From assembly GCF_024346355.1 (NCBI RefSeq), contig NZ_JAGQCU010000001.1, forward strand, positions 372,001 to 436,000: 64,000 bases of DNA, written 5' to 3'. This document shows, in pieces, positions 1 to 64,000 of the stretch. A model generated the notes under the pieces. The model was given only the letters and a program-made list of their open reading frames with translations, was not told the origin of the DNA and did not search any database. The translations under genes and the position numbers were made by a program. Every line of letters begins with the position of its first letter. Positions within the stretch are counted from its first letter, which is position 1. The DNA is from Cyanobium sp. ATX 6A2 (GTDB lineage Bacteria; Cyanobacteriota; Cyanobacteriia; PCC-6307; Cyanobiaceae).

Positions 1-2
1 TG

Positions 3-653
3 GCTGCCATCGCGCCCCTCGGCAGGTGCACCTACCGCGTTGTTGCCGATCACCGCGGCCGGGCCTGGGCCACCCTGGTGTGGCTGCGGGGCTCCCGGCC
101 GCCAGCCAGCGAATCCCCATCACCGTGGCCGACCATTGCGTTGCTGCTGCTGATGGTGGCCTCCACCCTCCAGGTGCTCTGGGCCGGAACGGGCTCAGCG
201 CTGACTCGCATCAGCGAGCCCGCTGGCGATCTGTTTCGGGCGGCGGGCTTCCGGCAGCGCTGGCAGGTGTTCGCCCCCATGCCCCTCCGCCAGGACGGCT
301 GGTTTGAAGTGCGCATCACGCCCTCCGATGCTCCCCAGCAACGGCGGCTGGCGCCAACCCTTGCGCCCTGGACGCGCCAAGACAACCCCTTCCAGCAGCA
401 GGAGGTGTACCGCAACCAGCGCCAACGCAAGTTCTTCAGCAACCTGTTCGATCCAGACAACCAGCGCGCCGCTGAGGCCTACCTGGCCTACCTTTGCCGC
501 CAGCACCGATCAGAGCTCGTCGGCAGCAGATCCGCCCCCGAGACACCGCTGGATCTGGAGCTGGTGTTCATGCAGGAAACCACCAACCCGCCACCCCAGC
601 CGCCCGCTGCTCCCATGCCCGTGGTGAAAGCTGCGTTCAGCTGTGATGGCTAG
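3..653 (+). CDS. 3' part of a membrane protein, HTTM / DCC-like (5' end outside window)
   Basis: The reading frame is open from the left edge to the stop at 651-653, so this is the C-terminal part of a longer gene. The first visible residues (PLGRCTYRVVADHRGR) resemble the tail of thiol-disulfide DCC (DUF393) or HTTM-type proteins. One hydrophobic segment follows (TIALLLLMVASTLQVLW), then an extramembrane region with the motif QRWQVFAPMP and a downstream DGWFEV, which recurs in HTTM (vitamin K-dependent carboxylase-like) membrane proteins. The stop overlaps the start of the methyltransferase gene, suggesting co-translation. Function unknown; the family call is tentative because the diagnostic N-terminus is missing. 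Confidence 0.6.
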   Translation, partial: AAIAPLGRCTYRVVADHRGRAWATLVWLRGSRPPASESPSPWPTIALLLLMVASTLQVLWAGTGSALTRISEPAGDLFRAAGFRQRWQVFAPMPLRQDGWFEVRITPSDAPQQRRLAPTLAPWTRQDNPFQQQEVYRNQRQRKFFSNLFDPDNQRAAEAYLAYLCRQHRSELVGSRSAPETPLDLELVFMQETTNPPPQPPAAPMPVVKAAFSCDG

Positions 654-2229
654 CCCCACCTGGAACCACGGCTACTTCACGCAGGACGTGTACACCGCCG
701 GGTTCTTCCGCGAAACGGCGCCCAGCTGGCTGGATTTCGCGGCCCTGCTGCAGGGGGCGGCGCCGCCCCGGGCCGGCGAGGGGGCGCCGTTCCGCTATCT
801 GGATCTGGGCTGCGGCATGGGCTTTCACATCGCCCTGCTGGCGGCGCTCTATCCGGAAGGGCAGTTCGTGGGGATCGATTTCCATCCCCAGCACATCGCC
901 CACGGCCGCGGCCTCGCCCAGCGGCTCGGCCTCAGCAATCTCCAGCTCCATGAGGCCGACCTGCTCACCCTGCAGGCCGATCCCGCCGCCCGCCGCACAC
1001 TCCTGGGCCCAAACCCCTTCGCCTATGTGGTGAGCCACGGCGTGGCCACCTGGGTGGTGGAGCCGGTGCAGCAGGCGCTGCTGGCGGTGGCGTCGGCGTC
1101 GCTGGGGCCCGATGGGCTCTTCTACTGCTCCTACAACACCCATCCCGGCTGGCTCAGCCGCAGCGCCCTGCATCAGCTGATCCACCTGCAGCGCCAGCGC
1201 TCCGATCCGGCCGATCCCCAGGCGCCGATCCGCTGGGCGATCGCCACCCAGCGCGCCCTGCTCGGTGACGCCAAGGCGCCGAACACGCCCTTCGGGCGCT
1301 CGTTCCCCGGCATGGCCGGCCTGCTGGCCCAGCACGAGCGGGAAGACCCGCGCTACGTGAGCCAGGAATACGCCAACGACGGCTGGCAGCCGCTCTACGT
1401 GGCCGAGATGCACGAGCGCTGCGCCGCCCACAAGCTCAGCCCGCTCACCAGCGCCACCCTCACCGAGCTGTTCCCCGGCCTGCTGCCGGTCGAGCTGCGC
1501 CAGCTGCTGGAGCGCGAACCCAACCCCACCGTGCGCGCCACCCTGATCGACATCGCCGTGAACCAGTCGTTCCGGCGCGATGTGTTCTGCCGTGGCGTCC
1601 AGCGGCTCACGCCCGCCGAACAGCTGGAGCGGCTCAGCGCCCTGCGCTTCCGTCTGCAGTTGCCGCAACCCCTGAAGAGCTACGAATTCAGCACCAGCTA
1701 CGGCACCGTGCGCGGCGACACCGCCGTGTACCGCCGCGCCGACCAGGCCCTCGCCGATGCCGATGGGCCCCTGGAGCTGGCCGCCTGGGCGGAGGCCGCC
1801 GCCATCGAGCCCCAGGAACTGGCCCAGCTGGCGGCGTTCCTGCTCACCTGGAACCGCGTGGGCCTCGACCGCGGCGAGGCCGGCGAGGCGGCAGTGGCCG
1901 GCGTGCAGGCCGCCAACCAGCGCATCGGCGAGCTGCGCGAAGCCCGCGCCCCTTACACCTGGCTGGGCGCGCCGCGCATCGGCAACGGCGTGTGGATCAG
2001 CCTCAGCGAACAGCTGCTCGCCCAGGGCCTGGCCGCCGGCCTCTCCGGCGAGCTGCTCACCACCCTGGTGCGCGGCAGCCTCCTCGGCGCCGGCGCCGTG
2101 ATCCCCGGCAAGAAGGGCGAACCCCTCACCCAGGAGTCGGCCCAGCTCAAGGCCCTCCAGCAGCAGGCCACCCAGCTCGAGCAGCAGGGCCTGGGCTGGC
2201 TGCAGAGCCTGGGGGTGATGGGGGGTTGA
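646..2229 (+). CDS. class I SAM-dependent methyltransferase with methyltransferase-regulatory domain
   Basis: A protein of 527 residues. Near residues 45-60 it has a clear Rossmann motif I (YLDLGCGMGFH) and about 25 residues on an acidic motif II (FVGIDFHP), both hallmarks of class I SAM methyltransferases. The long C-terminal half (from about residue 215, LTELFPGLLPVEL onward) resembles the methyltransferase-regulatory domain found in this architecture. The ATG at 646 is used in preference to the GTG three bases upstream; either overlaps the stop of the preceding gene by a few bases. Substrate unknown; such proteins often sit in surface-polysaccharide or peptide modification loci, but nothing here points to one. 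Confidence 0.8.
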   Translation: MASPTWNHGYFTQDVYTAGFFRETAPSWLDFAALLQGAAPPRAGEGAPFRYLDLGCGMGFHIALLAALYPEGQFVGIDFHPQHIAHGRGLAQRLGLSNLQLHEADLLTLQADPAARRTLLGPNPFAYVVSHGVATWVVEPVQQALLAVASASLGPDGLFYCSYNTHPGWLSRSALHQLIHLQRQRSDPADPQAPIRWAIATQRALLGDAKAPNTPFGRSFPGMAGLLAQHEREDPRYVSQEYANDGWQPLYVAEMHERCAAHKLSPLTSATLTELFPGLLPVELRQLLEREPNPTVRATLIDIAVNQSFRRDVFCRGVQRLTPAEQLERLSALRFRLQLPQPLKSYEFSTSYGTVRGDTAVYRRADQALADADGPLELAAWAEAAAIEPQELAQLAAFLLTWNRVGLDRGEAGEAAVAGVQAANQRIGELREARAPYTWLGAPRIGNGVWISLSEQLLAQGLAAGLSGELLTTLVRGSLLGAGAVIPGKKGEPLTQESAQLKALQQQATQLEQQGLGWLQSLGVMGG

Positions 2230-2255
2230 GGCGCCAGGCGCAACCAGAATGGATC

Positions 2256-2273
2256 CATACTGGTGGCGCCAGT
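2256..2273 (+). promoter_or_regulatory. candidate promoter/operator of the first vapBC pair
   Basis: Twenty bases upstream of the antitoxin ATG, a -10-like CATACT overlaps an inverted repeat ACTGG-N5-CCAGT (2259-2273). VapB-type antitoxins usually bind such a repeat to repress their own operon. Role inferred from position only. Confidence 0.35.
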
Positions 2274-2291
2274 GCTGGAGCGCAGGCTGTC

Positions 2292-2537
2292 ATGGCCAGA
2301 ACCCTCACCCTCAAAAACCTGCCCGATGCCCTCCATGCCCGGCTGGCCGCTGCTGCCAGGCGACACCGGCGCAGCCTCAACAACGAGGCCATCGTGTGCC
2401 TTGAGGCAGGCCTCGGCGCTGCCCCCCTGCCCGTCGAACAGCAACTCACGGAGATCAGGGCCCTCCGCGAGAGCCTCGGCACCCACAGCTTTGATCCGGC
2501 GGAGATCGATGCCCTCAAGCGCGAGGGCCGGCCTTGA
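2292..2537 (+). CDS. VapB/FitA-type ribbon-helix-helix antitoxin
   Basis: An 81-residue protein beginning MARTLTLKNLPDALHARL, the standard N-terminal strand-helix of Arc/FitA-like ribbon-helix-helix antitoxins (the N-terminal half binds operator DNA, the acidic C-terminal tail wraps the toxin). The start is set at this ATG; a longer in-frame extension overlaps the methyltransferase gene and is not conserved-looking. Its TGA overlaps the TTG start of the downstream PIN toxin (TTGA), the usual translational coupling of a TA pair. High confidence in type, target of repression unknown beyond self. Confidence 0.85.
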   Translation: MARTLTLKNLPDALHARLAAAARRHRRSLNNEAIVCLEAGLGAAPLPVEQQLTEIRALRESLGTHSFDPAEIDALKREGRP

Positions 2538-2935
2538 TCGTGGTGGACACCAACGTGGTGGCCTATCTGCTGCTGCCCGGCCCCAGGACGCCACAGGCAG
2601 AGGCGCTCTTGCTGCACCACCCCCAGTGGGCGGCACCGCCGCTCTGGCGCAGCGAGTGGCGCAACGTGCTTGCCGCTTACCTCCGGCGCGACCATCTGCA
2701 GCTGCCTGAAGCTGTCGCGCTGATGCAACAGGCGGAGATGCTTCTCGCTGCCCATGACGCACCCGTCAACTCGGAGCATGTGCTGCAGCTGGTGAGCCAC
2801 AGCCCCTGCAGCGCTTACGACTGTGAGTTCGTGGCAGCCGCCCAGCAGTTGGGGGTGCACCTGGTCACCGAAGATCGCGCGATCCTTGCGGCCTTCCCTG
2901 ATCTGGCGCAGCCGTTGCCCCAGGTCGCAGCCTGA
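2534..2935 (+). CDS. vapC: VapC-family PIN-domain ribonuclease toxin
   Basis: 133 residues with PIN-domain features: N-terminal IVVDTNVVAYLLLPG carrying the first metal-binding Asp, a central WRSEWRNVL with a conserved Glu, and a late SAYDCEFVAAAQQLG ... LVTEDRAIL containing further acidic residues. PIN toxins are Mg-dependent endoribonucleases that cut tRNA or rRNA when freed from the antitoxin. The TTG start overlaps the antitoxin stop. The last 45 nt are duplicated about 430 bp downstream (see the repeat at 3320-3364). Confidence 0.88.
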   Translation: MIVVDTNVVAYLLLPGPRTPQAEALLLHHPQWAAPPLWRSEWRNVLAAYLRRDHLQLPEAVALMQQAEMLLAAHDAPVNSEHVLQLVSHSPCSAYDCEFVAAAQQLGVHLVTEDRAILAAFPDLAQPLPQVAA

Positions 2936-3044
2936 TGGCAGACCTTGCATTCATTGGGATCCTCATGGCGTGAGCTGGCATGCAACCTGCCGATGCAACC
3001 CCCTCGCCGTGGCGGCTCAGGCGGACAGTTCTCCGTACCACGGA

Positions 3045-3161
3045 ATGGATGAACTGGAAGACAGGTACTTCGGTGCCATCGAGGCCGAGCGCGTGCGCCG
3101 CGGCGAATCGAGCACCCGCAGCCTTGACGCCGTGATCGCGGACCTTGGCCTGGACGATTGA
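3045..3161 (+). pseudogene. relB-like antitoxin remnant
   Basis: A 38-codon stretch (MDELEDRYFGAIEAERVRRG ... ADLGLDD) that matches the C-terminal, toxin-wrapping half of RelB/DinJ-like antitoxins, which are normally about 80 residues. The DNA-binding N-terminal half is absent and upstream sequence in the same frame does not look like it. Its stop overlaps the start of the relE fragment, so the original operon junction is preserved. Judged non-functional as an autorepressor; whether a short peptide is made is unknown. Confidence 0.5.
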
Positions 3162-3330
3162 GATCTCCAGCGCAGCCGAACGGCAGCTGCACAAGCTGGA
3201 CAAGACCACCGCGAAGCGACTGGCCGCATACCTGCAGCAAGTGGTGGCTGACTCGGCCGATCCACGCACGCGGGGGAAGTCACTGTCAGGGCCACTGGGA
3301 GGTCTGTGGCGTTTGAGTTGCCTTCCCTGA
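3145..3330 (+). pseudogene. 3'-truncated RelE/ParE-type toxin
   Basis: Starts at TTG 3145 with WTIEISSAAERQLHKLDK, the classic first strand and helix of RelE-family toxins, and continues to GPLGGLWRL, where the core YRVGDYRLI strand pair should follow. Instead the frame ends after SCLP. The remaining sequence is a copy of the tail of the upstream vapC gene, so the toxin lost its catalytic C-terminal half by recombination. Intact members are about 85-95 residues; this has 61. Confidence 0.75.
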
Positions 3331-3364
3331 TCTGACGCTGCCGTTGCCCCAGCCCGCACCCTGA
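3320..3364 (+). repeat. duplicated 3' tail of vapC
   Basis: These 45 nt match the last 45 nt of vapC (2891-2935) with five mismatches by eye and no gaps, ending with the same TGA position. The copy abuts the broken relE gene, marking the recombination junction. Confidence 0.8.
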
Positions 3365-3370
3365 GCCCGA

Positions 3371-3763
3371 TCAGCCTGCCTGCAACAGCGCCACGCCCTT
3401 GGCCCCGGAGAACCGCCGGTCAAACGTGAGCACCGGCAAGGCAGCGGCGCTGGTGGCGCGGGCCAGGATCAGCTGGTCGGCCAGGTCGCCACCCTGACGG
3501 AACTGATCCAGGGAATCGATCACCGCGTCGATGTCATCGACCACCACACCACGGGTGCGCACCAGACGCTCCAGCAGCCCATGGCGGGTGGCGCGATCCA
3601 GGTCGTAGCCCCGCAGCACCCAGGCCACCTCGGCAAGCACCACATCGGGGAGGTAGACGCCGCTGGCGATCGCATCGAGGAAGGCCTTCTCTGCGACTGG
3701 TGTCTGCAGCGGATCGTCGCCGATCAGCAGCCGCACCACCACGTTGGTGTCAAGGGTCGTCAC
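3371..3763 (-). CDS. vapC: PIN-domain toxin paired with an AbrB-type antitoxin
   Basis: 130 residues with the PIN pattern: TTLDTNVVVRLL near the N-terminus (first Asp), VLAEVAWVLRGY (Glu), and GGDLADQLILARA followed by VLTFDRRFSGA (two late Asp positions). The start is taken as GTG 3763 just inside the end of the antitoxin gene; the frame is open further upstream, but the DTN motif then lies too far in. Probably an Mg-dependent RNase restrained by the AbrB-fold partner encoded immediately upstream and overlapping it by 14 nt. Confidence 0.85.
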   Translation of the reverse strand: MTTLDTNVVVRLLIGDDPLQTPVAEKAFLDAIASGVYLPDVVLAEVAWVLRGYDLDRATRHGLLERLVRTRGVVVDDIDAVIDSLDQFRQGGDLADQLILARATSAAALPVLTFDRRFSGAKGVALLQAG

Positions 3764-3995
3764 GACCGGCGGCAGCGGCGATTGCACGGTCCATGTCTTC
3801 AACGCTCATCACCCGCTCCACCCGAGGCCGGTGGCGGAAGAGGTCCTCCGGTTCGTACTTCGAGGGCACCAGCACCAGGCGGCCATGGCGATCGATCGAG
3901 GCCTGCAACCTGGCCCCGGGGGCCAGGCCGAGGGCGTCGCGCAGCTGCCGAGGGATCGTCAGCTGGCCTTTGGAGGTGAGCGTCACGGTGGCCAT
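3750..3995 (-). CDS. AbrB/MazE-like antitoxin
   Basis: 81 residues. TLTSKGQLTIPRQLRDALGL is the canonical swapped-hairpin AbrB/SpoVT DNA-binding signature, followed by GARLQASIDRHGRLVLVP and an acidic tail rich in Glu and Arg that would contact the toxin. First gene of a minus-strand TA operon, overlapping the PIN toxin. Expected to autorepress its promoter near 4000-4020. The toxin-antitoxin role rests on the pairing. Confidence 0.85.
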   Translation of the reverse strand: MATVTLTSKGQLTIPRQLRDALGLAPGARLQASIDRHGRLVLVPSKYEPEDLFRHRPRVERVMSVEDMDRAIAAAAGRDDP

Positions 3996-4040
3996 CTGTG
4001 CAGTGTAAGGCGGCTTGCCTTACCTGGACGATTGAGATCT

Positions 4041-4169
4041 CCAGCCCAGCCGAACGGCAGCTGCGCAAGCTGGATAGGCGCGGGCCAGGTGATTGCGGAT
4101 CAGCACGCACGATGCCCGCATCAGACCCTTGATAGCGTGATAGCAGGCCTTGATCAGGGTGAACACAAG
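4041..4169 (+). repeat. mosaic repeat copy 1 (relE start + spacer + vapC start)
   Basis: About 130 nt, roughly 90% identical by eye to 4752-4880. Read on the plus strand it contains the first codons of a RelE-type toxin (TIEISSPAERQLRKLD; bases from 4024 also match 3150-3200), a spacer with tandem TGATAGCG/TGATAGCA, then TTGATC...AACAC, a decayed vapC-like start. It is not coding as a whole. Confidence 0.75.
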
Positions 4170-4227
4170 CGCTCAGTTCAGCCCCCACGCCTCCGCCACC
4201 TCCCGCAGGCGGCGGGCCTCCGCCGGA

Positions 4228-4533
4228 TCAGGCCCATTGCCCATCTTTGAGCTCGCCGATGGCATAGCGGTGCAACACGCTGCTGATCAGGGTCTGATAC
4301 GGCATGCCCAGCTGGAGCGCTCTGACGCGCAGAGATGCCAGATCAGCGCCGGAGAGCCGAATGTTGATCCGTTGGTCCTTCTGGCCCGTGGCATGGGCCG
4401 CCTGCCTGATCTGATCCAGCAGCTCTGGAGTGGCCACTGAACGCAGCTCGCCAAACTCCATGGCATCGAGGAGCTCACGCTCCTCAGCGTCGAGGGGATG
4501 GTTGCTTCGAGGAAGGTCGTTGGGGAGCGTCAT
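4228..4533 (-). CDS. BrnA/CopG-type ribbon-helix-helix antitoxin
   Basis: 101 residues. The C-terminal half reads INIRLSGADLASLRVRALQL then PYQTLISSVLHRYAIGEL, the pattern of CopG-type DNA-binding antitoxins that follow a BrnT-like toxin. The gene order here (toxin first, antitoxin second, ATGA overlap at 4530-4533) is the brnTA order. Because its toxin partner lacks an N-terminus (next entry), this antitoxin may be an orphan, still able to bind its operator or a homologous toxin elsewhere. Confidence 0.75.
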   Translation of the reverse strand: MTLPNDLPRSNHPLDAEERELLDAMEFGELRSVATPELLDQIRQAAHATGQKDQRINIRLSGADLASLRVRALQLGMPYQTLISSVLHRYAIGELKDGQWA

Positions 4534-4751
4534 GGCGTGTCCCGGTGGAGGTAAGCGCGGGTGGCTTTTCGGCTGGGAATGATCGTCTTGAGAAACAGAT
4601 GGTCGTCGGCTTCGACGTAGGGAATCAGATAGACAGAGCCATTCACCTCGACGACGAGGATGCGCTGGTCGGGGTAGCGACCTGGATTGGGGTGTGCCAG
4701 CACATCGAGCAAGCCCCCGGTTTCGATGGCCACCACAACGGCTTCGAAACA
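4530..4751 (-). pseudogene. 5'-truncated BrnT-like toxin
   Basis: The 3' part reads FEAVVVAIETGGLLDVLAH ... YPDQRILVVEVNGSVYLIPY ... FLKTIIPSRKATRAYL, a good match to the body of small BrnT-like toxins paired with CopG antitoxins. Such proteins should begin some 20-25 residues earlier (a YEFDPAKN-like start). Instead repeat copy 2 begins at 4752. The frame remains open to an ATG at 4880 inside the repeat, so a chimeric 116-residue protein could be made, but its first ~40 residues are repeat-derived. Confidence 0.7.
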
Positions 4752-4880
4752 CCAGCGCGGCTGACCGGCAGCTGCGCAAGCTGGACAGGCGCGGCCCAGG
4801 TGACTGCGGATCCGCACGCACGATGCGCGGATCAGACCCTTGATAGCGTGATAGCAGGCCTTGATCGTGGCGAACACCAA
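4752..4880 (+). repeat. mosaic repeat copy 2 (relE start + spacer + vapC start)
   Basis: Partner of 4041-4169. The vapC-like start is better preserved here: from TTG 4861 it reads LIVANTKVVLERT, against LIVVDTNVVAY in the intact gene at 2534. The insertion point cuts the 5' end of the BrnT-like toxin gene. Confidence 0.75.
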
Positions 4881-4911
4881 GGTGGTGCTCGAGAGAACCG
4901 CCGGTCAACGC

Positions 4912-5322
4912 TCAGCGCCGGTCGAGCTCAGCCTGCAGGCTCTGCCAGGTGTCGGGGAAGTCGCCGCGACTCACCATGCGCGAGAAGGCGGCATAGCAGT
5001 CGCTGCGGTCACCCTCCTTGCGGGGGAAGCCGAGCCAGAGAATGAGCAGCACACGCCGGCCCTCGGCCTCGAACGGCCGGAAAAACAGGCGGTAGCGCTC
5101 GGGGAGGCCAAGACCCTTCAGGCGTCCGTAACGCCGCAGCGGGCCACGCAGGGCAAAGCGGCTGGCGTAAGGACCGGCGGCGATGTGCTCCTTGATCCCC
5201 TCCATCACCGCTGCCAGATACTTGAGACGCGTCACCTCAGCCTTCAGCTCGGCGTACTGGCGCGCGAACAGCTGGGGCTGGAAGGCGATCTCCCAGCCGT
5301 GGCGCACCAAGTGCGGGCTCAT
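4912..5322 (-). CDS. yhaV: YhaV-family toxin
   Basis: 136 residues. The N-terminus LVRHGWEIAFQPQLFARQYAEL and the core ERYRLFFRPFEAEGRRVLLILWLGF match the YhaV ribonuclease toxin (RelE-like superfamily, ribosome-dependent mRNA cleavage), including the RYRLFFR strand. It is the second gene of an operon whose first gene encodes a PrlF-like protein; its ATG overlaps the antitoxin stop (ATGA), as in the E. coli prlF-yhaV pair. Appears full length. Confidence 0.85.
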   Translation of the reverse strand: MSPHLVRHGWEIAFQPQLFARQYAELKAEVTRLKYLAAVMEGIKEHIAAGPYASRFALRGPLRRYGRLKGLGLPERYRLFFRPFEAEGRRVLLILWLGFPRKEGDRSDCYAAFSRMVSRGDFPDTWQSLQAELDRR

Positions 5323-5645
5323 TCAGCCTCAACGTTCACGCTGGCGAGCAGTTGCTCGTCTTCGGCTGCCATGGCTTCGCTGTAGAACACCGGGCCAGAT
5401 TCGGCGGCGAGCGCTTCACGGCTGAGAAAGTCGAGAAACAGCCCCAGCATCAGGCTCTCCTCCTCCCCACCCTGCTGCTCCTGGGCGGGTTCCAGCCGCA
5501 GCAGCAGGGTTGTGTCGCTGAGCACTTCCACCTGGCCTGAGGCCCCGGCGAACTGGGGGTGATCGCGATAGAAGGCGGCCGCCAGTCGCAGCCCGGAGGA
5601 GTTGCCGATCCGAGCCGGCGTGGCGCGGTAGGGGGAAGCGGGCAT
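5319..5645 (-). CDS. prlF: PrlF-like (AbrB-fold) antitoxin
   Basis: 108 residues. The C-terminal half (MLGLFLDFLSREALAAES ... LLASVNVEAE) aligns with the end of PrlF (single-layer FLRFLD segment then a VAGMDVN-like acidic tail). The N-terminal AbrB hairpin is more divergent (TPARIGNSSGLRLAAAFYRD). It overlaps yhaV by 4 nt and should neutralise it and repress the operon. A short AT-rich direct repeat TTACGTAACGTAAG at 5670-5683 upstream is a plausible operator or promoter element. Confidence 0.8.
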   Translation of the reverse strand: MPASPYRATPARIGNSSGLRLAAAFYRDHPQFAGASGQVEVLSDTTLLLRLEPAQEQQGGEEESLMLGLFLDFLSREALAAESGPVFYSEAMAAEDEQLLASVNVEAE

Positions 5646-5690
5646 GGCAGCAGGCCACGAGGGCCGGACTTACGTAACGTAAGTCCAACT

Positions 5691-6305
5691 CTACGGCGGC
5701 TCGCTGGGCGGCGGCTCCAGCGGCGCCAGCGCCACCTGCTCCTGGCGGGTGGTCTGGCCGTCGGCCAGCTGGCGCGTGAGCTCCAGGCTGAGCAGCCCCG
5801 AAGGGCTGGGCGTCACCGTGAAGCCGGCCTCTCCCGGCAGCGCGTCGATCAGCACCCGCGACGCCGCGGTGCCGTCGCTCCATTCGCCGTCGAGCCCGTA
5901 GGCCGGGCCGCAGCGCATCAGCACGTCCCCGCGCCAGATCGAGGATGGCGCCGCGCCGCGGCTGAACAGCACCGCCACGCTCTGGCCGCTGCGGTTGCGG
6001 CCCTGGAGCTGCAGCACAAACGCCCGTCCCGCCAGGCTGCAGCCGCCCGGCAAGGGCGCCTCGCCCGACTGAAACGTCACCGCCTCGGCCCGCTGCAGCT
6101 CGCCGCGCACCAGCTCCAGGGCCCGCTCGCCCGCCTGCCGCTCCCGCAGCCAGCGGCCCAGGCGGCCCACCTGGCGCAGGTCGCCCACCAGCAACTGCAG
6201 CACCATGGCGCTCACCAGGCCCGAGAGCGCCAGCGTCACCAGCAGCTCCACCAGCGTGAAGCCGTTTTCCTGCCGGGCCCCACGGCAACACATCCGCGTC
6301 ATCAC
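5691..6305 (-). CDS. minor prepilin, PilW-like
   Basis: 204 residues with a type IV prepilin signal: a basic leader (MTRMCCRGARQEN), cleavage site G|FTLVELL with Glu at +5, then a 20-residue hydrophobic helix (VTLALSGLVSAMVLQLLVG) and a globular C-terminal domain. Last gene of a four-gene operon (PilX-, PilV-, GspH/FimT-, PilW-like) in which each start overlaps the previous stop. Minor pilins prime assembly or sit at the tip of type IV pili, which in cyanobacteria serve motility and DNA uptake. Confidence 0.8.
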   Translation of the reverse strand: MMTRMCCRGARQENGFTLVELLVTLALSGLVSAMVLQLLVGDLRQVGRLGRWLRERQAGERALELVRGELQRAEAVTFQSGEAPLPGGCSLAGRAFVLQLQGRNRSGQSVAVLFSRGAAPSSIWRGDVLMRCGPAYGLDGEWSDGTAASRVLIDALPGEAGFTVTPSPSGLLSLELTRQLADGQTTRQEQVALAPLEPPPSEPP

Positions 6306-6805
6306 GCCCTCTCGTCGCGCACGCAGTTGGCGGCGCTCACGCCACCACTGCCCTCATCGCGGCCCAGCCGCAGCACCCCCAGCGGCAGCGCCATCACCAG
6401 GCAGCGACGCAGCTCGGTGCCGGCACTGGACACCACCACGGTGCCGCCGTCGATCAGCAGCCCGTTGGCCGTGAAGCGCAGCTCCAGCGGCAGGTTGTGG
6501 CTGATCTCCAACCGGCCGCCCGCCACCTCGGCCGCCTCCAGCAATCCGCCGGAGCCGTCCACCGAGAGGCTGCGGCTGCGGCCGTGGCGGAGGGCCAGAT
6601 CGCGCTCGCGCTCGATCACCATGGCCAGCTCCCGGGCCGCCACCTCCACCCGCTGGGTGGCCAACAGGCCCCAGCCCATCCAGCCGCCGATCGCCAGCAG
6701 CAGCCCCAGCACCACCACGGCCACCAGCAGCTCTTGCAGGGTGAACCCCTCAGCGGCGCGGTGGGCAGTTCGGGCGCCCGCGCGTTCACCCCGGCGCCAG
6801 CTCAC
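6302..6805 (-). CDS. minor prepilin, GspH/FimT-like
   Basis: 167 residues. Prepilin motif G|FTLQELLVAVVVLGLLLAI after a 20-residue basic leader, then a GspH-like domain with ATQRVEVAARELAMVIERERDLALRHGR, typical of FimT/GspH pseudopilins (the region after the helix aligns with the FimT family). Third gene of the operon; its ATG overlaps the preceding stop by 4 nt. Confidence 0.8.
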   Translation of the reverse strand: MSWRRGERAGARTAHRAAEGFTLQELLVAVVVLGLLLAIGGWMGWGLLATQRVEVAARELAMVIERERDLALRHGRSRSLSVDGSGGLLEAAEVAGGRLEISHNLPLELRFTANGLLIDGGTVVVSSAGTELRRCLVMALPLGVLRLGRDEGSGGVSAANCVRDERA

Positions 6806-7215
6806 GAGTCACCTCCCGCCGGAGCGCAGAGGCCATACACCGCCAGATCGAACACCCGCGTGCGGCTGTGGTCGTCGCCGATCCGCGCCGTGGCGGTGAG
6901 GGTCTGGGCGGCGGTGTCGCCCGTGAGGGTGAGGGCAACCTCCGGATCGCCCTCGGCATCGCTTTGGGCGCCGCTTTGAACGCCGTGCTCAACACACCCG
7001 TCATCGGGCACCGCAACGGAGCCATCGCGCCGCCCGGCCGCCAGGGCCTGCAGCCGCGCCTGCACCGCCAGCAGCTGTTCGTCGGCCTGGCGCTGCTGGC
7101 TCAGCAGCTGGCCGGCGTCGTGACTGGAGTGGGCGGTGCGGGCCCAGATCCCCAGCGAGCCGGTGAGCGAGCCCAGCACGATGCTGCCGGCCACCAGCAC
7201 TTCCACCAGGTTCAT
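6802..7215 (-). CDS. minor pilin, PilV-like, lacking a leader peptide
   Basis: 137 residues starting MNLVEVLVAGSIVLGSL. This looks like the mature N-terminus of a PilV-type pilin with Glu at position 5, but there is no leader or G|F cleavage site before it: the ATG overlaps the stop of the upstream gene, and the upstream in-frame codons read SAGGGL. Either a noncanonical upstream start adds a short leader or the protein is inserted unprocessed. The rest has a central helix rich in Gln and Ala, then a small beta domain ending with a Cys. Confidence 0.65.
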   Translation of the reverse strand: MNLVEVLVAGSIVLGSLTGSLGIWARTAHSSHDAGQLLSQQRQADEQLLAVQARLQALAAGRRDGSVAVPDDGCVEHGVQSGAQSDAEGDPEVALTLTGDTAAQTLTATARIGDDHSRTRVFDLAVYGLCAPAGGDS

Positions 7216-7724
7216 GAGTCCGCCCCCCGCAGACCCCGCTCCTCGATGCCCACCAGCTGCGGGGGCTCCGCGATCCAGTGCACCGCGAAGGCAGCCCGCG
7301 GCGCCGGATCGCGGCCCGTGAGCTCCAGCACCAGCTCGCCACTGCCCTGGTCGGGGTTCGCCTGCTGGGAGCCGCCGCCGGGCGCATAGGCCACCAGCCG
7401 GTAGCCCTCGCCGGCCTCGATCCCAGGGCAGGGATGGGCGTCGGGCCAGGCGCTATGGGGCAACACCAGCAAGTCCGGGCACTGGCGCTGCAAGCGCCCC
7501 GCCAGCACCTGGGCGGCGCTCATCAGCTCATCTTCCGCCTGGCGGCGCTGGCGCTGCACCGCCGCCTGCAAGCGGCTCTGCAACGCCAGGGTGAGCAACA
7601 ACAGGCTGCTGAGCATCAACAACAGCGCCACCAGCATCGACATCGGCAGCAGGAATCCCTCCTGCCCTGGCGACAACGAACGACGGGCCGCACCAGCCCT
7701 CCGCAACATGAAAGAGCCAGGCAT
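7212..7724 (-). CDS. PilX-like pilus assembly protein
   Basis: 170 residues. After a basic leader (LRRAGAARRSLSPGQE) comes G|FLLPMSMLVALLLMLSSLLLLTLAL, a prepilin-like hydrophobic segment without the usual Glu5, as is common in PilX/GspK-type proteins. First gene of the minor-pilin operon; 101 bp of promoter space separates it from the divergent phd-yoeB operon. The same position in the second pilin operon (18.2-20.1 kb) is filled by a much larger PilX-like protein. Confidence 0.7.
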   Translation of the reverse strand: MPGSFMLRRAGAARRSLSPGQEGFLLPMSMLVALLLMLSSLLLLTLALQSRLQAAVQRQRRQAEDELMSAAQVLAGRLQRQCPDLLVLPHSAWPDAHPCPGIEAGEGYRLVAYAPGGGSQQANPDQGSGELVLELTGRDPAPRAAFAVHWIAEPPQLVGIEERGLRGADS

Positions 7725-7793
7725 CCACCCACCTCGGCAACGACCACGTCAGCGTTGCCACGGCCCACCGCAGACCCGCAACCATTCGCAACA

Positions 7794-7815
7794 CCTGTAC
7801 AGTGGCGCGTACAGG
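7794..7815 (+). promoter_or_regulatory. inverted repeat upstream of phd-yoeB
   Basis: CCTGTAC-N8-GTACAGG centred about 20 bp before the phd ATG; a likely autoregulatory operator for the Phd/YefM antitoxin. It shares the CTGTAC half-site with the palindromes at 10612-10634 and 22498-22514. Confidence 0.5.
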
Positions 7816-7825
7816 CGAAATAGGC

Positions 7826-8086
7826 ATGGACGCCATCTCCTACACCGCGGCGCGGGCCAACCTGGCCGGGACCATGAGCCGCGTCTGCGACGACCACGAG
7901 CCGGTGGTGATCACCCGCCGCGGGGAGCCAGCGGTGGTGATGCTGTCGCTGGAGGATTTCAAGGCACTGGAAGAAACCGCCTACCTCCTGCGCAGCCCTG
8001 CAAACGCCCAGCGCCTCCTGCAATCCATCGCCGCCCTGGAGGCCGGCCGGGGTAAGGAGCGCGAGCTTTCATCAGGCGCTTCATGA
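7826..8086 (+). CDS. Phd/YefM-type antitoxin
   Basis: 86 residues from ATG 7826. [45 protein letters not shown] is the textbook Phd/YefM fold (DNA-binding N-terminus, hydrophobic VVITRRG strand), followed by a toxin-wrapping helical tail. The frame is open eight codons upstream, but that would start inside the operator. Followed after 31 nt by yoeB. Confidence 0.9.
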
Positions 8087-8117
8087 TGAACACAGCCCCA
8101 GCTCAGCACCAGATGTC

Positions 8118-8372
8118 GTGAAGCTGATCTTCTCCGAGCAGGCTTGGGAAGATGATCTCTATTGGCAGCGACATGACCGCAAGCTGCTGCAGCGCATCAA
8201 CAGGCTCATCGAGGAGATTCGCCGCGATCCTTTCAGCGGGATCGGCAAACCGGAGCCGCTGCGCCATGCGCTGGCTGGATACTGGTCACGGCGCATCGAT
8301 GACGAGCACCGCATCGTCTACAAACCGACTGACGAGGGCCTCCTGATTGCCCAGTTGCGCTATCACTACTGA
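8118..8372 (+). CDS. yoeB: YoeB-family mRNA interferase toxin
   Basis: 84 residues with GTG start. [30 protein letters not shown], then [22 protein letters not shown] and the C-terminal LRYHY reproduce the whole YoeB/Txe family, including the catalytic Glu, Arg and the terminal His-Tyr pair. A ribosome-dependent RNase controlled by the Phd/YefM antitoxin just upstream. Appears intact. Its 3' end overlaps the converging ATPase gene by 7 nt. Confidence 0.9.
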
Positions 8373-9520
8373 AGCAGCCCAGTCCCGGGCCTCATCCCCC
8401 GCAGAAAGCACGCCAGCGGCAGACAGTCGATGCCGTCGACGCGCAGCGGTTCGGGGCCGAGATGCAGGAGAGCCGCCTCACTCTCGGGATAATCCTCGCG
8501 AAAGGCCTTGAGGCCCGCCAGATCACGGCGGTGCACGCGGCGACTGCGCTTCACCTCCAGGGCTACGAATGTGCCGGGGCCGTACACCACGAAATCCACC
8601 TCTCGGCCGGCGCGGGTGCGCCAGTACGACAGCGTTTCGGTGCCGCCGCGGTAGGCAATCCAGGCGCGCAGGTGCTGGGCCACCAGGCCCTCGAGGCCCA
8701 TGCCCTCGATCTCGGCGGGCGCATCGAGCGGGCCAGCAGGCCGCAGCGAGCGATACACGCCGGCGTCGAAGTAGAAAAATTTGGGATGGGCCACCAGCTG
8801 ACGCTGCGCCCGGCGCTGAAACGCCGGCACTCGAAAGGCCAGCAGCAGATCCTCCAGGATCTCGAGGTAGCCCTCCACCGTCTTGCGGCTGACGCTGCAC
8901 TCACGCGCCACGGCCGCCAGGTTGAGCGGGGAGCCGTGGGAGAAGCTGATCGCCTCCAGGAAGCGCGCAAAGGCACCCACATCGCGCACCAACGCCTCGG
9001 CACGCACCTCCTGCTGCAGGTAGAGCGAGGCATAGGCCGCCAGGGTGCGGGCCGGATCGGCCGCCTGCACCACCAGCGGCACCAGCCCGACAGCAAGGGC
9101 CCGCTGCAGATCAAACGCCTCGCCCAGTTCGGCGGCCATGAACGGATGCAGGGAGGCCTCCACCAACCGCCCGGCCAGCAGGTTCCAGCTGCCGCGGCGC
9201 AGCTTGCGGGCGCTGGAGCCGGTGAGCACGAAGCGCAGCTCCGGCCGCTGCTCCACCAGGGCGTGCACCACATCGAGCAGGGCCGGCGCCTTCTGCACCT
9301 CGTCAATCACCACGGTGCGGCCTGAGGGTTGGGCGGCGATGCGCTCACTCAGGCGCTCGGGCCGGGCCTGGTAGAGGCGCTGGAGCTCCGGATCCAGCAG
9401 ATCAAGCCAGAGGGCATCGGCCAGCCGCTGCCGCAGCCAGGTGGACTTCCCCGTGCCCCGGGGGCCGAACAGGAAGAAGCTCCCCGCTGGAGCCCGAAAA
9501 AATCGCCCGAAAACCGCCAA
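8366..9520 (-). CDS. AAA+ ATPase with DUF4143 domain
   Basis: 384 residues. Walker [13 protein letters not shown] near residue 17-28, Walker [11 protein letters not shown] near 70-79, sensor-like [13 protein letters not shown], then a winged-helix region and DUF4143 with [14 protein letters not shown] and ALEVKRSRR, the PD-(D/E)XK-like features of the family. These ATPases are common in genomic islands; function unclear, possibly DNA- or defence-related. The TTG start at 9520 is odd: an ATG-initiated upstream frame (MSPDQQRF) would join in frame only if the run of five T at the start had one more T, so the 5' end may be frameshifted. Confidence 0.85.
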
Positions 9521-9644
9521 AAACGCTGCTGATCCGGCGACATCGCCTCCATTTTTGCATCTTTTCCGCTGCTGCCCCTGTTCAGCAGCCCCAGAAAGGC
9601 ATCGATGACCTCCCGGATGAAGGCGCTGGGGCGCGCATCAGCTG

Positions 9645-9850
9645 ATGCCGGAATTGATGTTCCCTCCGGTGGAGCACCTGCGCTCGCAGCAGCAGAGCGT
9701 GGCCAGCGAAGCGGAAATCCTGCACACCATCGACCAGCACAGGTTGATGGGGCGAGGGATCGGCTACGTGGATGCGGGCCTGATCACGTCCTGCCTGCTC
9801 AGCGGCTGCCGGCTTTGGACCCTGGTGCGCGTGTCAAGCGACACCGGCTC
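9645..9850 (+). pseudogene. 3' remnant of a vapC gene
   Basis: The translation contains SEAEILHTIDQHRLMGRGIG and YVDAGLITSCLLSGCRLWT, the C-terminal half of a PIN-domain VapC (GYVDA holds a metal-binding Asp). There is no N-terminal DTN motif upstream, and the expected WTRD-type acidic residue at the end is lost (WTLVRVSS). The frame runs without a stop into the downstream vapB gene. A decayed module next to an intact one. Confidence 0.65.
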
Positions 9851-9873
9851 TTGGCCCGCGCCAGTTGCTGTAG

Positions 9874-9894
9874 CGTGTACATCCGCGTACATCC
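9874..9894 (+). promoter_or_regulatory. tandem GTACATCC operator-like repeat
   Basis: GTGTACATCC followed directly by GCGTACATCC: two half-sites exactly 10 bp apart, ending 9 bp before the VapB ATG at 9903. Likely bound by the AbrB-type antitoxin. Confidence 0.45.
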
Positions 9895-9902
9895 ACAGCC
9901 CC

Positions 9903-10139
9903 ATGGCCAGGACGCGTCTCTTCCGTAACGGCCACTCCCAGGCCGTGCGCATTCCCGCAGAGCTCGCCTATGAGTACAACAACCTCGAACTCGAGATCGA
10001 GCGCGTTGGCGATGAGATCCGCATCCGTCCAGCCGCCCGGCCGATCACTGGGGCGCTGGAGGCTCTGGCCAGCTTCTCGCCCACCTTCCTGGCAGGCGGC
10101 CGTGGGGAGCAAGACCAGCAGGAGAGGCCCACTCTGTGA
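9903..10139 (+). CDS. vapB: VapB antitoxin (AbrB fold)
   Basis: 78 residues from ATG 9903. ARTRLFRNGHSQAVRIPAEL is the distinctive VapB/MazE AbrB-type signature, followed by LELEIERVGDEIRIRP and an Ala/Phe tail that binds the toxin. The longer open frame upstream is the fused vapC remnant and is not part of this gene. Its TGA overlaps the GTG start of vapC (GTGA). Confidence 0.88.
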   Translation: MARTRLFRNGHSQAVRIPAELAYEYNNLELEIERVGDEIRIRPAARPITGALEALASFSPTFLAGGRGEQDQQERPTL

Positions 10140-10546
10140 GTTCAACGCCTCGTTACCTGCTCGACACCAACATCTGCATCTACCTGATGAAGCATCAGCC
10201 CCCGGAGGTGGCCGAGCGCTTCGCCCGATGCCGCGTCGGGGAGGTGCGGATCTCGGCCATCACCGCCGCGGAGCTGGAATTCGGTGTGGTGGCCTCCGGT
10301 GCGGACGAGCCGAGCAATCGGCAGGCCCTGGACCGTTTCCTGCAGGAGGTGCCGGTGGCGGCCTTCGACGCCGCTTCCGCCCGTGCCTATGGCCTGGTGC
10401 GCTGGGCGACCCGTGAACGGCGGCGGGATGCGCTCGACAAGCTGATCGCAGCCCATGCCCTTGCCCTGGGAGTCACGCTGGTGACCAACAACCCCGCAGA
10501 CTTCTCCGCCTACCCCGGTCTGGCCATCGAGAACTGGGTGGCGTAG
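10136..10546 (+). CDS. vapC: VapC PIN-domain toxin
   Basis: 136 residues. YLLDTNICIYLMKHQPPEV is the classic VapC (MvpT-like) N-terminus; ISAITAAELEFGV carries the conserved Glu, RRDALDKLIAAHALALG the next Asp, and LVTNNPADFSAYPGL the late NN-ADF motif. VapC proteins of this subgroup cut initiator tRNA in enterobacteria; the target here is unknown. Full length and translationally coupled to vapB. Confidence 0.9.
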   Translation: MSSTPRYLLDTNICIYLMKHQPPEVAERFARCRVGEVRISAITAAELEFGVVASGADEPSNRQALDRFLQEVPVAAFDAASARAYGLVRWATRERRRDALDKLIAAHALALGVTLVTNNPADFSAYPGLAIENWVA

Positions 10547-10611
10547 GAGCCCCTTCATCTGTGGGTGGAACACCTGAATCCGCTGGTTCATCCCTGGTTG
10601 AGCGGATTCTG

Positions 10612-10634
10612 ATTCTGTACAGCCTGTACAGAAT
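10612..10634 (+). promoter_or_regulatory. 23-bp perfect palindrome with CTGTACAG core repeats
   Basis: Two perfect 11-bp arms around one central base; each arm ends in CTGTACAG, so the site reads CTGTACAG-N-CTGTACAG. It lies between vapC (ends 10546) and the truncated Uma2 fragment. The 40 bp after it resemble the sequence after 22514 (ACG.TGG.C..AAAACAGCC), so both are copies of one element. Probable dimeric repressor site; the regulator is unknown. Confidence 0.55.
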
Positions 10635-10674
10635 GACGATGGACCGAAAACAGCCTCCACGTGGGCACCAGGCA

Positions 10675-10800
10675 GGCATCGGGATTGGCCTGGCACACGC
10701 GCTCGAACTGATCGGCGTTGAGCCGCAGGTCCCACGGCAGCTGCAGCGGCTGCACACCCGGCGGCGAGCTCTGCGGCGAGCTTGGCGGCGCCAGCGTCAT
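10675..10800 (-). pseudogene. truncated Uma2 nuclease (N-terminal 42 residues only)
   Basis: On the minus strand the ATG at 10800 starts TLAPPSSPQSSPPGVQPLQL, then LRLNADQFERVCQANPDA, nearly identical in the last 30 residues to the intact Uma2 gene at 11700-12332. Homology stops abruptly at 10675, where unrelated sequence continues the frame for 28 codons. The shared upstream region is also present, so a whole 5' module was duplicated and then cut. Confidence 0.8.
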
Positions 10801-10853
10801 CGGCCTTTCCCGGGTGATCTTCAGGGTAGAGGTGTGTTTTTGCCCCGACTGGC

Positions 10854-10870
10854 GGTGCTATCACGCTAGC
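10854..10870 (-). promoter_or_regulatory. shared upstream motif GCTAGCGTGATAGCACC (truncated Uma2 copy)
   Basis: Read on the minus strand, this 17-mer lies 54 bp before the ATG of the truncated Uma2 copy. It matches 23670-23686 at 16 of 17 positions, and related GATAGCGTGATAGCAGG sites lie at 4131-4147 and 4842-4858. Probably part of a promoter/operator carried along with the Uma2 5' end. Confidence 0.45.
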
Positions 10871-11014
10871 AAGCGCATGCAGGCGGAAAAAACACTGCGT
10901 CGCTTGGCTCAATTAGCAGACCGTCGAAATGATCGGCTATCGCCGATCTGGCCGCGCATCGCACCAGGGGCTGCGACCCTGGGCGCCGGCACGGACGCCA
11001 CGCCCCGAGCCCGT

Positions 11015-11042
11015 CGCTATCATTGGCGCTATCAATCGGAGG
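11015..11042 (+). promoter_or_regulatory. tandem CGCTATCA repeat and ribosome binding site of a vapBC pair
   Basis: CGCTATCA occurs at 11015-11022 and again at 11027-11034 (12-bp period); a -10-like TATCAT lies inside the first copy and CGGAGG at 11037-11042 is a good Shine-Dalgarno for the ATG at 11047. The reverse complement TGATAGCG is the same word found in the repeats at 4131 and 4842 and upstream of Uma2. Confidence 0.45.
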
Positions 11043-11046
11043 TCTC

Positions 11047-11280
11047 ATGGCCCAGGTGCTCATCCGCCAACTGGACGACCAGGTGGTGGCCGCGCTGCGG
11101 GCCCGCGCCCGCGCCCGTGGCGTCTCCCTGGAGCAGAGCCTGCGCGATCTGCTCACCGCCGCCGCTCAGGACGGCGACTCGCTTCGGGTCGACCTGGCGC
11201 GCCTGCGGGCCACCACACCGCCCGCCGGCCGCAGCCTCGATGTGGCGGCCCTGATCCGCGACGACCGCGATGGCCGCTGA
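11047..11280 (+). CDS. FitA/VapB-type antitoxin
   Basis: 77 residues from ATG 11047, with a good ribosome binding site. AQVLIRQLDDQVVAALRARARARGVSLEQSLRDLLTAAA is the FitA-like ribbon-helix-helix pattern; the tail (GRSLDVAALIRDDRDGR) is the toxin-binding acidic segment. The gene overlaps the PIN toxin by 11 nt. It lies between the two Uma2 modules. Confidence 0.88.
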   Translation: MAQVLIRQLDDQVVAALRARARARGVSLEQSLRDLLTAAAQDGDSLRVDLARLRATTPPAGRSLDVAALIRDDRDGR

Positions 11281-11743
11281 ACCGGCCGTCTGGGTGGTGG
11301 ATGCCTCGGTGGCCTTCGGCTGGTTTGCCGCGGTGCCGGGATCGGAGCAGGCCGCCCAGCTGCTGGATGCCGGGCCTGCCGCTCTGCTGCTGGCACCGGA
11401 TCTGGTGCTGGTGGAACTGCTCAACACGGCCTGGAAAAGCCTGCGGCTGGGGGCGATCACCCCCGAGCAGTTCGAGGTGCTGGCCCACCGCGCCGCCGAA
11501 CCCTTTCACCAGTTGGTTCCCGCCGCGACGCTGCTGGCCCGGGCCAGCCACTGGTGCCGGGAACTCGATCACCCGGCTTCCGACTGCCTCTATGTGGCCC
11601 TGGCCGAGCGGGACCACGCCACCTTGATCACGGCCGATCAGCGCCTGCTGCGCAAGCTGAAGGACCAACGGCCGGGGCTCCCCGCCGCCATGGATCTGCT
11701 CAGACGTCCCAGATCGGGCCCAGATCCAGCACCAGGCCGCTGA
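11270..11743 (+). CDS. VapC/FitB-type PIN-domain toxin
   Basis: 157 residues. VWVVDASVAFGWFAAVPGSE has the first Asp of a PIN domain (VVDASV variant), PDLVLVELLNTAWK the conserved Glu, and HPASDCLYVALAERD ... LITADQRLL the remaining acidic residues. Partner of the antitoxin just upstream. Its 3' end overlaps the converging Uma2 gene by 44 nt; the last ~15 residues (RPRSGPDPAPGR) are probably not conserved, so an earlier natural stop may have been lost. Confidence 0.87.
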   Translation: MAAEPAVWVVDASVAFGWFAAVPGSEQAAQLLDAGPAALLLAPDLVLVELLNTAWKSLRLGAITPEQFEVLAHRAAEPFHQLVPAATLLARASHWCRELDHPASDCLYVALAERDHATLITADQRLLRKLKDQRPGLPAAMDLLRRPRSGPDPAPGR

Positions 11744-12332
11744 ACAACTCACCGCCATCGAGGCGGGTTGCGCTGTCGAGCCGCTCCGGGTTCGCTCCGG
11801 CACCGGCCCGCCAGATCTCCACCGCCCGCTCCTCGGGCAGCAACAACCAGCCCAGCTGGGCGCCATTGGCCAGGTAGGCGTCCATCTTCCGGCGCAGTGC
11901 GCTGAGGCCACGCGGCCCCTCATCAGATGCGCTGGCCAGTTCCGCCACCAGATCCGGGCAGAGGGGCGCGAAACCCCGTCGCTGCTCAGGGCTGAGGGCC
12001 TGCCAGCGCTCCAGCCGCACCAGGGTGGCATCGGGGCTGAGCACCGAGCCATCGGGAAGGCGGAAGCCGGCGGAACTGTCGAACACCCTCCAGCAACCCG
12101 ATGACTTGGCAAAGGTGGTGAGCTGAAACAGCAACTCGCTGTTGCGAGCGCCGGTTTCACTGCCGGTGGGCGTCATGGCGATCAGCTGGCCATCGGCGGA
12201 GAGTTCCAGCACGGCATCGGGATTGGCCTGGCACACGCGCTCGAACTGATCGGCGTTGAGCCGCAGGTCCCAGGGCAGCTGCAGCGGCTGCAGTGCTGCT
12301 GATGGGCTTGGCGGTGCCAGCGTCACGGACAT
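11700..12332 (-). CDS. Uma2-family (DUF820) PD-(D/E)XK endonuclease
   Basis: 210 residues. The family core is visible: LNADQFERVCQANPDAVLELSADGQLIAM, LPDGSVLSPDATLVR with the catalytic Asp, PDLVAELASASDE with the acidic residue, and KMDAYLANGAQLGWLLLPEE with the Lys region. Uma2 proteins are exceptionally expanded in cyanobacteria; a Holliday-junction or DNA-nuclease role is proposed by fold but not established. Intact relative of the 10675-10800 fragment and the likely donor of the 5' end of the pentapeptide gene at 23702. Confidence 0.85.
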   Translation of the reverse strand: MSVTLAPPSPSAALQPLQLPWDLRLNADQFERVCQANPDAVLELSADGQLIAMTPTGSETGARNSELLFQLTTFAKSSGCWRVFDSSAGFRLPDGSVLSPDATLVRLERWQALSPEQRRGFAPLCPDLVAELASASDEGPRGLSALRRKMDAYLANGAQLGWLLLPEERAVEIWRAGAGANPERLDSATRLDGGELFSGLVLDLGPIWDV

Positions 12333-12410
12333 TCCCCCCAGTGCTTACCGCAGTGCTTCCAGGGTAGTGGTGTGTTTTTTGGCTCACAGGGCGGCGCTAT
12401 CAAGAGAGCA
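12213..12410 (-). repeat. duplicated 5' module of Uma2 (second copy at 10675-10870)
   Basis: The first ~85 nt of shared coding sequence differ at about one position by eye between the two copies; similarity then continues more loosely through the start codon and about 80 nt upstream (GGTGTGTTTTT, CTATCA). Both copies lie on the minus strand and flank the vapBC pair at 11.0-11.7 kb. Confidence 0.75.
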
Positions 12411-12467
12411 CACGCAAGTTGGCGCCAAAACGAATGAGTTGCTTGTGCCCAGGCAGCATCGGGCATG

Positions 12468-12890
12468 TCAGCTCAGAGCATCAAAGTGCTCGGCGAGGGG
12501 CTCATCGAAATCAGCCGCCACCTCGATGTCTCCCTTCATCGCACCAGGGGCTGCAACTTTCTCCACCAACCACCGCACCTCCCGCCCCAGCACCTCGGCC
12601 AGCTTCGGATTCCACTGGGGCAGCGTGTCCCACTCGGCGCGGCTGTACACGAGCAGGTCGGTGGCCAGGGGCAGGGGGGTGGTGTCCCACCGGCGCAGGC
12701 GCTCCCACACCGGCAGGTGACAGTGGCTGAGGATCAGCAGCAGGTCGAGGTCGCTGCCCACGCCGGCATCGCCGCGGCCGTAGGAGCCGAACACCCCCAC
12801 CGCCTCGAGATCGGGGTTGGCGGCGGCCTGCTGCTCGGCCCAGGCGCGGGCCTGCTCAAGCACCGCCTCGGAGCTCGGCCAGCGCAGCAC
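12468..12890 (-). CDS. MNT-type minimal nucleotidyltransferase (antitoxin of HEPN/MNT pair)
   Basis: 140 residues from GTG 12890. The nucleotidyltransferase signature GVFGSYGRGDAGVGSDLDLLLI (GSxGRG...SDxDL) lies around residues 25-46, followed by LATDLLVYSRAEWDTLPQW with the third acidic position. MNT proteins of HEPN/MNT modules AMPylate and silence the HEPN RNase. The start overlaps the HEPN gene by 35 nt. The longer open frame upstream is a shadow of the HEPN gene. Confidence 0.85.
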   Translation of the reverse strand: MLRWPSSEAVLEQARAWAEQQAAANPDLEAVGVFGSYGRGDAGVGSDLDLLLILSHCHLPVWERLRRWDTTPLPLATDLLVYSRAEWDTLPQWNPKLAEVLGREVRWLVEKVAAPGAMKGDIEVAADFDEPLAEHFDALS

Positions 12891-13284
12891 CGATCCAGTG
12901 GATGACATCGCTGGCATGGGCGAGGGCCTGCTCGCTCTGCAGTCTGCCGAAATGTTCGCCGGGCGTGCCCTCGGGGTAGCTATCGGGATAGCGGGTGGGG
13001 ATGTAGAAGCCGTCGAGCAACCGCAGACGATCCTCCAGCCCCTCGGGGGGCGGCGGCGATGGCGGCCAATCGGCGGGTACGTCCGCCCACAGTCGGGTGA
13101 GGGTGTGGCCCCAGGCCTGGGTGCCAAGAGCGAGGTTGAGGGCCTTGAGGGCTTTCTCGGTGGCCTGGTGGGCGGCGAAACAGGCCCATTCATGGCGACC
13201 AGCCGCCATAGAGGCCTCGGCCTGCTCCAGATCCCGCAGGGCCTGTGAATACCAATCCCCCGAGCGGTCACCCACGGCCGTCAC
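12856..13284 (-). CDS. HEPN-domain protein (RNase toxin of HEPN/MNT pair)
   Basis: 142 residues. The HEPN helical bundle pattern is clear: DWYSQALRDLEQAEASMAAGRHEWACFAAHQATEKALKALNL, then LLDGFYIPTRYPDSYPEGTPGEHF, typical of the COG2250 HEPN group. The GTG start lies directly against the lepA stop (TAG then GTG, no gap), so the pair is probably read from the lepA transcript as well as any own promoter. A functional RNase motif cannot be assigned with certainty. Confidence 0.82.
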   Translation of the reverse strand: MTAVGDRSGDWYSQALRDLEQAEASMAAGRHEWACFAAHQATEKALKALNLALGTQAWGHTLTRLWADVPADWPPSPPPPEGLEDRLRLLDGFYIPTRYPDSYPEGTPGEHFGRLQSEQALAHASDVIHWIGAALAELRGGA

Positions 13285-15093
13285 CTACTGGTTCAGCTTG
13301 AGCACCGCCATGAAGGCTTCCTGGGGCACTTCCACGCGGCCCATGGCCTTCATGCGTTTTTTGCCCTTGGCCTGTTTCTTGAGCAGTTTCTTCTTGCGGG
13401 AGATGTCGCCGCCGTAGCACTTGGCGAGCACGTCTTTGCGGATGGCGCTGATGCTCTCGGAGGCGATGATGCGGCTGCCGATCGAGGCCTGGATGGGGAT
13501 CTTGAACTGCTGGCGGGGGATCAGCTCCTTCAGCTTCTCCACCAGCGATTTACCCACCGCATAGGCCTTGTCGCGGTGCACGATGGTGGTGAGCGGATCG
13601 GCCTTCTCGGCGTTGATCAGCACATCGAGGCGCACCAGCTCATTTTTGCGGTAGCCGATCAGGGAGTATTCCATCGAGGCGTAGCCCTTGGTGCGGCTCT
13701 TCATCTGATCGAAGAAGTCGGTTACCACCTCCGCCAGGGGCAGCTCGTAGTGGAGCGTGACGCGGTCGGTGGTGATGTATTTCATGTCGATGAACTCACC
13801 GCGGCGCTCCTGGCACAGCTCCATCAGGGTGCCGTTGTAGATGTTGGGGCTGTAGATCTCCAGCTTCACGTAGGGCTCCTCGATCGACTCGCGCTTCTGC
13901 GGATCCGGCAGGGTGGCGGGGTTGTCGATCATCAGGGTGCTGCCATCGAGCATGTTCACCCGATACACCACGGAGGGCGCGGTCACGATCAGATCGAGGT
14001 TGTATTCGCGCTCCAGCCGCTCCTGCACGATCTCCATGTGCAGCAGCCCCAGAAAACCGCAGCGAAACCCGAAGCCCATGGCGCTGCTGGTTTCCGGCTC
14101 GTAGCGCAGGGCGGCATCGCTGAGCTGGAGCTTGCCGAGGGCCTCGCGCAGGTCGGGGTACTGGTCGGCGTCGGTGGGGAACAGGCCGCAGAACACCATC
14201 GGCTTGGCCTCGGTGTAACCGGGCAGCGGCGCGGCCGCCGGGTTGGAGGCCAGGGTGATGGTGTCACCCACGCGGGCATCGGCCACGGCCTTGATCGAGG
14301 CCGCCAGATAGCCCACCTCACCGGCATGGAGGCTGGCTGTGGGCTGCTGATCGGGCGCCATCACGCCGATCTCATCGAGTTCGTAGGTTTTGCCGCTCAC
14401 CATCAGCAGCACCTTGTCTTTGGTGCTGAGCTGGCCGCTGATCACGCGGAAATACACGATCACGCCCCGGTAGGGGTCGTAGTAGGAATCAAAGATCAGC
14501 GCCTGCAGCGGTTCGGCCATCCGATCCACGGGCGCCGGCACCCGATCCACCACCGCCTGCAGGATCTCGGGCACGCCGAGGCCGGTTTTGGCGGAGCAGG
14601 CGATCGCCTTGGAGCAATCGAGCCCGATGATCGCCTCGATCTCTTCTTTGATGCGCTCAGGATCGGCGCCGGGCAGGTCGATCTTGTTGAGCACCGGGAT
14701 GATCTCGAGATCGTTCTCCAGGGCCAGATACACATTGGCGAGGGTCTGCGCCTCCACGCCCTGGCTGGCATCCACCACCAGCAGGGCGCCTTCGCAGGCC
14801 TGGAGCGAACGGCTCACCTCATAGGAGAAGTCGACATGGCCGGGGGTATCGATGAGGTTGAGCACGTAGCTCTCACCATCGGCGGCGGTGTAGTGCATGC
14901 GGGCGGCCTGGAGCTTGATGGTGATGCCGCGCTCACGTTCCAGCTCCATGTTGTCGAGGAATTGCTCCTGCATCTCCCGCACCGCCACCGTGCCGGTGTC
15001 CTGCAGCAGGCGATCGGCCAGGGTGGATTTGCCGTGGTCGATATGGGCGATGATGCAGAAATTGCGGATGCGGGAAACGGGAACGTCGGTCAT
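13285..15093 (-). CDS. lepA: elongation factor 4 (LepA) GTPase
   Basis: 602 residues from ATG 15093 ([30 protein letters not shown]). G1 AHIDHGKST, switch [10 protein letters not shown] and NKIDLP are present, then domains II and III, the LepA-specific C-terminal domain and the basic tail [18 protein letters not shown] typical of LepA. A ribosome-associated translation factor acting at stalled or mis-translocated ribosomes. The N-terminal extension to 15135 is rejected because family members begin near this ATG. The gene diverges from the membrane-protein gene at 15243 across 149 bp that should hold both promoters. Confidence 0.97.
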
Positions 15094-15242
15094 GCGGCGG
15101 GTGGCAAGGCGGTGAAGGCCGAACCGTGGCCGCATCTGAGCGGTGAGGCCAGGGGCGGAGGCTCAGATGATCCTAAGGATGGAGGAGCCTGAAATCAAAA
15201 CTGCCACCTAAGGTTGGTGCACCGGAAACGGGATCTGCCGCC

Positions 15243-15839
15243 ATGGACAGCCAGGATCCCAAACCGATCGAGCAGCGCTTCATTTCACGCAGCGAGGGTG
15301 AACTGCTGCTGTTCGGCGCGGCGCAGGATCTGGCCCGGCAGAAGGGTGCGCTGAAAGACGACAACCCAGCGCTGTTCGAGCGCTCGCGGCTGGGCCGCAG
15401 CAGCTATGCACTGGTGGATGACCACGACCGGGTGATCGCCCGGATCCCGCTGGAGGCTGCACGGAAGCGCCTGAAGCAGCGCATGCGCATCTCCCGGCGG
15501 GTGCTGCGCGGGCCGCTGCGCAGGCTGCCGGCGGTGGCACGCCAGGGCGACATGGGATTCACGGTGCATCAGCTGCGGCTGATGGACGACGAACCGCGGG
15601 CGCTGGCCTGGGCGATCGGCAGCGCTGAAGACTTTCCCGATCGCGGCTCACGGCTGGAGAACGGCCTGATCACGGCGGGGCTGCTGTGCCTGTGCGTGCT
15701 GCCGGGGCTGTGGTATGTGAGCTACCGCTACAAGCAGCGGCTGGAGTACCAGGAGGCGTTGCGGGCGCTGGTGGCCCGCTGGCGGGGCAAGGGCCGGCCC
15801 AATCCGCCCGACAGCTTCTTCCGGCTTGCCGAGCAGTGA
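15243..15839 (+). CDS. conserved hypothetical protein with one membrane segment
   Basis: 198 residues. Soluble, Arg-rich N-terminal part (LLFGAAQDLARQKGALKDDN; YALVDDHDRVIARIPLEAA), then near residues 140-160 a single hydrophobic helix (GLITAGLLCLCVLPGLWYV) followed by a basic tail, suggesting an inner-membrane protein with both long parts in the cytoplasm or one crossing. No known enzyme motif. Function unknown; codon use and base composition match the core genome. Confidence 0.7.
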   Translation: MDSQDPKPIEQRFISRSEGELLLFGAAQDLARQKGALKDDNPALFERSRLGRSSYALVDDHDRVIARIPLEAARKRLKQRMRISRRVLRGPLRRLPAVARQGDMGFTVHQLRLMDDEPRALAWAIGSAEDFPDRGSRLENGLITAGLLCLCVLPGLWYVSYRYKQRLEYQEALRALVARWRGKGRPNPPDSFFRLAEQ

Positions 15840-15893
15840 GTCAGCTGCGGGGTGCGGTTCCTATGATCGGGCTCCACGTGATGCCGAGCCGCC

Positions 15894-16154
15894 ATGAGCA
15901 CCGAAGCCACCACCACCGATCCCAGCGCCCTCACGATCGAAAACGTGGAGCGCACGCTGGATGAGCTGCGGCCTTACCTGATGGCCGACGGCGGCAATGT
16001 GGAAGTGGTGGAGATCGAAGGGCCGATCGTGAAGGTGCGGCTGCAGGGCGCCTGCGGCAGCTGCCCGAGCAGCACGATGACACTCAAGATGGGCATCGAG
16101 CGCAAGCTGCGCGAGGCGATTCCGGAGATTGATGAGGTTGTGCAGGTGCTCTGA
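15894..16154 (+). CDS. nfu: NfuA-like Fe-S cluster scaffold (NifU C-terminal domain)
   Basis: 86 residues. [30 protein letters not shown] and [18 protein letters not shown], with the cluster-ligating CGSC pair, define the NifU C-terminal (Nfu) domain. In cyanobacteria this small Nfu protein carries and delivers [4Fe-4S] clusters, chiefly for photosystem I. Full length for the family. The AT-richer pilin cluster begins immediately after its stop. Confidence 0.95.
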
Positions 16155-16215
16155 TTTCCATTCTGATGCCTGCAGTCCACCTGACGGGCAAACCGAGGAC
16201 TTAATCGCCTCAAGT

Positions 16216-16881
16216 CTAATCGCAATCTCCAATTAGCCCTGGGTTGCTTGGATTTTCTGGATTGCAGACAAAAACACTTTTAGCATGTGCAACCACACAC
16301 GCTCCAGACTCCTCCCCAAAATTACTACCAGGGAAATTCACCTGATAAACAACTTGACGACTGCTGGTTGACTGAGTGCAACCTGCCGGATCTAGAACGA
16401 GTTGCGCATTTCGCAGCACAACTCCAGTTGCATGGAGCGCACCATCACTTCCCACAGCATGCTCAAGAACTCCATTACGAAACACTCGAGGACCACATCT
16501 CTCAATATTGCCATTGCGATTAAAGTACTCGATTCCGCTGCGATTTTCATCAGAAGCATAAATACCAGCGGGCTTTGGTACATACATTGTAAAACCTTGT
16601 GTTCCAGAAGCCGTGCATTCAGGCGCAGTTTGTCCTAGCTCAATTTCATCAGATTCCGACGCCTCAATCTGAATGAGATAATTTAATCTACTTAGATTCT
16701 CTCTCACTCTCTGAGTTGCTTCAAGGCGCCTGCCCTCAAGAAGTTGTCCAATCATCACTTGGGCGGTGCCAGCAGCCAATAGTGCAGCAATAATTCCAGC
16801 CACCAATAACTCTGGGAGCGTGAATCCATGTTGGCAACCGATTCCCCAAGGCCCATGGGATTTAAGTGTTTTACGTTTCAT
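16216..16881 (-). CDS. minor prepilin, PilW-like (AT-rich cluster)
   Basis: 221 residues with leader MKRKTLKSHGPWGIGCQH, site G|FTLPELLVAGIIAALLAAG (Glu at +5) and a C-terminal domain with several Cys (ECTAS, ERCGPR, AGCTQS, GACVVAH, FVCNPE, GDCD) that likely form disulfides. Fourth gene of the second minor-pilin operon. Codon use is visibly AT-richer than in the flanking core genes, suggesting a different origin. Confidence 0.8.
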   Translation of the reverse strand: MKRKTLKSHGPWGIGCQHGFTLPELLVAGIIAALLAAGTAQVMIGQLLEGRRLEATQRVRENLSRLNYLIQIEASESDEIELGQTAPECTASGTQGFTMYVPKPAGIYASDENRSGIEYFNRNGNIERCGPRVFRNGVLEHAVGSDGALHATGVVLRNAQLVLDPAGCTQSTSSRQVVYQVNFPGSNFGEESGACVVAHAKSVFVCNPENPSNPGLIGDCD

Positions 16882-16941
16882 AATGCAAACAATGGTTTTG
16901 AAGAGAAAACTGTCAAGCTCTTGTTGGTCTTGATATAGATA

Positions 16942-17559
16942 CTAGATTGTTTGCCATTCGGCCGAGGCGTCGCTACAAGAATCACTATTGCCTCCAGATG
17001 GCCTGCCAATGTCTACAGATCCGAGCACAGGTGATATGCGAACACATCGCGAAGGTCCCCCACCACTTAAAGTAATTTTTAGTTTGAAGCCAGCGCCCGG
17101 AGTCCCGCCAGCCGTAGTGCTACCTGCAGTTTGTGTCCACAGGCCTCTAGGAGTGAAATAGATGGGAGACGTGCCTTGCTCAATCGAAAGAGCCACAGAA
17201 TCGCCCTGAATGTCAGGTATTCTAATTTCTCCTCCAGGCAAGGTAGTATTTGTGCAATCTGTAGATGCCACAGCTTGACCAGCCTGACTTGAACTTTGGA
17301 CGAATGTAAGCCGACAACCGCCAATGTCACGACTATTAGAATTCGAATCGACATTAGCAGCTACATTTCTTACGTTTTCAATGCCACCAGCAACCTCCAA
17401 TGCGACAGACTGAACTCTCGCTCGTTGTACAAGAAAGAAGAATGCGGGAATTCCAACCGCCGCCGTGACACCAAGAATAACAACAATAACGAGCAGCTCG
17501 GGCAAGCTAAAGCCCTTGGCATGAGCAGAAAAGTGTTCTGAAATTCGCTTCATTTTCAT
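16942..17559 (-). CDS. minor prepilin, GspH/FimT-like (AT-rich cluster)
   Basis: 205 residues from ATG 17559 (a second ATG at 17553 is also possible). Leader MKMKRISEHFSAHAK, then G|FSLPELLVIVVILGVTAAVGIPAFFFL with Glu at +5, and a beta-rich C-terminal region containing four Cys. Same operon position as the GspH-like gene at 6302-6805. The frame extends upstream into the preceding gene, but that extension is a shadow. Confidence 0.8.
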   Translation of the reverse strand: MKMKRISEHFSAHAKGFSLPELLVIVVILGVTAAVGIPAFFFLVQRARVQSVALEVAGGIENVRNVAANVDSNSNSRDIGGCRLTFVQSSSQAGQAVASTDCTNTTLPGGEIRIPDIQGDSVALSIEQGTSPIYFTPRGLWTQTAGSTTAGGTPGAGFKLKITLSGGGPSRCVRISPVLGSVDIGRPSGGNSDSCSDASAEWQTI

Positions 17560-17569
17560 ATCTTTATAG

Positions 17570-18211
17570 CTAAGGGCACCATGCAGTGACGAGCGGAGAC
17601 AGACGCATACGCCGAAGCTCGTCCCCGTCGGAGGAATCAACCCATAGTATTTCTACAAGATGATTTCCCGCATCGGAACCATCCACACGTGTAGCATTTT
17701 GTCTAGTAATCCCTGCGCCTGGTTGGTCTAATGAATCAATCGCTGACCTAAAGCCAAAAGTTATGTGACTGGTGGGCGTAGACGACCCACAGGATGTTTC
17801 AAAAGCGGCAACATCAGAAGCGTTAGCGGGGTCAGGGAAGTAATAAAATGATGAGTTGGGGGCAACAACTAGGCCGGACAATGTATCTGTGCAGGCCGTA
17901 TTTGGATTTGCTGGAATTGACCCCGACCCGCTCCCAGGAACACAAGCTGTGTAAATCTCAGACAGCCGGCTAATCTCAGAAATATCACGATCAATCTCTC
18001 GGTTTTGCTCTACAAACAGGCCTGTTCCACGGATCGACCGCGTAGCCAAATTGAATGCAGTGATAGAACCCAAAGTGGCTACAACTAAAATCACCGCTGA
18101 AACAATCACTTCAAGTAGGGTAAAGCCCGAGCAGCAAGTCGTACCTTGCCTGGAGCAAATAACATCCAGGGAGTTTCGTATAGAAGAATTCACAAGCTTA
18201 TGCGTTTCCAT
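17570..18211 (-). CDS. minor prepilin, PilV-like (AT-rich cluster)
   Basis: 213 residues. After a 28-residue leader comes G|FTLLEVIVSAVILVVATLGS with Glu at +5, a full type IV prepilin signal, unlike its counterpart at 6802-7215. The globular part contains several Cys (TACVPG, TACTDT, ETSCGSS) and a region with Ser/Asn-rich loops. Spacing to the next gene is only 10 bp. Confidence 0.8.
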   Translation of the reverse strand: METHKLVNSSIRNSLDVICSRQGTTCCSGFTLLEVIVSAVILVVATLGSITAFNLATRSIRGTGLFVEQNREIDRDISEISRLSEIYTACVPGSGSGSIPANPNTACTDTLSGLVVAPNSSFYYFPDPANASDVAAFETSCGSSTPTSHITFGFRSAIDSLDQPGAGITRQNATRVDGSDAGNHLVEILWVDSSDGDELRRMRLSPLVTAWCP

Positions 18212-18223
18212 AGTCTCTAATCC

Positions 18224-20113
18224 CTAGAAGCCCGAAGCTTGAGTAAAGCTACGCGCAATAAAATCGACCAACGGGATTCCACCACCTGGCCCATCGCCAT
18301 CAGCACCAGAAGAAAAGGTGAAGATTTTTGCATTACCATTAATGTATAGCTCATCGACCCAAAGTCGACCCATAAAGTTAGGAACAGCGCCTCCGCCTCC
18401 TCTTAACTCAACGCTAGCGAAGGGTGCGTAGAGATTAAATGCGACACCTGCTGCCGTACCATTTAAATCAAAACTACCGGTCCCATTGGCATAGACATTT
18501 AAAAGCCTGCGAACATCATATTCAATTCCTTCACAGCCTGTCAGAGTACAATCTTCTTTGAAGATGTCCCAGGTTACGGTGGTTCCACATGAGGCAGTTC
18601 CACTTGGTACGGCTGAGAGGTCAGTTCTGCAGTGGACACGTGATATCTCCCTGGACCCTGCGCCCCCGAGATAAAGACCTGTATAGGCTGTGTTGTACAT
18701 CAGCATATTGATCTGAGCAGCAGTCGTATCGAATCTCAGCGTACTGCCTGGATTGCTCAAGACAATATTCTGAACTTGGCAATTGTATGTATGATATGGC
18801 CTGGGGGGAGAAGCCGTTAGGTCCAAATCTCTGCCAGAAACCTGGTAGCAAGGATCCGGAGGTGGAGTTATTGCTGTGGCCGGATCGACACCATCAAGAC
18901 GCCTACAGTTAGTATATGTTGAGCCACTAACTTCGCAGATTCTAATGCCAGCAGGATCCGTGCCATTATTGTAGTAGGTGATGTGCCGGGTTGCATTATT
19001 GGGAATCGTAATTGTGGGATACTGCGGGCTAGGTGTTCCTGCAGGATTGGAATAAGTGGGGAAGGTAAAGTCAAAGATCGCTGGCACGAAACTGATGCCG
19101 GTGGTGGCAGGATTCCCCAGTGCCACGTTGCCATCGGCACAATCTTGAGCACCTGCATCAGGGGCTGATGAACTTCCTTCCCAGCACAAGAGTTGATTAA
19201 CTTGTTGGCAACCACTCCCTAAAGTTCCATCAGCATTAAGCGTGCAGTTTTCATCATAGATTTCTTTTTGATTTTTGCTGCCGCATATTCCCGCATCAGC
19301 ATCCTTACATGCATTATTGGGATTAGTGCCACCATTCATCCCGACAATGACGCCGTCATTGTCACCAATAGCAATCTCACAGGCTCGGCTGTCTCGGCCC
19401 CAGTTCACTCCCCCAATAGTATTTCTTCCAAAGGATCGTTTGCAACATTTTGGAACAACTTCAAATTCTCTGGATATGCGCGAAGTACTGCTCCTATTTC
19501 CAGGTCCAATAAATTGGCCAACTACGGTGACTCTGATCAGTGGCCGATTGACTCCAGCTTGAACGGTTGAAATATAAGAGACGTCTGAAGGCGTGTAAGG
19601 GGTTCTGTCTTCCTTAAGAAATTCGACTTCCTCGACCACATAGCTCCTGTTCGCATCAATAGTCACAACAGATCCCGATCGCAATCGTGAAATGTCTACC
19701 GAGCTTGGAGTACTGGGCCCTGCAGATATCTTGCTGCCATCGCTGTTATAGCCAGTGCAGGGATTAACCACACTCGGGTTAGTCGTGCTCCAAACAGAAC
19801 TCGAATCATCGCCAGCAATAAGCATATATCGATTGGCTTCTTTGTTTAAGACTGATGCAAATTCAGCTATTCCTGCTTCAGCAACATCTCTCGCCTGGCG
19901 GTTCTGCGTTTGGAACGCCTGGCCAATGAAGCCCAATTGCCCCCTTGAGGCCAGCGCCGCCACCCCCAGCAGCAGCACAAAGGAGGCGATCAGCGCCACC
20001 GCCAGCGCGTAGCCCCGCTCCGCCAGGCTGCCGCCGCCCCGTTGGCGGGACCGCAGCATCGTCAGCCTCAGCAGCAGGGTCAGCGCCCCCGGGCCCTTGG
20101 GTGGTTGCGTCAT
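18224..20113 (-). CDS. large PilX-like protein with AT-rich passenger domain
   Basis: 629 residues from ATG 20113. The N-terminus (basic leader, then RGYALAVALIASFVLLLGVAAL) is PilX/GspK-like and written in the GC-rich dialect of the core genome. From about residue 60-75 (around 19,930) the sequence becomes AT-rich and encodes a long Cys- and Asn-rich extracellular domain (CKDADAGICG, ENCTLNADG, QDCADGN), ending with a Gly-rich beta-like region (GTGSFDLNG, VDELYINGNAKIF). The design suggests a tip adhesin on a pilin anchor. First gene of the operon. Confidence 0.72.
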   Translation of the reverse strand: MTQPPKGPGALTLLLRLTMLRSRQRGGGSLAERGYALAVALIASFVLLLGVAALASRGQLGFIGQAFQTQNRQARDVAEAGIAEFASVLNKEANRYMLIAGDDSSSVWSTTNPSVVNPCTGYNSDGSKISAGPSTPSSVDISRLRSGSVVTIDANRSYVVEEVEFLKEDRTPYTPSDVSYISTVQAGVNRPLIRVTVVGQFIGPGNRSSTSRISREFEVVPKCCKRSFGRNTIGGVNWGRDSRACEIAIGDNDGVIVGMNGGTNPNNACKDADAGICGSKNQKEIYDENCTLNADGTLGSGCQQVNQLLCWEGSSSAPDAGAQDCADGNVALGNPATTGISFVPAIFDFTFPTYSNPAGTPSPQYPTITIPNNATRHITYYNNGTDPAGIRICEVSGSTYTNCRRLDGVDPATAITPPPDPCYQVSGRDLDLTASPPRPYHTYNCQVQNIVLSNPGSTLRFDTTAAQINMLMYNTAYTGLYLGGAGSREISRVHCRTDLSAVPSGTASCGTTVTWDIFKEDCTLTGCEGIEYDVRRLLNVYANGTGSFDLNGTAAGVAFNLYAPFASVELRGGGGAVPNFMGRLWVDELYINGNAKIFTFSSGADGDGPGGGIPLVDFIARSFTQASGF

Positions 20114-20259
20114 GGCGTATCCAGGCCTTCTATCCATTGTTTCAAGCTACCGCCAACGACTGGCCGGAGCACAAACGGCAAGGGTTCATCACCAACCTCT
20201 CAGCTCAGGCTCCCGCAGGGCCCGGCTCCTACGCTGCGGGCCGTCGTTCCCGCCCCGCC

Positions 20260-21546
20260 GTGCTCGATCAGCGCCTGCTGCGCCAACACCCCGAGCAGAT
20301 CGTGGTTCAGCTCGCCCGCCGCGGCATCGAGGTTGACCTCACTGGTTTGCAGCTGATCGCCCGCCAGGAGCGCGACCTCGAGCAGCGCCGCAGCGAGCTC
20401 CAGGCCGAGGGCAACCGCGTGGGCAAGCAGGTGGGCGAACTGATCCGCGGCGGTGCCGGCCCCTCCGGCCCCGAGGTGGCCGCGCTGCGCGAGCAGGGCA
20501 ACCGCATCAAGCAGCAGGTGGCGGTGCTGGAGGAGGAGGAGAAGATCCTGGAGGAGAAGCTGCGCGAGCAGCTGCTCACCTTCCCAAACCTGCCCGCCCC
20601 CGAGGTGCCCGAGGGCGCCAGCGAGGCCGAGAACGTGGAGGTGAAGCGCTGGGGCAGCCCCCGCAGCGAAGCCGGCCTCCAGGAGCACTGGCAGATCGGC
20701 GAGCGGCTGGGCCTGTGGGAAACCGAGCGTTCGGTGCGCATCGCCCAGAGCCGCTTCATCACCCTGCTCGGCGCCGGCGCCCGCCTCGAGCGCGCCCTGA
20801 TCAGCTTCATGCTCGATCAGCACACGGGGCGCGGCTACACCGAGGTGCTGCCGCCGATTCTGGTGAACACCGCCAGCCTCACCGCCTCCGGCCAGCTGCC
20901 CAAGTTCGCCGAGGAGAGCTTCCGCTGCTCAGGCGACGACCTCTGGCTCACCCCCACCGCCGAGGTGCCGCTCACCTCCCTCCACCGCGACGAGGTGCTC
21001 CCCGCCGAGCAGCTGCCCCTGCGCTACTGCGCCTACACCCCCTGCTTCCGCCGCGAGGCCGGCTCCTACGGCCGCGACACCCGCGGCCTGATCCGCCTGC
21101 ACCAGTTCAACAAGGTGGAGCTCTACTGGTTCACCCGGCCTGAGGAGTCCGCCGCCGCCCACGAGCAGCTCACCCGCCACGCCGAAGCCATCCTCGAAAC
21201 CCTCGAGCTGCCCTACCGCCGCATCGAGCTCTGCACCGGCGATCTGGGCTTCTCCGCCGCGCGCACCTTTGATCTGGAGGTGTGGCTCCCCGGCGCCGGC
21301 GCCTACCGCGAAATCTCCAGCTGCTCGGTGTGCGGCGACTTCCAGGCCCGCCGCGCCGCCATCCGCTTCAAGGACGCCGACACCAAGGGCACCCAGCTCG
21401 CCCACACCCTCAACGGCTCCGGCCTGGCCGTGGGCCGCACCATGGCCGCCCTGCTCGAAAACGGCCAGCAGTCCGACGGCTCCGTGCAGCTGCCCGCAGC
21501 GCTGGTGCCCTACTTCGGCGGGGACAGGATCGGCCCGGCGGGGTGA
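20260..21546 (+). CDS. serS: seryl-tRNA synthetase
   Basis: 428 residues from GTG 20260, giving VLDQRLLRQHPEQIVVQLARRG, where SerS proteins normally begin with MLD-like sequence; the longer open frame upstream overlaps the pilin gene and is rejected. A long coiled-coil arm (RQERDLEQRRSELQAEGNRV ... ILEEKLREQL) that grips tRNA-Ser is followed by class II motif 2 (FRREAGSYGRDTRGLIRLHQF) and motif 3 (NGSGLAVGRTMAALLENGQ). Charges tRNA-Ser. In marine Synechococcus serS is, from memory, close to rseP-rpsN-pnp; here 10.7 kb of accessory DNA intervenes. Confidence 0.96.
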   Translation: MLDQRLLRQHPEQIVVQLARRGIEVDLTGLQLIARQERDLEQRRSELQAEGNRVGKQVGELIRGGAGPSGPEVAALREQGNRIKQQVAVLEEEEKILEEKLREQLLTFPNLPAPEVPEGASEAENVEVKRWGSPRSEAGLQEHWQIGERLGLWETERSVRIAQSRFITLLGAGARLERALISFMLDQHTGRGYTEVLPPILVNTASLTASGQLPKFAEESFRCSGDDLWLTPTAEVPLTSLHRDEVLPAEQLPLRYCAYTPCFRREAGSYGRDTRGLIRLHQFNKVELYWFTRPEESAAAHEQLTRHAEAILETLELPYRRIELCTGDLGFSAARTFDLEVWLPGAGAYREISSCSVCGDFQARRAAIRFKDADTKGTQLAHTLNGSGLAVGRTMAALLENGQQSDGSVQLPAALVPYFGGDRIGPAG

Positions 21547-21624
21547 GGGGCGTTGCGGTTTGGCAATCGCAACAGCGGCACTAACGTTGGGAAGGCCACC
21601 GGATCCCCTACCTGGCTCCCGAAC

Positions 21625-21858
21625 ATGACCGGCCAGCCCAGCCCCCTGATCACCTGCACGCCAGGAGTGCGCAGCGGCAAGGCATGCGTGGCAGGAACGC
21701 GGATCGCGGTCTACGACGTTCTCGAATATCTGGCCAGTGGCATGAGCCAAGACGACCTCCTGGCCGATTTCCCCGACCTGCGCACCGAACACATCCAGGC
21801 CGTACTGCGCTACGCGGCTGAGCGCGAAAAGCGGATCAGTGGCCTTACGGTGGCCTGA
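21625..21858 (+). CDS. DUF433 antitoxin-like protein
   Basis: 77 residues. ITCTPGVRSGKACVAGTRIAVYDVLEYLASGMSQDDLLADFPDL is the DUF433 winged-helix pattern (GKPCIRGTRI-like). DUF433 proteins are usually paired with a DUF5615 PIN-like protein, as here with the next gene 21 bp downstream; the pair is regarded as a type II TA module. The ATG at 21625 is chosen over an upstream ATG that lies just after serS. Confidence 0.88.
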   Translation: MTGQPSPLITCTPGVRSGKACVAGTRIAVYDVLEYLASGMSQDDLLADFPDLRTEHIQAVLRYAAEREKRISGLTVA

Positions 21859-21879
21859 GCCGCCCAGCTTCCTGATCAG

Positions 21880-22227
21880 GTGAAGGCAGGACGCTTGCTG
21901 TTCGATGAAAATCTCAGCCCCAGGCTGCCTACAGCACTATCCGATACATTTCCTGGTAGCACTCACGTCCGGGTCGTGGGGCTGAAAGGTGCTTCCGATC
22001 AGACGATCTGGGAGTTCGCCCTCAAGGCAGGATTCACGATCGTCACCAAAGATGACGATTTCAAAAGCCTGAGCCTGCTGCGTGGCGCTCCTCCCAAGGT
22101 GGTGTGGCTCTTGGTGGGCAACACGAGCACAGCAGAGATCCAGCAGTGTCTTCTCAGGTATTTCTCCACCATCGAGTCCTTCATTGCTGAACCGACCACC
22201 TCCCTGCTGATCCTGCGCAAGAGTTGA
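21880..22227 (+). CDS. DUF5615 PIN-like protein (partner of DUF433)
   Basis: 115 residues from GTG 21880. LLFDENLSPRLPTALSD has the metal-binding DEN motif, and DQTIWEFALKAGFTIVTKDDDF the TKDxDF motif of the DUF5615/Mut7-C-like PIN fold. Probably an RNase toxin held in check by the DUF433 protein. Full length for the family. Confidence 0.87.
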   Translation: MKAGRLLFDENLSPRLPTALSDTFPGSTHVRVVGLKGASDQTIWEFALKAGFTIVTKDDDFKSLSLLRGAPPKVVWLLVGNTSTAEIQQCLLRYFSTIESFIAEPTTSLLILRKS

Positions 22228-22234
22228 GCAAACA

Positions 22235-22480
22235 ATGGATCAGCCCCAACACCTGAGCACCCAGCTGGAAGGCATGGAGCGGCTGCTGGATGCCGACACC
22301 GGAGCGATCCTGTTCCGCCACCCCACGCTGCGGGGCATCCCCGATTTGGTGCTGGAAGGCGATGGCTACACCCTGGAGTTCATTGGCCCCACACTGCTCT
22401 GCATCGACATCCGCAACCCGGCAGGGCTCGCCAGGCTGCTGGCCGAGCCGTTCAAGGCCCAGCTTCCCGTGGCGGTGTAA
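22235..22480 (+). CDS. small hypothetical protein
   Basis: 81 residues from ATG 22235, seven bases after the DUF5615 stop, so possibly the third gene of that operon. It has a regular pattern of hydrophobic strands (LVLEGDGYTLEFIGPTLLCIDI) and no recognised motif. Base composition and third-position GC are like the neighbours, supporting coding. Function not recognised. Confidence 0.5.
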   Translation: MDQPQHLSTQLEGMERLLDADTGAILFRHPTLRGIPDLVLEGDGYTLEFIGPTLLCIDIRNPAGLARLLAEPFKAQLPVAV

Positions 22481-22497
22481 ACGGCGATTTCCCCAAC

Positions 22498-22514
22498 CTG
22501 TACAGGCTGTACAG
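22498..22514 (+). promoter_or_regulatory. CTGTACAG-N-CTGTACAG palindrome
   Basis: Two CTGTACAG octamers separated by one G, the same arrangement as at 10612-10634. The next ~35 bp (ACGGTTGGTCAAAAAACAGCC) resemble those after the first copy. It precedes the decayed DUF2887 fragment and may be its former operator. Confidence 0.55.
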
Positions 22515-22521
22515 ATCACGG

Positions 22522-22713
22522 TTGGTCAAAAAACAGCCCTACCCCCCGGTGCAGCCGCGGGTCCACCGGGTGGCGCTGCACCGCAGCGGGCCCCAGCAAC
22601 CAGCCCTGCTGCAAAACCTCACCCTCATCCCCACTACCCTGGTTTATGGCCGCCCGGAAGAGGAGATCGCTGCCATGGCCGGCATCACCGCCTGGCTGGC
22701 CGCCAACGCCTGA
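22522..22713 (+). pseudogene. internally deleted copy of the DUF2887 gene
   Basis: The 63-codon frame ends LTLIPTTLVYGRPEEEIAAMAGI then TAWLAANA. The intact gene just downstream has LTLIPTILIARFYDRPVEEIAAMAGI in its middle and LTAWLAANA at its very end. The fragment therefore joins the middle of the gene directly to its C-terminus, with the N-terminal domain also missing. A shrunken paralogue; not expected to work. Confidence 0.75.
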
Positions 22714-22727
22714 GGGGGGTGCAGCCG

Positions 22728-23597
22728 TTGCTTTCAGACAAGCTGTTCTTCTGGCTCTTCCAGAACCGCCCCGATCGCATCCTCACGCTGCTCGATGGCC
22801 TGCCGGCTGACGCCTGCGGCTACAGCTTCTCGGCCCCTGTTCTCAAACAGCGCGAATACCGCCTGGATGGCCTGTTCCTCCCACCGCCCAACCGCCCCGA
22901 TCTGCCGGCACTGATCCTGGAAGCCCAGATGGCGCCCGACCCCGGTTTCCTCCGCCGTCTCTACGCGGAAACGGCCCGCCTGCTCCAGCAGCAGCCGACC
23001 ATCACGGCCTGGCGCGTGCTGGTGATCACCCCGTCGCGCCATCTCGACTTCGGTGATCCCGGGCCCGTGGCCGAGTTTCTCGAGCGGCGGCTGCACTGGG
23101 TGGAGCTGCAACCGCAGCGCTGGCCCCAGCAGCCAGCTCAGCCAGCCATTCCCCTGTTCCAACGCCTGCTGGCGCTGCTGGTACAACCGGAAGCGCAGAT
23201 CCCCACAGCGGTGCAAGGCCTGCGCCGTGAGGCCCCACTCCTGCCAACACCAGACGAGGCCGCCGACCTGCTCACCCTCATCCCCACTATCCTGATTGCA
23301 AGATTTTATGACCGCCCGGTAGAGGAGATCGCTGCCATGGCCGGCATCACCGCCGACGATTTCACCCAGAGCGTGGCCTACCGCCAGATCTTTGGCCTCG
23401 GCAAAGCTGAGGGCGAGGCCAAAGGCGAGGCCAAGGTCGCCCTTCGCCAGCTCGGCCGCCTCTGCGGCCCCCTGAGCCCCGACACCACCGCCCGGATCAA
23501 GGCGCTACCGCTGGGGAAGCTCGAATCGCTGGCCGATGCCCTGCTCGATTTCCAGGGTCCGGCCGATCTCACCGCCTGGCTGGCCGCCAACGCCTGA
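22728..23597 (+). CDS. DUF2887/DUF4351 (Rpn-like PD-(D/E)XK) protein
   Basis: 289 residues from TTG 22728. LSDKLFFWLFQNRPDRIL is the usual start of DUF2887 proteins; YRLDGLFLPP ... LILEAQMAPDPGFLRRLYAE carries the D-(X)n-ExQ nuclease-like core related to Rpn/transposase_31 nucleases. The C-terminus (LGRLCGPLSPDTTARIKALPL ... LADALLDFQGPADLTAWL) is a DUF4351 domain. These proteins are expanded in cyanobacteria; related Rpn proteins are recombination-promoting DNases. A short repeat GEAKGEAK lies in the linker. Confidence 0.82.
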   Translation: MLSDKLFFWLFQNRPDRILTLLDGLPADACGYSFSAPVLKQREYRLDGLFLPPPNRPDLPALILEAQMAPDPGFLRRLYAETARLLQQQPTITAWRVLVITPSRHLDFGDPGPVAEFLERRLHWVELQPQRWPQQPAQPAIPLFQRLLALLVQPEAQIPTAVQGLRREAPLLPTPDEAADLLTLIPTILIARFYDRPVEEIAAMAGITADDFTQSVAYRQIFGLGKAEGEAKGEAKVALRQLGRLCGPLSPDTTARIKALPLGKLESLADALLDFQGPADLTAWLAANA

Positions 23598-23669
23598 AGG
23601 GGCGCAGCCTCAGCCTGCACCCCGATCACCTAATCGGCCTACCGCTGAAAAGTCTTCTCTGCGTCCGCC

Positions 23670-23686
23670 GCTAGCGTGATATCACC
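23670..23686 (+). promoter_or_regulatory. Uma2-type upstream motif before the pentapeptide gene
   Basis: GCTAGCGTGATATCACC, 16 of 17 bases identical to the motif upstream of the truncated Uma2 copy (10854-10870, minus strand). It supports capture of a Uma2 promoter by the downstream gene. Confidence 0.5.
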
Positions 23687-23701
23687 TGCTGTGCAGGTCT
23701 G

Positions 23702-24520
23702 ATGACCCTCGCCGCCAACCCCGATGCCGTGCTCCAACGCAGCGCCGACGGCCACCTGCACGCCAAGAGAACGAAACCAGCCACCACCTGGTACGACAAC
23801 CAGCAGCGCCGCCGCAGCTCGCCCTTCTTTCGCCGGCTCGATCGCTCCTTCAGGTTCCGGGTGCTGATCGCTGCGGCCTGCTCCTTCGCGCTGCTCTCTG
23901 CGGTAAACCGCTTCGAGAACTGCCATACCTCCCGGCTCGAGCCCGACTGCCTCACCAGCGACTATCTCGACATCATCAGCATCGGCAACGTCGAGACGTT
24001 CAGCCTTGTGGCCGCCGCCTTCGTGTACATCTTCGAGGCGGGCAAACGCAAGGAGCGCGAGCATCACGAGATGTTCGATCTCCTGCTCGCCCAGCGCCAG
24101 GCCGGCGCCTCCAACAGCCTCGGCCGCATCCGCGCCCTCGAGGATCTCTCCGCCGCCGGGCTCTGGCAGGACGGCTTCGATCTGCAGCGCACCAACCTCG
24201 AGGGCCTGCGCATTCCCTTCAGCCGCTGGCGCGGCGCCAACTTCTCCGGCACGGTGCTCCGCCATGCCGACCTGCACGGCGTGGATCTGCAGGGCGCCGA
24301 TTTCAGCGACGCCGATCTCACCGGCGCCGATCTCTCAGGGGCGGATCTCACCAGCGCCCGGTTCGCGCGGGCCCGTCTATGCCAGGCCGATCTGCGCGGC
24401 GCCCGCCTCGCCGGCGCCGACTTCCAGGACGCCGACCTCAGCGGCACCCTCGCCGACCAGCCCCTGCAGGCCAGCGGTGCTGCCGCCAGCGTTGATTCGC
24501 AGCAGTTCCGCTCAACCTGA
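23702..24520 (+). CDS. membrane-anchored pentapeptide-repeat protein with Uma2-derived 5' end
   Basis: 272 residues. The first ~21 residues (MTLAANPDAVLQRSADGHLHA) match a shortened Uma2 N-terminus (MTLA ... ANPDAVLELSADGQLIA). Then a basic stretch, a hydrophobic segment near residues 55-65 (VLIAAACSFALLSAV), a second around 98-110 (FSLVAAAFVYIF), a helical linker, and from about residue 160 a run of pentapeptide repeats (ANFSG, ADLHG, VDLQG, ADFSD, ADLTG, ADLSG, ADLTS) that build a right-handed beta-helix. The native start may lie downstream of the Uma2-like part. Function unknown. Confidence 0.8.
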   Translation: MTLAANPDAVLQRSADGHLHAKRTKPATTWYDNQQRRRSSPFFRRLDRSFRFRVLIAAACSFALLSAVNRFENCHTSRLEPDCLTSDYLDIISIGNVETFSLVAAAFVYIFEAGKRKEREHHEMFDLLLAQRQAGASNSLGRIRALEDLSAAGLWQDGFDLQRTNLEGLRIPFSRWRGANFSGTVLRHADLHGVDLQGADFSDADLTGADLSGADLTSARFARARLCQADLRGARLAGADFQDADLSGTLADQPLQASGAAASVDSQQFRST

Positions 24521-24606
24521 CACTGACGCTGGAGCACAACGAAGACCAACCCCACGCTCTGGCGTTGCAGCTGCACGAGATCGGGACCGGTTACTGCCGG
24601 CGACCC

Positions 24607-25336
24607 TCACGCAGCAGCATGGATGGCGCCAGCCCGTAGCGGCTGGCGAATCCACTGAATCGGGCCGCAGCCGAAGCGCTGCCGGAACACCAGTTGCAGG
24701 CTGCGGCGTGAATAACCACTGCGCCGCTCCAGCTGGGTGAGGTTGATCGGGGTGTGCAGATGGGCGCGAATCCACTCCAGCAGCTCCTCGAAGATCCGCT
24801 GCCGGCCACCGTTCTGCTCAGGTGTGCGGGCCGGTTGCTGCTCCAGCCCCGAACACAGCAGCACCTGCAGCGCGCCATCGGTCTCCTGTTCCGGATGATC
24901 GAGAAAGCGAATCGCTCCGTGCAGGATCTCAAGCAGGCGTTGCCGGCGCTGGTCTGCGCGGCGCACCACCCTGGCGAACGACAGCTCCTGGGTGAAGCGT
25001 CGCTCGGACACCCCCAGCCCGGCGATGGCAGCGGCGGTGTACCGATACTCCTGGCCGGGCGTGAAGAACAGCGGACAGCTGGCGTTGAGCGCCAGCTTCA
25101 GCCCGCCGGTTTCGTATTCGATGCTGCCGCCGAAGATGAAGTTGATTGAACCGAAGATCACCCACCGCACAGGTGGTGGTGCGATGCAGGAAATCGGCCT
25201 CGAATCCCGGCCGGGGCCCGAAGTCCAGCACGGCATAGTGCTGCGCCAGTTGCGCAGCCAGGGCCTGGGGAGCGGGGCCCATCAGCGTGCAGGATGGCCC
25301 CGCAAGATCGGAAGCCGCAGGCAACTTAAGACGCAC
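24607..25336 (-). pseudogene. AraC-family regulator, frameshifted and 3'-shortened
   Basis: Two frames are needed to read one AraC-like protein. From GTG 25336 the first frame gives LPAASDLAGPSCTLMGPAPQ ... DFLHRTTTCAVGDLRF. Around 25,150-25,160 the family-like sequence continues in another frame with FIFGGSIEYETGG ... CPLFFTPGQEYRYTA and the first HTH half (INLTQLERRSGYSRRSLQLVFRQRFGCGP) with IQWIRQ. The second HTH of AraC proteins is missing, the frame ending at 24607. Both lesions suggest a dead gene, though a sequencing error at the frameshift cannot be excluded. Confidence 0.65.
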
Positions 25337-25373
25337 CCCGATCGATGGCCATTCGTTCCTCCGCACTGGTGCT

Positions 25374-26258
25374 TTGACAGCCCAAACCACCGTGGCCCTG
25401 CTGGTGCCACTCACGCTCTTCACCGTGATGCTGGCCCTGGGCGTGAACCTGCCGCTGCAGGCCTTTCAGCACTGGCGCCGCCACTGGCCCCTGATCCTGC
25501 GGGCCCAGCTCGCCACCTGCCTGCTGGTGCCCCTGGTGGGCTGGCTCCTGCTCAGCCTGCCCCCTGCCCAGGCCCTCTCCATCGAGGCGCGCCATGCCAT
25601 CGCCCTGATGGCCGCCTGCCCCAGCGCCCCCCTGATCCTGCGCAAGGCGGGGAAAAGCGGCGGCGATGCCTCCCTGGCCGCCCTACTCCAGGTGTGCGCC
25701 GCCGTGCTGGCGATCGTGACGCTGCCCCTGCTGGCCGACCTGAGCGGGCCGGTCTTCGCCGTGCAGGGCTGGGATCTCCTGCTTCCACGCCAGGTGGCGC
25801 TGCAGGTGGGCCAGGTGCAGCTGCTGCCGCTGCTGCTGGGCCTGGCGCTCGGCCACCTGCTGAGCGAGCGCAGGCAGGGGCTGCGGCGGGTGCTCGATCG
25901 GCTCGCCAATGGCCTGCTGGTGCTGCTGGTGCTGGCGGTGCTCGTGCGCACGGCACCGCTGCTGCTCCAGTTCTCCAGCGCCAACCTGGGGGCCATCGGC
26001 GTGATGGTGCTGCTGGTGCTGGTCAGCCTGATGCTCGGCTACGGGCTGGCCGGCGGTGAGGGCACCCAGAGCGGCCAGCGCGTCACCGTGGCGCTGGTCA
26101 CCTCGATGCGCAACCCGGGGCTGGCCCTGCTGCTGGCCACCACCTATGCCCCCGAGATGCCCGCGGTGAAGCTCGGCATCATCGTCTACGTGCTGGTCAC
26201 GGTGCTGGTGTCGCTGCCGGTGCTGCGCTGGCAGCGCCGCACCCTCCAGCCGCACTGA
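25374..26258 (+). CDS. bile acid:sodium symporter (BASS)-family membrane transporter
   Basis: 294 residues from TTG 25374 (an upstream GTG at 25287 is less likely because it overlaps the regulator remnant). Nine or ten hydrophobic segments, with the family-like HAIALMAACPSAPLILRKAG in the middle and VTSMRNPGLALLLATTYAP near the end, where BASS proteins have a conserved RNxGLA motif. Likely a Na+-coupled carrier of an organic anion; substrate unknown. It diverges from the broken AraC gene, which may once have controlled it. Confidence 0.72.
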   Translation: MTAQTTVALLVPLTLFTVMLALGVNLPLQAFQHWRRHWPLILRAQLATCLLVPLVGWLLLSLPPAQALSIEARHAIALMAACPSAPLILRKAGKSGGDASLAALLQVCAAVLAIVTLPLLADLSGPVFAVQGWDLLLPRQVALQVGQVQLLPLLLGLALGHLLSERRQGLRRVLDRLANGLLVLLVLAVLVRTAPLLLQFSSANLGAIGVMVLLVLVSLMLGYGLAGGEGTQSGQRVTVALVTSMRNPGLALLLATTYAPEMPAVKLGIIVYVLVTVLVSLPVLRWQRRTLQPH

Positions 26259-26385
26259 CGCCACGGGCTCTGAAGTTTGCAGAACAGGCCATTGCGAAAT
26301 CCCCGCAACCATGGCGCCATGGTTGCCATTCCGCCCCACGGCCATTCAGCCTGGAGGTTGCTTTGCTCCCGTTCCGGGTCTCCCA

Positions 26386-27894
26386 ATGCCCAAAGGCAAG
26401 CCCAACATCCTCATCCTCTGGGGCGATGACATCGGCCAGAGCAACCTGAGCTGCTACAGCCATGGCCTGATGGGCTACGAAACCCCCAACATCGACCGGG
26501 TGGCCAAGGAGGGCGGCAAGTTCATCCACTACTACGCCGAACAGAGCTGCACCGCCGGCCGCGCCGCCTTCATCAGCGGCCAGAGCGTGTACCGCACCGG
26601 CCTGAGCAAGGTGGGGCTGCCAGGGGCAGAGGCGGGCTACCAGGCCGAAGATCCCACCATCGCCGACCTGCTCAAACCCCTCGGCTACCGCACCGGCCAG
26701 TTCGGCAAGAACCACTTCGGTGACCGCGACGAACACCTGCCCACCATGCACGGGTTCGACGAGTTCCTCGGCAACCTCTACCACCTCAACGCGGAAGAAG
26801 AGCCCGAGCTGCGCGACTACCCGAAGGAAGATGACCCGGAGTTTCCCAACTTCCGCAAGCGCTTCGCCCCCCGCGGCGTGCTCCATTGCTGGGCCAACGG
26901 CGATGGCACCCAGCGGATCGAGAACACCGGCCCGCTCACCCGCCAGCGGATGGAAACCGCCGACGATGAGTTCATGGCCGAAGCCAAGCGCTTCATCCGC
27001 GATGCGGTGGCCTCCGGTGAGCCCTTCTTCGTGTGGTTCAACACCACCCACATGCACTTCCGCACCTACGCCAGGCCCCAGGACGTGGGCCGCAGCGGGC
27101 GCTGGCAGTCGGAATACCACGACGTGATGATCTATCACGACGAGTGCATCGGCGAGATGCTGGATCTGCTCGATGAGCTGGGCGTCACCGACGACACGAT
27201 CGTGATGTACAGCACCGACAACGGGCCGCACATGAACAGCTGGCCCGATGCCGGCATGACCCCCTTCCGCAGCGAGAAGAACAGCAACTGGGAAGGGGCC
27301 TACCGGGTGCCGGCCCTGGTGCGCTGGCCCGGCCGGATTGCGCCGGGCACCACTTTCAAGGGCATCGTCAGCCACCTCGACTGGCTGCCCACGCTGGTGG
27401 CGGCCGCCGGTGAGGACGACGTGAAGGAGAAGCTCAAAACCGGCCACCAGGTGGGTGCCAAGACCTTCAAGGTGCACCTCGACGGCTACAACATGCTCGA
27501 CTACTGGACCGGCCAGAGCGACACCAGCCCGCGGCGCGAATTCTTCTACTTCTCCGACGACGGCGATCTCACCGGCCTGCGCTACGACAACTGGAAGTTT
27601 GTGTTCATGGAGCAGCGCGCCCAGGGCACCTGCCAGATCTGGGCCGAGCCCTTCACCCAGCTGCGGGTGCCGAAGATCTTCAACCTGCTCACCGACCCCT
27701 ACGAGCGGGCCGACATCACCTCCAACACCTACTGGGACTGGATGTTCGATCACATCTTCCTGCTGGTGCCAGCCCAGACCTACGTGGGCCAGTTCCTGCA
27801 GACCTTCGTGGAGTTCCCGCCCCGCCAGAAGGCCGCCAGCTTCTCGGTGCAGCAGGTGCTCGACAAGATGGAGGCCACGATGGGCCAGTCGTAG
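26386..27894 (+). CDS. type I sulfatase (arylsulfatase family)
   Basis: 502 residues from ATG 26386. The metal-binding start KPNILILWGDDIGQSNLSCYS, the modification site SCTAGRAAFISGQ (Cys to formylglycine, CxAxR type), HMHFRTYA and VMYSTDNGPHMNSWPD with metal and substrate residues match the sulfatase family. Hydrolyses sulfate esters, substrate unknown. No signal peptide is seen, so a cytoplasmic location is inferred. The next gene encodes the formylglycine-generating enzyme that would activate it, only 4 bp downstream. Confidence 0.92.
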   Translation: MPKGKPNILILWGDDIGQSNLSCYSHGLMGYETPNIDRVAKEGGKFIHYYAEQSCTAGRAAFISGQSVYRTGLSKVGLPGAEAGYQAEDPTIADLLKPLGYRTGQFGKNHFGDRDEHLPTMHGFDEFLGNLYHLNAEEEPELRDYPKEDDPEFPNFRKRFAPRGVLHCWANGDGTQRIENTGPLTRQRMETADDEFMAEAKRFIRDAVASGEPFFVWFNTTHMHFRTYARPQDVGRSGRWQSEYHDVMIYHDECIGEMLDLLDELGVTDDTIVMYSTDNGPHMNSWPDAGMTPFRSEKNSNWEGAYRVPALVRWPGRIAPGTTFKGIVSHLDWLPTLVAAAGEDDVKEKLKTGHQVGAKTFKVHLDGYNMLDYWTGQSDTSPRREFFYFSDDGDLTGLRYDNWKFVFMEQRAQGTCQIWAEPFTQLRVPKIFNLLTDPYERADITSNTYWDWMFDHIFLLVPAQTYVGQFLQTFVEFPPRQKAASFSVQQVLDKMEATMGQS

Positions 27895-27898
27895 GCCG

Positions 27899-28837
27899 AT
27901 GCGGGTTCAGCATCCCGCCGGCCCGGGGCGCCCTCCGGCTCCGGGCATGGCCTGGGTGCCGGGTGGGGAGTGTGTGATCGGCTCCGATCACCACTACCCC
28001 GAGGAAGCCCCGGCCCATCTGGTCACCGTGGCGGGGTTCTGGATCGACCGCACGCCGGTCACCAACGCCCAGTTCCTCAAGTTCGTGAAGGCCACCGGCC
28101 ACCGCACCCAGGCCGAGCTGCCCGCCGATCCGGCCCTCTACCCCGGGGCCGATCCCACACGCCTGCAACCGGCCTCGATCGTGTTCGTGCCCCCCGCCGG
28201 TCCGGTGGGTCAGCAGGATCACTACCGCTGGTGGCAGTACCTGAGCGGTGCCGACTGGCGCCATCCGGAAGGGCCGGGCAGTTCGATCAAGGGCCGCGAC
28301 CAGCACCCGGTGGTGCACATCGCCCATGCCGATGCCCTGGCCTATGCCCACTGGTGCGGCAAGCAGCTGCCCACCGAAGTGGAGTGGGAGCGGGCCGGCT
28401 GGGGCGGGCGCGAGGGCTGCGAATTCGCCTGGGGGGATGAGCTCCACCCCGGCGGCATCCCCGTGGCCAACACCTTTCAGGGCGACTTCCCCCACCACAA
28501 CAGCCGCCTTGATGGCTATGAACGCACCTCGCCGGTGGGCGCCTACCCAGCCAATGGCTACGGCCTGGTGGACATGATCGGCAACGTGTGGGAGTGGACC
28601 GACAGCTGGTATGGCCCCCATGAGCCGGATCCATCGGGGTGCTGTGCAACCGCGGCGGCCAGCATCGATCCCCGCTCCCAGCATGGGGAGCAGCCGCGCA
28701 AGGTGGTGAAGGGCGGCTCCTTTCTCTGCGCCCCCAGCTACTGCCGCCGCTACCGCCCGGCGGCGCGCCTGGCCCAGGGCATCGACACCTCCACCTGCCA
28801 CATGGGCTTCCGCTGCATCGTGCGCACGGCCCCATGA
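27899..28837 (+). CDS. formylglycine-generating enzyme (sulfatase-modifying factor)
   Basis: 312 residues from ATG 27899. MAWVPGGECVIGSDHHYPEEAPAH and FWIDRTPVTNAQFLKFV open the FGE domain; LPTEVEWERAG, MIGNVWEWT and GGSFLCAPSYCRRYRPAAR follow. The two Cys in the last motif are the copper-binding active-site pair of true aerobic FGE, so this is a real enzyme rather than a Cys-less relative. It converts the sulfatase active-site Cys to formylglycine using O2. Placed directly after its probable substrate. Confidence 0.93.
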   Translation: MRVQHPAGPGRPPAPGMAWVPGGECVIGSDHHYPEEAPAHLVTVAGFWIDRTPVTNAQFLKFVKATGHRTQAELPADPALYPGADPTRLQPASIVFVPPAGPVGQQDHYRWWQYLSGADWRHPEGPGSSIKGRDQHPVVHIAHADALAYAHWCGKQLPTEVEWERAGWGGREGCEFAWGDELHPGGIPVANTFQGDFPHHNSRLDGYERTSPVGAYPANGYGLVDMIGNVWEWTDSWYGPHEPDPSGCCATAAASIDPRSQHGEQPRKVVKGGSFLCAPSYCRRYRPAARLAQGIDTSTCHMGFRCIVRTAP

Positions 28838-29412
28838 AGCAGATGCTGCAGCGCAACCGCCTGCTCTCCACCCTGATCGGCGTGGCGCTGGGCTACGCCA
28901 TCGTGCAACGCCTCCCCCTGGTGCCCGCCACCCTGGTGAGCGCCCTGGTGCTGGCGGCAGGGGCCGGCTTCTGCAACCAGCTGCGCCACCCGGGGTCGTG
29001 GTGGGGGGTGATCGGCCTGGCCTGCGGCGCCCTGGTGGGCACCGGCACCGTGCTGGCCGACAAGCTCAAAACCGCCGACCCGGCCGACCACGCCAGCGAG
29101 CGGGGGCTCGTGGTGCTGGCGCTGGTGGTGGCCGGCGCCATCGTGGGCCAGCTGTTCGGCAACGCGGCCAACCTCAACCCCAACCAGCAGCCACGCGATC
29201 TGATCCGCTCCGCCAGCGCCCTCACCACCGGCGTCTTCGCCGCCATCGTCACCCTCACCTACGTGCACTCCGGCCTGGATGTGGCACGCACCTTCTCCAG
29301 CCGGCTCAGCACCGCGCTCACGATTCTGGTGGTGTCGCTGGCCGCACCGGCCTGGGCCAGCCATCTCGTGCGCCTCGACAGACGCCGCAACCAGGACCAG
29401 CAGGACGGCTGA
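28834..29412 (+). CDS. hypothetical multi-spanning membrane protein of the sulfatase operon
   Basis: 192 residues from ATG 28834, overlapping the FGE stop (ATGA). About five hydrophobic segments (LLSTLIGVALGYAIV, LVPATLVSALVLAAGAGF, WWGVIGLACGALVGTG, LVVLALVVAGAIVGQLF, LTILVVSLAAPAW). No family recognised. Translational coupling to FGE suggests a related role, for example sulfate ester or sulfate transport, but this is inference. Confidence 0.7.
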   Translation: MKQMLQRNRLLSTLIGVALGYAIVQRLPLVPATLVSALVLAAGAGFCNQLRHPGSWWGVIGLACGALVGTGTVLADKLKTADPADHASERGLVVLALVVAGAIVGQLFGNAANLNPNQQPRDLIRSASALTTGVFAAIVTLTYVHSGLDVARTFSSRLSTALTILVVSLAAPAWASHLVRLDRRRNQDQQDG

Positions 29413-29424
29413 ACCCCGCCGCCC

Positions 29425-30333
29425 TCAGAAGAAGAACTTCAGCCCCAGTTCGATGCCGTTCTGGTAGTTGCTGAAGCCACTGCTGGGATTGCGGTCATTG
29501 CGGTACTTCACCCCCAGGTAGCGCCAGGAGAGATTCAGGTTGGTGTTGTTGCCGATGGCATACCCCACACCCACCTGGGCATTGCCGGAGAGGTCCTGAT
29601 CACCGCTGAGCCCGAAGCCGCCGATGTCGGCCCTGGCAAAGGCGCGCAGGCGGGGGGTGAGAAACACGCTGCCCTGCAGGCCCACCAGCGGCTGGGCCCA
29701 GGTGCGCCCGAAACTGCCTTCCCGCTCGAACATCACCCCCAGCGGCCCGGTGCCCTGCACCTGAGCGTCCACATCCAGATCGGCGGCAATCACCCGCACC
29801 CCCGCATAGGGGATGAGGCTGAAGGAGCCTTTTTCGGCCACGGCGGCCTCCGGCTCGCCGAAGCGATAGCGCACCGCCAGGTCGTAGATGCCCAGGGAAC
29901 TGCTCACCTCGGCCTTGCCCGTGAGCCGGTCGCCGGGGCCGGTGCGGGCTCCACTGGCACCGAGCCGCACGTAACTGAGATCGGTGAGCAGTCCCCAGCG
30001 GTCGCGTTCCACACTGCCGCGCACATAGGTGGCCCAGTCGAGGGCGGAGAGCACATCGCCCAGATCGAGATCCACATCCGCCTCGAAGCCCCGCACCCGG
30101 GTGGTGCCGGTGGTTCTCAGCGGGGCGAAGCCATACAGCTCCACCGTGCTGCGCCAGGGGGACGGAGTGGCAGCTTCGGCCTCAAGGGTTTCCAGCTCGA
30201 GGGTTTCGGCCTCAAGCGATTCGATCTCTGCGGGTTCGGCGCGGCCGGAGGGTTGCACCAGCAGCAGCCCCCCCACAGCAACGCTCAGAAGGGGGATTCG
30301 AGTTACCAGAACACGCACGAAGGTTGTAGTCAT
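29425..30333 (-). CDS. outer-membrane beta-barrel protein
   Basis: 302 residues from ATG 30333. Signal peptide (VRVLVTRIPLLSVAVGGLLLVQPSGRA), then an unusual Glu/Leu repeat (IESLEAETLELETLEAEA), then alternating beta strands typical of an 8-10-stranded barrel (YGFAPLRTTG, GLLTDLSYVRLGASG, YDLAVRYRF, NLNLSWRYLGVKY) ending ELGLKFFF, with the C-terminal Phe used for outer-membrane insertion. Function unknown. It converges on the sulfatase operon with 12 bp between. Confidence 0.75.
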   Translation of the reverse strand: MTTTFVRVLVTRIPLLSVAVGGLLLVQPSGRAEPAEIESLEAETLELETLEAEAATPSPWRSTVELYGFAPLRTTGTTRVRGFEADVDLDLGDVLSALDWATYVRGSVERDRWGLLTDLSYVRLGASGARTGPGDRLTGKAEVSSSLGIYDLAVRYRFGEPEAAVAEKGSFSLIPYAGVRVIAADLDVDAQVQGTGPLGVMFEREGSFGRTWAQPLVGLQGSVFLTPRLRAFARADIGGFGLSGDQDLSGNAQVGVGYAIGNNTNLNLSWRYLGVKYRNDRNPSSGFSNYQNGIELGLKFFF

Positions 30334-30377
30334 GCAGAAGAATAGGCTGGATTTCGGGAGGTGCTGGGTCTCGGGGC

Positions 30378-31343
30378 TCAAACGCTGCCGAAGGCTACCT
30401 GGCAGGCCGCATTCATCAGTTCAGCCTCCCCAATGGTGTTGGGGGTGCTGCCGTTGAGGGTGCCCCGGCGACAGTCGGCCCGCATCGTGATGCGTGTTTC
30501 TCCCATGAAGGCCTCAAAATTCACCACATCCGTGCCCGCCGGTGCAATGGTGCCGTACATCAGCTCGAAGTTGCTGTTGGGAATCACGATGTAGGTCACC
30601 TGATTGTTCACGGCATCATTCACAGCGGCATTGATCACGGCAGCCGTGGTGAGGGAGGCCACACCCCAGGCCGTCGCCCGGGGGCCCCACCAGCCCCAGC
30701 TGGGGCTGGACCAGCCGCCATACCAGCCGGTGTTCCAGGGCCGGGCGTAGCCCCAGCCCGGGCGGGCCCAGCCGGGGTGGCTGTCCCAGTAGTTGCGGCC
30801 GCGGCTGTCCACCCGGTCACGGCGCACCCTGGAGCGGTCTTCCACCCGATCCGTGCGGTTTTCGATGCGGGTTGTGCGCACGTCACCGCGTTGGTCGATG
30901 CGCTCCATGCGCACATCGGAGCGCTGGCTGAGATTGTCGCTGCGCACGCTTGTCTGGCGATTGACCGTCTGGCGACTGCCGCTCGGTTGGTTGCGATTGA
31001 GGTCGCGGCTGCCACTGCCAAGGCCGCTGCCGCGTGGTTGCGCCGCCGCTCTGGGCCGCTCCAGCGACGGACCGCTGCTGCTCCTCGACTGGCTGCTCCA
31101 GCCGCCACTGGGCCTGTTGGAGCCGCTGCTGAGGCCGGGGCCAGAGCTTTGAAAGCCACTGTTGCCCCGTCTGCCGCCTCCCCCACTGCCGATGCCACCG
31201 CCGCCACGCGCCAGCAGGGCGGCGCCATGGGATGGGTTGGCTCCGGCTGCGCTGCCCCCGAGCGCCAGGGCCGGGGTGATCCAGCTGGGCAGTGCCAGCA
31301 CGCCGGTGAGCAGCAGGCTGACGCGTTGTGCCGTGCGGTTCAT
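30378..31343 (-). CDS. secreted low-complexity protein
   Basis: 321 residues. Signal peptide (MNRTAQRVSLLLTGVLALPSWITPALA), a Gly/Ser-rich region (GGGGIGSGGGGRRG), an Arg/Asp-rich heptad-like stretch of repeated R..R..R and DRV(D/E) units (about residues 120-185), a Trp/Gly-rich segment (GWARPGWGYARPWNTGWYGG), then a conserved-looking globular end (NNQVTYIVIPNSNFELMYGT). Resembles cyanobacterial secreted proteins of unknown role. Its ATG overlaps the preceding gene stop by one base (TGATG). Confidence 0.65.
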   Translation of the reverse strand: MNRTAQRVSLLLTGVLALPSWITPALALGGSAAGANPSHGAALLARGGGGIGSGGGGRRGNSGFQSSGPGLSSGSNRPSGGWSSQSRSSSGPSLERPRAAAQPRGSGLGSGSRDLNRNQPSGSRQTVNRQTSVRSDNLSQRSDVRMERIDQRGDVRTTRIENRTDRVEDRSRVRRDRVDSRGRNYWDSHPGWARPGWGYARPWNTGWYGGWSSPSWGWWGPRATAWGVASLTTAAVINAAVNDAVNNQVTYIVIPNSNFELMYGTIAPAGTDVVNFEAFMGETRITMRADCRRGTLNGSTPNTIGEAELMNAACQVAFGSV

Positions 31344-31855
31344 CAGCGCAGCTCCTTGCAGCCGTCGTCGTAGCAGGTGAGGTGCACGCGCCCGCTGTCA
31401 TCGAAGCGCACCTGCACCAGGTCGCGGCCGGCAGACGCATCGGGGCGGTCTTCGCGCACGCTGTTGAGGTAGTTGGCATTCACCACACACAGATCGCGTC
31501 CGTTGAAGCAGATCGTGTTGGTGGAGAAGCGTGCGGCGGCGCTGCTGAGGGGGGTCCAGGTTTTCGTGCCGGCATCCCACAGAGTCATGCGCACCGGAGC
31601 ATCGCTGATACGCACGGTTTCAACGCGCCCGCCGATCACGTGGCGATAGGTGGTGCCTTCCGCAGTTTGCGTGGCCTCAACCACGCAGGGCTCGGGCTCA
31701 CCACCGGCCAAGGAACAGCTGGTTTGCAGGGTGTAGAGCACTTCAGGAGCTTCAGTGCGCGCCTGGGCTGAAGGCAGCACCACACCAACGGCAAAGGCCG
31801 CGAGCATCAGGAGGATGGAGATCGACATGAATCGGCGAGCACCAAGTGTGGTCAT
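31343..31855 (-). CDS. secreted hypothetical protein
   Basis: 170 residues with an N-terminal signal segment (FMSISILLMLAAFAVGVVLPSAQA). The mature part contains six Cys (TSCSL, EPCVV, TICFN, DLCVV, LTCYD, DGCKE), probably three disulfides, and short beta strands (VQVRFDDSGRVHLTCYD). First gene of a two-gene operon with the low-complexity secreted protein. No family recognised. Confidence 0.65.
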   Translation of the reverse strand: MTTLGARRFMSISILLMLAAFAVGVVLPSAQARTEAPEVLYTLQTSCSLAGGEPEPCVVEATQTAEGTTYRHVIGGRVETVRISDAPVRMTLWDAGTKTWTPLSSAAARFSTNTICFNGRDLCVVNANYLNSVREDRPDASAGRDLVQVRFDDSGRVHLTCYDDGCKELR

Positions 31856-31998
31856 GATCAGTGCAACCTAAGTGATGGTGAGTCCCGCAATCAGGCATCC
31901 CAACGGCAATACTTGGCCAGAAGCGAAAGGATTGCACCTGAGCGCAAATTTTTTCTGCGTTCAGAAAGCATCACAGCAGCACTCCCAGCCCGATCCGT

Positions 31999-32136
31999 TC
32001 AGATGATCGTGATCGACCCACTCTCAGACACCAGCGCATCGTTGATCGCCAGCCAGGTACAAAGCCCGCCTTTCAGGTCAAAGGCCACCGCCCCGAACAC
32101 GCCAGTGCCGAATCGTCTCTGGCACCCCTTCTGCAC
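31999..32136 (-). CDS. possible small ORF in the 31,856-32,302 intergenic region
   Basis: A minus-strand frame from GTG 32136 gives 45 residues ending GTGVFGAVAFDLKG, LCTWLAINDALVSE and SGSITII, which looks protein-like. The start is unclear and the gene may be a remnant of something longer. The remaining ~300 bp of this gap holds an imperfect hairpin at 31943-31967 and a run of 11 C at 32208-32218, and otherwise nothing recognised. Confidence 0.3.
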   Translation of the reverse strand: MQKGCQRRFGTGVFGAVAFDLKGGLCTWLAINDALVSESGSITII

Positions 32137-32302
32137 GCGCGAACTGCGATTGCGGCCATCGGTCGAGGCCATCGATCCAGTCCGTCACCACAGGCCGGCG
32201 CCGCCCACCCCCCCCCCCGGGATCACACCCCCAGCCTGATCGGCTCAGAACGCAACGCCACCCGAATCGGCCCCACAATGGACGTTCTACACAACGGTCT
32301 GA

Positions 32303-33391
32303 ATGGGTGTTCTGGCGGCTCTGGCGATCCTCGCCGGCCTGATCGTGGTGCATGAGGCGGGGCACTTCTTTGCCGCCACCTGGCAGGGCATCCGCGTGAG
32401 CAGCTTCTCGATCGGCTTCGGGCCGGTGCTGCTGCAGCGCCAGCGCCGCGGCGTGCAGTTCGCCCTGCGGGCCATTCCCCTGGGCGGCTTCGTGGCCTTC
32501 CCCGACGACGAGGCCGGCAGCACGATCCCCAAGGACGACCCCAACCTGCTCTCCAACCGGCCCCTGCCCCAGCGCGCCCTGGTGATCGCCGCCGGTGTGC
32601 TGGCCAACCTGCTGCTGGCCTGGCTGGTGCTGGTGGCCCAGAGCGCCGTGGTGGGCATTCCCGCCGGCTTCAGCGCCACCCCCGGCGTGCTTGTGAGCGG
32701 CGTGCAGAGCGGCCAGCCCGCCGCCATCGCCGGTCTCCAGCCCGGCGACCGCATCCTCAGCCTCGCCGGCGAACCCCTGGCCGGCGGCCAGACGGCCGTG
32801 ATGGAGATGGTGGAGCGCATCCAGGCCTCCCCCAGCCAGTCGCTGGAGCTGGTGGCCGAGCGCAACGGCAGCCGGGTGCAGCTCCAGCTCACCCCCAGTG
32901 ATCTCGATGGCACCGGCCGCGTGGGCGCCCAGCTGCAGCCTTTCGGCGAAGAGGCCTACCGGCCCGCCCGCGGCCCCCTGGAGCCGATCCGCCAGGCCAA
33001 CCGCGACTTCACCACCCTGCTCAGCCGCACCGCCGGCGGCTTCTTCACCCTGATCACCCACTTCGGCGAAACCGCCGGCCAGGTGAGCGGTCCGGTGAAG
33101 ATCGTGGAGATGGGCGCCTCCTTCGCCCAGCAGGGCGGCAGCAGCCTGTTCCTGTTCACCGCCCTGATCTCGATCAACCTGGCGGTGCTCAACGCCCTGC
33201 CCCTGCCCCTGCTCGATGGCGGCCAGTTCGTGCTGCTGCTGCTCGAGGGCCTGCGCGGCCGGCCCCTGCCTGAGCGCCTGCAGATGGCCTTCATGCAGTC
33301 GGGCTTCGTGTTCCTGGTGGGCCTCAGCCTGGTGCTGATCGTGCGCGACACCTCCCAGCTGCCGGCCGTGCAGCAGCTGCTCGCCCGCTGA
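32303..33391 (+). CDS. rseP: site-2 membrane metalloprotease (RseP/M50 family)
   Basis: 362 residues. Zinc-binding HEAGH lies in the first membrane helix (LIVVHEAGHFFAAT) and the third ligand in NALPLPLLDGGQFVLL near the C-terminus; a PDZ domain sits between (VQSGQPAAIAGLQPGDRILSLAGEPL). The short single-PDZ form is typical of cyanobacteria. Performs regulated intramembrane proteolysis of signalling or sigma-factor partners. A run of 11 C lies about 85-95 bp before the ATG. Confidence 0.93.
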   Translation: MGVLAALAILAGLIVVHEAGHFFAATWQGIRVSSFSIGFGPVLLQRQRRGVQFALRAIPLGGFVAFPDDEAGSTIPKDDPNLLSNRPLPQRALVIAAGVLANLLLAWLVLVAQSAVVGIPAGFSATPGVLVSGVQSGQPAAIAGLQPGDRILSLAGEPLAGGQTAVMEMVERIQASPSQSLELVAERNGSRVQLQLTPSDLDGTGRVGAQLQPFGEEAYRPARGPLEPIRQANRDFTTLLSRTAGGFFTLITHFGETAGQVSGPVKIVEMGASFAQQGGSSLFLFTALISINLAVLNALPLPLLDGGQFVLLLLEGLRGRPLPERLQMAFMQSGFVFLVGLSLVLIVRDTSQLPAVQQLLAR

Positions 33392-33407
33392 TCCCCCTGC
33401 CAGCACC

Positions 33408-34049
33408 ATGCCGCGCCTGCCCAGCGCCCGCACCCGCGCGCCGCTGATCCTGGCGCGCCTCGGCGAGCTCTACCCCCACGCCACCTGCTCGCTCACCTGG
33501 CGCACCCCCTACGAGCTGCTGGTGGCCACCATGCTCTCGGCCCAGTGCACCGATGAACGGGTGAACCTGATCACCCCGGCCCTGTTCGCGCGCTTCCCCG
33601 ATGCCACCGCCGCCGCCGCCGCAACCCCCCTTGAGGTGGAGCCCTACGTGAAATCAGCGGGCTTCTTCCGCAACAAGGCCAAGAACATCGTGGCCGCCTC
33701 CCGGCTGCTCGTGGAACGCCACGGCGGCGTTGTGCCGCGCACCATGGAGGAGTTGCTGGTGCTGCCGGGGGTGGCCCGCAAAACCGCCTCGGTGGTGCTG
33801 GCCTGGGCCTACGGCATCAACGCCGGCGTCACCGTGGACACTCACGTGAGTCGCCTGGCCCAGCGCCTGCGCCTCAGCCGCCACAGCGAGCCACGCCGCA
33901 TCGAGCCCGACCTGATGAAGCTGGTGCCCCAGGCCCAGTGGCAAACCCTCTCGATCCGCCTGATCTTCCACGGCCGCGCCGTGTGCAACGCCCGCAAGCC
34001 GCTCTGCCCCTCCTGCCCGATCGCCGACCTCTGTCCCAGTCGCCCCTGA
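33408..34049 (+). CDS. nth: endonuclease III (base-excision repair glycosylase/AP lyase)
   Basis: 213 residues. Helix-hairpin-helix LLVLPGVARKTASVVLAWAYG with the catalytic Lys region, VDTHVSRLAQRL with the catalytic Asp, and C-terminal CxnC-type [4Fe-4S] ligands (CNARKPLCPSCPIADLC). Removes oxidised pyrimidines from DNA. Starts 17 bp after rseP, probably co-transcribed. Confidence 0.95.
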   Translation: MPRLPSARTRAPLILARLGELYPHATCSLTWRTPYELLVATMLSAQCTDERVNLITPALFARFPDATAAAAATPLEVEPYVKSAGFFRNKAKNIVAASRLLVERHGGVVPRTMEELLVLPGVARKTASVVLAWAYGINAGVTVDTHVSRLAQRLRLSRHSEPRRIEPDLMKLVPQAQWQTLSIRLIFHGRAVCNARKPLCPSCPIADLCPSRP

Positions 34050-34121
34050 GCCAGCCGCCCCTGAGCCAGCCGCGCGCAACGGTATGGTGGATGGCTCTGC
34101 ACCCTCAGGTTCCGCAGCCGC

Positions 34122-34424
34122 ATGGCGAAGAAGTCGATGATCGCGCGCGACGTGAAGCGCAAAAAGATCGTGGAGCGGTTCGCCGCCAAGCGCGCCGCCC
34201 TGAAGGCCGCCTTTGAGGCCGCCAGCGATCCGATGCAGCGCCTGGAGATCCACCGCAAGATCCAGAACCTGCCCCGCAACAGCGCCCCCAACCGCGTGCG
34301 CAACCGTTGCTGGGCCACCGGCAAGCCCCGCGGTGTGTATCGCGACTTCGGCCTTTGCCGCAACCAGCTGCGCGAGCGCGCCCACAAGGGCGAGCTGCCC
34401 GGCGTGGTCAAGTCGTCCTGGTGA
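34122..34424 (+). CDS. rpsN: 30S ribosomal protein S14
   Basis: 100 residues, the zinc-free long form of S14: [23 protein letters not shown] at the start and [26 protein letters not shown], the S14 signature, at the end. Binds 16S rRNA in the 30S head. Lies between nth and pnp, apparently the usual picocyanobacterial order. Confidence 0.97.
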
Positions 34425-34429
34425 TCCCG

Positions 34430-34450
34430 GCCGGGCCATCCCAGCCCGGC
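34430..34450 (+). terminator. hairpin between rpsN and pnp
   Basis: A 7-bp GC stem (GCCGGGC / GCCCGGC) with a 7-nt loop six bases after the rpsN stop. There is no T tract, so it may be an attenuator, an mRNA-stability element or a processing site in front of pnp rather than a strong terminator. Confidence 0.35.
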
Positions 34451-34501
34451 GGGACACCCCCGGATGCGAGAATCAAATCTGACAAAAAGAGATAAGCCCA
34501 C

Positions 34502-36628
34502 GTGCAAGGACAAACTCAGTTGGTCTCCTTCGATGGTCGGGAGATCCGGCTGACCACAGGTCGATTCGCCCCTCAGGCGGGCGGATCGGTGATGGTGGAA
34601 TGTGGTGATACCTCGGTTCTGGTCACCGCCACCCGCTCCAGCGGCCGCCCTGGCATTGACTTTCTTCCCCTCACCTGCGACTACGAAGAGCGGCTCTATG
34701 CCGCCGGTCGCATCCCCGGCAGCTTCTTTCGCCGCGAGGGTCGTCCCTCCGAGCGGGCGGTGCTCACCTGCCGCCTGATCGACCGGCCGATGCGGCCCCT
34801 GTTCCCGTCCTGGTTGCGCGACGACCTGCAGATCGTGGCGATGTGCCTGTCGCTCGATGAGCGGGTGCCGCCCGATGTGCTCGCCGTCACCGGCGCCTCG
34901 ATGGCCACCCTGCTCGCCAGGATCCCCTTCTATGGCCCCATGGCCACCGTGCGGGTGGGCCTGCTGGGCGACGACTTCGTGCTCAACCCCAGCTTCCGCG
35001 AAATCGAGCGCAGCGAGCTCGATCTGGTGGTGGCCGGCACGCCCCAGGGCGTGGTGATGGTGGAGGCCGGTGCCAACCAACTGCCCGAGCAGGATGTGAT
35101 CGAAGCCATCGACTTCGGCTACGAAGCGGTGTGCGAACTGATCAAGGCCCAGCAGTCCCTGCTCCAAGAACTCGGCATCGAGCAGGTGATCCCCGAGCCG
35201 CAGGCCGTGGATTCCACCCTGCCCGCCTACCTGGAGCAGGAGTGCTCGCCGGCGATCGGTGAGGTGCTCAAGCAGTTCGAGCTCAGCAAGGAGGAGCGCG
35301 ACAGCCAGCTCGATGCCATCAAGGAACGGGTGGGCGAGGCGATCGCCGCCCTCCCCGACGACGACGCCATCCGGGCCGCCGCCGCCGGCAAGGCCCTGGG
35401 CAACGGCTTCAAGAGCCTCACCAAACAGCTGATGCGCGGCCAGATCCTCAGCGAGGGCAAGCGCGTGGATGGTCGCGGCCTCGATCAGGTGCGTCCGATC
35501 AGCGCCGCCGTGGGTGTGCTGCCCAAGCGCGTGCACGGCTCGGCCCTGTTCCAGCGCGGCCTCACCCAGGTGCTCTCCTGCGCCACCCTCGGCACCCCGA
35601 GCGACTCCCAGGAGATGGACGACCTCAACCCGTCCGGCGACAAGACCTACCTGCACCACTACAACTTCCCGCCCTTCTCCACGGGTGAAACCAAGCCGAT
35701 GCGCTCCCCCGGCCGCCGCGAGGTGGGCCACGGCGCCCTGGCTGAACGCGCCCTGGTGCCCGTGCTGCCGCCGAAGGAATCCTTCCCCTACGTGCTGCGC
35801 GTGGTGTCGGAGTGCCTCAGCTCCAACGGCTCCACCTCCATGGGTTCGGTGTGCGGCAGCACCCTGGCGCTGATGGATGCCGGCGTGCCCCTCAAGGCGC
35901 CGGTGAGCGGCGCCGCCATGGGCCTGATCAAGGAGGGCGAGGAGGTGCGCATCCTGACCGACATCCAGGGCATCGAGGACTTCCTCGGTGACATGGACTT
36001 CAAGGTGGCCGGCACCGAGAAGGGCATCACCGCCCTGCAGATGGACATGAAGATCACCGGCCTGGCAGTGAGCACCGTGGCCGAGGCCGTGAACCAGGCC
36101 CGTCCGGCCCGGCTGCACATCCTCGAGAAGATGCTCGAGGCGATCGACACCCCCCGCGACACCATGTCGCCCCACGCCCCGCGTCTGCTCAGCTTCCGGA
36201 TTGATCCCGAGCTAATCGGCACCGTGATCGGCCCCGGCGGCCGCACGATCAAGGGCATCACCGAGCGCACCAACACCAAGATCGACATCGAGGACGGCGG
36301 TGTGGTGACGATCGCCAGCCACGACGGCGCCGCCGCCGAAGAGGCCCAGAAGATCATCGAGGGCCTCACCCGCCGCGTCTCTGAAGGCGAGGTTTTCACC
36401 GGTGGCGTCACCCGCGTGATCCCCATCGGCGCCTTCGTGGAGATCCTCCCCGGCAAGGAGGGGATGATCCACATCTCCCAGCTCTCGGAAGCCCGCGTGG
36501 AGAAGGTGGAAGACGTGCTGAACGTGGGCGATCAGGTGACCGTGCGCGTGCGCGAAATCGACAACCGCGGCCGCATCAACCTCACCCTCCGCGGTGTGCC
36601 GCAGCCCGACACCCCGCTGCCGGTCTGA
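34502..36628 (+). CDS. pnp: polyribonucleotide nucleotidyltransferase (PNPase)
   Basis: 708 residues from GTG 34502. Two RNase PH domains (first: [17 protein letters not shown]; second: [29 protein letters not shown]), with the FSTGE and [15 protein letters not shown] motifs, then KH ([15 protein letters not shown]) and S1 ([19 protein letters not shown]) RNA-binding domains. A 3'-to-5' phosphorolytic exoribonuclease and RNA-tailing enzyme. Full length. Confidence 0.97.
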
Positions 36629-36633
36629 GGCGC

Positions 36634-37140
36634 TCAGTTCCGAACACCCAACAACTCACCACCCCCATCGCTTCTGGGTGGTGAGAACCCTTCAGCCACC
36701 TTGCTGCAAAGCTCTGGAATCGTGTCACTGAACCGCGCCTGCACGGCAACCTCGCCGGTGTTGAGGTGCAGGCAGCCCAGCCGCTGTTTCTCAGAAAATC
36801 CGTGCCACTGCACCAACTCCATGCGCAGGGCATAGATGGGATGTCGTACAGCACCCTTGAAACGACCCAGTGTTTCAGTCTTTCCACTCCAGACAACGGT
36901 GAGCAGCGTTGTGGGCTCCTCCTCTGCTGTTGCATCCTCCTCAGGTGGATCGACCATGAGCTTTGGACGCACGTCCATGCCGGCCAGGTGATAGCGATGC
37001 AATAACTGAAGTCGATTGTGCAGGCGGCGACTGATCAACAGCTCTTCACACCACTCGGCAAACACAAACAACCCGCTGCCCAGCACCAAGGCCAACACAG
37101 AGAGGCCGAAAAGTCTGGGGAACAACGGTTGATCGTTCAT
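36634..37140 (-). CDS. hypothetical protein with one membrane segment
   Basis: 168 residues. A single N-terminal hydrophobic segment (LFGLSVLALVLGSGLFVFAEW) followed by a soluble domain (LLTVVWSGKTETLGRFKGAVRHPIYALRMEL). It converges on pnp with 5 bp between the stops. Base composition is slightly less GC-rich than the neighbours. Not recognised. Confidence 0.6.
   Translation of the reverse strand: MNDQPLFPRLFGLSVLALVLGSGLFVFAEWCEELLISRRLHNRLQLLHRYHLAGMDVRPKLMVDPPEEDATAEEEPTTLLTVVWSGKTETLGRFKGAVRHPIYALRMELVQWHGFSEKQRLGCLHLNTGEVAVQARFSDTIPELCSKVAEGFSPPRSDGGGELLGVRN
36655..36685 (+). terminator. perfect 10-bp hairpin at the pnp / hypothetical gene convergence
   Basis: CTCACCACCC pairs perfectly with GGGTGGTGAG across an 11-nt loop. 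It lies just after the pnp stop, inside the last codons of the converging gene. Position and strength suit a terminator for pnp, but no T run follows. Confidence 0.45.
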
Positions 37141-37263
37141 GCCTTGAGAGAGCCACCCCCAGCAGCGTATGCAAAACGCACCAGCTCTCTTGTATCAGGC
37201 CTCAAAGTAGTTTGCGGTGGCACAAGGCACAAGCCGGATCATCAACCGCAACAGCCACCCCGC

Positions 37264-38208
37264 TCACACCACAAACCCCGGATCGATCGAGGCCATCGCC
37301 GCCGCCGCCCGCTCGCACAGTTCGCTGTGGGCGGGGCCGTGGCTGGCGAGCAGGCAACCGGCCTGGCGGATGTCGCCGCTGTTGTAGGTGAGGGGCCGGC
37401 CGTCGGCGTGGCTGAAGGCGCCGCCGGCGGCCGCCAGCACCGCGTGGGGGGCGGCCATGTCCCAGTCCTTCGGGGCGCTCTTGCCCGACAGGGAGATGTA
37501 GAGGTCGGTTTCACCGCGCAGGATCGTGGCCACCTTCCCGCCCACGCTGCCGATCGCCTTGGTGTCGCCCAGCTCAAGGGCCGCCAGCAACTGCTCCAGG
37601 CGGGCGTCGCGGTGGTTGCGGCTGGCCACCAGCACCAGCTCAGCCAGCGCCCGCCGGCCGCTGAAGCGCACCGGCGTGCGCGCGCCGGCGCGGTTCTCGC
37701 ACCAGGCCTGGCCCGGCTCGCCCGCCAGCGCCTCGGTGATCCCCAGCCACAGCTGCTCCATCTCCGGCAGCAGCACCACCCCCAGCACCGGCACGCCGCG
37801 ATGGGCCAGGGCCAGATGGACAGCGTACTCGCCGGTGCCCTGCAGGAAGTCCTTGGTGCCATCGAGGGGATCGAGGATCCACAGCCAGTCACCCGCCAGG
37901 GGCTCCCCGGCGGTGAGCTGCTCCTTGGCGGTCTCCTCGCTCAGCAGGGTCCATTGGGCCTCCGGAAAGGCCTGGCCGAGGCCATCGAGCAGCCAGCGGT
38001 TCACCGCCAGATCGGCCGCGCTCACGGGGCCCTCACCGCCCTCATCCACGCTCAGGGCTCTGGGGAAACCGTAGGGGGGCTGCTCGCCGCGGCCATAGGC
38101 CAGCAGGATGTCGGCCGCGCCCCAGCTGAGCCGGCGCAGGTCGCTGAGCAGGGCCTCCAGGGCGATGCCGGAGGGCAACACCAGGGCGGCGGAGGGGGCG
38201 GGAGCCAT
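37264..38208 (-). CDS. cysQ: 3'(2'),5'-bisphosphate nucleotidase (CysQ, inositol monophosphatase fold)
   Basis: 314 residues from ATG 38208. The metal-binding motifs WTLLSEET, LWILDPLDGTKDFLQGTGEYA (DPLDGT) and KDWDMAAPHAVLAAAGG are those of the FIG/IMPase superfamily; the arrangement suits CysQ, which removes 3'-phosphoadenosine 5'-phosphate left over from sulfate assimilation. The long open frame upstream is antisense to rsmI and is rejected. Divergent from rsmI with 37 bp between starts. Confidence 0.9.
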   Translation of the reverse strand: MAPAPSAALVLPSGIALEALLSDLRRLSWGAADILLAYGRGEQPPYGFPRALSVDEGGEGPVSAADLAVNRWLLDGLGQAFPEAQWTLLSEETAKEQLTAGEPLAGDWLWILDPLDGTKDFLQGTGEYAVHLALAHRGVPVLGVVLLPEMEQLWLGITEALAGEPGQAWCENRAGARTPVRFSGRRALAELVLVASRNHRDARLEQLLAALELGDTKAIGSVGGKVATILRGETDLYISLSGKSAPKDWDMAAPHAVLAAAGGAFSHADGRPLTYNSGDIRQAGCLLASHGPAHSELCERAAAAMASIDPGFVV

Positions 38209-38245
38209 CGGCAACAGACTGGGGCCTGCATTGTGCAGGAGCCCG

Positions 38246-39169
38246 GTGTCCCAGTTGCACGAACCGGCGCCGGGGGTGTTGTATCTGGTGGGCACGCCGA
38301 TCGGCAACCTCGGCGATCTCAGCCCCCGCGCCCGCCAGGTGCTGGCCGGGGTGGATCGCATCGCCTGCGAAGACACCCGCCGCAGCGGCCTGCTGCTGCA
38401 CCAGCTGGGCCTGCGCGGCCCTGCGCGCGAGCCTGGCCATGGGCAGCAGCCCGGCCAAGCCGGGCCGCGCAGGCCCAAACTGCTCAGCTTCCACCAGCAC
38501 AACCAGGCCAGCCGCATCCCCGAACTGCTGGCCGCCCTGGACGCCGGCGAGGCGGTGGCGGTGATCAGCGACGCCGGCCTGCCCGGCATCTCCGATCCCG
38601 GCGAAGCCCTGGTGGCCGCCGCCCGCCAGGCCGGGCTGCAGGTGATCTGCGTGCCCGGCCCCAGCGCCGTCACCACCGCCCTGGTGAGCAGCGGCCTGCC
38701 CTGCGGGCGCTTCTGCTTCGAGGGCTTCCTGCCCGCCAAGGCCAGCCAGCGGAGGGCGCGACTGCAGGAGCTGGCGACGGAGGAGCGCACGCTGGTGCTG
38801 TTCGAGGCGCCGCACCGGCTGCTGGAGCTGCTGGAGGATCTGCTGGCGGTGCTGGGCGATCGACCGTTGCGGGTGGCGCGGGAGCTCACCAAGCGCCACG
38901 AGCAGCAGGTGGGGCCCACGGTGAGCGCGGCCCTGGAGCACTTCCGCCGGGTGCCGCCGCTGGGGGAATGCACCCTGGTGCTGGGCGGTGCCCCGCCCGC
39001 CCAGCCGCCGGCCTGGGATGGCGAGGCCCTGCGCGCTGAACTGGAGCGGTTGGTGGCCGGCGGGCTCAGCAGCCGCGATGCCGCCCGCCAGCTGGCCGAG
39101 CACAGCGGCCACAGCCGCCGCGCCCTCTATGCCCTGCTGCACCACAGCAACCAGCCGGACACGCCCTGA
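38246..39169 (+). CDS. rsmI: 16S rRNA (cytidine1402-2'-O)-methyltransferase
   Basis: 307 residues from GTG 38246 (TTG 38255 is an alternative). LYLVGTPIGNLGDLSPRARQVL and IACEDTRRSGLLL open the tetrapyrrole-methylase-like domain; VISDAGLPGISDPG, VPGPSAVTTAL and GFLPAKASQRRARL follow, all RsmI hallmarks. A Gly/Pro-rich insertion (residues about 55-75, REPGHGQQPGQAGPRRP) lies before LLSFHQHN and is not usual in the family. Methylates the ribosomal decoding site. Confidence 0.93.
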   Translation: MSQLHEPAPGVLYLVGTPIGNLGDLSPRARQVLAGVDRIACEDTRRSGLLLHQLGLRGPAREPGHGQQPGQAGPRRPKLLSFHQHNQASRIPELLAALDAGEAVAVISDAGLPGISDPGEALVAAARQAGLQVICVPGPSAVTTALVSSGLPCGRFCFEGFLPAKASQRRARLQELATEERTLVLFEAPHRLLELLEDLLAVLGDRPLRVARELTKRHEQQVGPTVSAALEHFRRVPPLGECTLVLGGAPPAQPPAWDGEALRAELERLVAGGLSSRDAARQLAEHSGHSRRALYALLHHSNQPDTP

Positions 39170-39247
39170 GCAAACAGCGGCGCCCCGGAGAGGCGAAGCC
39201 GGGGAGGCGGCAGACTCGCTCTGCCTCCCTTCACCCCGCCAGGCGCC

Positions 39248-39490
39248 ATGCTGCTGCGCGCGCGACTGCTGCTGGCCAGCCTCGGCGGCGGGCTGCTGCT
39301 GCTGCTGATCCTCTGTCTCGGCGCCCAGAACCTCGAGCAACGCCCGCGCCTCTGGCTCGGTGGCGGCAGCACGGCACCGCTGCCCGCCGGGTTTCTGGTG
39401 GGCGTGGCCCTGGTGGTGGGCGTGATCAGCGGCGGCTGCAGCGTGGCCCTGCTGGCCCGCCGGCCGGATCAGCTGCCCGGCAGGGAGTAG
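39248..39490 (+). CDS. small two-helix membrane protein, LapA (DUF1049)-like
   Basis: 80 residues with two hydrophobic helices (LLASLGGGLLLLLILCLGA and FLVGVALVVGVISGGCSVALL) joined by a short Gly-rich loop (WLGGGSTAPL). Resembles the small LapA-domain proteins of picocyanobacteria, whose role in lipopolysaccharide assembly is known only from other bacteria. Its end overlaps the converging gene by 22 nt. Confidence 0.6.
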   Translation: MLLRARLLLASLGGGLLLLLILCLGAQNLEQRPRLWLGGGSTAPLPAGFLVGVALVVGVISGGCSVALLARRPDQLPGRE

Positions 39491-40308
39491 ATGCCGCCCT
39501 CGATCACCACCCGGCTGATGCCCTGGGCCAGCAGGTAGGGAGCGGTGCGCTCCAGCAGGCTCAGATCGGGCAGCAGGATCACCCGCTGGCTGCGGCCGCA
39601 GTGGCGCTTGGCCTGCCGCGGGTTCACGAACAGCATCAGCGCCTGGCGCTCGGCCTCCTGCTCCGGCAGCGGCCCCAGATCCGGACACTCGCCCAGGGGG
39701 GTGGGCTGCAGTTCCACGCTGCGGTCCACCAGCACATAGGCCGTTTCCGGCAGCTGGGCCTCGCTCAGGGCGCGGCACTCCACCCGCCGCTCCTCCACCG
39801 CTGCGCCCAGGTGCACCGGCACGGTGAAGAAGACCTCCTCCTCGGCGTCATCGTCATCGTCGAGGGCCTCCTCGAGATCGGCGTCGTCGCCGAAATCGTC
39901 GGCGTCGTCGATCGCCAGCACCCCGGGGCCGTCGTCATCGCTGTCACCCTCGGCCTCGGCGCGCAGCCGGGAGCGGGTGGAGCCGGTGTCCTCCGCAGCC
40001 ACTGTGGGCTCCGCAGCCGCTATGGGCTCGGGCTCGGGCTCGGGCCCGGCGAGAGCAGGGGGCGGGAGCTCGGGTGCGGGCGCCGACGCTTCCGGGGCCT
40101 CCTCGATCAATGTGATGCTGCGCGGACCCCTGGGGCGTTGTTGCTTGAGCTGCTCGTACTCAGCCGGTGTCAGCGCCGCCTTCACCACCCGGCTCACGGT
40201 GTTGGGGCTGCAGGCGAACGCCGCCGCCAACTCCGTGCTGCTGGCCCCATCGCGGTAGCGCGCCACGATCTCCTGCTTTTGGTCGTCGCTAAGCCGGGTG
40301 GCTGCCAT
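39469..40308 (-). CDS. HTH-containing cyanobacterial regulator-like protein
   Basis: 279 residues from ATG 40308. N-terminal helix-turn-helix of the transposase/Hin type (RLSDDQKQEIVARYRDGASSTELAAAFACSPNTVSRVVKAAL), then a Pro/Glu/Ala-rich linker, an acidic run (DDADLEEALDDDDDAEEE) and a C-terminal globular domain (VLVDRSVELQPTPLGECPDLGPLP ... GISRVVIEGGIYSLPG). Such proteins are conserved in picocyanobacteria; function unknown, DNA binding inferred. Confidence 0.75.
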   Translation of the reverse strand: MAATRLSDDQKQEIVARYRDGASSTELAAAFACSPNTVSRVVKAALTPAEYEQLKQQRPRGPRSITLIEEAPEASAPAPELPPPALAGPEPEPEPIAAAEPTVAAEDTGSTRSRLRAEAEGDSDDDGPGVLAIDDADDFGDDADLEEALDDDDDAEEEVFFTVPVHLGAAVEERRVECRALSEAQLPETAYVLVDRSVELQPTPLGECPDLGPLPEQEAERQALMLFVNPRQAKRHCGRSQRVILLPDLSLLERTAPYLLAQGISRVVIEGGIYSLPGS

Positions 40309-40381
40309 CAGCGTTGCCTGTGCGCAGCCAGTCACTCTAAGGGCCTTGCCCCGGGTGGTCCTTGGCAGAATGCCACCACAG

Positions 40382-40455
40382 GCTCCCTTAGCTCAGCTGG
40401 ATAGAGCAGCCGCCTTCTAAGCGGCCGGTCGTTGGTTCAAGTCCAACAGGGGGCG
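40382..40455 (+). tRNA. tRNA-Arg (anticodon TCT)
   Basis: Cloverleaf: acceptor arm GCTCCCT / AGGGGGC (one G-U), D arm with GCTCAGCTGGATAGAGC, anticodon arm CCGC-CTTCTAA-GCGG giving anticodon TCT (reads AGA), and T arm GTTGG-TTCAAGT-CCAAC. The CCA end is not encoded. The region just downstream contains gene remnants, as is common at tRNA integration sites. Confidence 0.95.
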
Positions 40456-40755
40456 TTGCAGACAACACCAGGGTTTTCAGCGGCCAGCACAGCTGGTGCG
40501 CTACTCCTGCCGCCCAAAATGGTGATCACGGCGCGCGGATGAGGGCCAACCCTGCCCGGCCTGTCGAGAGCTTGTCCACCACCTGGCCGGCAACGACCTC
40601 TCCAGCAACCCAGGCTGAGACGTCCAGCTGATCTGGCGTTGGTGGTCCATCGAGTGCGAACCGAGACCGCCGTGAGCATCTCGGAGCTCGAGAAGAACCC
40701 CATGGCCACGAGCCGGCCGTCTGCCCCGACTGTCAGGCATCGCATCGCAAGCCGC
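40456..40755. other. gene-poor region after tRNA-Arg with remnants
   Basis: Besides the antitoxin-like fragment at 40654-40713 (next entry), the minus strand from about 40663 to a stop at 40526 reads FALDGPPTPDQLDVSAWVAG and a following GLALIRAP end, which looks like the tail of a lost protein. No complete gene is visible. Confidence 0.4.
40654..40713 (+). pseudogene. Phd/YefM-type antitoxin fragment
   Basis: The frame VRTETAVSISELEKNPMATS matches the N-terminus of Phd/YefM-like antitoxins (typical pattern VSISELKKNPxAV). The similarity ends after about 20 codons and no toxin follows. A short remnant downstream of the tRNA gene. Confidence 0.5.
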
Positions 40756-42327
40756 TCACTCAGCCTGCAGGTGGTTGCTCACATCCACCAGGGGGATCTG
40801 GGCGTGCCCCCAGTCCGTGGTGCCCAGCAGACTGGGTGCCCCCTCCCGGGGCTTGACTCCCGCACCGGCGGCGAATGCTCCATCGGTCCAGGCCAGGACA
40901 AGGTTGCCGAGCACGCCGCCACTGGGGCCGTCGCCCGGCCGCAGGTTGAAGTGGTCACCGCCGTTGGCCAGCACCAGGCGGTGACCCAGGGCGGTGGCGC
41001 CGCCCTGGGAAATCGGGTTCACGGCCTCCGGATCAGGAGGCACCACCCAGTCGTTGCTGCCGCTCACCAGCAGCACGCGCGACTGGAGCTCACGCCCCGC
41101 CCCTTCCGGAAACAGCAGGGCCAGAGGCGGGCTCACGGCCACCGCCGCGATCACCCGGCCATCGCCGAGGCTGGCCTTCTCGGCGGCGTCCAGCCAGCTG
41201 CACTGCAGCGTCCAGCTGAGGTTGCGCTCCGGATCCCTGAGGTCGTCGCAGCGCGCCTGCAGCCTGGAGCTGGTGGTGGACACCCCCGCCACCTGCAGGG
41301 CCGTGGTGGCCCCCCAGGAGTGACCGATCACCACCACCCGGTCGCTGCTCACCGAGACGCCGTCCAGCTGGCCGGCGGCGGCGCCATCGATCACCGCCGA
41401 GATGTCCTTGGGCCGGAACACCAGTTCCTCCGGTGCCGGAGGAGGCACCTGGCCGCGCAGCAGCTCCTGCTGCTGCTGTTCATCGCTGCCCGGGTGGCGG
41501 GGCAACACCACCGTGTAGCCCGCCCGGGCCAGGCGCTGGCCCCAGCCCTCGAACGACCGCGGACCGTCCCAGAGGCCATGGGAGATCAGCACCAGGCGGC
41601 CGTTGCCCCCCTCGGCCGGCCGCAGCAGCACCAGCTGCAGGGGCTCGGGGCGGTGCGCCACCACCAGGCTCTGCTCGCTGCGCCGCACCGCCGGCGCCGC
41701 AACCTCGGCCACCGCCGACACGGGCGCGGCGGGCAGGGAGGCGATCAGCGCATCGGTTCGGCGGCGCTGGGCCAGCACCTGCTCACTCACCTCGCGGATG
41801 CGGCCCAGGTTGAAGCGCACCCGATCCCCGGGAATCGCCTTGATCAGCGACAGCAGGGTGGGGGGGCCATTGGCGGAGGCGGCCTGCAGCGCCTCCTGCA
41901 GCTCGGCGCCCGTGAACTCCTGATCTGATCCCTCCACCGAGCCCAGGGAGGAAAGCACCAGCAGGGCCTGCTCCAGCAGGGGGGAGCCCACCGAGCCCTC
42001 GGCGAGCTGCACCAGCCCCACCGGCACCGGCTGGTTGAACACCTCGGCCAGCTTGGGGCCGAGCATGCCGCGGCTGGCGCGGTCGAGTTCGGCCAGATCG
42101 CTGGTGCCCTGGCGCAGCAACGCCGGGTCCTCCAGCTCCGGCACCCGTACCAGCACCTCCATATCGAGGAGGGGAAACTCGATGATCACCTCCTCGATCG
42201 CCCGGGCGGGGGCGGCCGCCAGCAGAGCGGCCCCCACCAGGCCGGAGCCCAGCACGCGGCCCAGCTGACGGCCCGACAGATCGAAGCGCCAGCTGCGGCG
42301 ACTCCGGGAACGACCAGGGGAGGACAT
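40756..42327 (-). CDS. alpha/beta hydrolase with N-terminal DUF1400-like domain
   Basis: 523 residues. A signal-like start (SRRSWRFDLSGRQLGRVL ... ALLAAAPARA), possibly Tat type; a helical N-terminal domain (about 45-205) as in cyanobacterial DUF1400 hydrolases; then the hydrolase core RLVLISHGLWDG with the oxyanion-hole HG, nucleophile VIGHSWGATTA (GxSxG), VSGSNDWVVPP with the Asp, and NGGDHFNL with the His. Probably a periplasmic lipase, esterase or dienelactone-like hydrolase. Substrate unknown. Confidence 0.83.
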   Translation of the reverse strand: MSSPGRSRSRRSWRFDLSGRQLGRVLGSGLVGAALLAAAPARAIEEVIIEFPLLDMEVLVRVPELEDPALLRQGTSDLAELDRASRGMLGPKLAEVFNQPVPVGLVQLAEGSVGSPLLEQALLVLSSLGSVEGSDQEFTGAELQEALQAASANGPPTLLSLIKAIPGDRVRFNLGRIREVSEQVLAQRRRTDALIASLPAAPVSAVAEVAAPAVRRSEQSLVVAHRPEPLQLVLLRPAEGGNGRLVLISHGLWDGPRSFEGWGQRLARAGYTVVLPRHPGSDEQQQQELLRGQVPPPAPEELVFRPKDISAVIDGAAAGQLDGVSVSSDRVVVIGHSWGATTALQVAGVSTTSSRLQARCDDLRDPERNLSWTLQCSWLDAAEKASLGDGRVIAAVAVSPPLALLFPEGAGRELQSRVLLVSGSNDWVVPPDPEAVNPISQGGATALGHRLVLANGGDHFNLRPGDGPSGGVLGNLVLAWTDGAFAAGAGVKPREGAPSLLGTTDWGHAQIPLVDVSNHLQAE

Positions 42328-42372
42328 GCCAGGTTGTGGGGTGATAAGCGGACGCTAGCCGCAGCTGGCGTT

Positions 42373-43071
42373 TCAGCCCTGGGAGGCGCCGTCCGGGCGG
42401 GTGCCGTCGGGCCGGGTGGCAATCACCGCGAAGAAGGGATCGCCCTTGCCGCCGATCCAGCCCAGCGGCCCGGGGGCCCGGGTGTCTTCCGCGATCAGCT
42501 CAGGCCGCGGCCAGCCCTGGGCCATCAGCACCCGGGCCACGGTGGCCAGGTGGTCGCGGTCACCGGCGTCGGTCCAGATCTGCGGCGCCTTCTGGAAAAA
42601 CATCCGATTGGAGAAGGCCACGATCACATGGCCCCGGGGCCGCACCACCCGGAGCAGCTCGGCGGCGATGGCCTCCGGATACTGCAGATACTGCCAGCCG
42701 GCCACGATCAGCACCGCATCCACGCTGGCGTCATTCAGGGGCAGACGCTGATCGGCATTGAGGTTCTGCCGCCAGTGGCGATCGAGGCGCGGGTTGGCCT
42801 GCAGCTCCTGGTCGTTGAGGCCGTGACCGATCACCTCCTCGTAGCTCACGTCATCCGGCAGGTGGCTCACCCAGCTGCTCATCAGATCCAGCACCACCGC
42901 ACAGGGTGGGATGCGCTCGCGATACAGCGCCGTGAGCCGCGCCCGGAAGCCGGCATCGAGGTGCTGCACGAAGCGGGGCTCGGCGTAGAAGAGGGCGTCG
43001 TCGCCGGCATCGAGCTTGAACCGTTCGGAGGCGCTGAGCACCTGTTGAACCGGCTCCACCGTCTGGGCCAT
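42373..43071 (-). CDS. SAM-dependent methyltransferase-like protein
   Basis: 232 residues. VVLDLMSSWVSHLPDDV takes the place of the SAM-binding motif I (Gly-poor), LPLNDASVDAVLIVAGWQYLQYPEAIAAELLRVVRPRGHVIVAFSNRMF is the classic methyltransferase_11 strand 4/5 region. Its ATG overlaps the P450 stop by one base (TGATG), so the two are translationally coupled. Motif I lacks the usual GxGxG, so SAM binding should be tested. Confidence 0.75.
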   Translation of the reverse strand: MAQTVEPVQQVLSASERFKLDAGDDALFYAEPRFVQHLDAGFRARLTALYRERIPPCAVVLDLMSSWVSHLPDDVSYEEVIGHGLNDQELQANPRLDRHWRQNLNADQRLPLNDASVDAVLIVAGWQYLQYPEAIAAELLRVVRPRGHVIVAFSNRMFFQKAPQIWTDAGDRDHLATVARVLMAQGWPRPELIAEDTRAPGPLGWIGGKGDPFFAVIATRPDGTRPDGASQG

Positions 43072-44408
43072 CAGGCCACCGCATCACGCCATCCCATCCT
43101 GGGGCACACGAGCAGGCCATCGCGGGGGGACGGGCTGGGGATCACCTGCAGCTCCAGGTTCTGCCCCGGCACCAGCTCCAGCTCCACCCCCCGTAGGAGC
43201 CCCACCGCCAGCAACCGGATCTCCAGCTCCGCCAGGGCCCTGCCCAGGCACACCCGCTCACCGCCGCCGAAGGGCAGCAGGGCCACCGGGCAGGAGCCCT
43301 CGAGGTGGCGCTGGGGCCGGAAGGTCTCCAGGTTGGCCTCCCCATGGCGGTTGTGGGCGGCCAGGGCCACCTGCACCACCCGATCGGCCGGCACCAGCAC
43401 CCCATCCAGCACCAGCGGCGCCGTGGTGCGGCGGAAGAAGCCGCCCACTGGCGGGGTCAACCGCATCACCTCCATCACCACCGCATCGAGGCGCGGCGCC
43501 CGGCTGGGGTCGTAGGCCGTGGTGGCCAGCTCCGGCGCCGGCGGCCAGCTCAGCCCCGCCAGCTCCTGGCGCAGCCAGGCCTCCTCCAGCGGGTGCTGCA
43601 ACAGGGCCAGCATCAGGCAGCTGAGCGAGGACGCGGTGGTTTCGTAGCCGGCGAACAGCAGCAGCAGCAGCTGCTCCACCACGTCGTCGTCGGCCAGGGG
43701 CAGGCCCACCTCATCCAGCCCGCCGGCCAGCAGATCCAGGCCGCCGGCGGCCAGCGGCTCCCCGGCCGCCGCTTGGGCCTGGGCACGGCGCAGCACCACT
43801 CCCAGCCGCTCCAGCAGCCGGGCGCGGGCCGCCAGGGCGCGGGCGAAGGGACTGCCGGGGATCGCCAGGGGGAAGGCGAACAGCCCCTTGGTCCAGATCT
43901 CGAAATCGGCGAACAGGGCCTCGCGGTCATCGCCCTCCAGGCCCAGCACCACCGTGGCGATCACCGTGAAGGCGAAGCGCCGCAGCCGCTCCGCCAGCGC
44001 CAGCGGTTCGCGGGCCTGGGCCAGCTCGGCCACCAGCTCCTCCACCAGGGCCACGATCGCCGGGCTGTAGCGGCGCAGAGCGGCGGCAGCGAAGAGCTGC
44101 CCCACCACCCGCCGCCGCGCCCGGTGGTCGGCGCCGTTGCGGTTGGCCAGGGAGCGGCTGCCGAGCAGCTCGCGCACGCTGGCGGGCCACCAGCCCCGCA
44201 CGCTCTGGGGATGGGCGAGCAGGTTGGTGATCGCCCGCTCCCCGCGGATGAACACCAGCGGCTGGCCCAGCAGCCGCGTTTCGAACACGTTGCCGTGGCG
44301 CTCGAAGCGCCGTCGCGCAAAGCCCGGATCGCGGAAGAAGGCCAGGGTTTCGAGGATGCCGCTGGCGGCACCGGTGCCGGGCAGGGGACGGGGCGGGCCG
44401 GCCGTCAT
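43071..44408 (-). CDS. cytochrome P450, CYP120-like
   Basis: 445 residues. I-helix LLLLFAGYETTASSLS (AGxxT), K-helix EVMRLTPPV with ExxR, and the haem-binding loop LPFGGGERVCLGRALAELEIR with the axial Cys are all present. The overall pattern (GxxFxTRLLGQP, PPVGGFFRRTT) resembles cyanobacterial CYP120, a retinoic-acid hydroxylase in Synechocystis. Substrate here unknown; a retinoid or apocarotenoid is plausible. No membrane anchor is seen. First gene of a P450-methyltransferase-hydrolase series on the minus strand. Confidence 0.9.
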   Translation of the reverse strand: MTAGPPRPLPGTGAASGILETLAFFRDPGFARRRFERHGNVFETRLLGQPLVFIRGERAITNLLAHPQSVRGWWPASVRELLGSRSLANRNGADHRARRRVVGQLFAAAALRRYSPAIVALVEELVAELAQAREPLALAERLRRFAFTVIATVVLGLEGDDREALFADFEIWTKGLFAFPLAIPGSPFARALAARARLLERLGVVLRRAQAQAAAGEPLAAGGLDLLAGGLDEVGLPLADDDVVEQLLLLLFAGYETTASSLSCLMLALLQHPLEEAWLRQELAGLSWPPAPELATTAYDPSRAPRLDAVVMEVMRLTPPVGGFFRRTTAPLVLDGVLVPADRVVQVALAAHNRHGEANLETFRPQRHLEGSCPVALLPFGGGERVCLGRALAELEIRLLAVGLLRGVELELVPGQNLELQVIPSPSPRDGLLVCPRMGWRDAVA

Positions 44409-44524
44409 CGGGTGCGTCGCCCGCGCGGGCGGAGGGATCGAGGGGCTTCACCCTGGCGAGGCGGGGGATCGATCGTGACCAACGACGCCCGCCGCCGTGC
44501 CCCCGATCACCTGAGCAGGTTCGT

Positions 44525-45184
44525 TTGCGCCACAGGCGATCGGGGGCCGCGAATCGAGCTTCCAGGCGCTGCACAATCGGGGCCAACCCCGCAGGCCGAG
44601 CCCTTCTGGAGTCGCCGCGTTCGATCACTCTCGCCGCCCATCAGTCGCTGCTGCTGGGCCAGGATTCCCAGGTTGCCAACTGCCTGAAGCTCACGGTGCA
44701 GGAGGGCATCGGTCGGATCGCCGCCTGCTTCAGCCAGCCGGCCGGCCGCGCCTGGAGCGATGTGACCCTGGCCTTCGCCACCCGTGAGGATTCCCCCTGG
44801 CTGCGCCTGCCGGCGGCCAGCAGCTGTCTGCTGGAGGCCCAGACGCCCCTGCGCTGCGAGCTGCAGCCGCTGACGCACTGCCCGGTGAGCCACGACCTGA
44901 TCGGCGACTGGCTGCTGGAACTGCACCTGGTGCGCCATCCGGTGGGAGCCGATCTGCGCCTGCGCCTGCTGCTGCAACTTCTGGTGCAGCGCTTCGGGCG
45001 CCGCACCAGCGCTGGCTACCACCTGCCCCTGGCCCTCAGCCACGCCCGGCTGGCCGAACTGATCGGCAGCACCCGCTCCACCGTGACCCGCCAGATCAGT
45101 CAGCTGCGCCAGCAAGGCCTGCTCCGGCTCGACCCCGCCGGCGACGCCCTGCTGCTGTCCCCGGAGCTGGTGGAGCAGAGCTGA
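44525..45184 (+). CDS. Crp/Fnr-family transcription regulator
   Basis: 219 residues from TTG 44525; the true start is uncertain and may be nearer SITLAAHQSLLL. A degenerate effector-binding domain is followed by the winged HTH of the family (LALSHARLAELIGSTRSTVTRQISQLRQQGLLR). No Fnr-type Cys cluster is visible. Divergent from the P450 gene with 116 bp between, so a local regulatory role is likely but unproven. Confidence 0.75.
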   Translation: MRHRRSGAANRASRRCTIGANPAGRALLESPRSITLAAHQSLLLGQDSQVANCLKLTVQEGIGRIAACFSQPAGRAWSDVTLAFATREDSPWLRLPAASSCLLEAQTPLRCELQPLTHCPVSHDLIGDWLLELHLVRHPVGADLRLRLLLQLLVQRFGRRTSAGYHLPLALSHARLAELIGSTRSTVTRQISQLRQQGLLRLDPAGDALLLSPELVEQS

Positions 45185-45290
45185 ACGCGGGGGCAGCGGC
45201 AGCGCAAGCCGGCCCCGCAACCTGAACAGCGCGCCTTGACCCTGCCAGGAACGCGATGGGAGGATCGGGGCAATCGCGAGCAGCGCTGCC

Positions 45291-45992
45291 TTGACAACCG
45301 TTCTCACCCCTGATGGCTGGTTCGGTGCCACTCGCGGCAGCTGGAATCGCCGGACCAACCGGGTGATCGATGAACGGCGTGGGGTGCGCACCGACGGCCG
45401 CGACCTGATCAACGCCCTCGACGGCGACGATGTGATCACCGGCCAGACCAACAACAGCGAGCCCGGATTCTTCAGCGATCGCGGCAACCTGCAGCTGGGC
45501 CCGGGCGACGACCTGCTGATCGGCCGCAGCCGCAACGGCATCGGCATCAACAATGAGGGCTTCATCTTCATGGGGCCTGGTGACGACCGCATCGAGGCCT
45601 CCGGCGGCGATGGGGCCATCCGCAACCGCCGCTTCATCTTCATGCAGGACGGCAACGACGTGGTGGATGTGCGTGACGGCGGCATCCGCGGCCGCGGCTT
45701 CATCGACATGGGTCAGGGCCGCGACACCTTCATCGGCTTCGGCCAGCACACCGTCTTCGGCAGCGAAAACGACCGCGACACTCTGCAGCTGCCCCGCGGC
45801 CGCTATGAGGTGAGTCGACGTGGCGGCGGCCGAAGGGGCCGGGAAGTACGGATCGAACGCAACGACGACAGGCTGCGGCTGTTCGACTTCGATGAAGTGG
45901 GTGCCATCGACAGCAGGCGGCGCGACCGCATCGAGATCGATCAGAGCGGCACCCTGGCCGTGCGACGCGACGGCACGGTGGAGTTCGTGTAA
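45291..45992 (+). CDS. acidic repeat protein resembling RTX/hemolysin-type Ca-binding proteins
   Basis: 233 residues from TTG 45291. Imperfect Gly-Asp repeats (LDGDDVITG, GPGDDLLIG, GPGDDRIEAS, QDGNDVVDV, GQGRDTFIG), spaced 20-35 residues, form a short RTX-like beta roll that would bind Ca2+. The C-terminal part is basic (SRRGGGRRGREVRIERN). No classical signal peptide, consistent with type I secretion or a cytoplasmic role. Picocyanobacteria carry many such small proteins of unknown role. Confidence 0.65.
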   Translation: MTTVLTPDGWFGATRGSWNRRTNRVIDERRGVRTDGRDLINALDGDDVITGQTNNSEPGFFSDRGNLQLGPGDDLLIGRSRNGIGINNEGFIFMGPGDDRIEASGGDGAIRNRRFIFMQDGNDVVDVRDGGIRGRGFIDMGQGRDTFIGFGQHTVFGSENDRDTLQLPRGRYEVSRRGGGRRGREVRIERNDDRLRLFDFDEVGAIDSRRRDRIEIDQSGTLAVRRDGTVEFV

Positions 45993-46055
45993 GTGGATGT
46001 CAGCTGAGATGTCAGCCGAGAGGACACCACCTGCGTGGGATCCTCCTGATCACGA

Positions 46056-46289
46056 TCACACCTGATCGCGCAACATGTCTGTGCACACGGTGATGCACTC
46101 GCCATCATCGAGAGAGCAGGTGGTGATGCACTCGAAATAGGCCTCCACCGGATCAAAGGCGGTGTCGCCTAAAGCCTGCGCCACCCCATGAGCCTGCAGG
46201 CTTGGAGCTGGATGATCGGGGGCTTGATGATTGGGGGCTTGTTGGCTGAGCCCGTGATTAAGCTGAACATTGGGCTGTTGAACGGCCAT
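46056..46289 (-). CDS. small protein with twin CX3C motif
   Basis: 77 residues. The Gln/Pro/His-rich N-terminal half is low complexity. The C-terminal half reads AYFECITTCSLDDGECITVC then TDMLRDQV: two CX3C pairs six residues apart on what would be a helical hairpin, a pattern associated with redox or metal-binding helix-turn-helix folds. Unrecognised; possibly a conserved cyanobacterial peptide. It has its own upstream region of 113 bp to the next gene. Confidence 0.55.
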   Translation of the reverse strand: MAVQQPNVQLNHGLSQQAPNHQAPDHPAPSLQAHGVAQALGDTAFDPVEAYFECITTCSLDDGECITVCTDMLRDQV

Positions 46290-46402
46290 GGCTCCTCCGG
46301 GTGTGGCTGGTGATCGTCACCGTATGCCCAGCCCTTCTGGGGCACAAGCGAGTTGAGCAGGGATACTTAAAACGGGATCAAGCTATGTAAACGTCAAGCG
46401 AT

Positions 46403-46939
46403 ATGAAGCAACTCGATGGCCAGCAGGTGCTGGAGCTGGAACGGCTGGCGCGCCGCGATGGCTCGGGGATCAGCCTTGAGCAGGTGCTGGGGCCCTGGGA
46501 GCTGCATCAGCTCTGGAGCCGGGAGCAGGCCACACCCCAGGCGCCACAGGCGGCCCTGCTGCGCCTGCTGAGGGCCAGCCTCACCATCAGCCCCAGCTCC
46601 CCAAACCCAGAAGCCCCGCTGCAGCTGGCCAACAGCGTGCGCTTCGGTTCCCTGGAGCTGCGCTTCTGCGGCTGGGGCCGGCTGGCGGGCCGGCGGCCGC
46701 TGCTGCAGTTCGGCTTCGAGCAACTGGAGCTGCGGCTGGGTCCGCGGCTGCTACTGCAGCGCTCCCTGCCCGCGGCTGAGCCCAGCCGGCAGCCGTTCTT
46801 CGCGCTGATCGCCTGCGGCAGCGATGGCCAGGGCCGCTGGCTGCTGGCCCGGGGCCGCGGCGGCGGCCTGGCCTGCTGGCGCTGCCCCTCAGCAGATGCC
46901 TCAGCAGATGCGGGGGAGCAGCTCGCCGCTCAGCGGTAG
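46403..46939 (+). CDS. conserved cyanobacterial hypothetical protein (possibly fibrillin-like)
   Basis: 178 residues. LEQVLGPWELHQLWSREQATP and VRFGSLELRFCGWGRLAGRRPLLQFGFEQLELRLG suggest a small lipocalin/fibrillin-like beta domain as in plastid-lipid-associated proteins, but the match is weak. ATG 46403. The end overlaps the converging hypE gene by 39 nt. Function unknown. Confidence 0.6.
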   Translation: MKQLDGQQVLELERLARRDGSGISLEQVLGPWELHQLWSREQATPQAPQAALLRLLRASLTISPSSPNPEAPLQLANSVRFGSLELRFCGWGRLAGRRPLLQFGFEQLELRLGPRLLLQRSLPAAEPSRQPFFALIACGSDGQGRWLLARGRGGGLACWRCPSADASADAGEQLAAQR

Positions 46940-47914
46940 CAGCAGCCGCTCGGTGCCCAGGGCCGTGGCCAGCAGCACCCGCGCTGCGGCGCCCGCGGGC
47001 CGGGGCCGCACCGTGCCGATCCAGGCCGCCCCGGTCGGGTCCGGCAGCGCGCCCAGCACCGCCAGGGCCCGCTCCAGCTGCTCGGCCGGCAGCACCGCCA
47101 GAAAGCGCCCCTCATTGGCCAGGTGCAGGGGCTCGAAACCCAGCAGCTCGCAGGTGCGCGCCACCGGCTCGATCACCGGCAGTCGCTCCTCCTGCACGGC
47201 GAACTCCAGGCCGGAGGCCTCCGCCAGCTCCACCAGGGCGCTGGCCAGCCCGCCGCGGGTGAGATCGCGCAGGCAGTGGGGGCTGACCCCGGCCTCCAGC
47301 AGGGCCGCCACCTGGGGCCACAGCGGCGCACAGTCGCTCAGCACCGGCGGCTGCAGATCGAGCCCATGGCGGGCCGCCAGGATCGCCACGCCGTGGCGGC
47401 CCAGATCACCGCTCACCAGCAGGGCATCGCCGGGCCGGATCGCCGCCGGGGTGATGGGCTCGGCGGCCTCGATCGCGCCGATGCCGCTGGTGCTGATGAA
47501 CAGGCGGTCGGCCTTGCCCCGCTCCACCACCTTCGTGTCGCCGGTCACGATGCTCAGCCCGCAGGCGCTCGCCGCCGCCGCCATCGAGGCCACCATGCGC
47601 CGCAACAGCTCCAGCGGCAGGCCCTCCTCCAGGATCAGGGCCACGCTCAGGTGCCGCGGCCGGGCACCGGCCATGGCCAGATCGTTGGCGGTGCCCACCA
47701 CCGCCAGGCGGCCGATGTCGCCACCGGGAAACTCCAGCGGCTGCACCACGTAGGAGTCGCTGGTGAAGGCCAGCCGGCCCGGGGGCATGGCCAGGCTGGC
47801 GGCATCGTGCAACACCGGGGCCGGCTCGCCGTAGAGGGGCAGCAGCTCGGTGCGGATCAGCTCCTGCATCAGGCTGCCGCCGCCGCCGTGGGCCAGCTGG
47901 ATCCGCTCGGTCAT
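46901..47914 (-). CDS. hypE: hydrogenase maturation protein HypE (CN ligand synthesis)
   Basis: 337 residues. IQLAHGGGGSLMQELIRTELLP is the HypE start, FTSDSYVVQPLEFPGGDIGRLAVVGTANDLAMAGARP the AIR-synthase-like ATP site, and the protein ends PRIC, the essential C-terminal Cys that carries the thiocarbamate converted to thiocyanate. Works with HypF and passes CN- to the HypCD complex. Separated from hypD by the oppositely oriented dioxygenase gene. Confidence 0.95.
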   Translation of the reverse strand: MTERIQLAHGGGGSLMQELIRTELLPLYGEPAPVLHDAASLAMPPGRLAFTSDSYVVQPLEFPGGDIGRLAVVGTANDLAMAGARPRHLSVALILEEGLPLELLRRMVASMAAAASACGLSIVTGDTKVVERGKADRLFISTSGIGAIEAAEPITPAAIRPGDALLVSGDLGRHGVAILAARHGLDLQPPVLSDCAPLWPQVAALLEAGVSPHCLRDLTRGGLASALVELAEASGLEFAVQEERLPVIEPVARTCELLGFEPLHLANEGRFLAVLPAEQLERALAVLGALPDPTGAAWIGTVRPRPAGAAARVLLATALGTERLLLPLSGELLPRIC

Positions 47915-47952
47915 CGGGCTCGGGCGCTGGGCGGGCTGGGCCTGGTCGGAGA

Positions 47953-49023
47953 ATGGCAGATCCGCAGAGCGATCCGCTGCCGATGGCGAAGGCCGCCCCC
48001 TTTCGCGCCCTGCGCACCGCCCTGGCCCCCCTGGCCCTGCTCAGCGGAGCCAAGTCGTTCCGCGACAACCCCGTGCTCGGCAGCCGGCGCCTGAACCGCC
48101 TCGGCCTGCACGTGGGCCGCATCCGCCTGGCCGACGCGATCACCGCCCAGCGGCGCTGGCGCCTGGGCCGGCGCATCACGGCCGCCGACCGGCAGCACTA
48201 CGCCGAGCAGGGCTACGTGATCCGCGAGAACCTGCTGCCCCCCGAGCAGTTCGAGGCCCTGCGCCGGGAGATCTTCGGCAGCGCGTGGCCGCGGCTGGAG
48301 ATGCGCCAGGGCAATGCCATCACCCGCCGGGTCCCCCTCGATCGCGCCCGTCTGCGCGGCAGCCACCCCGAGCTGGAGCGGTTGCTGGCCAGCCGCGAGA
48401 TCCGCAACCTGATCCGCTACGTGGCCGGCACCGGCGCCGAGCCGATCTTCTCGCTGCAGGCGATCCTGGCCGGGCTGCCCAGGGACCGGCCCGATCCCCA
48501 GGCCAGCCTCCACGCCGACACCTTCCACTCGCTCGCCAAGGCCTGGTTCTTCCTGCACGACGTGGCCGAGGACGAGGGGCCCTTCGCCTACGTTCCCGGC
48601 TCCCACCGCATGACCCGCGAGCGGCTGGCCTGGGAGCGGCGCCAGAGCCTGGAGGCCGCCGAGCATCCGGTCACCTATCACGCCCGCGGCTCCTTCCGGG
48701 TGGGGCCGGAGGATCTGGCCGCCATGGGGCTGCCGCAGCCGCGCCGCTTCGCGGTGAAGGCCAACACCCTGGTGATCGCCGACACCCGCGGCTTCCACGG
48801 CCGCACCGCCAGCCACCACCCCACCTGCCGGGTGGAGATCTACGCGGCCCTGCGCCGCAACCCCTACCTACCCTGGAACGGCCTTGATCCCCTGGCCCTG
48901 CCCTGGGTGCGCGACCGCATCGGCAGCCTGCAGCTGGCGGCCCTGCAGCGGCTGCAGCCGCTGGGGCTGGCCAAGATGCCCTGGAAGCCGGCTGGTCAGG
49001 GCCCGATCGACGCCGGCCTGTAG
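47953..49023 (+). CDS. phytanoyl-CoA dioxygenase-family Fe(II)/2-oxoglutarate oxygenase
   Basis: 356 residues from ATG 47953. Core PhyH motifs: YAEQGYVIRENLLPPEQFEALR, the iron ligands in SLHADTFHSLAKAWFFLHDV (HxD) and the distal His in ADTRGFHGRTA, followed by an Arg for 2-oxoglutarate. An oxygen-dependent hydroxylase of unknown substrate placed, against the strand of the cluster, between hypD and hypE. It diverges from hypE by 38 bp and overlaps hypD by 28 nt tail to tail. Confidence 0.85.
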   Translation: MADPQSDPLPMAKAAPFRALRTALAPLALLSGAKSFRDNPVLGSRRLNRLGLHVGRIRLADAITAQRRWRLGRRITAADRQHYAEQGYVIRENLLPPEQFEALRREIFGSAWPRLEMRQGNAITRRVPLDRARLRGSHPELERLLASREIRNLIRYVAGTGAEPIFSLQAILAGLPRDRPDPQASLHADTFHSLAKAWFFLHDVAEDEGPFAYVPGSHRMTRERLAWERRQSLEAAEHPVTYHARGSFRVGPEDLAAMGLPQPRRFAVKANTLVIADTRGFHGRTASHHPTCRVEIYAALRRNPYLPWNGLDPLALPWVRDRIGSLQLAALQRLQPLGLAKMPWKPAGQGPIDAGL

Positions 49024-50132
49024 CGGTGGTAGGCGGCGCAGGCCCCCTCGCTCGACACCATCGGCGCCCCCAGGGGATGGTCGGGCGTGCAGGTGCTGCC
49101 GAAGGCGGGGCAGTCGGGCGGGCTGGCCTGGCCGCGCAGGATGGCGCCGGCGATGCACACAGAGTCACGGGCTGCGCCACCCCCTCCCACAGCGCTGAAG
49201 GCGCGATCCACCCCGAAGCGTTCGCGGGCATCGAGGCGGCGGTAGGCGCCGCGCAGGGCCAGCCCGCCGCCGGCCAGCACCCCCAGGCCCCGCCAGGGCT
49301 GGTCCACCACCGCGAACACCGCCTCCATCTGGCGCTGGGCGGCGGCATTGCCCTCAGGCCGCACCACCCGCCCGTAGGCGTTCACCACCTCGGCGCTGCC
49401 GGCCTCCAGCTGGCGCACGCAGGCCAGCAGGCCGGCCATCACGTCGGCGGGCTCGAAGCCCGTCATCACCACCGGCAGCCGGTGGCGCTGCACCAGCCGG
49501 TGCAGTTCCGCCAGGCCCATCACCGTGCCCACATGGCCGGCGGCCAGAAACCCCTGCACCCGGTTGCCGGGGTCGCTCAGGATCGTGGCCATGGCCGGCA
49601 CCACGCGCACGTGGGCCACCAGCAGCGACAGGTTGGGGAGCCCCAGGGCCAGGGCCTGGCGGGCGAGCAGCGCCGTGGCGGGGGCGGTGGTTTCGAAGCC
49701 CACGGCCAGAAACACCACCTGGCGCTCGGGGTGGCTGGCGGCCAGCTCCAGGGCCTGCAGCGGTGAGGTGAGCAGGCGCACGTCGCCACCGGCGGCCCGC
49801 ACGCCGAGCAGATCGTCGCCGGGGTCGCTGCCCGGCACCCGCAGCATGTCGCCGTAGGAGCAGAGGATCACCTCCGGCCGCCGCGCCAGCTCCAGGGCGG
49901 CATCGATGGTGGCGGCGGGCGTCACACACACCGGACAGCCGGGCCCGTGGATCAGCTCCACCCCCGGCGGCAGCAACTGATCCAGGCCCCAGCGCACGAT
50001 CGCGTGGGTCTGGCCGCCGCACACCTCCATCAGGGTCCAGGGCCGGGTGGTGATGGCAACCAGCTCGGCGGCCAGCTCGGCCACACGCGCGGCGGCAGAG
50101 GCCACCGGCCGTGGCGGGATGGTGGACGTCAT
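48996..50132 (-). CDS. hypD: hydrogenase maturation protein HypD
   Basis: 378 residues. MEVCGGQTHAIVRWG and IHGPGCPVCVTP carry the conserved Cys for Fe(CN)2CO assembly; VGFETTAPATALL, GFEPADVMAGLL follow, and the C-terminal CPAFGSTCTPDHPLGAPMVS with a last Cys in SEGACAAYH binds the [4Fe-4S] cluster. Partner of HypC. Its ATG overlaps the stop of the dehydrogenase-like gene (ATGA). Confidence 0.96.
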   Translation of the reverse strand: MTSTIPPRPVASAAARVAELAAELVAITTRPWTLMEVCGGQTHAIVRWGLDQLLPPGVELIHGPGCPVCVTPAATIDAALELARRPEVILCSYGDMLRVPGSDPGDDLLGVRAAGGDVRLLTSPLQALELAASHPERQVVFLAVGFETTAPATALLARQALALGLPNLSLLVAHVRVVPAMATILSDPGNRVQGFLAAGHVGTVMGLAELHRLVQRHRLPVVMTGFEPADVMAGLLACVRQLEAGSAEVVNAYGRVVRPEGNAAAQRQMEAVFAVVDQPWRGLGVLAGGGLALRGAYRRLDARERFGVDRAFSAVGGGGAARDSVCIAGAILRGQASPPDCPAFGSTCTPDHPLGAPMVSSEGACAAYHRYRPASIGP

Positions 50133-51138
50133 GGCCGGTAGCTCTGCAGCACGCGCATGTACTGGGCGCGCTCGTATTCGCCCGGATTGGCGCAGCGCAG
50201 CTGGCTCATGCTGCCGGTGAGCTCCGCCAGGGAGCTGTAGTCGTGCTCCATCAGCCAGGTGCTGAGCTCATCCTCGATGCCGCGCAGGCGCTCGGGCCCG
50301 TGGCGCAGCAGGGCCGCCACCATCTGGGTGGCGCAGGCGCCGGCCATCAGCAGCCGCACCACGTCGGTGCCGCGCGACACACCGCCACTGGCGATCAGGT
50401 CGAGGGGCTCGCGGCCGTGCAGCAGGGCGATCCAGCGCAGCGGCAGGCGCAGGTCGTGGGGGGTGGAGAGCAGCAGGTTGGGGCGCACCTCCAGCTCCTC
50501 GATGTCGATGTCGGGCTGGTAGAAGCGGTTGAACAGCACCAGCCCGTCGGCGCCGGCCGCCCCCAGCCGCCGCACCATGGCGCGCAGGTTGGTGAAGTAG
50601 GGGCTGAGCTTCACCGCCAGGGGCAGCCGCACCTCGGCACGCACCTCGCGCACGATCTCCTCCACCTGGGTTTCGATCGCCTCGCTGCTCAGCTCCGGGT
50701 CGGTGGGCAGGTCGTAGATGTTGAGCTCCAGGGCGTGGGCGCCGGCCGCCTCGATGCGCCGCGCCGTTTCCACCCAGCGGCCGGGGTGGTTGCCGTTGAG
50801 GCTGGCGATCACCGGGATCTGCAGCCAGCGGCGGGCCTGCTCGATCAGCTGCAGGTAGAGGTCCTGGCCCTGATGCAGCACGGCGGTGTCGGGCAGGTAG
50901 CTGAGGGCCTCGCCGTAGCTCTCGGCGCCGTGGCTGGCATGCCAGTTGAGATCGAGCTGTTCCTGCTCGATCTGCTCCTCGAACAGCGAGTGCAGCACGA
51001 TCGCCGAAGCCCCATGGCGCTCCAGCTCCTGCAGCTGCTCCACGTGCTCGCTGAGGGGCCAGGCGGCGCCCACCACCAGGGGGGTGCGCAGGGGCAGGCC
51101 GAGGTAGGTGGTGCTGAGGTCCACGGCGGTGTTCACGC

Positions 51139-51142
<4 letters not shown>
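50129..51142 (-). CDS. dihydroorotate dehydrogenase-like flavoprotein linked to PFOR
   Basis: 337 residues from ATG 51142. A TIM-barrel FMN protein: YLGLPLRTPLVVGAAWPLS at the start, VIASLNGNHPGRW, LPLAVKLSPYFTNL, and the phosphate site LIASGGVSRGTDVVRLLMAGA. In true class 1 enzymes the catalytic Ser/Cys loop follows a LN(x)SCPN stretch; here the site reads ELNIYDLPTDPE, so it probably does not make orotate. Such genes commonly sit after nifJ. A role in electron transfer to or from PFOR is plausible. Overlaps nifJ and hypD by 4 nt each. Confidence 0.85.
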
Positions 51143-54927
<3,785 letters not shown>

Positions 54928-55163
54928 CGGAGCGGGGGGCGGAGGGCTGGCTGGCTGAGCTGGGGTGCGAACGACGATCCGCCGGCCAGGGGGGGTCGTC
55001 GTCCTCGACCAGGCTCAGGGCCACCCCCACGTGCACCAGCACCCGATCGCCCACCACCGCCTCCGGCAGGCAGGCCAGGCTCACCTGCTGGCGCACGCCG
55101 CCGAAGTCCACCTCGGCGCAGCGCCAGAGGGAATCGGCCGCCGCTGCCGCCCCAGCCGCCCCA

Positions 55164-57752
55164 TCAGCCGCTCTGGTCCCGGCTGGGGGTTGGCCGTCGC
55201 TGATCACCAGGATCACTCCGGGCGTGGCCAGACACATCGGGACCGAAAGCGGAGTGCGGGGAGCGCGGATCTGGGTGCGGATCCAAGTGCGGATCTAGGT
55301 GAGGATCTAGGTGGTGCACAGCGGGGGCTCCCGATTTCGTTATAGGCATGCGCTTCAGGGCTGCCCACAGCTGACCCAGGGCCAGCCCGCCGTCGTTACA
55401 CGGCAGTTGTAAAGACCAGCAGGGCTCCAGGCCGGCGGCCCGCAGGCCGGCGATGCAGCCCTCCAGCAGCAGGGCGTTCTGGAAGCAGCCGCCGGCCAGG
55501 GCCAGCCGCCGGCAGCCGCTGGCCTCGGCCGCCCGCCGCGCCGCCGCTACCAGCGACTCCACCAGCGCGGCATGGAAACCGGCCGCCAGGGGGCCCGCCT
55601 CCTCCCCGGCGGCCCGGGCCGCCAGCAGCTGGCGCAGCAACGGCTCCCAGTTGAGCCAGCCCAGGGGCAGATCCGGGGCCGGCACCAGGGAGAGCGTGGG
55701 CAGCGGCGCCGGCTGCTTGCTCCAGCGCCGCGCCAGGCCCTCCAGCAGCAGCCCACTCTCCCCCTCGAAGCTCTGCTCCTGCACCACCCCCATCAGGGAA
55801 GCGATGGCGTCGAACAGCCGCCCCAGGGCCGAACTCAGCGGGGCGTTGCAGCCGCTGGCCACCGCCACCGCCAGCAGCCGGCAGGCGTCGGCGCTGAACG
55901 CCTGGCGGCAGGCGGCCGCACCGGGGTGATCGAGCAGCGCCGGATCGGCCGCCAGCAGCAGCCCCAGGGCAGCGCGGCGCGACTCGCGCATCGCCCGCTC
56001 ACCGCCGGGCAGCGGGAAGGGCCGCAGGCAGGCCAGCCGCTGGGCAGCGGCATCGGGGCCATCGAGCAGCAGCAGCTCCCCACCCCAGAGCTGGTGTCCC
56101 GGGCCGGGGCTGTAGCCCAGACCATCGGCGGCCCACACCAGCAGGGGACCATCGAGGCCGTGCTCGGCCGCCACCGCCAGGCCATGGGCCCGGTGGTGCT
56201 GCACCAGCTGCAGGGGCAGGCCATGACGCCGCGCCAGCAACTCCCCCAGCGCCCGGCCCACGGTGCCGGGATGGGCGTCGCCCACCAGCTCCTCCAACGG
56301 CGCCTCAGCGTCGTCTGTGCCGTTAGCGAAGCGTTGCAGCAGGTCCTCCAGCCCCGCCTCCAGCGCCCGCTGCTGGCGGGCCCCGGCCAGGTCGCCCTGG
56401 TAGGGCGCCACCCAGATCCGCCCGTGCCGGGCGAGGGCCGGTGCCGCCTTGAGGTCGCCGCCCAGGGCCAGCACGGTGACATCGGCAGTCGGTGGGGCCG
56501 GCAGCTCCAGGGGCGCCGGGGCGTAGCCGCGGGCCCGGCGCAGCAGCACCGGCCGGCCGTCGATCAGCTGGGCCAGGGAGTCGTCGAGGGGGCGGGCGAC
56601 GGGGCGGTTGTGCACCAGAAAGCCATCGGCGATGGCGCCCAGACGCTGGCGGGCCTCCAGGGGATCGATGCACAGCGGCTCACCGCTGGGATTGCCGCTG
56701 GTGGCCACCAACGGCCGCCCCACCGCCTCCACCAGCAGCTGGTGCAAGGGCGAGGCGGGCAGCATCACCCCCAGGGCCGCACTGCCCGGCGCCACAGCGT
56801 CGGCCATCACCGCGTCGGCAGCGGCAGCCGCAGCAGCGTGGCGGCGGCGCAGCAGCACGATCGGGGCGGCCGGCGCGCTCAGCAGCTGCCGCTCGGCCTC
56901 GCCGATCTGCACCTGGGCCTCCAGCCAGGCCGGCTCGGCCACCAGCAGGGCGAAGGGCTTGGCGGGGCGCCGCTTGCGCCGCCGGAGCCGCTCCACCGCC
57001 TGCGGCTGGGTGGCATCCACCAGCAGCTGGAATCCCCCCACCCCCTGTAGGGCCAGGATCGCGCCGCCGCGCAGCAGGCGGGCCGCCGCGGTGATCGGGT
57101 CCTCCTCCGGCTCGTCGGCACCACCGGCAGGCGCGCTGAGGTGGGCTCCATCAGCGGCGAGCAGCTGCAGGCGCGGCCCGCAGGCCGGGCAGCCGATGGT
57201 TTCGGCGTGAAAACGGCGATCGGCGGGATCCTCGAACTCCCGCCTGCAGGCAGGGCAGAGCGGAAACGCCGCCAGGGTGGTGTGGGCGCGGGCGAAGGGC
57301 TCGGCGGTGGCGATCGAATAGCGCGGGCCGCAGGCGCTGCAGCTGATGAACGGGTAGCGGTGGCGGCGGCCGCTGGGATCGGCCAGCTCGGCGCGGCAGG
57401 CGGGGCAGGGGGCCAGATCGGCCACCAGCGCCGGAGCGATCAGGCCGACGCCCAGGGGCCGGGGGGCCGCCGCGGCGATGCGCAGGCCGGCGGGCCGCCG
57501 CGGCCGGGCGGGCAACCAGCGCGGCCGCAGGGGCTCCAGGCGGGCCGGGGCCGGCAGCTCGGTGCGCAGGCCGCGCAGGAAGCGCTGCAGGGCGCGGCGC
57601 TCACCCTGCAGGTCGATGCGCACCGCACCGGCCACGTTCTCCACCTCCCCCACCAGCGCATACCGGCTGGCCAGGCGATGCACGAACGGCCGGAAGCCCA
57701 CCCCCTGCACGGTGCCGCGGCAGTGCAGCAGCAAGCGGGCCTGCTCGGCCAT
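55164..57752 (-). CDS. hypF: carbamoyltransferase HypF with a His/Asp-repeat tail
   Basis: 862 residues; the family is usually near 750-800. N-terminal acylphosphatase (CRGTVQGVGFRPFVHRLA), two zinc-finger-like CxxC sets (CPACRAEL, SCSACGPRYS, CPACRREF, GCPACGPRLQ), the YrdC-like domain (GGAILALQGVGGFQLLVDAT, KRRPAKPFALLV) and the Kae1-like domain (VQHHRAHGLAVAAEHG). Makes thiocarbamate on HypE from carbamoyl phosphate. Unusually, after the normal end (about residue 807) it continues with VHHLDPHLDPHLDPHPDP and a tail overlapping hypC. Confidence 0.94.
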   Translation of the reverse strand: MAEQARLLLHCRGTVQGVGFRPFVHRLASRYALVGEVENVAGAVRIDLQGERRALQRFLRGLRTELPAPARLEPLRPRWLPARPRRPAGLRIAAAAPRPLGVGLIAPALVADLAPCPACRAELADPSGRRHRYPFISCSACGPRYSIATAEPFARAHTTLAAFPLCPACRREFEDPADRRFHAETIGCPACGPRLQLLAADGAHLSAPAGGADEPEEDPITAAARLLRGGAILALQGVGGFQLLVDATQPQAVERLRRRKRRPAKPFALLVAEPAWLEAQVQIGEAERQLLSAPAAPIVLLRRRHAAAAAAADAVMADAVAPGSAALGVMLPASPLHQLLVEAVGRPLVATSGNPSGEPLCIDPLEARQRLGAIADGFLVHNRPVARPLDDSLAQLIDGRPVLLRRARGYAPAPLELPAPPTADVTVLALGGDLKAAPALARHGRIWVAPYQGDLAGARQQRALEAGLEDLLQRFANGTDDAEAPLEELVGDAHPGTVGRALGELLARRHGLPLQLVQHHRAHGLAVAAEHGLDGPLLVWAADGLGYSPGPGHQLWGGELLLLDGPDAAAQRLACLRPFPLPGGERAMRESRRAALGLLLAADPALLDHPGAAACRQAFSADACRLLAVAVASGCNAPLSSALGRLFDAIASLMGVVQEQSFEGESGLLLEGLARRWSKQPAPLPTLSLVPAPDLPLGWLNWEPLLRQLLAARAAGEEAGPLAAGFHAALVESLVAAARRAAEASGCRRLALAGGCFQNALLLEGCIAGLRAAGLEPCWSLQLPCNDGGLALGQLWAALKRMPITKSGAPAVHHLDPHLDPHLDPHPDPRSPHSAFGPDVSGHARSDPGDQRRPTPSRDQSG
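55266..55313 (-). repeat. four tandem 12-nt units at the 3' end of hypF
   Basis: Units read CGGATCTGGGTG, CGGATCCAAGTG, CGGATCTAGGTG and AGGATCTAGGTG on the plus strand, encoding the H-L/P-D-P repeat of HypF on the minus strand. Slippage could vary their number. Confidence 0.85.
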
Positions 57753-57761
57753 GGGGCGGGC

Positions 57762-58499
57762 TCAGGCCGGGACCGGCGAAGCAAGGGCCGGCGCCACCAG
57801 GCCGGCGGCGATGGCCTCGCGCAGGGCGGCCATGCCCGCGCCCGTGCGGGCCGACACCTCCACGATCCGGGCGGCCGGCGCCACCTGGGCGATGTGGCGA
57901 TGGGCGTGCTCGCGCTGAAACTCCACCGCCTCGGCCAGGTCGATCTTGTTGATCACCACCACATCGGCGCTGTGGAACATGGCCGGGTATTTGAGGGGTT
58001 TGTCCTCCCCTTCGGTGACGGCCAGCAGCACCAGCCGCAGGCTCTCGCCCAGGTCGTAGGCGGCCGGGCACACGAGGTTGCCCACGTTCTCGATCAGCAG
58101 CAGCTCCAGGGCGGCCAGATCGAGGCGATCGAGGGCGGGCTCCAGCATCGAGGCCTCCAGGTGGCAGGCCTGGCCGGTGGTGATCTGCACTGCCTCGATG
58201 CCGGCGGCGCGCAGGCGGCGGGCGTCGTTGTCGGTGGCCAGATCACCCACGATCGCCCCCAGCCGGCCGCTGCCGCTCCAGTCGCGCCCCAGCCGTTCCA
58301 GCAGGGCCGTTTTGCCCGAACCGGGGGAGGAGAGCAGGTTGAGCACTGGCAGGCCGGCCGCCGCGAAGCGCCGGCGCAGGCCGGCGGCATGGGCGTCGTT
58401 GTGGGAGAGCAGGGCCTGGCCCAGCTCCAGGCGCCGGGCGCCGGGGAGCGGCGCCTCGATCACCGGCTCGCTCTGGCCGCAGTTGCAGGTGGTGCACAT
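57762..58499 (-). CDS. hypB: nickel-insertion GTPase HypB
   Basis: 245 residues. The N-terminal MCTTCNCG forms the high-affinity Ni site (CxxCxC); G1 LLSSPGSGKTALLERL, IVGDLATDNDARRL, LLIENVGNLVCP and INKIDLAEAVEF complete the SIMIBI GTPase. There is no long His-rich stretch, unlike rhizobial HypB. Delivers Ni to HoxH together with HypA. Starts 24 nt after hypA and is followed 9 nt later by hypF. Confidence 0.95.
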   Translation of the reverse strand: MCTTCNCGQSEPVIEAPLPGARRLELGQALLSHNDAHAAGLRRRFAAAGLPVLNLLSSPGSGKTALLERLGRDWSGSGRLGAIVGDLATDNDARRLRAAGIEAVQITTGQACHLEASMLEPALDRLDLAALELLLIENVGNLVCPAAYDLGESLRLVLLAVTEGEDKPLKYPAMFHSADVVVINKIDLAEAVEFQREHAHRHIAQVAPAARIVEVSARTGAGMAALREAIAAGLVAPALASPVPA

Positions 58500-58523
58500 C
58501 TCAGCAAGCTCCCAGCAGGGGTG

Positions 58524-58880
58524 TCAGCAGTGTTCCGGATCGGCCAGCTCGAGGGAGGCCAGCTGCAGCTCCCGGCCCCGCAGCAGCTGGCGGCTGATGG
58601 CGCCACAGCGGGGGCACTCGCACACTCCATCCTGGGCAGGAAACGGCGCCTGGCAACCAGCGCAGAAACATTCCGCCGCCACCGCCTCGATCGCCAGCCG
58701 CGCGCCGGCGGCGGCGGTGCCCACCATCACCACCTCGAAGGCCAGGGCGAGGGCGTCGGACTCCACCCCGGCCAGGCTGCCGATGCGCAGGGTGATGGCG
58801 GTGATCACGCCGCCGCCGTGGCGCTCGGCCTGGGCCAGCGCCTGATCGCGCACCGCTTCCATGATGCTGAGTTCATGCAT
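58524..58880 (-). CDS. hypA: nickel-binding metallochaperone HypA
   Basis: 118 residues. MHELSIMEAVRDQALAQAERHGG has His2, the Ni ligand, and the family N-terminus; the zinc site is CFCAGCQAPFPAQDGVCECP then RCG (two CxxC). Delivers Ni with HypB. The gene follows hoxW by 20 nt. Full length. Confidence 0.95.
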   Translation of the reverse strand: MHELSIMEAVRDQALAQAERHGGGVITAITLRIGSLAGVESDALALAFEVVMVGTAAAGARLAIEAVAAECFCAGCQAPFPAQDGVCECPRCGAISRQLLRGRELQLASLELADPEHC

Positions 58881-58900
58881 CGGCGTTCAGGGAGCGGCGT

Positions 58901-59371
58901 TCAGGCAGCGGCGGCCGGGCTCTCCAGCCACTGTTGCAGCAGATCCCGGGCAGCAGGCAGCGAGGCCAGCAATGGCGCCGAGAGTGTGCTGCCGTGGGCG
59001 AATCCGTAGGCCGGCACCCGCAGCAACGCCGCGCTGGGGGCACGGCCATAGAGGGCAGCGGTGATCGCCAGCAGCTGGGCGGGGTCGAGGTGATGGCTGG
59101 TGCCGCTGCCGTCGCCAGCCACCTCGGGCGCTATCGGGTCGAGCCGGGGTCGGGACGGAGGAGCGTCGTCGGCCTGGCCGGGCACCAGCCAGGCATCAAT
59201 GAACAGCACCCGCTGCAGCGGCGCCAGCTCGGCGGCCAGTTCGGGCGTGAGCTGATGCACGCAGCGGCCGCCCACCCGCTCGGCCAGCAGGGCACCCACG
59301 CCGTCGTCACCCCGCAGGGGGTTGCCGATGCCGATCACCAGGCATTGGGGTGGCGCTGAAGAAACGCTCAA
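58901..59371 (-). CDS. hoxW: hydrogenase maturation protease (HoxW, HyaD/HycI family)
   Basis: 156 residues from TTG 59371. LVIGIGNPLRGDDGVGALLAERV is the family start with the first Ni-sensing acidic residue; LFIDAWLVPGQADD carries the second; GTSHHLDPAQLLAITAALYG with HH the third. Cleaves the C-terminal peptide of HoxH after Ni insertion. The longer ORF upstream is rejected because it is a shadow of the adjacent membrane-protein gene. Its only expected substrate, HoxH, is encoded about 2.1 kb upstream. Confidence 0.88.
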   Translation of the reverse strand: MSVSSAPPQCLVIGIGNPLRGDDGVGALLAERVGGRCVHQLTPELAAELAPLQRVLFIDAWLVPGQADDAPPSRPRLDPIAPEVAGDGSGTSHHLDPAQLLAITAALYGRAPSAALLRVPAYGFAHGSTLSAPLLASLPAARDLLQQWLESPAAAA

Positions 59372-59393
59372 AGCAGGCAGTGGGAAGCTGGTT

Positions 59394-59810
59394 TCATGGG
59401 GCTGAGGCCCGAAACCTTGGCATCCCGGCAAAGACCAGCAGAAGAACGAGGTAGACCGAGCCCGACACCTTGTCTCGGCTGGCGATGAACTCCGCGGGGG
59501 GCAACCCTTGCACCACGGTGGCCAGTGCCAATTCCGCCACAATCATCAGGCCCAAGGCCAGCACGCCTGCGAACAAGGACCGGCCCGGAGAGCCAACCTC
59601 TGGGAATTGGCGAAGGATGACTCCCGCGGCGACGTAGATGACCATCGTCATGATGGGCATCTCTGCCAGTTCCGCCCAGCGCCTGCCGATGCGTGGCACG
59701 AGAAACGGAACCCTGATCATGCCAAGAGTAAATCCCGCGCCCAGCACCATGGCGAAGTAAGCGAGGGCGGCTTGAATGGTCTTTACCAAGGCAATCCAGG
59801 ACAGGTACAT
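59394..59810 (-). CDS. hypothetical membrane protein
   Basis: 138 residues with four hydrophobic segments (ALVKTIQAALAYFAMVLGAGF, PIMTMVIYVAAGVILRQF, SLFAGVLALGLMIVAELAL, VYLVLLLVFAGM). Possibly a small inner-membrane protein of unknown role. Codon use is intermediate between the GC-rich cluster and the AT-richer insert. It lies 22 bp upstream of hoxW and may be co-transcribed. Confidence 0.65.
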   Translation of the reverse strand: MYLSWIALVKTIQAALAYFAMVLGAGFTLGMIRVPFLVPRIGRRWAELAEMPIMTMVIYVAAGVILRQFPEVGSPGRSLFAGVLALGLMIVAELALATVVQGLPPAEFIASRDKVSGSVYLVLLLVFAGMPRFRASAP

Positions 59811-60031
59811 TGCTGACGAGCTCTTTCGTGAGACCCAATGCTTTTAACCAGCCGCTGACGAAGGAGGTCGGCTGCATTTGATTGCTAGCCGCCAAACCTC
59901 GGTCATCCAATCTCAAAAGACGCTGCACCAAAGATACGATAGAATGGCATATCAGGAAACTCTCCTGTATACATTCGGGCAGTTTCAAATGAAACTAGCA
60001 TTTTATATTTCTCCGCCAATGCAACAGCAGC
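59811..60031. other. AT-richer stretch after the GNAT gene
   Basis: No gene is visible. On the minus strand an imperfect structure at about 59,840-59,900 (GGCTAGC ... CAGCCG ... CGGCTG ... GTTAAAA) could be a decayed second attC-like site, since it begins with a TTTGGCGGCTA word also present at 60,784. Weak evidence. Confidence 0.25.
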
Positions 60032-60754
60032 TTAATTGACTACCGGTGTATCTAGGAAAATCAGTTCTGACAAACGTGTTGTGGCTTTTAAGGCTAGAAA
60101 AAGGGATTCGGCTAATTCCGGATTGTCCGCAAAGAGTGGCCCAATCTTGCAACCCTTGCGGCATTTGCGTATGACACCATAGCCAGCCAGCTTGCCATTC
60201 TTCGTGATTCCCAGCGCATGGCATTCAGGCTGGCTGATCCATGCTTTGGTAAACTGAGACCTGTTTGCAGGAAAGAATTGTTGATCGTATGCATCAATGG
60301 TTTCGAAAGGTAATGTGGAAAGGCCTACAATCCCTGAGCTTTTGAGAGGGCTGCCGCCACCAGTCCCTTGGTAGCGGATGTTGCGATAGGCCAGCTTAAA
60401 ACCAGACCTTTTGTAGTTTTCCTGCTGAGCCACGACACCATCAAGACCTATATTCAGGCCTTTAAGATATTTAAGCCCTGCATTCCAGATTTGAATCCCA
60501 TATCCTTTGCCACGGTATTCAGGCTTGACAATGTAGAATCCGATAAAGCCAAATGAGTTACCGTATTTGATTGCGGAGATTGTGGCAATGGGTTCGCTAC
60601 CAAGAAGACCAATAAGAAAACCATTTGGATCGGCTTGACAGTAACAGTCAGCATCGCGGATGCCTGGATTCCAGCCCTCCTTTGCGGCCCATTCAATCGC
60701 AATGTCTATTTCTTTTCGGTTCATTGTCTTGATTGTATAGTTTTTGTTTTGCAT
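60032..60754 (-). CDS. GNAT-family N-acetyltransferase (putative cassette gene)
   Basis: 240 residues. GLLGSEPIATISAIKYG and GFIGFYIVKPEYRGKGYGIQIWNAGLKYL, with the acetyl-CoA-binding R/Q-x-x-G-x-G/A loop (RGKGYG), define a GNAT fold; the C-terminal part (LAGYGVIRKCRKGCKIGPLFADN) resembles the second GNAT-like domain of the YitH/DUF1248 group. Clearly AT-richer than the neighbours, pointing to foreign origin. Acetyl acceptor unknown. It begins 35 bp after the attC-like site, as expected for a cassette gene on this strand. Confidence 0.82.
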   Translation of the reverse strand: MQNKNYTIKTMNRKEIDIAIEWAAKEGWNPGIRDADCYCQADPNGFLIGLLGSEPIATISAIKYGNSFGFIGFYIVKPEYRGKGYGIQIWNAGLKYLKGLNIGLDGVVAQQENYKRSGFKLAYRNIRYQGTGGGSPLKSSGIVGLSTLPFETIDAYDQQFFPANRSQFTKAWISQPECHALGITKNGKLAGYGVIRKCRKGCKIGPLFADNPELAESLFLALKATTRLSELIFLDTPVVN

Positions 60755-60788
60755 TAAATTTCTCCTCAGAAATCTAAGGTGATTTGGC

Positions 60789-60878
60789 GGCTAACGCTCG
60801 CCATCACCTGGCTGCAAGGAGTGCTTCATGAAGAAGAGAACCTCACGGCGGCGGCTCAGGTGCATGGCGGTGTTAGCT
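60789..60878 (-). other. integron attC-like recombination site (90 nt)
   Basis: Read on the minus strand: core site AGCTAAC, spacer ACC, arm GCCATGCACCTG, 46-nt loop, arm CAGGTGATGGC, spacer GAGC, core site GTTAGCC. The core sites are complementary over six bases (GCTAAC/GTTAGC), the inner arms pair fully except for one extra G in the first arm, and the spacers do not pair. This matches attC anatomy (R'', L'', L', R' with an extra-helical base). The stop codon of the upstream gene lies inside the first core site, as often in cassettes. Confidence 0.72.
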
Positions 60879-61211
60879 GACCAGTGCCTTTGCCTGGTGC
60901 GCTGGAGCACCACAAAGCAGGCCTTCCACACTTAAATCCTCATCAACATCTGGCCAGTGGATTCCATAGCCGGACCCAGCAATCTCCCAGTTTTCACGCT
61001 CCTGGGAAGTTGCATGCAGAAGCCTCGGGAACCAAGCCAACGGCACCGAGATAGATCGACCATCAGCTAGGTCGACGATCAGCCTGTCCTCTGTCAAGGC
61101 AACGTCAGTGACCTGCTCTCCAGGGTTAGCCATATGAACATGGGGAGGCTCGTTTGGCTCGTGACTGTAGAAGTAGACCCTGTAAGGACCGCTTCTGAGG
61201 ATTGTCGGCAT
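60873..61211 (-). CDS. DUF4160-DUF2442 chimera (putative cassette gene)
   Basis: 112 residues from ATG 61211. The first ~30 residues (MPTILRSGPYRVYFYSHEPNEPPHVH) are the N-terminal half of a DUF4160 protein; the rest (VTDVALTEDRLIVDLADGRSISVPLAWFPRLLHATSQERENW ... GIHWPDVDEDLSVEGLL) is a complete DUF2442 domain. These two families normally occur as neighbouring genes and are thought to be TA-like; here they are fused with the second half of DUF4160 lost. The TAA stop lies in the attC core site. Confidence 0.82.
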   Translation of the reverse strand: MPTILRSGPYRVYFYSHEPNEPPHVHMANPGEQVTDVALTEDRLIVDLADGRSISVPLAWFPRLLHATSQERENWEIAGSGYGIHWPDVDEDLSVEGLLCGAPAHQAKALVS

Positions 61212-61260
61212 CCGAAATCGCACTATCACACCGACGATACCAACCACGGCCTTCCTGTGC

Positions 61261-61270
61261 AGCTAACGCC
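61261..61270 (-). other. attC-like half-site at the cassette boundary
   Basis: GGCGTTAGCT on the minus strand resembles the right-hand core site of attC elements and lies 50 bp before the DUF4160-DUF2442 start, where the preceding attC or attI would end. The matching left half was not found upstream, so only a half-site is claimed. Confidence 0.4.
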
Positions 61271-61278
61271 AATTGAAC

Positions 61279-61425
61279 GGACCTGTATAAATCCCCCACC
61301 CATCTCTCTTCAGCTGCATAAGAGAGCAAAAACCTCAGAGCAACATGTCCAAAGCCCTTCTGGCGCAACGCTTCCTTGGTGGGCGCTTCAAAATCCAAGC
61401 TACTTATGCGGACCCGTATAAAACC
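61279..61425. repeat. direct repeat flanking 115 bp next to hoxH
   Basis: GGACCTGTATAAATCC (61279-61294) and GGACCCGTATAAAACC (61410-61425) differ at two of 16 bases. Both lie between the DUF4160-DUF2442 gene and hoxH. They may be duplicated promoter elements (TTATAC on the minus strand) or the edges of a lost insertion. The sequence between has a minus-strand open frame of uncertain coding value. Confidence 0.45.
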
Positions 61426-61457
61426 TACGTGCACACACAACACCTCAGCCCTGCCGC

Positions 61458-62918
61458 TCAGCCTCGCAGCCGCTCCGCCACCAACCCACCCGCAGCATCG
61501 CGCAACTCGATGTGCAGCGGCATCTGGCCGGCGGCGTGGGTGCTGCAGCTCAGGCAGGGGTCGAAACAGCGGATGCCCGCCTCCACCCGGTTCAGCAGGG
61601 GCTCGGGGATCTCGGCACCATCGGCCACCGGCTCGGTGATGAACTCCCGGGCGATCTGGGCCACGGTGCGGTTCATCGCCAGGTTGTTCTGACCGGTGGC
61701 GATGATCAGGTTCACCCGGGTGATCAGGCCGTCGTCGTCCACGCAGTAGTGGTGAAACAGGGTGCCTCGCGGTGCCTCGCTCACCCCCACCGCCTCGTTG
61801 GCGTTGAGGTCGGCGCGGGCGCGGATGCGGTCGGTCATCAGGCTGTCGTCCACCACCAGCTGCTCGATCCCCTCCAGGCAGGCCACGATCTCCACCAGCC
61901 GGGCGTGGTGGAAGGCAAACGAGGAGGTCACGATCCGGCCACCGCTCTCCGCGGTGCCGCTGCGCTGGCGGAACTCGGCCAGCTCGGCATCGGCCCAGTC
62001 GCTGCCCATCGACTCGCACACGTTCAGCCGCGCCAGCGGCCCCACCCGGTAGATCCCCTCGGGATAGCCCAGGGGCTTGTAATAGGGAAACTTGAGATAA
62101 CTCCAGCTCTCCACCGCCTCGCCCAGGTAGCTGGCGTAGTCGTCTTCCGAGAGGTCATCGGCCACGATCCGGCCGTCGCTGTCGATGAAGCGGATCAGGC
62201 CATCGATGCACTCCCAGCGCCCGCCCGGCCCCACCAGGCCCATGAACAGCGACGGGAAATCACCGAAGGTGCTCTGCTCCCGCTGCAGCGGCCCATCCAG
62301 CAGCTGTTTGTAGAGCTGCAGGGCCGTGGCCACCGTGGCCTTCGCCTCCGGCAGGCGCTCCAGGATCCACTCCCTGGCCTCTGCGCTCAGGGGCGTGCGC
62401 ACCCCGCCGGGCACCGCCCAGGCGGAGTGGATCTTGCGGCCCCCCAGCAGTTCCAGCACCTGCTGGCCGAACTGGCGCAGGCGGATGCCGGCGCGGGCCA
62501 GATCCGGGTCGGCCGCCATCAGGCCGAACACATTGCGCCGCGCCGGATCACTCTCCCAGCCCAGCAGGAAATCAGGGCTGCTGAGGTGAAAGAACGAGAG
62601 CGCGTGGCTCTGGCAGAGCTGGGCCAGGTTGAGCAGCCGCCGCAGCTTGCGGGCCGCCGGCGGCGGCTGCACCGCCAGCAGCTTGTCGCCCGTTTTCGCC
62701 GCCGCCAGCAGGTGGCTCACCGGGCAGATGCCGCAGATGCGGGCGGTGATGCCGGCCATCTCGGTGAACGGCCGGCCCTCGCAGAAGGTTTCGAAGCCGC
62801 GATACTCCACCACGTGGAAGCGGGCATCGGCCAGCCGCCCCGCCTCATCCAGATGGAGCGTGATCTTGGCGTGACCCTCGATGCGGGTCACAGGATCGAT
62901 CGTGATCGTGCGTGTCAT
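61458..62918 (-). CDS. hoxH: bidirectional NiFe hydrogenase large subunit HoxH
   Basis: 486 residues. The N-terminal Ni ligands are in [15 protein letters not shown] (RxCGxCxxxH) and the C-terminal pair in [12 protein letters not shown] (DPCxxCxxH). The 23-25 residues after the last His are the peptide removed by HoxW. Binds the Ni-Fe(CN)2CO site that splits or makes H2. The start [21 protein letters not shown] is the family start. Last of the hox structural genes in the transcription order seen here. Confidence 0.97.
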
Positions 62919-62927
62919 GGGGGGGCC

Positions 62928-63503
62928 TCAGCCGAACTGCAACATCGCCGTGCCTTCCATCGCCGGCGTCTCGCCCCGCAGCAGCGGTTCGATGGCGGCG
63001 CGGATGCGCTCCGCCGAAGGCGGGCACCCGGGCAGGTAGAGATCCACCGGGATCACCTCGTGGAGGGGCCGCACCCGCTCCAGCAGCTCCGGCACGATGC
63101 CGGGGGCATGGGGGTGCTGGGCGCCGATATCCGCCAGTTCCAGGTAGCTCCGGTCGAGCACGCTCTGGCGGCTGCCGCCATCCACATCGGCCCAGAGGTT
63201 GCGCAGGGCCGGCACGTTGCCGGTCACGGCGCAGTCGCCGAAGGAGATCACCAGGCGGGTGCGCTGGCGCAGCTGCAGGGCCAGCTCCAGGTTGTCCACG
63301 TTGGCCACCGCCCCCTCCACCAGGCACACGTCCACCTGCTCGGGATAGGTCTTGAGGTCGCTGGCCACCGGCGAAAACACCACGTCCACGTGCTCGGCCA
63401 GCTCGAACAGCCACTCATCGAGATCGAGGAACGACATGTGGCAGCCGCTGCAGCCGGCCAGCCACACGGTGGCGAAGCGCAGTTTTTTCGAAGGGGTCGT
63501 CAT
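62928..63503 (-). CDS. hoxY: bidirectional NiFe hydrogenase small subunit HoxY
   Basis: 191 residues from ATG 63503. The proximal [4Fe-4S] ligands are in [18 protein letters not shown] (CxxC), [10 protein letters not shown] and [11 protein letters not shown], all four Cys present; like other HoxY it lacks the distal clusters of uptake hydrogenases. Passes electrons between HoxH and HoxU. Nine bp upstream of hoxH. Confidence 0.97.
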
Positions 63504-63528
63504 CGTTGCCTCACGGGTGCTGGTGCTG

Positions 63529-64000
<472 letters not shown>

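Follow-up and report, generated by a model that had tools for sequence, protein, structure and literature searches.

Replacement-type flexible genomic islands (fGIs) keep the same context and the same kind of function across strains, while the genes that they carry are only distantly related; pili are typical members of these islands and discussed phage targets (PMC3782348). In the Rhs C-terminal displacement of Enterobacteriaceae, a core is joined to compositionally distinct, exchangeable C-terminal parts, with recombination in the core and mostly within a clade (PMC2935791). As for type IV pili, class II pilE of N. meningitidis is a case of pilin allele exchange (PMC4023411), and the pilin groups of P. 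aeruginosa carry different minor-pilin sets (PMC11841053). In cyanobacteria, DNA uptake, motility and flocculation have been connected with minor pilins (PMC12288463). The locus described here, in which an AT-rich block begins inside a minor-pilin gene, appears to be a new instance, with a new seam position, of a known kind that takes in surface-structure replacement islands, rhs tip displacement and pilin allele exchange; neither locus nor seam position was found described in a literature search.

The minor-pilin operon and its flanks

The window, that is, the whole stretch of 64,000 nucleotides that was analysed, belongs to a GC-rich cyanobacterium of the genus Cyanobium group (genome G000; its relatives are numbered G001, G002 and so on) and lies on a 475-kb contig. 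The features concerned are as follows.

15894..16154, plus strand: nifU-like gene (Fe-S scaffold), right flank; GC3 0.84
16125..16215: right border of the AT-rich block, from the J stop to the 3' end of nifU
16216..16881, minus strand: gene J, PilW/GspJ-like minor pilin, matching a prepilin N-terminal model; GC3 0.33
16942..17556, minus strand: gene H, GspH/FimU-like minor pilin, matching a prepilin N-terminal model; GC3 0.38
17570..18211, minus strand: gene I, PilV/GspI-like minor pilin, matching a prepilin N-terminal model; GC3 0.42
18224..20113, minus strand: gene K, large PilX/GspK-like minor pilin of 629 aa, weak GspK N-terminal match
18224..19891, minus strand: K passenger, codons 75-629; GC3 0.41
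19892..19949, minus strand: seam by the codon-usage model, codons 55-74, within the predicted alpha-1 helix 36-89
19892..20113, minus strand: K anchor, codons 1-74, leader and first part of alpha-1; GC3 about 0.9
20114..20259: serS-K intergenic region, on the putatively resident side; expected site of the operon promoter
20260..21546, plus strand: serS (seryl-tRNA synthetase), left flank; GC3 0.94

The operon runs on the minus strand from 20113 to 16216 between serS and nifU, and its gene order K-I-H-J is the one found in minor-pilin complexes. The closest families were GspI/PilV for I, GspG/GspH for H and GspJ for J. The best family match of K was the weak one to the GspK N-terminal family (E 0.026); the K protein gave no Pfam match, and DUF7305 was matched by some K homologues. 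A prepilin-type N-terminus with a long alpha-1 helix is present in I, H and J by the prepilin models and is predicted in K by the modelled helix 36-89. The start of K may also lie further upstream, at an in-frame ATG at 20137. No promoter consensus was called in the serS-K intergenic region (20114..20259), of which a large part can be aligned with G009 and G003.

In the structure model of K, the passenger would consist of the end of alpha-1, an alpha/beta head, a beta-rich C-terminal region and a conserved C-terminus (ARSF..ASGF). Since this model is only moderate (pLDDT 72, pTM 0.57), no claim is made on the fold. A fold search with the model against the PDB gave no match at E below 0.1, and the beta-rich extra region, as moderately modelled, had no PDB match by sequence or fold. 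The C-terminus (window 18227-18253, ARSFTQASGF type) is nearly invariant in the K homologues of the genus, and the rest of K is variable.

Other features near the pilin cluster were also recorded. Small ORFs resembling toxin-antitoxin or PIN-domain genes were seen by eye at 3371-3802, 11270-11743 and 21553-22227. A further pilin (L103, G000:C1:370181-370709), about 1.3 kb beyond the left edge of the window, has a glycine/aspartate-repeat tail, an intermediate GC3 of 0.56-0.57 and 61% identity to its G009 counterpart; it is possibly the major pilin.

The composition switch inside K

The GC3 of K was 0.89 in codons 1-73 and 0.41 in codons 74-629, whereas its amino acids, given the genome's own codon usage, would predict 0.89 and 0.85, respectively. 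The amino-acid composition was therefore rejected as the cause of the drop past codon 74. The maximum-likelihood change point fell at codon 74 with a log-likelihood gain of 34, compared with a maximum gain of 9.7 in 1000 codon shuffles. The codon-usage model allows the seam anywhere in codons 55-74 (window 19,949-19,892), and the switch at about 19,930 proposed in the preliminary description lies inside this range. The same description held that the GC-rich N-terminal part is followed by AT-rich sequence to the end of the operon, and this was borne out: the low GC runs on through I, H and J and stops no more than about 90 nt away from the stop codon of J at 16,216.

Compared with a 464-kb sample of the genome, the 3.7-kb block is the lowest-GC stretch of its length (minimum GC 0.477 versus a sample mean of 0.692). 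K has the strongest high-to-low switch among the 355 ORFs of the sample; the higher switch scores run low-to-high, and at least one of them (window 19945) belongs to an over-extended ORF. An assembly chimera was rejected because the locus lies on the 475-kb contig and the same order recurs in other assemblies. The AT-rich seam and block are thus confirmed as real. Another AT-rich patch is found at window 59501-61501, where the 1-kb GC goes down to 0.46; it adjoins hydrogenase genes, with a HoxH-like ORF (61458-62918) beside it and a GNAT-like acetyltransferase ORF (60032-60754) inside it.

The window also carries a second set of pilin genes.

5691..7724, minus strand: second minor-pilin operon (K2 7724-7212, H2 6805-6302, J2 6305-5691); GC3 0.88-0.95

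With a GC3 of about 0.9 in this operon of the same genome, AT-richness as a property of pilin genes was rejected.

Anchor, passengers and seams among relatives

We compared the locus with its relatives, sampled as one genome per species. Between G000 and the nearest genomes, G009 and G003, serS, lepA and nifU showed 91-94% nucleotide identity (93-94% for the nifU-like gene) and the K anchor 86-87%. Past the anchor, the identity was 49-50% in K and 52-58% in I, H and J. Codon sharing was then scored at positions where the amino acid is the same, with a correction for the chance agreement that codon usage predicts; since GC-rich genes agree in some codons merely by chance, raw codon identity by itself was not relied upon. 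Among the three genomes, the corrected sharing was 0.47-0.63 for serS and lepA and 0.38-0.40 for the K anchor, and it was at chance (-0.05 to 0.09) for K 91-629, I, H and J. In the second operon, the synonymous codons were retained, with a sharing of 0.43-0.83 with G009 and G003. Since synonymous codons were lost on one side of codon 74 only, faster protein evolution is inadequate as the cause. The cassette is far more diverged than its flanks, synonymous sites included, as in a replacement island. These alignments demonstrate, at the level of sequence, that the anchor and flanks are vertically inherited and that the passengers have saturated synonymous sites.

The preliminary description had predicted different passengers behind the same anchor in relatives, and these were found for G000, G009 and G003. 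It had also reasoned that relatives sharing the same composition change would mean an old or selected one. This is not what was seen: the changes in relatives lie mostly elsewhere, and K codons 75-90 have a GC3 of 0.12 in G000 versus 0.81 in G009. A 15-nt stretch inside the seam (19893-19907) is identical in G000, G009 and G003.

The borders in relatives were placed by a two-border segmentation of the low-GC block. The left seam was found at K codon 75 in G000, 84 in G009 and 75 in G003 (where the contrast is weaker), and in the middle of K at about codon 253 in G002. In G011 and G164, it preceded K, by 101 nt in the former and by 167 nt, at the start of serS, in the latter; in G001, the border was weak and late. 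Of eight other relatives, five had the right border no more than 200 nt from the J stop; the exceptions were G002, G007 and G073. The K genes of G002 and G003 are interrupted in these draft assemblies, and only the matched segments entered the alignments. In G002 (L050, about 9155-7162, minus strand), the GC-rich part of K extends to about codon 253, and the AT-rich remainder holds an in-frame stop, which may be an error, as the assembly is a draft. In G003 (L049, 8640-8760), K stands in two frames with an apparent frameshift near residue 270, which may reflect an error of the MAG or decay of the allele.

The serS-KIHJ-nifU order is common to G000, G001, G002, G003, G007, G009 and G011 and to G073 and G164, which belong to other genera, so the locus is old; in G012, the serS end of the locus is outside the sequence covered. 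At the same site, the gap between nifU and serS is 60-66 bp in G004 and G006 and about 670 bp in G005. A different pilin cluster is present on the other side of nifU in G006 (L053, 4565-9700) and G004 (L078, 1-1800), and that of G006 encodes a K-like protein about 935 aa long.

Two genomes of the same genus, G007 and G012, and G073 from another genus carry a syntenic K with a GC3 of 0.79-0.86 and without a clear switch. The corrected codon sharing of their cassette was 0.31-0.44, about equal to that of the flanks; the cassette can therefore be inherited normally, but that of the AT-rich group was not. A mild GC3 difference between anchor and passenger (mean 0.14) occurs in many relatives, 19 of 22 being at least slightly lower past the anchor, which points to a small general component.

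The tree of the flank proteins grouped G000, G003 and G009 (100/99). This group was rejected by the K-passenger data (AU p 8e-6) and by K, I, H and J combined (p 0.0013), and it was not rejected by I, H and J alone (p 0.17). The K passenger and I-H-J thus appear not to have one common history. Furthermore, the I-H-J tree united the lineage of G000, G009, G003 and G002 in one clade (100/100), so that much exchange must have taken place between members of this lineage. The sampled alleles of this lineage are mostly well below the genome GC3. The clustering of I-H-J by lineage and this low GC3 raise the possibility that the AT-richness is a feature of a pool of alleles in circulation and not of a single, distant donor of low GC.

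Origin of the cassette and comparison with known systems

Repeated allelic replacement of the minor-pilin cassette by homologous recombination is, with high probability, the best reading of the observed composition seam, vertical flanks and anchor, saturated passengers, varying seams and conflicting trees. As judged from their sequences, the relatives indicate that a surface cassette was replaced several times, with the seam at varying places. The preliminary description had proposed that recombination within the conserved N-terminal segment replaced the pilin passenger domains of K. The relatives support such a replacement, with homologous recombination as the probable process. The replaced unit does include the K passenger, but it is not limited to one gene and also takes in I, H and J.

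In such an event, the resident chromosome would retain serS, the shared upstream region, and the leader and first half of alpha-1 of K, and the incoming allele would bring the rest of K together with I, H and J. The left join would be made in frame within the alpha-1 coding part of K, whose conservation supplies the homology, and the right join at or near the J/nifU border, so that the conserved helix and this border would hold the replaced unit in register. Expression of the incoming tip proteins would then rely on the resident start, and the resident anchor would dock them into the pilus machine that the cell already has. Thus, the exposed parts would be exchanged, while the upstream region and the membrane anchor would stay. 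The cassette products probably reside in a tip complex, and escape from phage or grazers, or altered adhesion, may be what is selected. ComEC, DprA and PilB/PilT-type ATPases are present in the genome, which makes uptake by natural transformation a plausible route.

The source of the cassette was sought in several places. Searches of 400 family genomes, made with K and with J, and of 292 phylum genomes gave no close donor; the best passenger match among them was 45% (G001). Plasmids and viral contigs gave no passenger match. The host genome holds one K match only and no silent or donor copies of K; an intragenomic donor was therefore rejected, and exchange would take place from cell to cell rather than inside one genome. 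A tRNA-borne, integrase or IS island was likewise rejected, as no mobile element, tRNA or repeat pair is present at the borders: the sole tRNA of the window is at 40382, and no direct repeats beyond weak partial matches span the cassette borders.

Other histories of the block were weighed against repeated replacement. If the switch were old and shared, with the passenger and I, H and J AT-rich through function or expression, the similar switch in K of G009 and the slightly lower GC3 past the anchor in most relatives would follow. Nevertheless, the GC-rich syntenic alleles of G007, G012 and G073 refute this as the main cause, and the GC-rich second operon, the different seam codons of relatives and the synonymous saturation between the two AT-rich alleles of G000 and G009 also stand against it; we regard it as the least probable of these histories. 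The resident cassette might instead have diverged rapidly in place, by local hypermutation or strong diversifying selection and with no import. The clustering of I-H-J by host lineage and the lack of a close match in the donor searches would agree with this. However, the synonymous sites of the cassette are saturated while those of the anchor and flanks a few bases off are not, the GC3 shifts from 0.9 to 0.4, the seams vary among relatives, and the trees of the K passenger and of the flanks disagree. Divergence in place is hence scarcely more credible than an old switch.

The direction, donor and number of crossovers we infer; the seam alone would fit cassette import as well as conversion of the anchor and flank. 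In the reverse case, the AT-rich cassettes would be long-standing residents and the GC-rich serS-K anchor side would have been homogenised by recombination among close relatives. Several lineages do have AT-rich or intermediate cassettes at the same site, and the K crossover looks alike from both sides. Since serS, lepA/nifU and the distant second pilin operon are comparably and vertically diverged, the cassette is the outlier, and this reversal is given only a slim chance, if a slightly better one than divergence in place.

With repeated replacement as the preferred reading, a wider proposal can be made tentatively, although we consider it rather doubtful. In GC-rich picocyanobacteria, old pilin-tip alleles of AT-rich composition might form a pool tied to the lineage, in which they circulate by recombining through the conserved alpha-1 segment of K and are possibly imported by the pilus that they themselves encode. 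Such alleles would stay AT-rich since they are replaced, or their AT-rich state is favoured, before they can adopt the composition of the host.

The locus is thus probably a site of allelic replacement for the pilus tip in picocyanobacteria, with the crossover zone narrowed to a few codons. The second, unexchanged pilin operon is a clean internal control and points to selection on the K-I-H-J pilus alone. The locus suggests that the tip proteins behind a fixed anchor are exchangeable modules, and the alleles of relatives form a natural chimaera set for asking about binding by the large K protein.

Compared with described systems, the gene order and weak family matches resemble the GspK-I-H-J and PilX-V-FimU-W priming or tip complex operons, but K has 629 aa with a predicted beta-rich extra region. 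As in type IV pilin allele exchange, a conserved N-terminal helix is combined with variable heads and pilin alleles spread horizontally; here, however, the genes are those of the pilus tip and the host is a picocyanobacterium. Unlike in pilE/pilS gene conversion, the genome lacks silent pilS-like copies of K. A conserved core joined to an exchangeable, compositionally distinct part by homologous recombination would be shared with Rhs, an unrelated protein family, but no displaced tips lie downstream of J, where nifU directly follows, so the old cassette appears to have been replaced, not shunted. With fGIs, the locus shares the conserved flanks and position, the diverged content and, in relatives, sites that are empty or hold other content. 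Unlike in fGIs, the border here cuts a gene, so that the promoter side and the N-terminal helix of K would remain resident.

Follow-up and report, generated by a model that had tools for sequence, protein, structure and literature searches.

That genes can become fused through deletions is already known. In the wrinkly spreaders of Pseudomonas fluorescens, deletions gave in-frame fusions with promoter capture during experimental evolution (PMC4395868). This is the clearest precedent that we found for promoter capture by deletion, and it comes from laboratory evolution, whereas the locus analyzed here is a natural case. The donor family at this locus is Uma2 (PF05685), which we take to be the same family as DUF820. 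In Synechocystis, DUF820 proteins have been associated with toxin-antitoxin loci (PMC4963859). No Uma2-pentapeptide fusion was found in the literature surveyed, a survey that was not directed at that pair.

The fused gene belongs to Cyanobium sp. ATX 6A2 (genome G000; 3.0 Mb, 46 contigs) and lies within a stretch of 64,000 nt (contig NZ_JAGQCU010000001.1, positions 372,001 to 436,000), which is called the window throughout and to which all coordinates refer. We consider it very likely that the 5′ end of this gene arose by natural start capture, and probably also promoter capture, through deletion of a decayed uma2 neighbour. As in the wrinkly spreaders, the 5′ end of an upstream gene was joined in frame to a downstream gene by deletion, with a possible new promoter. 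Unlike those fusions, the present one belongs to a natural lineage, the donor was already decaying, and the recipient lost its own start.

The fused open reading frame

The layout of the locus is summarized in Table 1. An earlier note, made from the window alone, had described a 17-nt motif and a Uma2-like start in frame with a membrane pentapeptide protein, and these elements were all recovered. From ATG 23702, where the MTLA start lies, the N-terminus is predicted to read MTLAANPDAVLQR, and codons 5–19 (23714–23758), encoding ANPDAVLQRSADGHL, match Uma2. A 55-nt stretch around ANPDAVL is 80% identical to positions 12227–12173(−) of the intact Uma2 gene of the window, at a distance of 11.5 kb (E 1.7e-8 for the window alone), and 13 of the 15 residues of ANPDAVLxxSADGHL are common to the Uma2 protein of locus L098. 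The ANPDAVL segment resembles paralogues more closely than it does the uma2 gene of a relative, G121, in which uma2 is intact. Measured against that orthologous gene, about 25 codons are missing from the frame, in keeping with the 20–25 lost internal codons proposed earlier; measured against MTLAPP-type copies, about 30 are missing. The last two codons of the segment (HA) may have come from the pentapeptide side.

Table 1. Features of the fused gene, its flanking anchors and the Uma2 copies of the window.
Feature	Position	Strand	Evidence or remark
Truncated Uma2 copy with upstream 17-nt motif	10588..10871	−	ATG at 10800
Intact Uma2 gene, 210 aa	11700..12332	−	PF05685 E 2.4e-33
serS (seryl-tRNA synthetase), left anchor	20260..21546	+	PF00587, PF02403
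Segment 5′ of the 17-nt motif	23609..23668	+	Common to uma2-remnant loci of relatives; DNA alignments
17-nt motif CGCTAGCGTGATATCAC	23669..23685	+	−10-like TAGCGT at 23672–23677; uma2-derived
Remaining uma2 leader up to the start codon	23686..23701	+	Gapless alignment with G121 to ATG
uma2-derived codons 1–21 (start, MTLA, ANPDAVLQRSADGHL)	23702..23764	+	DNA and residue matches
AAG (Lys22) at the ATG start position of five genus orthologues	23765..23767	+	
Pentapeptide-repeat membrane protein body	23765..24520	+	Pfam, orthologue alignment, model
rseP-like M50 peptidase, right anchor	32303..33391	+	PF02163 E 3.8e-55

The frame opens at TAG 23672 and continues beyond the Uma2 part as a 272-aa pentapeptide-repeat protein (stop side 24520; PF00805 E 1.7e-42, 142.9 bits vs. 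a curated cut-off of 20.2). ATG 23702 and GTG 23729 are the only ATG, GTG or TTG codons ahead of the first of its two N-terminal hydrophobic helices, and the next in-frame start, codon 54, lies within that helix. Since both starts are in Uma2-derived DNA, the full-length protein would have to begin there, barring a rarer start codon. Capture of the start from uma2 is strongly supported at the level of sequence.

In Pfam, the whole frame matches pentapeptide and decapeptide families only; for the 21 added residues alone, there was no family match, and the curated cut-off of Uma2 (PF05685) was not reached. Like Uma2/DUF820 genes, the window gene has a uma2-derived leader, start and codons 5–19; unlike them, it retains only about 19 of their codons, and the nuclease-like domain is gone. 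With PF00805 proteins it shares C-terminal repeats with a predicted beta-helix, and it differs from them in its two N-terminal hydrophobic helices; a search against solved structures gave matches mainly in the repeat region. The AlphaFold model of the fused protein is weak (mean pLDDT 65.7, pTM 0.45; residues 1–25 with pLDDT below 50) and predicts the added 21 residues to be disordered. An arginine-rich stretch ahead of the first helix places them probably on the cytoplasmic side. A tail predicted to be disordered and probably cytoplasmic is likely to have its main effect on expression and less on activity.

The 17-nt motif occurs at one further site in the window with up to three mismatches, at 10871–10855(−) ahead of the truncated Uma2 copy (two sites observed vs. 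0.05 expected from shuffles). GCTAGCGTGATATCACC is indeed identical at 16/17 positions to its counterpart there, as had been noted. However, the distance from the motif TAG to the ATG is 68 nt at the truncated copy vs. 30 nt at the fused gene, so that this comparison is not leader to leader and is the weaker match; the truncated copy ranks fifth of 25 leaders compared, and the 17-nt match was rejected as proof of a shared leader. On another contig of the genome, three sites that are almost identical to the motif (GCTATCGTGATATCAC) lie within 3 kb (G000:C6 28931, 30802 and 31624; L006, L007 and L008).

Homologues of the pentapeptide gene

Some pentapeptide match was present in 198 of the 201 family-sample genomes, mostly to the repeats only. 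Thirty loci fetched from this search, the window and 29 others (L019–L047), were compared. In the 29 others the matches begin at codons 7 to 28 of the window protein, and codons 1–21 are reproduced in none of them; the same N-terminus without Uma2 similarity, which the earlier note had named as evidence against its reading, is therefore absent from all 29. Just two of the loci have Uma2-like DNA upstream of the homologue, L019 (G180) and L058 (G203), the latter an addition to the test; in both genomes this DNA belongs to a separate, decayed uma2.

Within the genus, 8 of the 13 genomes have a match at E ≤1e-20 and 6 of 13, the window included, at 81% identity or more. Hence, an old gene has acquired a new 5′ end. 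The earlier interpretation is accordingly supported only in part: the start and the upstream element are uma2-derived, but the creation of a new gene is not supported, as the gene they precede existed before.

The fusion itself is present in 1 of the 13 genus genomes. At codon 22 of the window frame the five other genus orthologues all have their own ATG (5/5), whereas the window has AAG, which, given the single genome, rests on one assembly. A single base separates ATG from AAG, and an assembly or sequencing error would leave the start at codon 22 and turn the uma2 part into an untranslated leader. We regard such an error as improbable; moreover, the fusion is independent of that base, and no stop interrupts the frame between the ATG of uma2 and the end of the body, on a contig of 474,727 bases.

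Loss of the original ATG could also mark a pseudogene junction, with the pentapeptide gene dying and the upstream frame open by chance, and the last residues have been changed as well, by a 7.8-kb insert. This explanation appears quite unlikely, although a little less so than a base error, because the 272-codon frame is intact and dN/dS for the shared body is 0.22 vs. G180 (0.24–0.39 vs. the four others). On the window branch, which includes pre-fusion time, polarised changes comprise 16 synonymous and 10 nonsynonymous substitutions; the G180 branch has 13 and 11, so that the window branch has no nonsynonymous excess. These values suggest that the gene body is under purifying constraint; they do not suggest decay, though the window branch spans time before the fusion.

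The uma2 gene between serS and rseP in relatives

In G121, a genome with no close pentapeptide gene, serS and the rseP-like gene flank an intact uma2 gene (202 aa). Its leader aligns with window 23665–23704 end to end, from ATG to ATG (z 18.1 against shuffles). Next in rank are the leaders of the remnants in G203, G180 and G155, followed by the truncated copy of the window; the remaining 20 Uma2 leaders score close to background (z ≤2.3). Over longer stretches, window 23609–23710 is 79% identical to G180, 23612–23708 is 75% identical to G203, and 23608–23685 is 82% identical to G155.

In both G180 (CSSed165cm_191R1) and G203 (Prado107), the decayed uma2 sits exactly between the leader and the pentapeptide gene, that is, directly upstream of the recipient. 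G203 has the leader, a TTG and a 95-codon uma2 remnant, the TGA of which lies 14 nt ahead of the pentapeptide ATG; the G180 remnant is shorter, with breaks in each of the three frames. G155 has the leader and GTGACCCTCGCC directly ahead of rseP and lacks the pentapeptide gene. In G099, serS almost adjoins the pentapeptide gene and there is no uma2. The presence of Uma2 genes is patchy (8 of 61 family-sample genomes).

These remnants also bear on whether the short N-terminus resembles Uma2 by chance. With just 21 residues, the added peptide has no Pfam match of its own. Nevertheless, a chance likeness is extremely improbable in view of two colinear DNA matches (E 1.7e-8; z 18), of uma2 remnants at the equivalent position in relatives and of the absence of this N-terminus from the 29 other homologue loci.

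The body of the G180 gene is the closest to that of the window (93% at the DNA level), yet its leader is only 79% identical, and the ANPDAVL segment retained by the window is missing from both G180 and G203. Taken together, these differences lead us to assume that deletions occurred independently in an older allele, or that the interval recombined. Descent of the window allele from the G180 allele was rejected because of the absence of ANPDAVL from G180 and G203.

The serS-rseP interval (21547–32302) differs in most of the congeners examined and seems to have undergone insertion and loss repeatedly. The interval of G155 holds a DUF2887-like piece and the uma2 leader, and that of G140 about 2 kb of other DNA. 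In the window, serS is directly followed (21553–22227) by a DUF433 gene and a DUF5615 (PIN-like) gene, which resemble a toxin-antitoxin pair. A DUF2887/DUF4351 gene is present in full and, upstream of the full copy, as a brief duplicate of its 3′ end (22600–22726 and 23280–23609; 88% identity across 50 nt at the stop codon). In G180 the pentapeptide gene adjoins rseP, whereas in the window the two are separated by a 7.8-kb block (24491–32270) with an SBF transporter, an AraC-type regulator, a sulfatase and a sulfatase-modifying factor gene, among others. The last residues of the window protein are altered, and a likeness to the former 3′ end (GPTMDV) persists in 32271–32302, ahead of rseP.

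A −10-like element in the uma2 leader

For Synechococcus elongatus, a −10 consensus of the TA...T type has been reported (PMC3219970). In the fused window gene, a −10-like element lies 30 nt before the ATG. Of 21 Uma2 genes of the genus, 14 have the pattern TA..[CG]TG 15–50 nt ahead of the start, mostly at 27–31 nt (shuffles: mean 0.98, maximum 6; random window segments: 0.8%). These 21 are the genus Uma2 matches, out of 26, that have an N-terminus, with starts picked by eye and five fragments excluded. The pattern was chosen post hoc from the genus leaders, and 13 held-out leaders from other genera are the only independent test; they remained from 22 rows after removal of five (G000/G030), two without an N-terminus and two without an ATG. 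Among them, 11 of 13 have the TAGCGTGA element, at 29–33 nt (shuffles: mean 0.33, maximum 3). The nearly fixed position at 27–33 nt in Uma2 genes (L094–L106, L130–L145) suggests very short 5′ leaders.

By comparison, such an element precedes 3 of the 71 mechanical open reading frames of the window, and none was found within 120 nt upstream of the five genus orthologues of the pentapeptide gene or of 23 distant homologues (25, less two without an ATG). The uma2-derived element as the captured promoter of the window gene is therefore well supported in silico. Alternatively, the remnant could be a passive leader, with the start captured but not the promoter, and the gene transcribed by read-through from the DUF2887 gene or serS. 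The orthologues in G180, G203, G030, G140 and G099 lack the element and so must be transcribed otherwise; in G099 the gene lies almost next to serS. We consider a passive leader unlikely, because element and 30-nt spacing are as in the 11 of 13 held-out leaders. Promoter take-over may even have preceded start capture, since the element in G203 could already drive the pentapeptide gene as the second gene of a short operon.

Discussion

In the history that we propose for the captured start, an ancestral uma2 gene, situated between serS and rseP and directly 5′ of the pentapeptide gene, would have decayed by deletions. In the window lineage, at least two deletions would have taken most of uma2, one within the N-terminal part, between MTL and ANPDAVL, and the other from SADGHL to just ahead of the neighbour's start codon. 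A single deletion was rejected, as the segments stand in an order that calls for two joins or more. Beside the second join there is an 8-nt repeat, CGCCATGA, common to Uma2 and the pentapeptide start, and there the CAC before GCC in the window follows the pentapeptide side. Of uma2, the leader, the start codon and about 15 codons from the interior would have been left over, in frame with the pentapeptide gene. The ATG of the pentapeptide gene would have changed to AAG, and translation would start from captured DNA, at ATG 23702 or GTG 23729; transcription would probably start from the captured −10-like element.

What is unusual here is that stages of the process survive in relatives and that the recipient's start is lost. 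Living genomes contain an intact donor, a decayed donor beside the recipient, and the fused gene without its own start. It is conceivable, though doubtful, that decaying genes of the uma2 type, with their compact, self-contained promoter, are recurrent donors of promoters and starts to adjacent genes; loss of the recipient's ATG would make such a take-over hard to reverse and bring a long-standing operon gene under new, independent control. Decay of a neighbouring gene can by itself furnish a bacterial protein with an N-terminal tail, which is relevant to the annotation of start sites.
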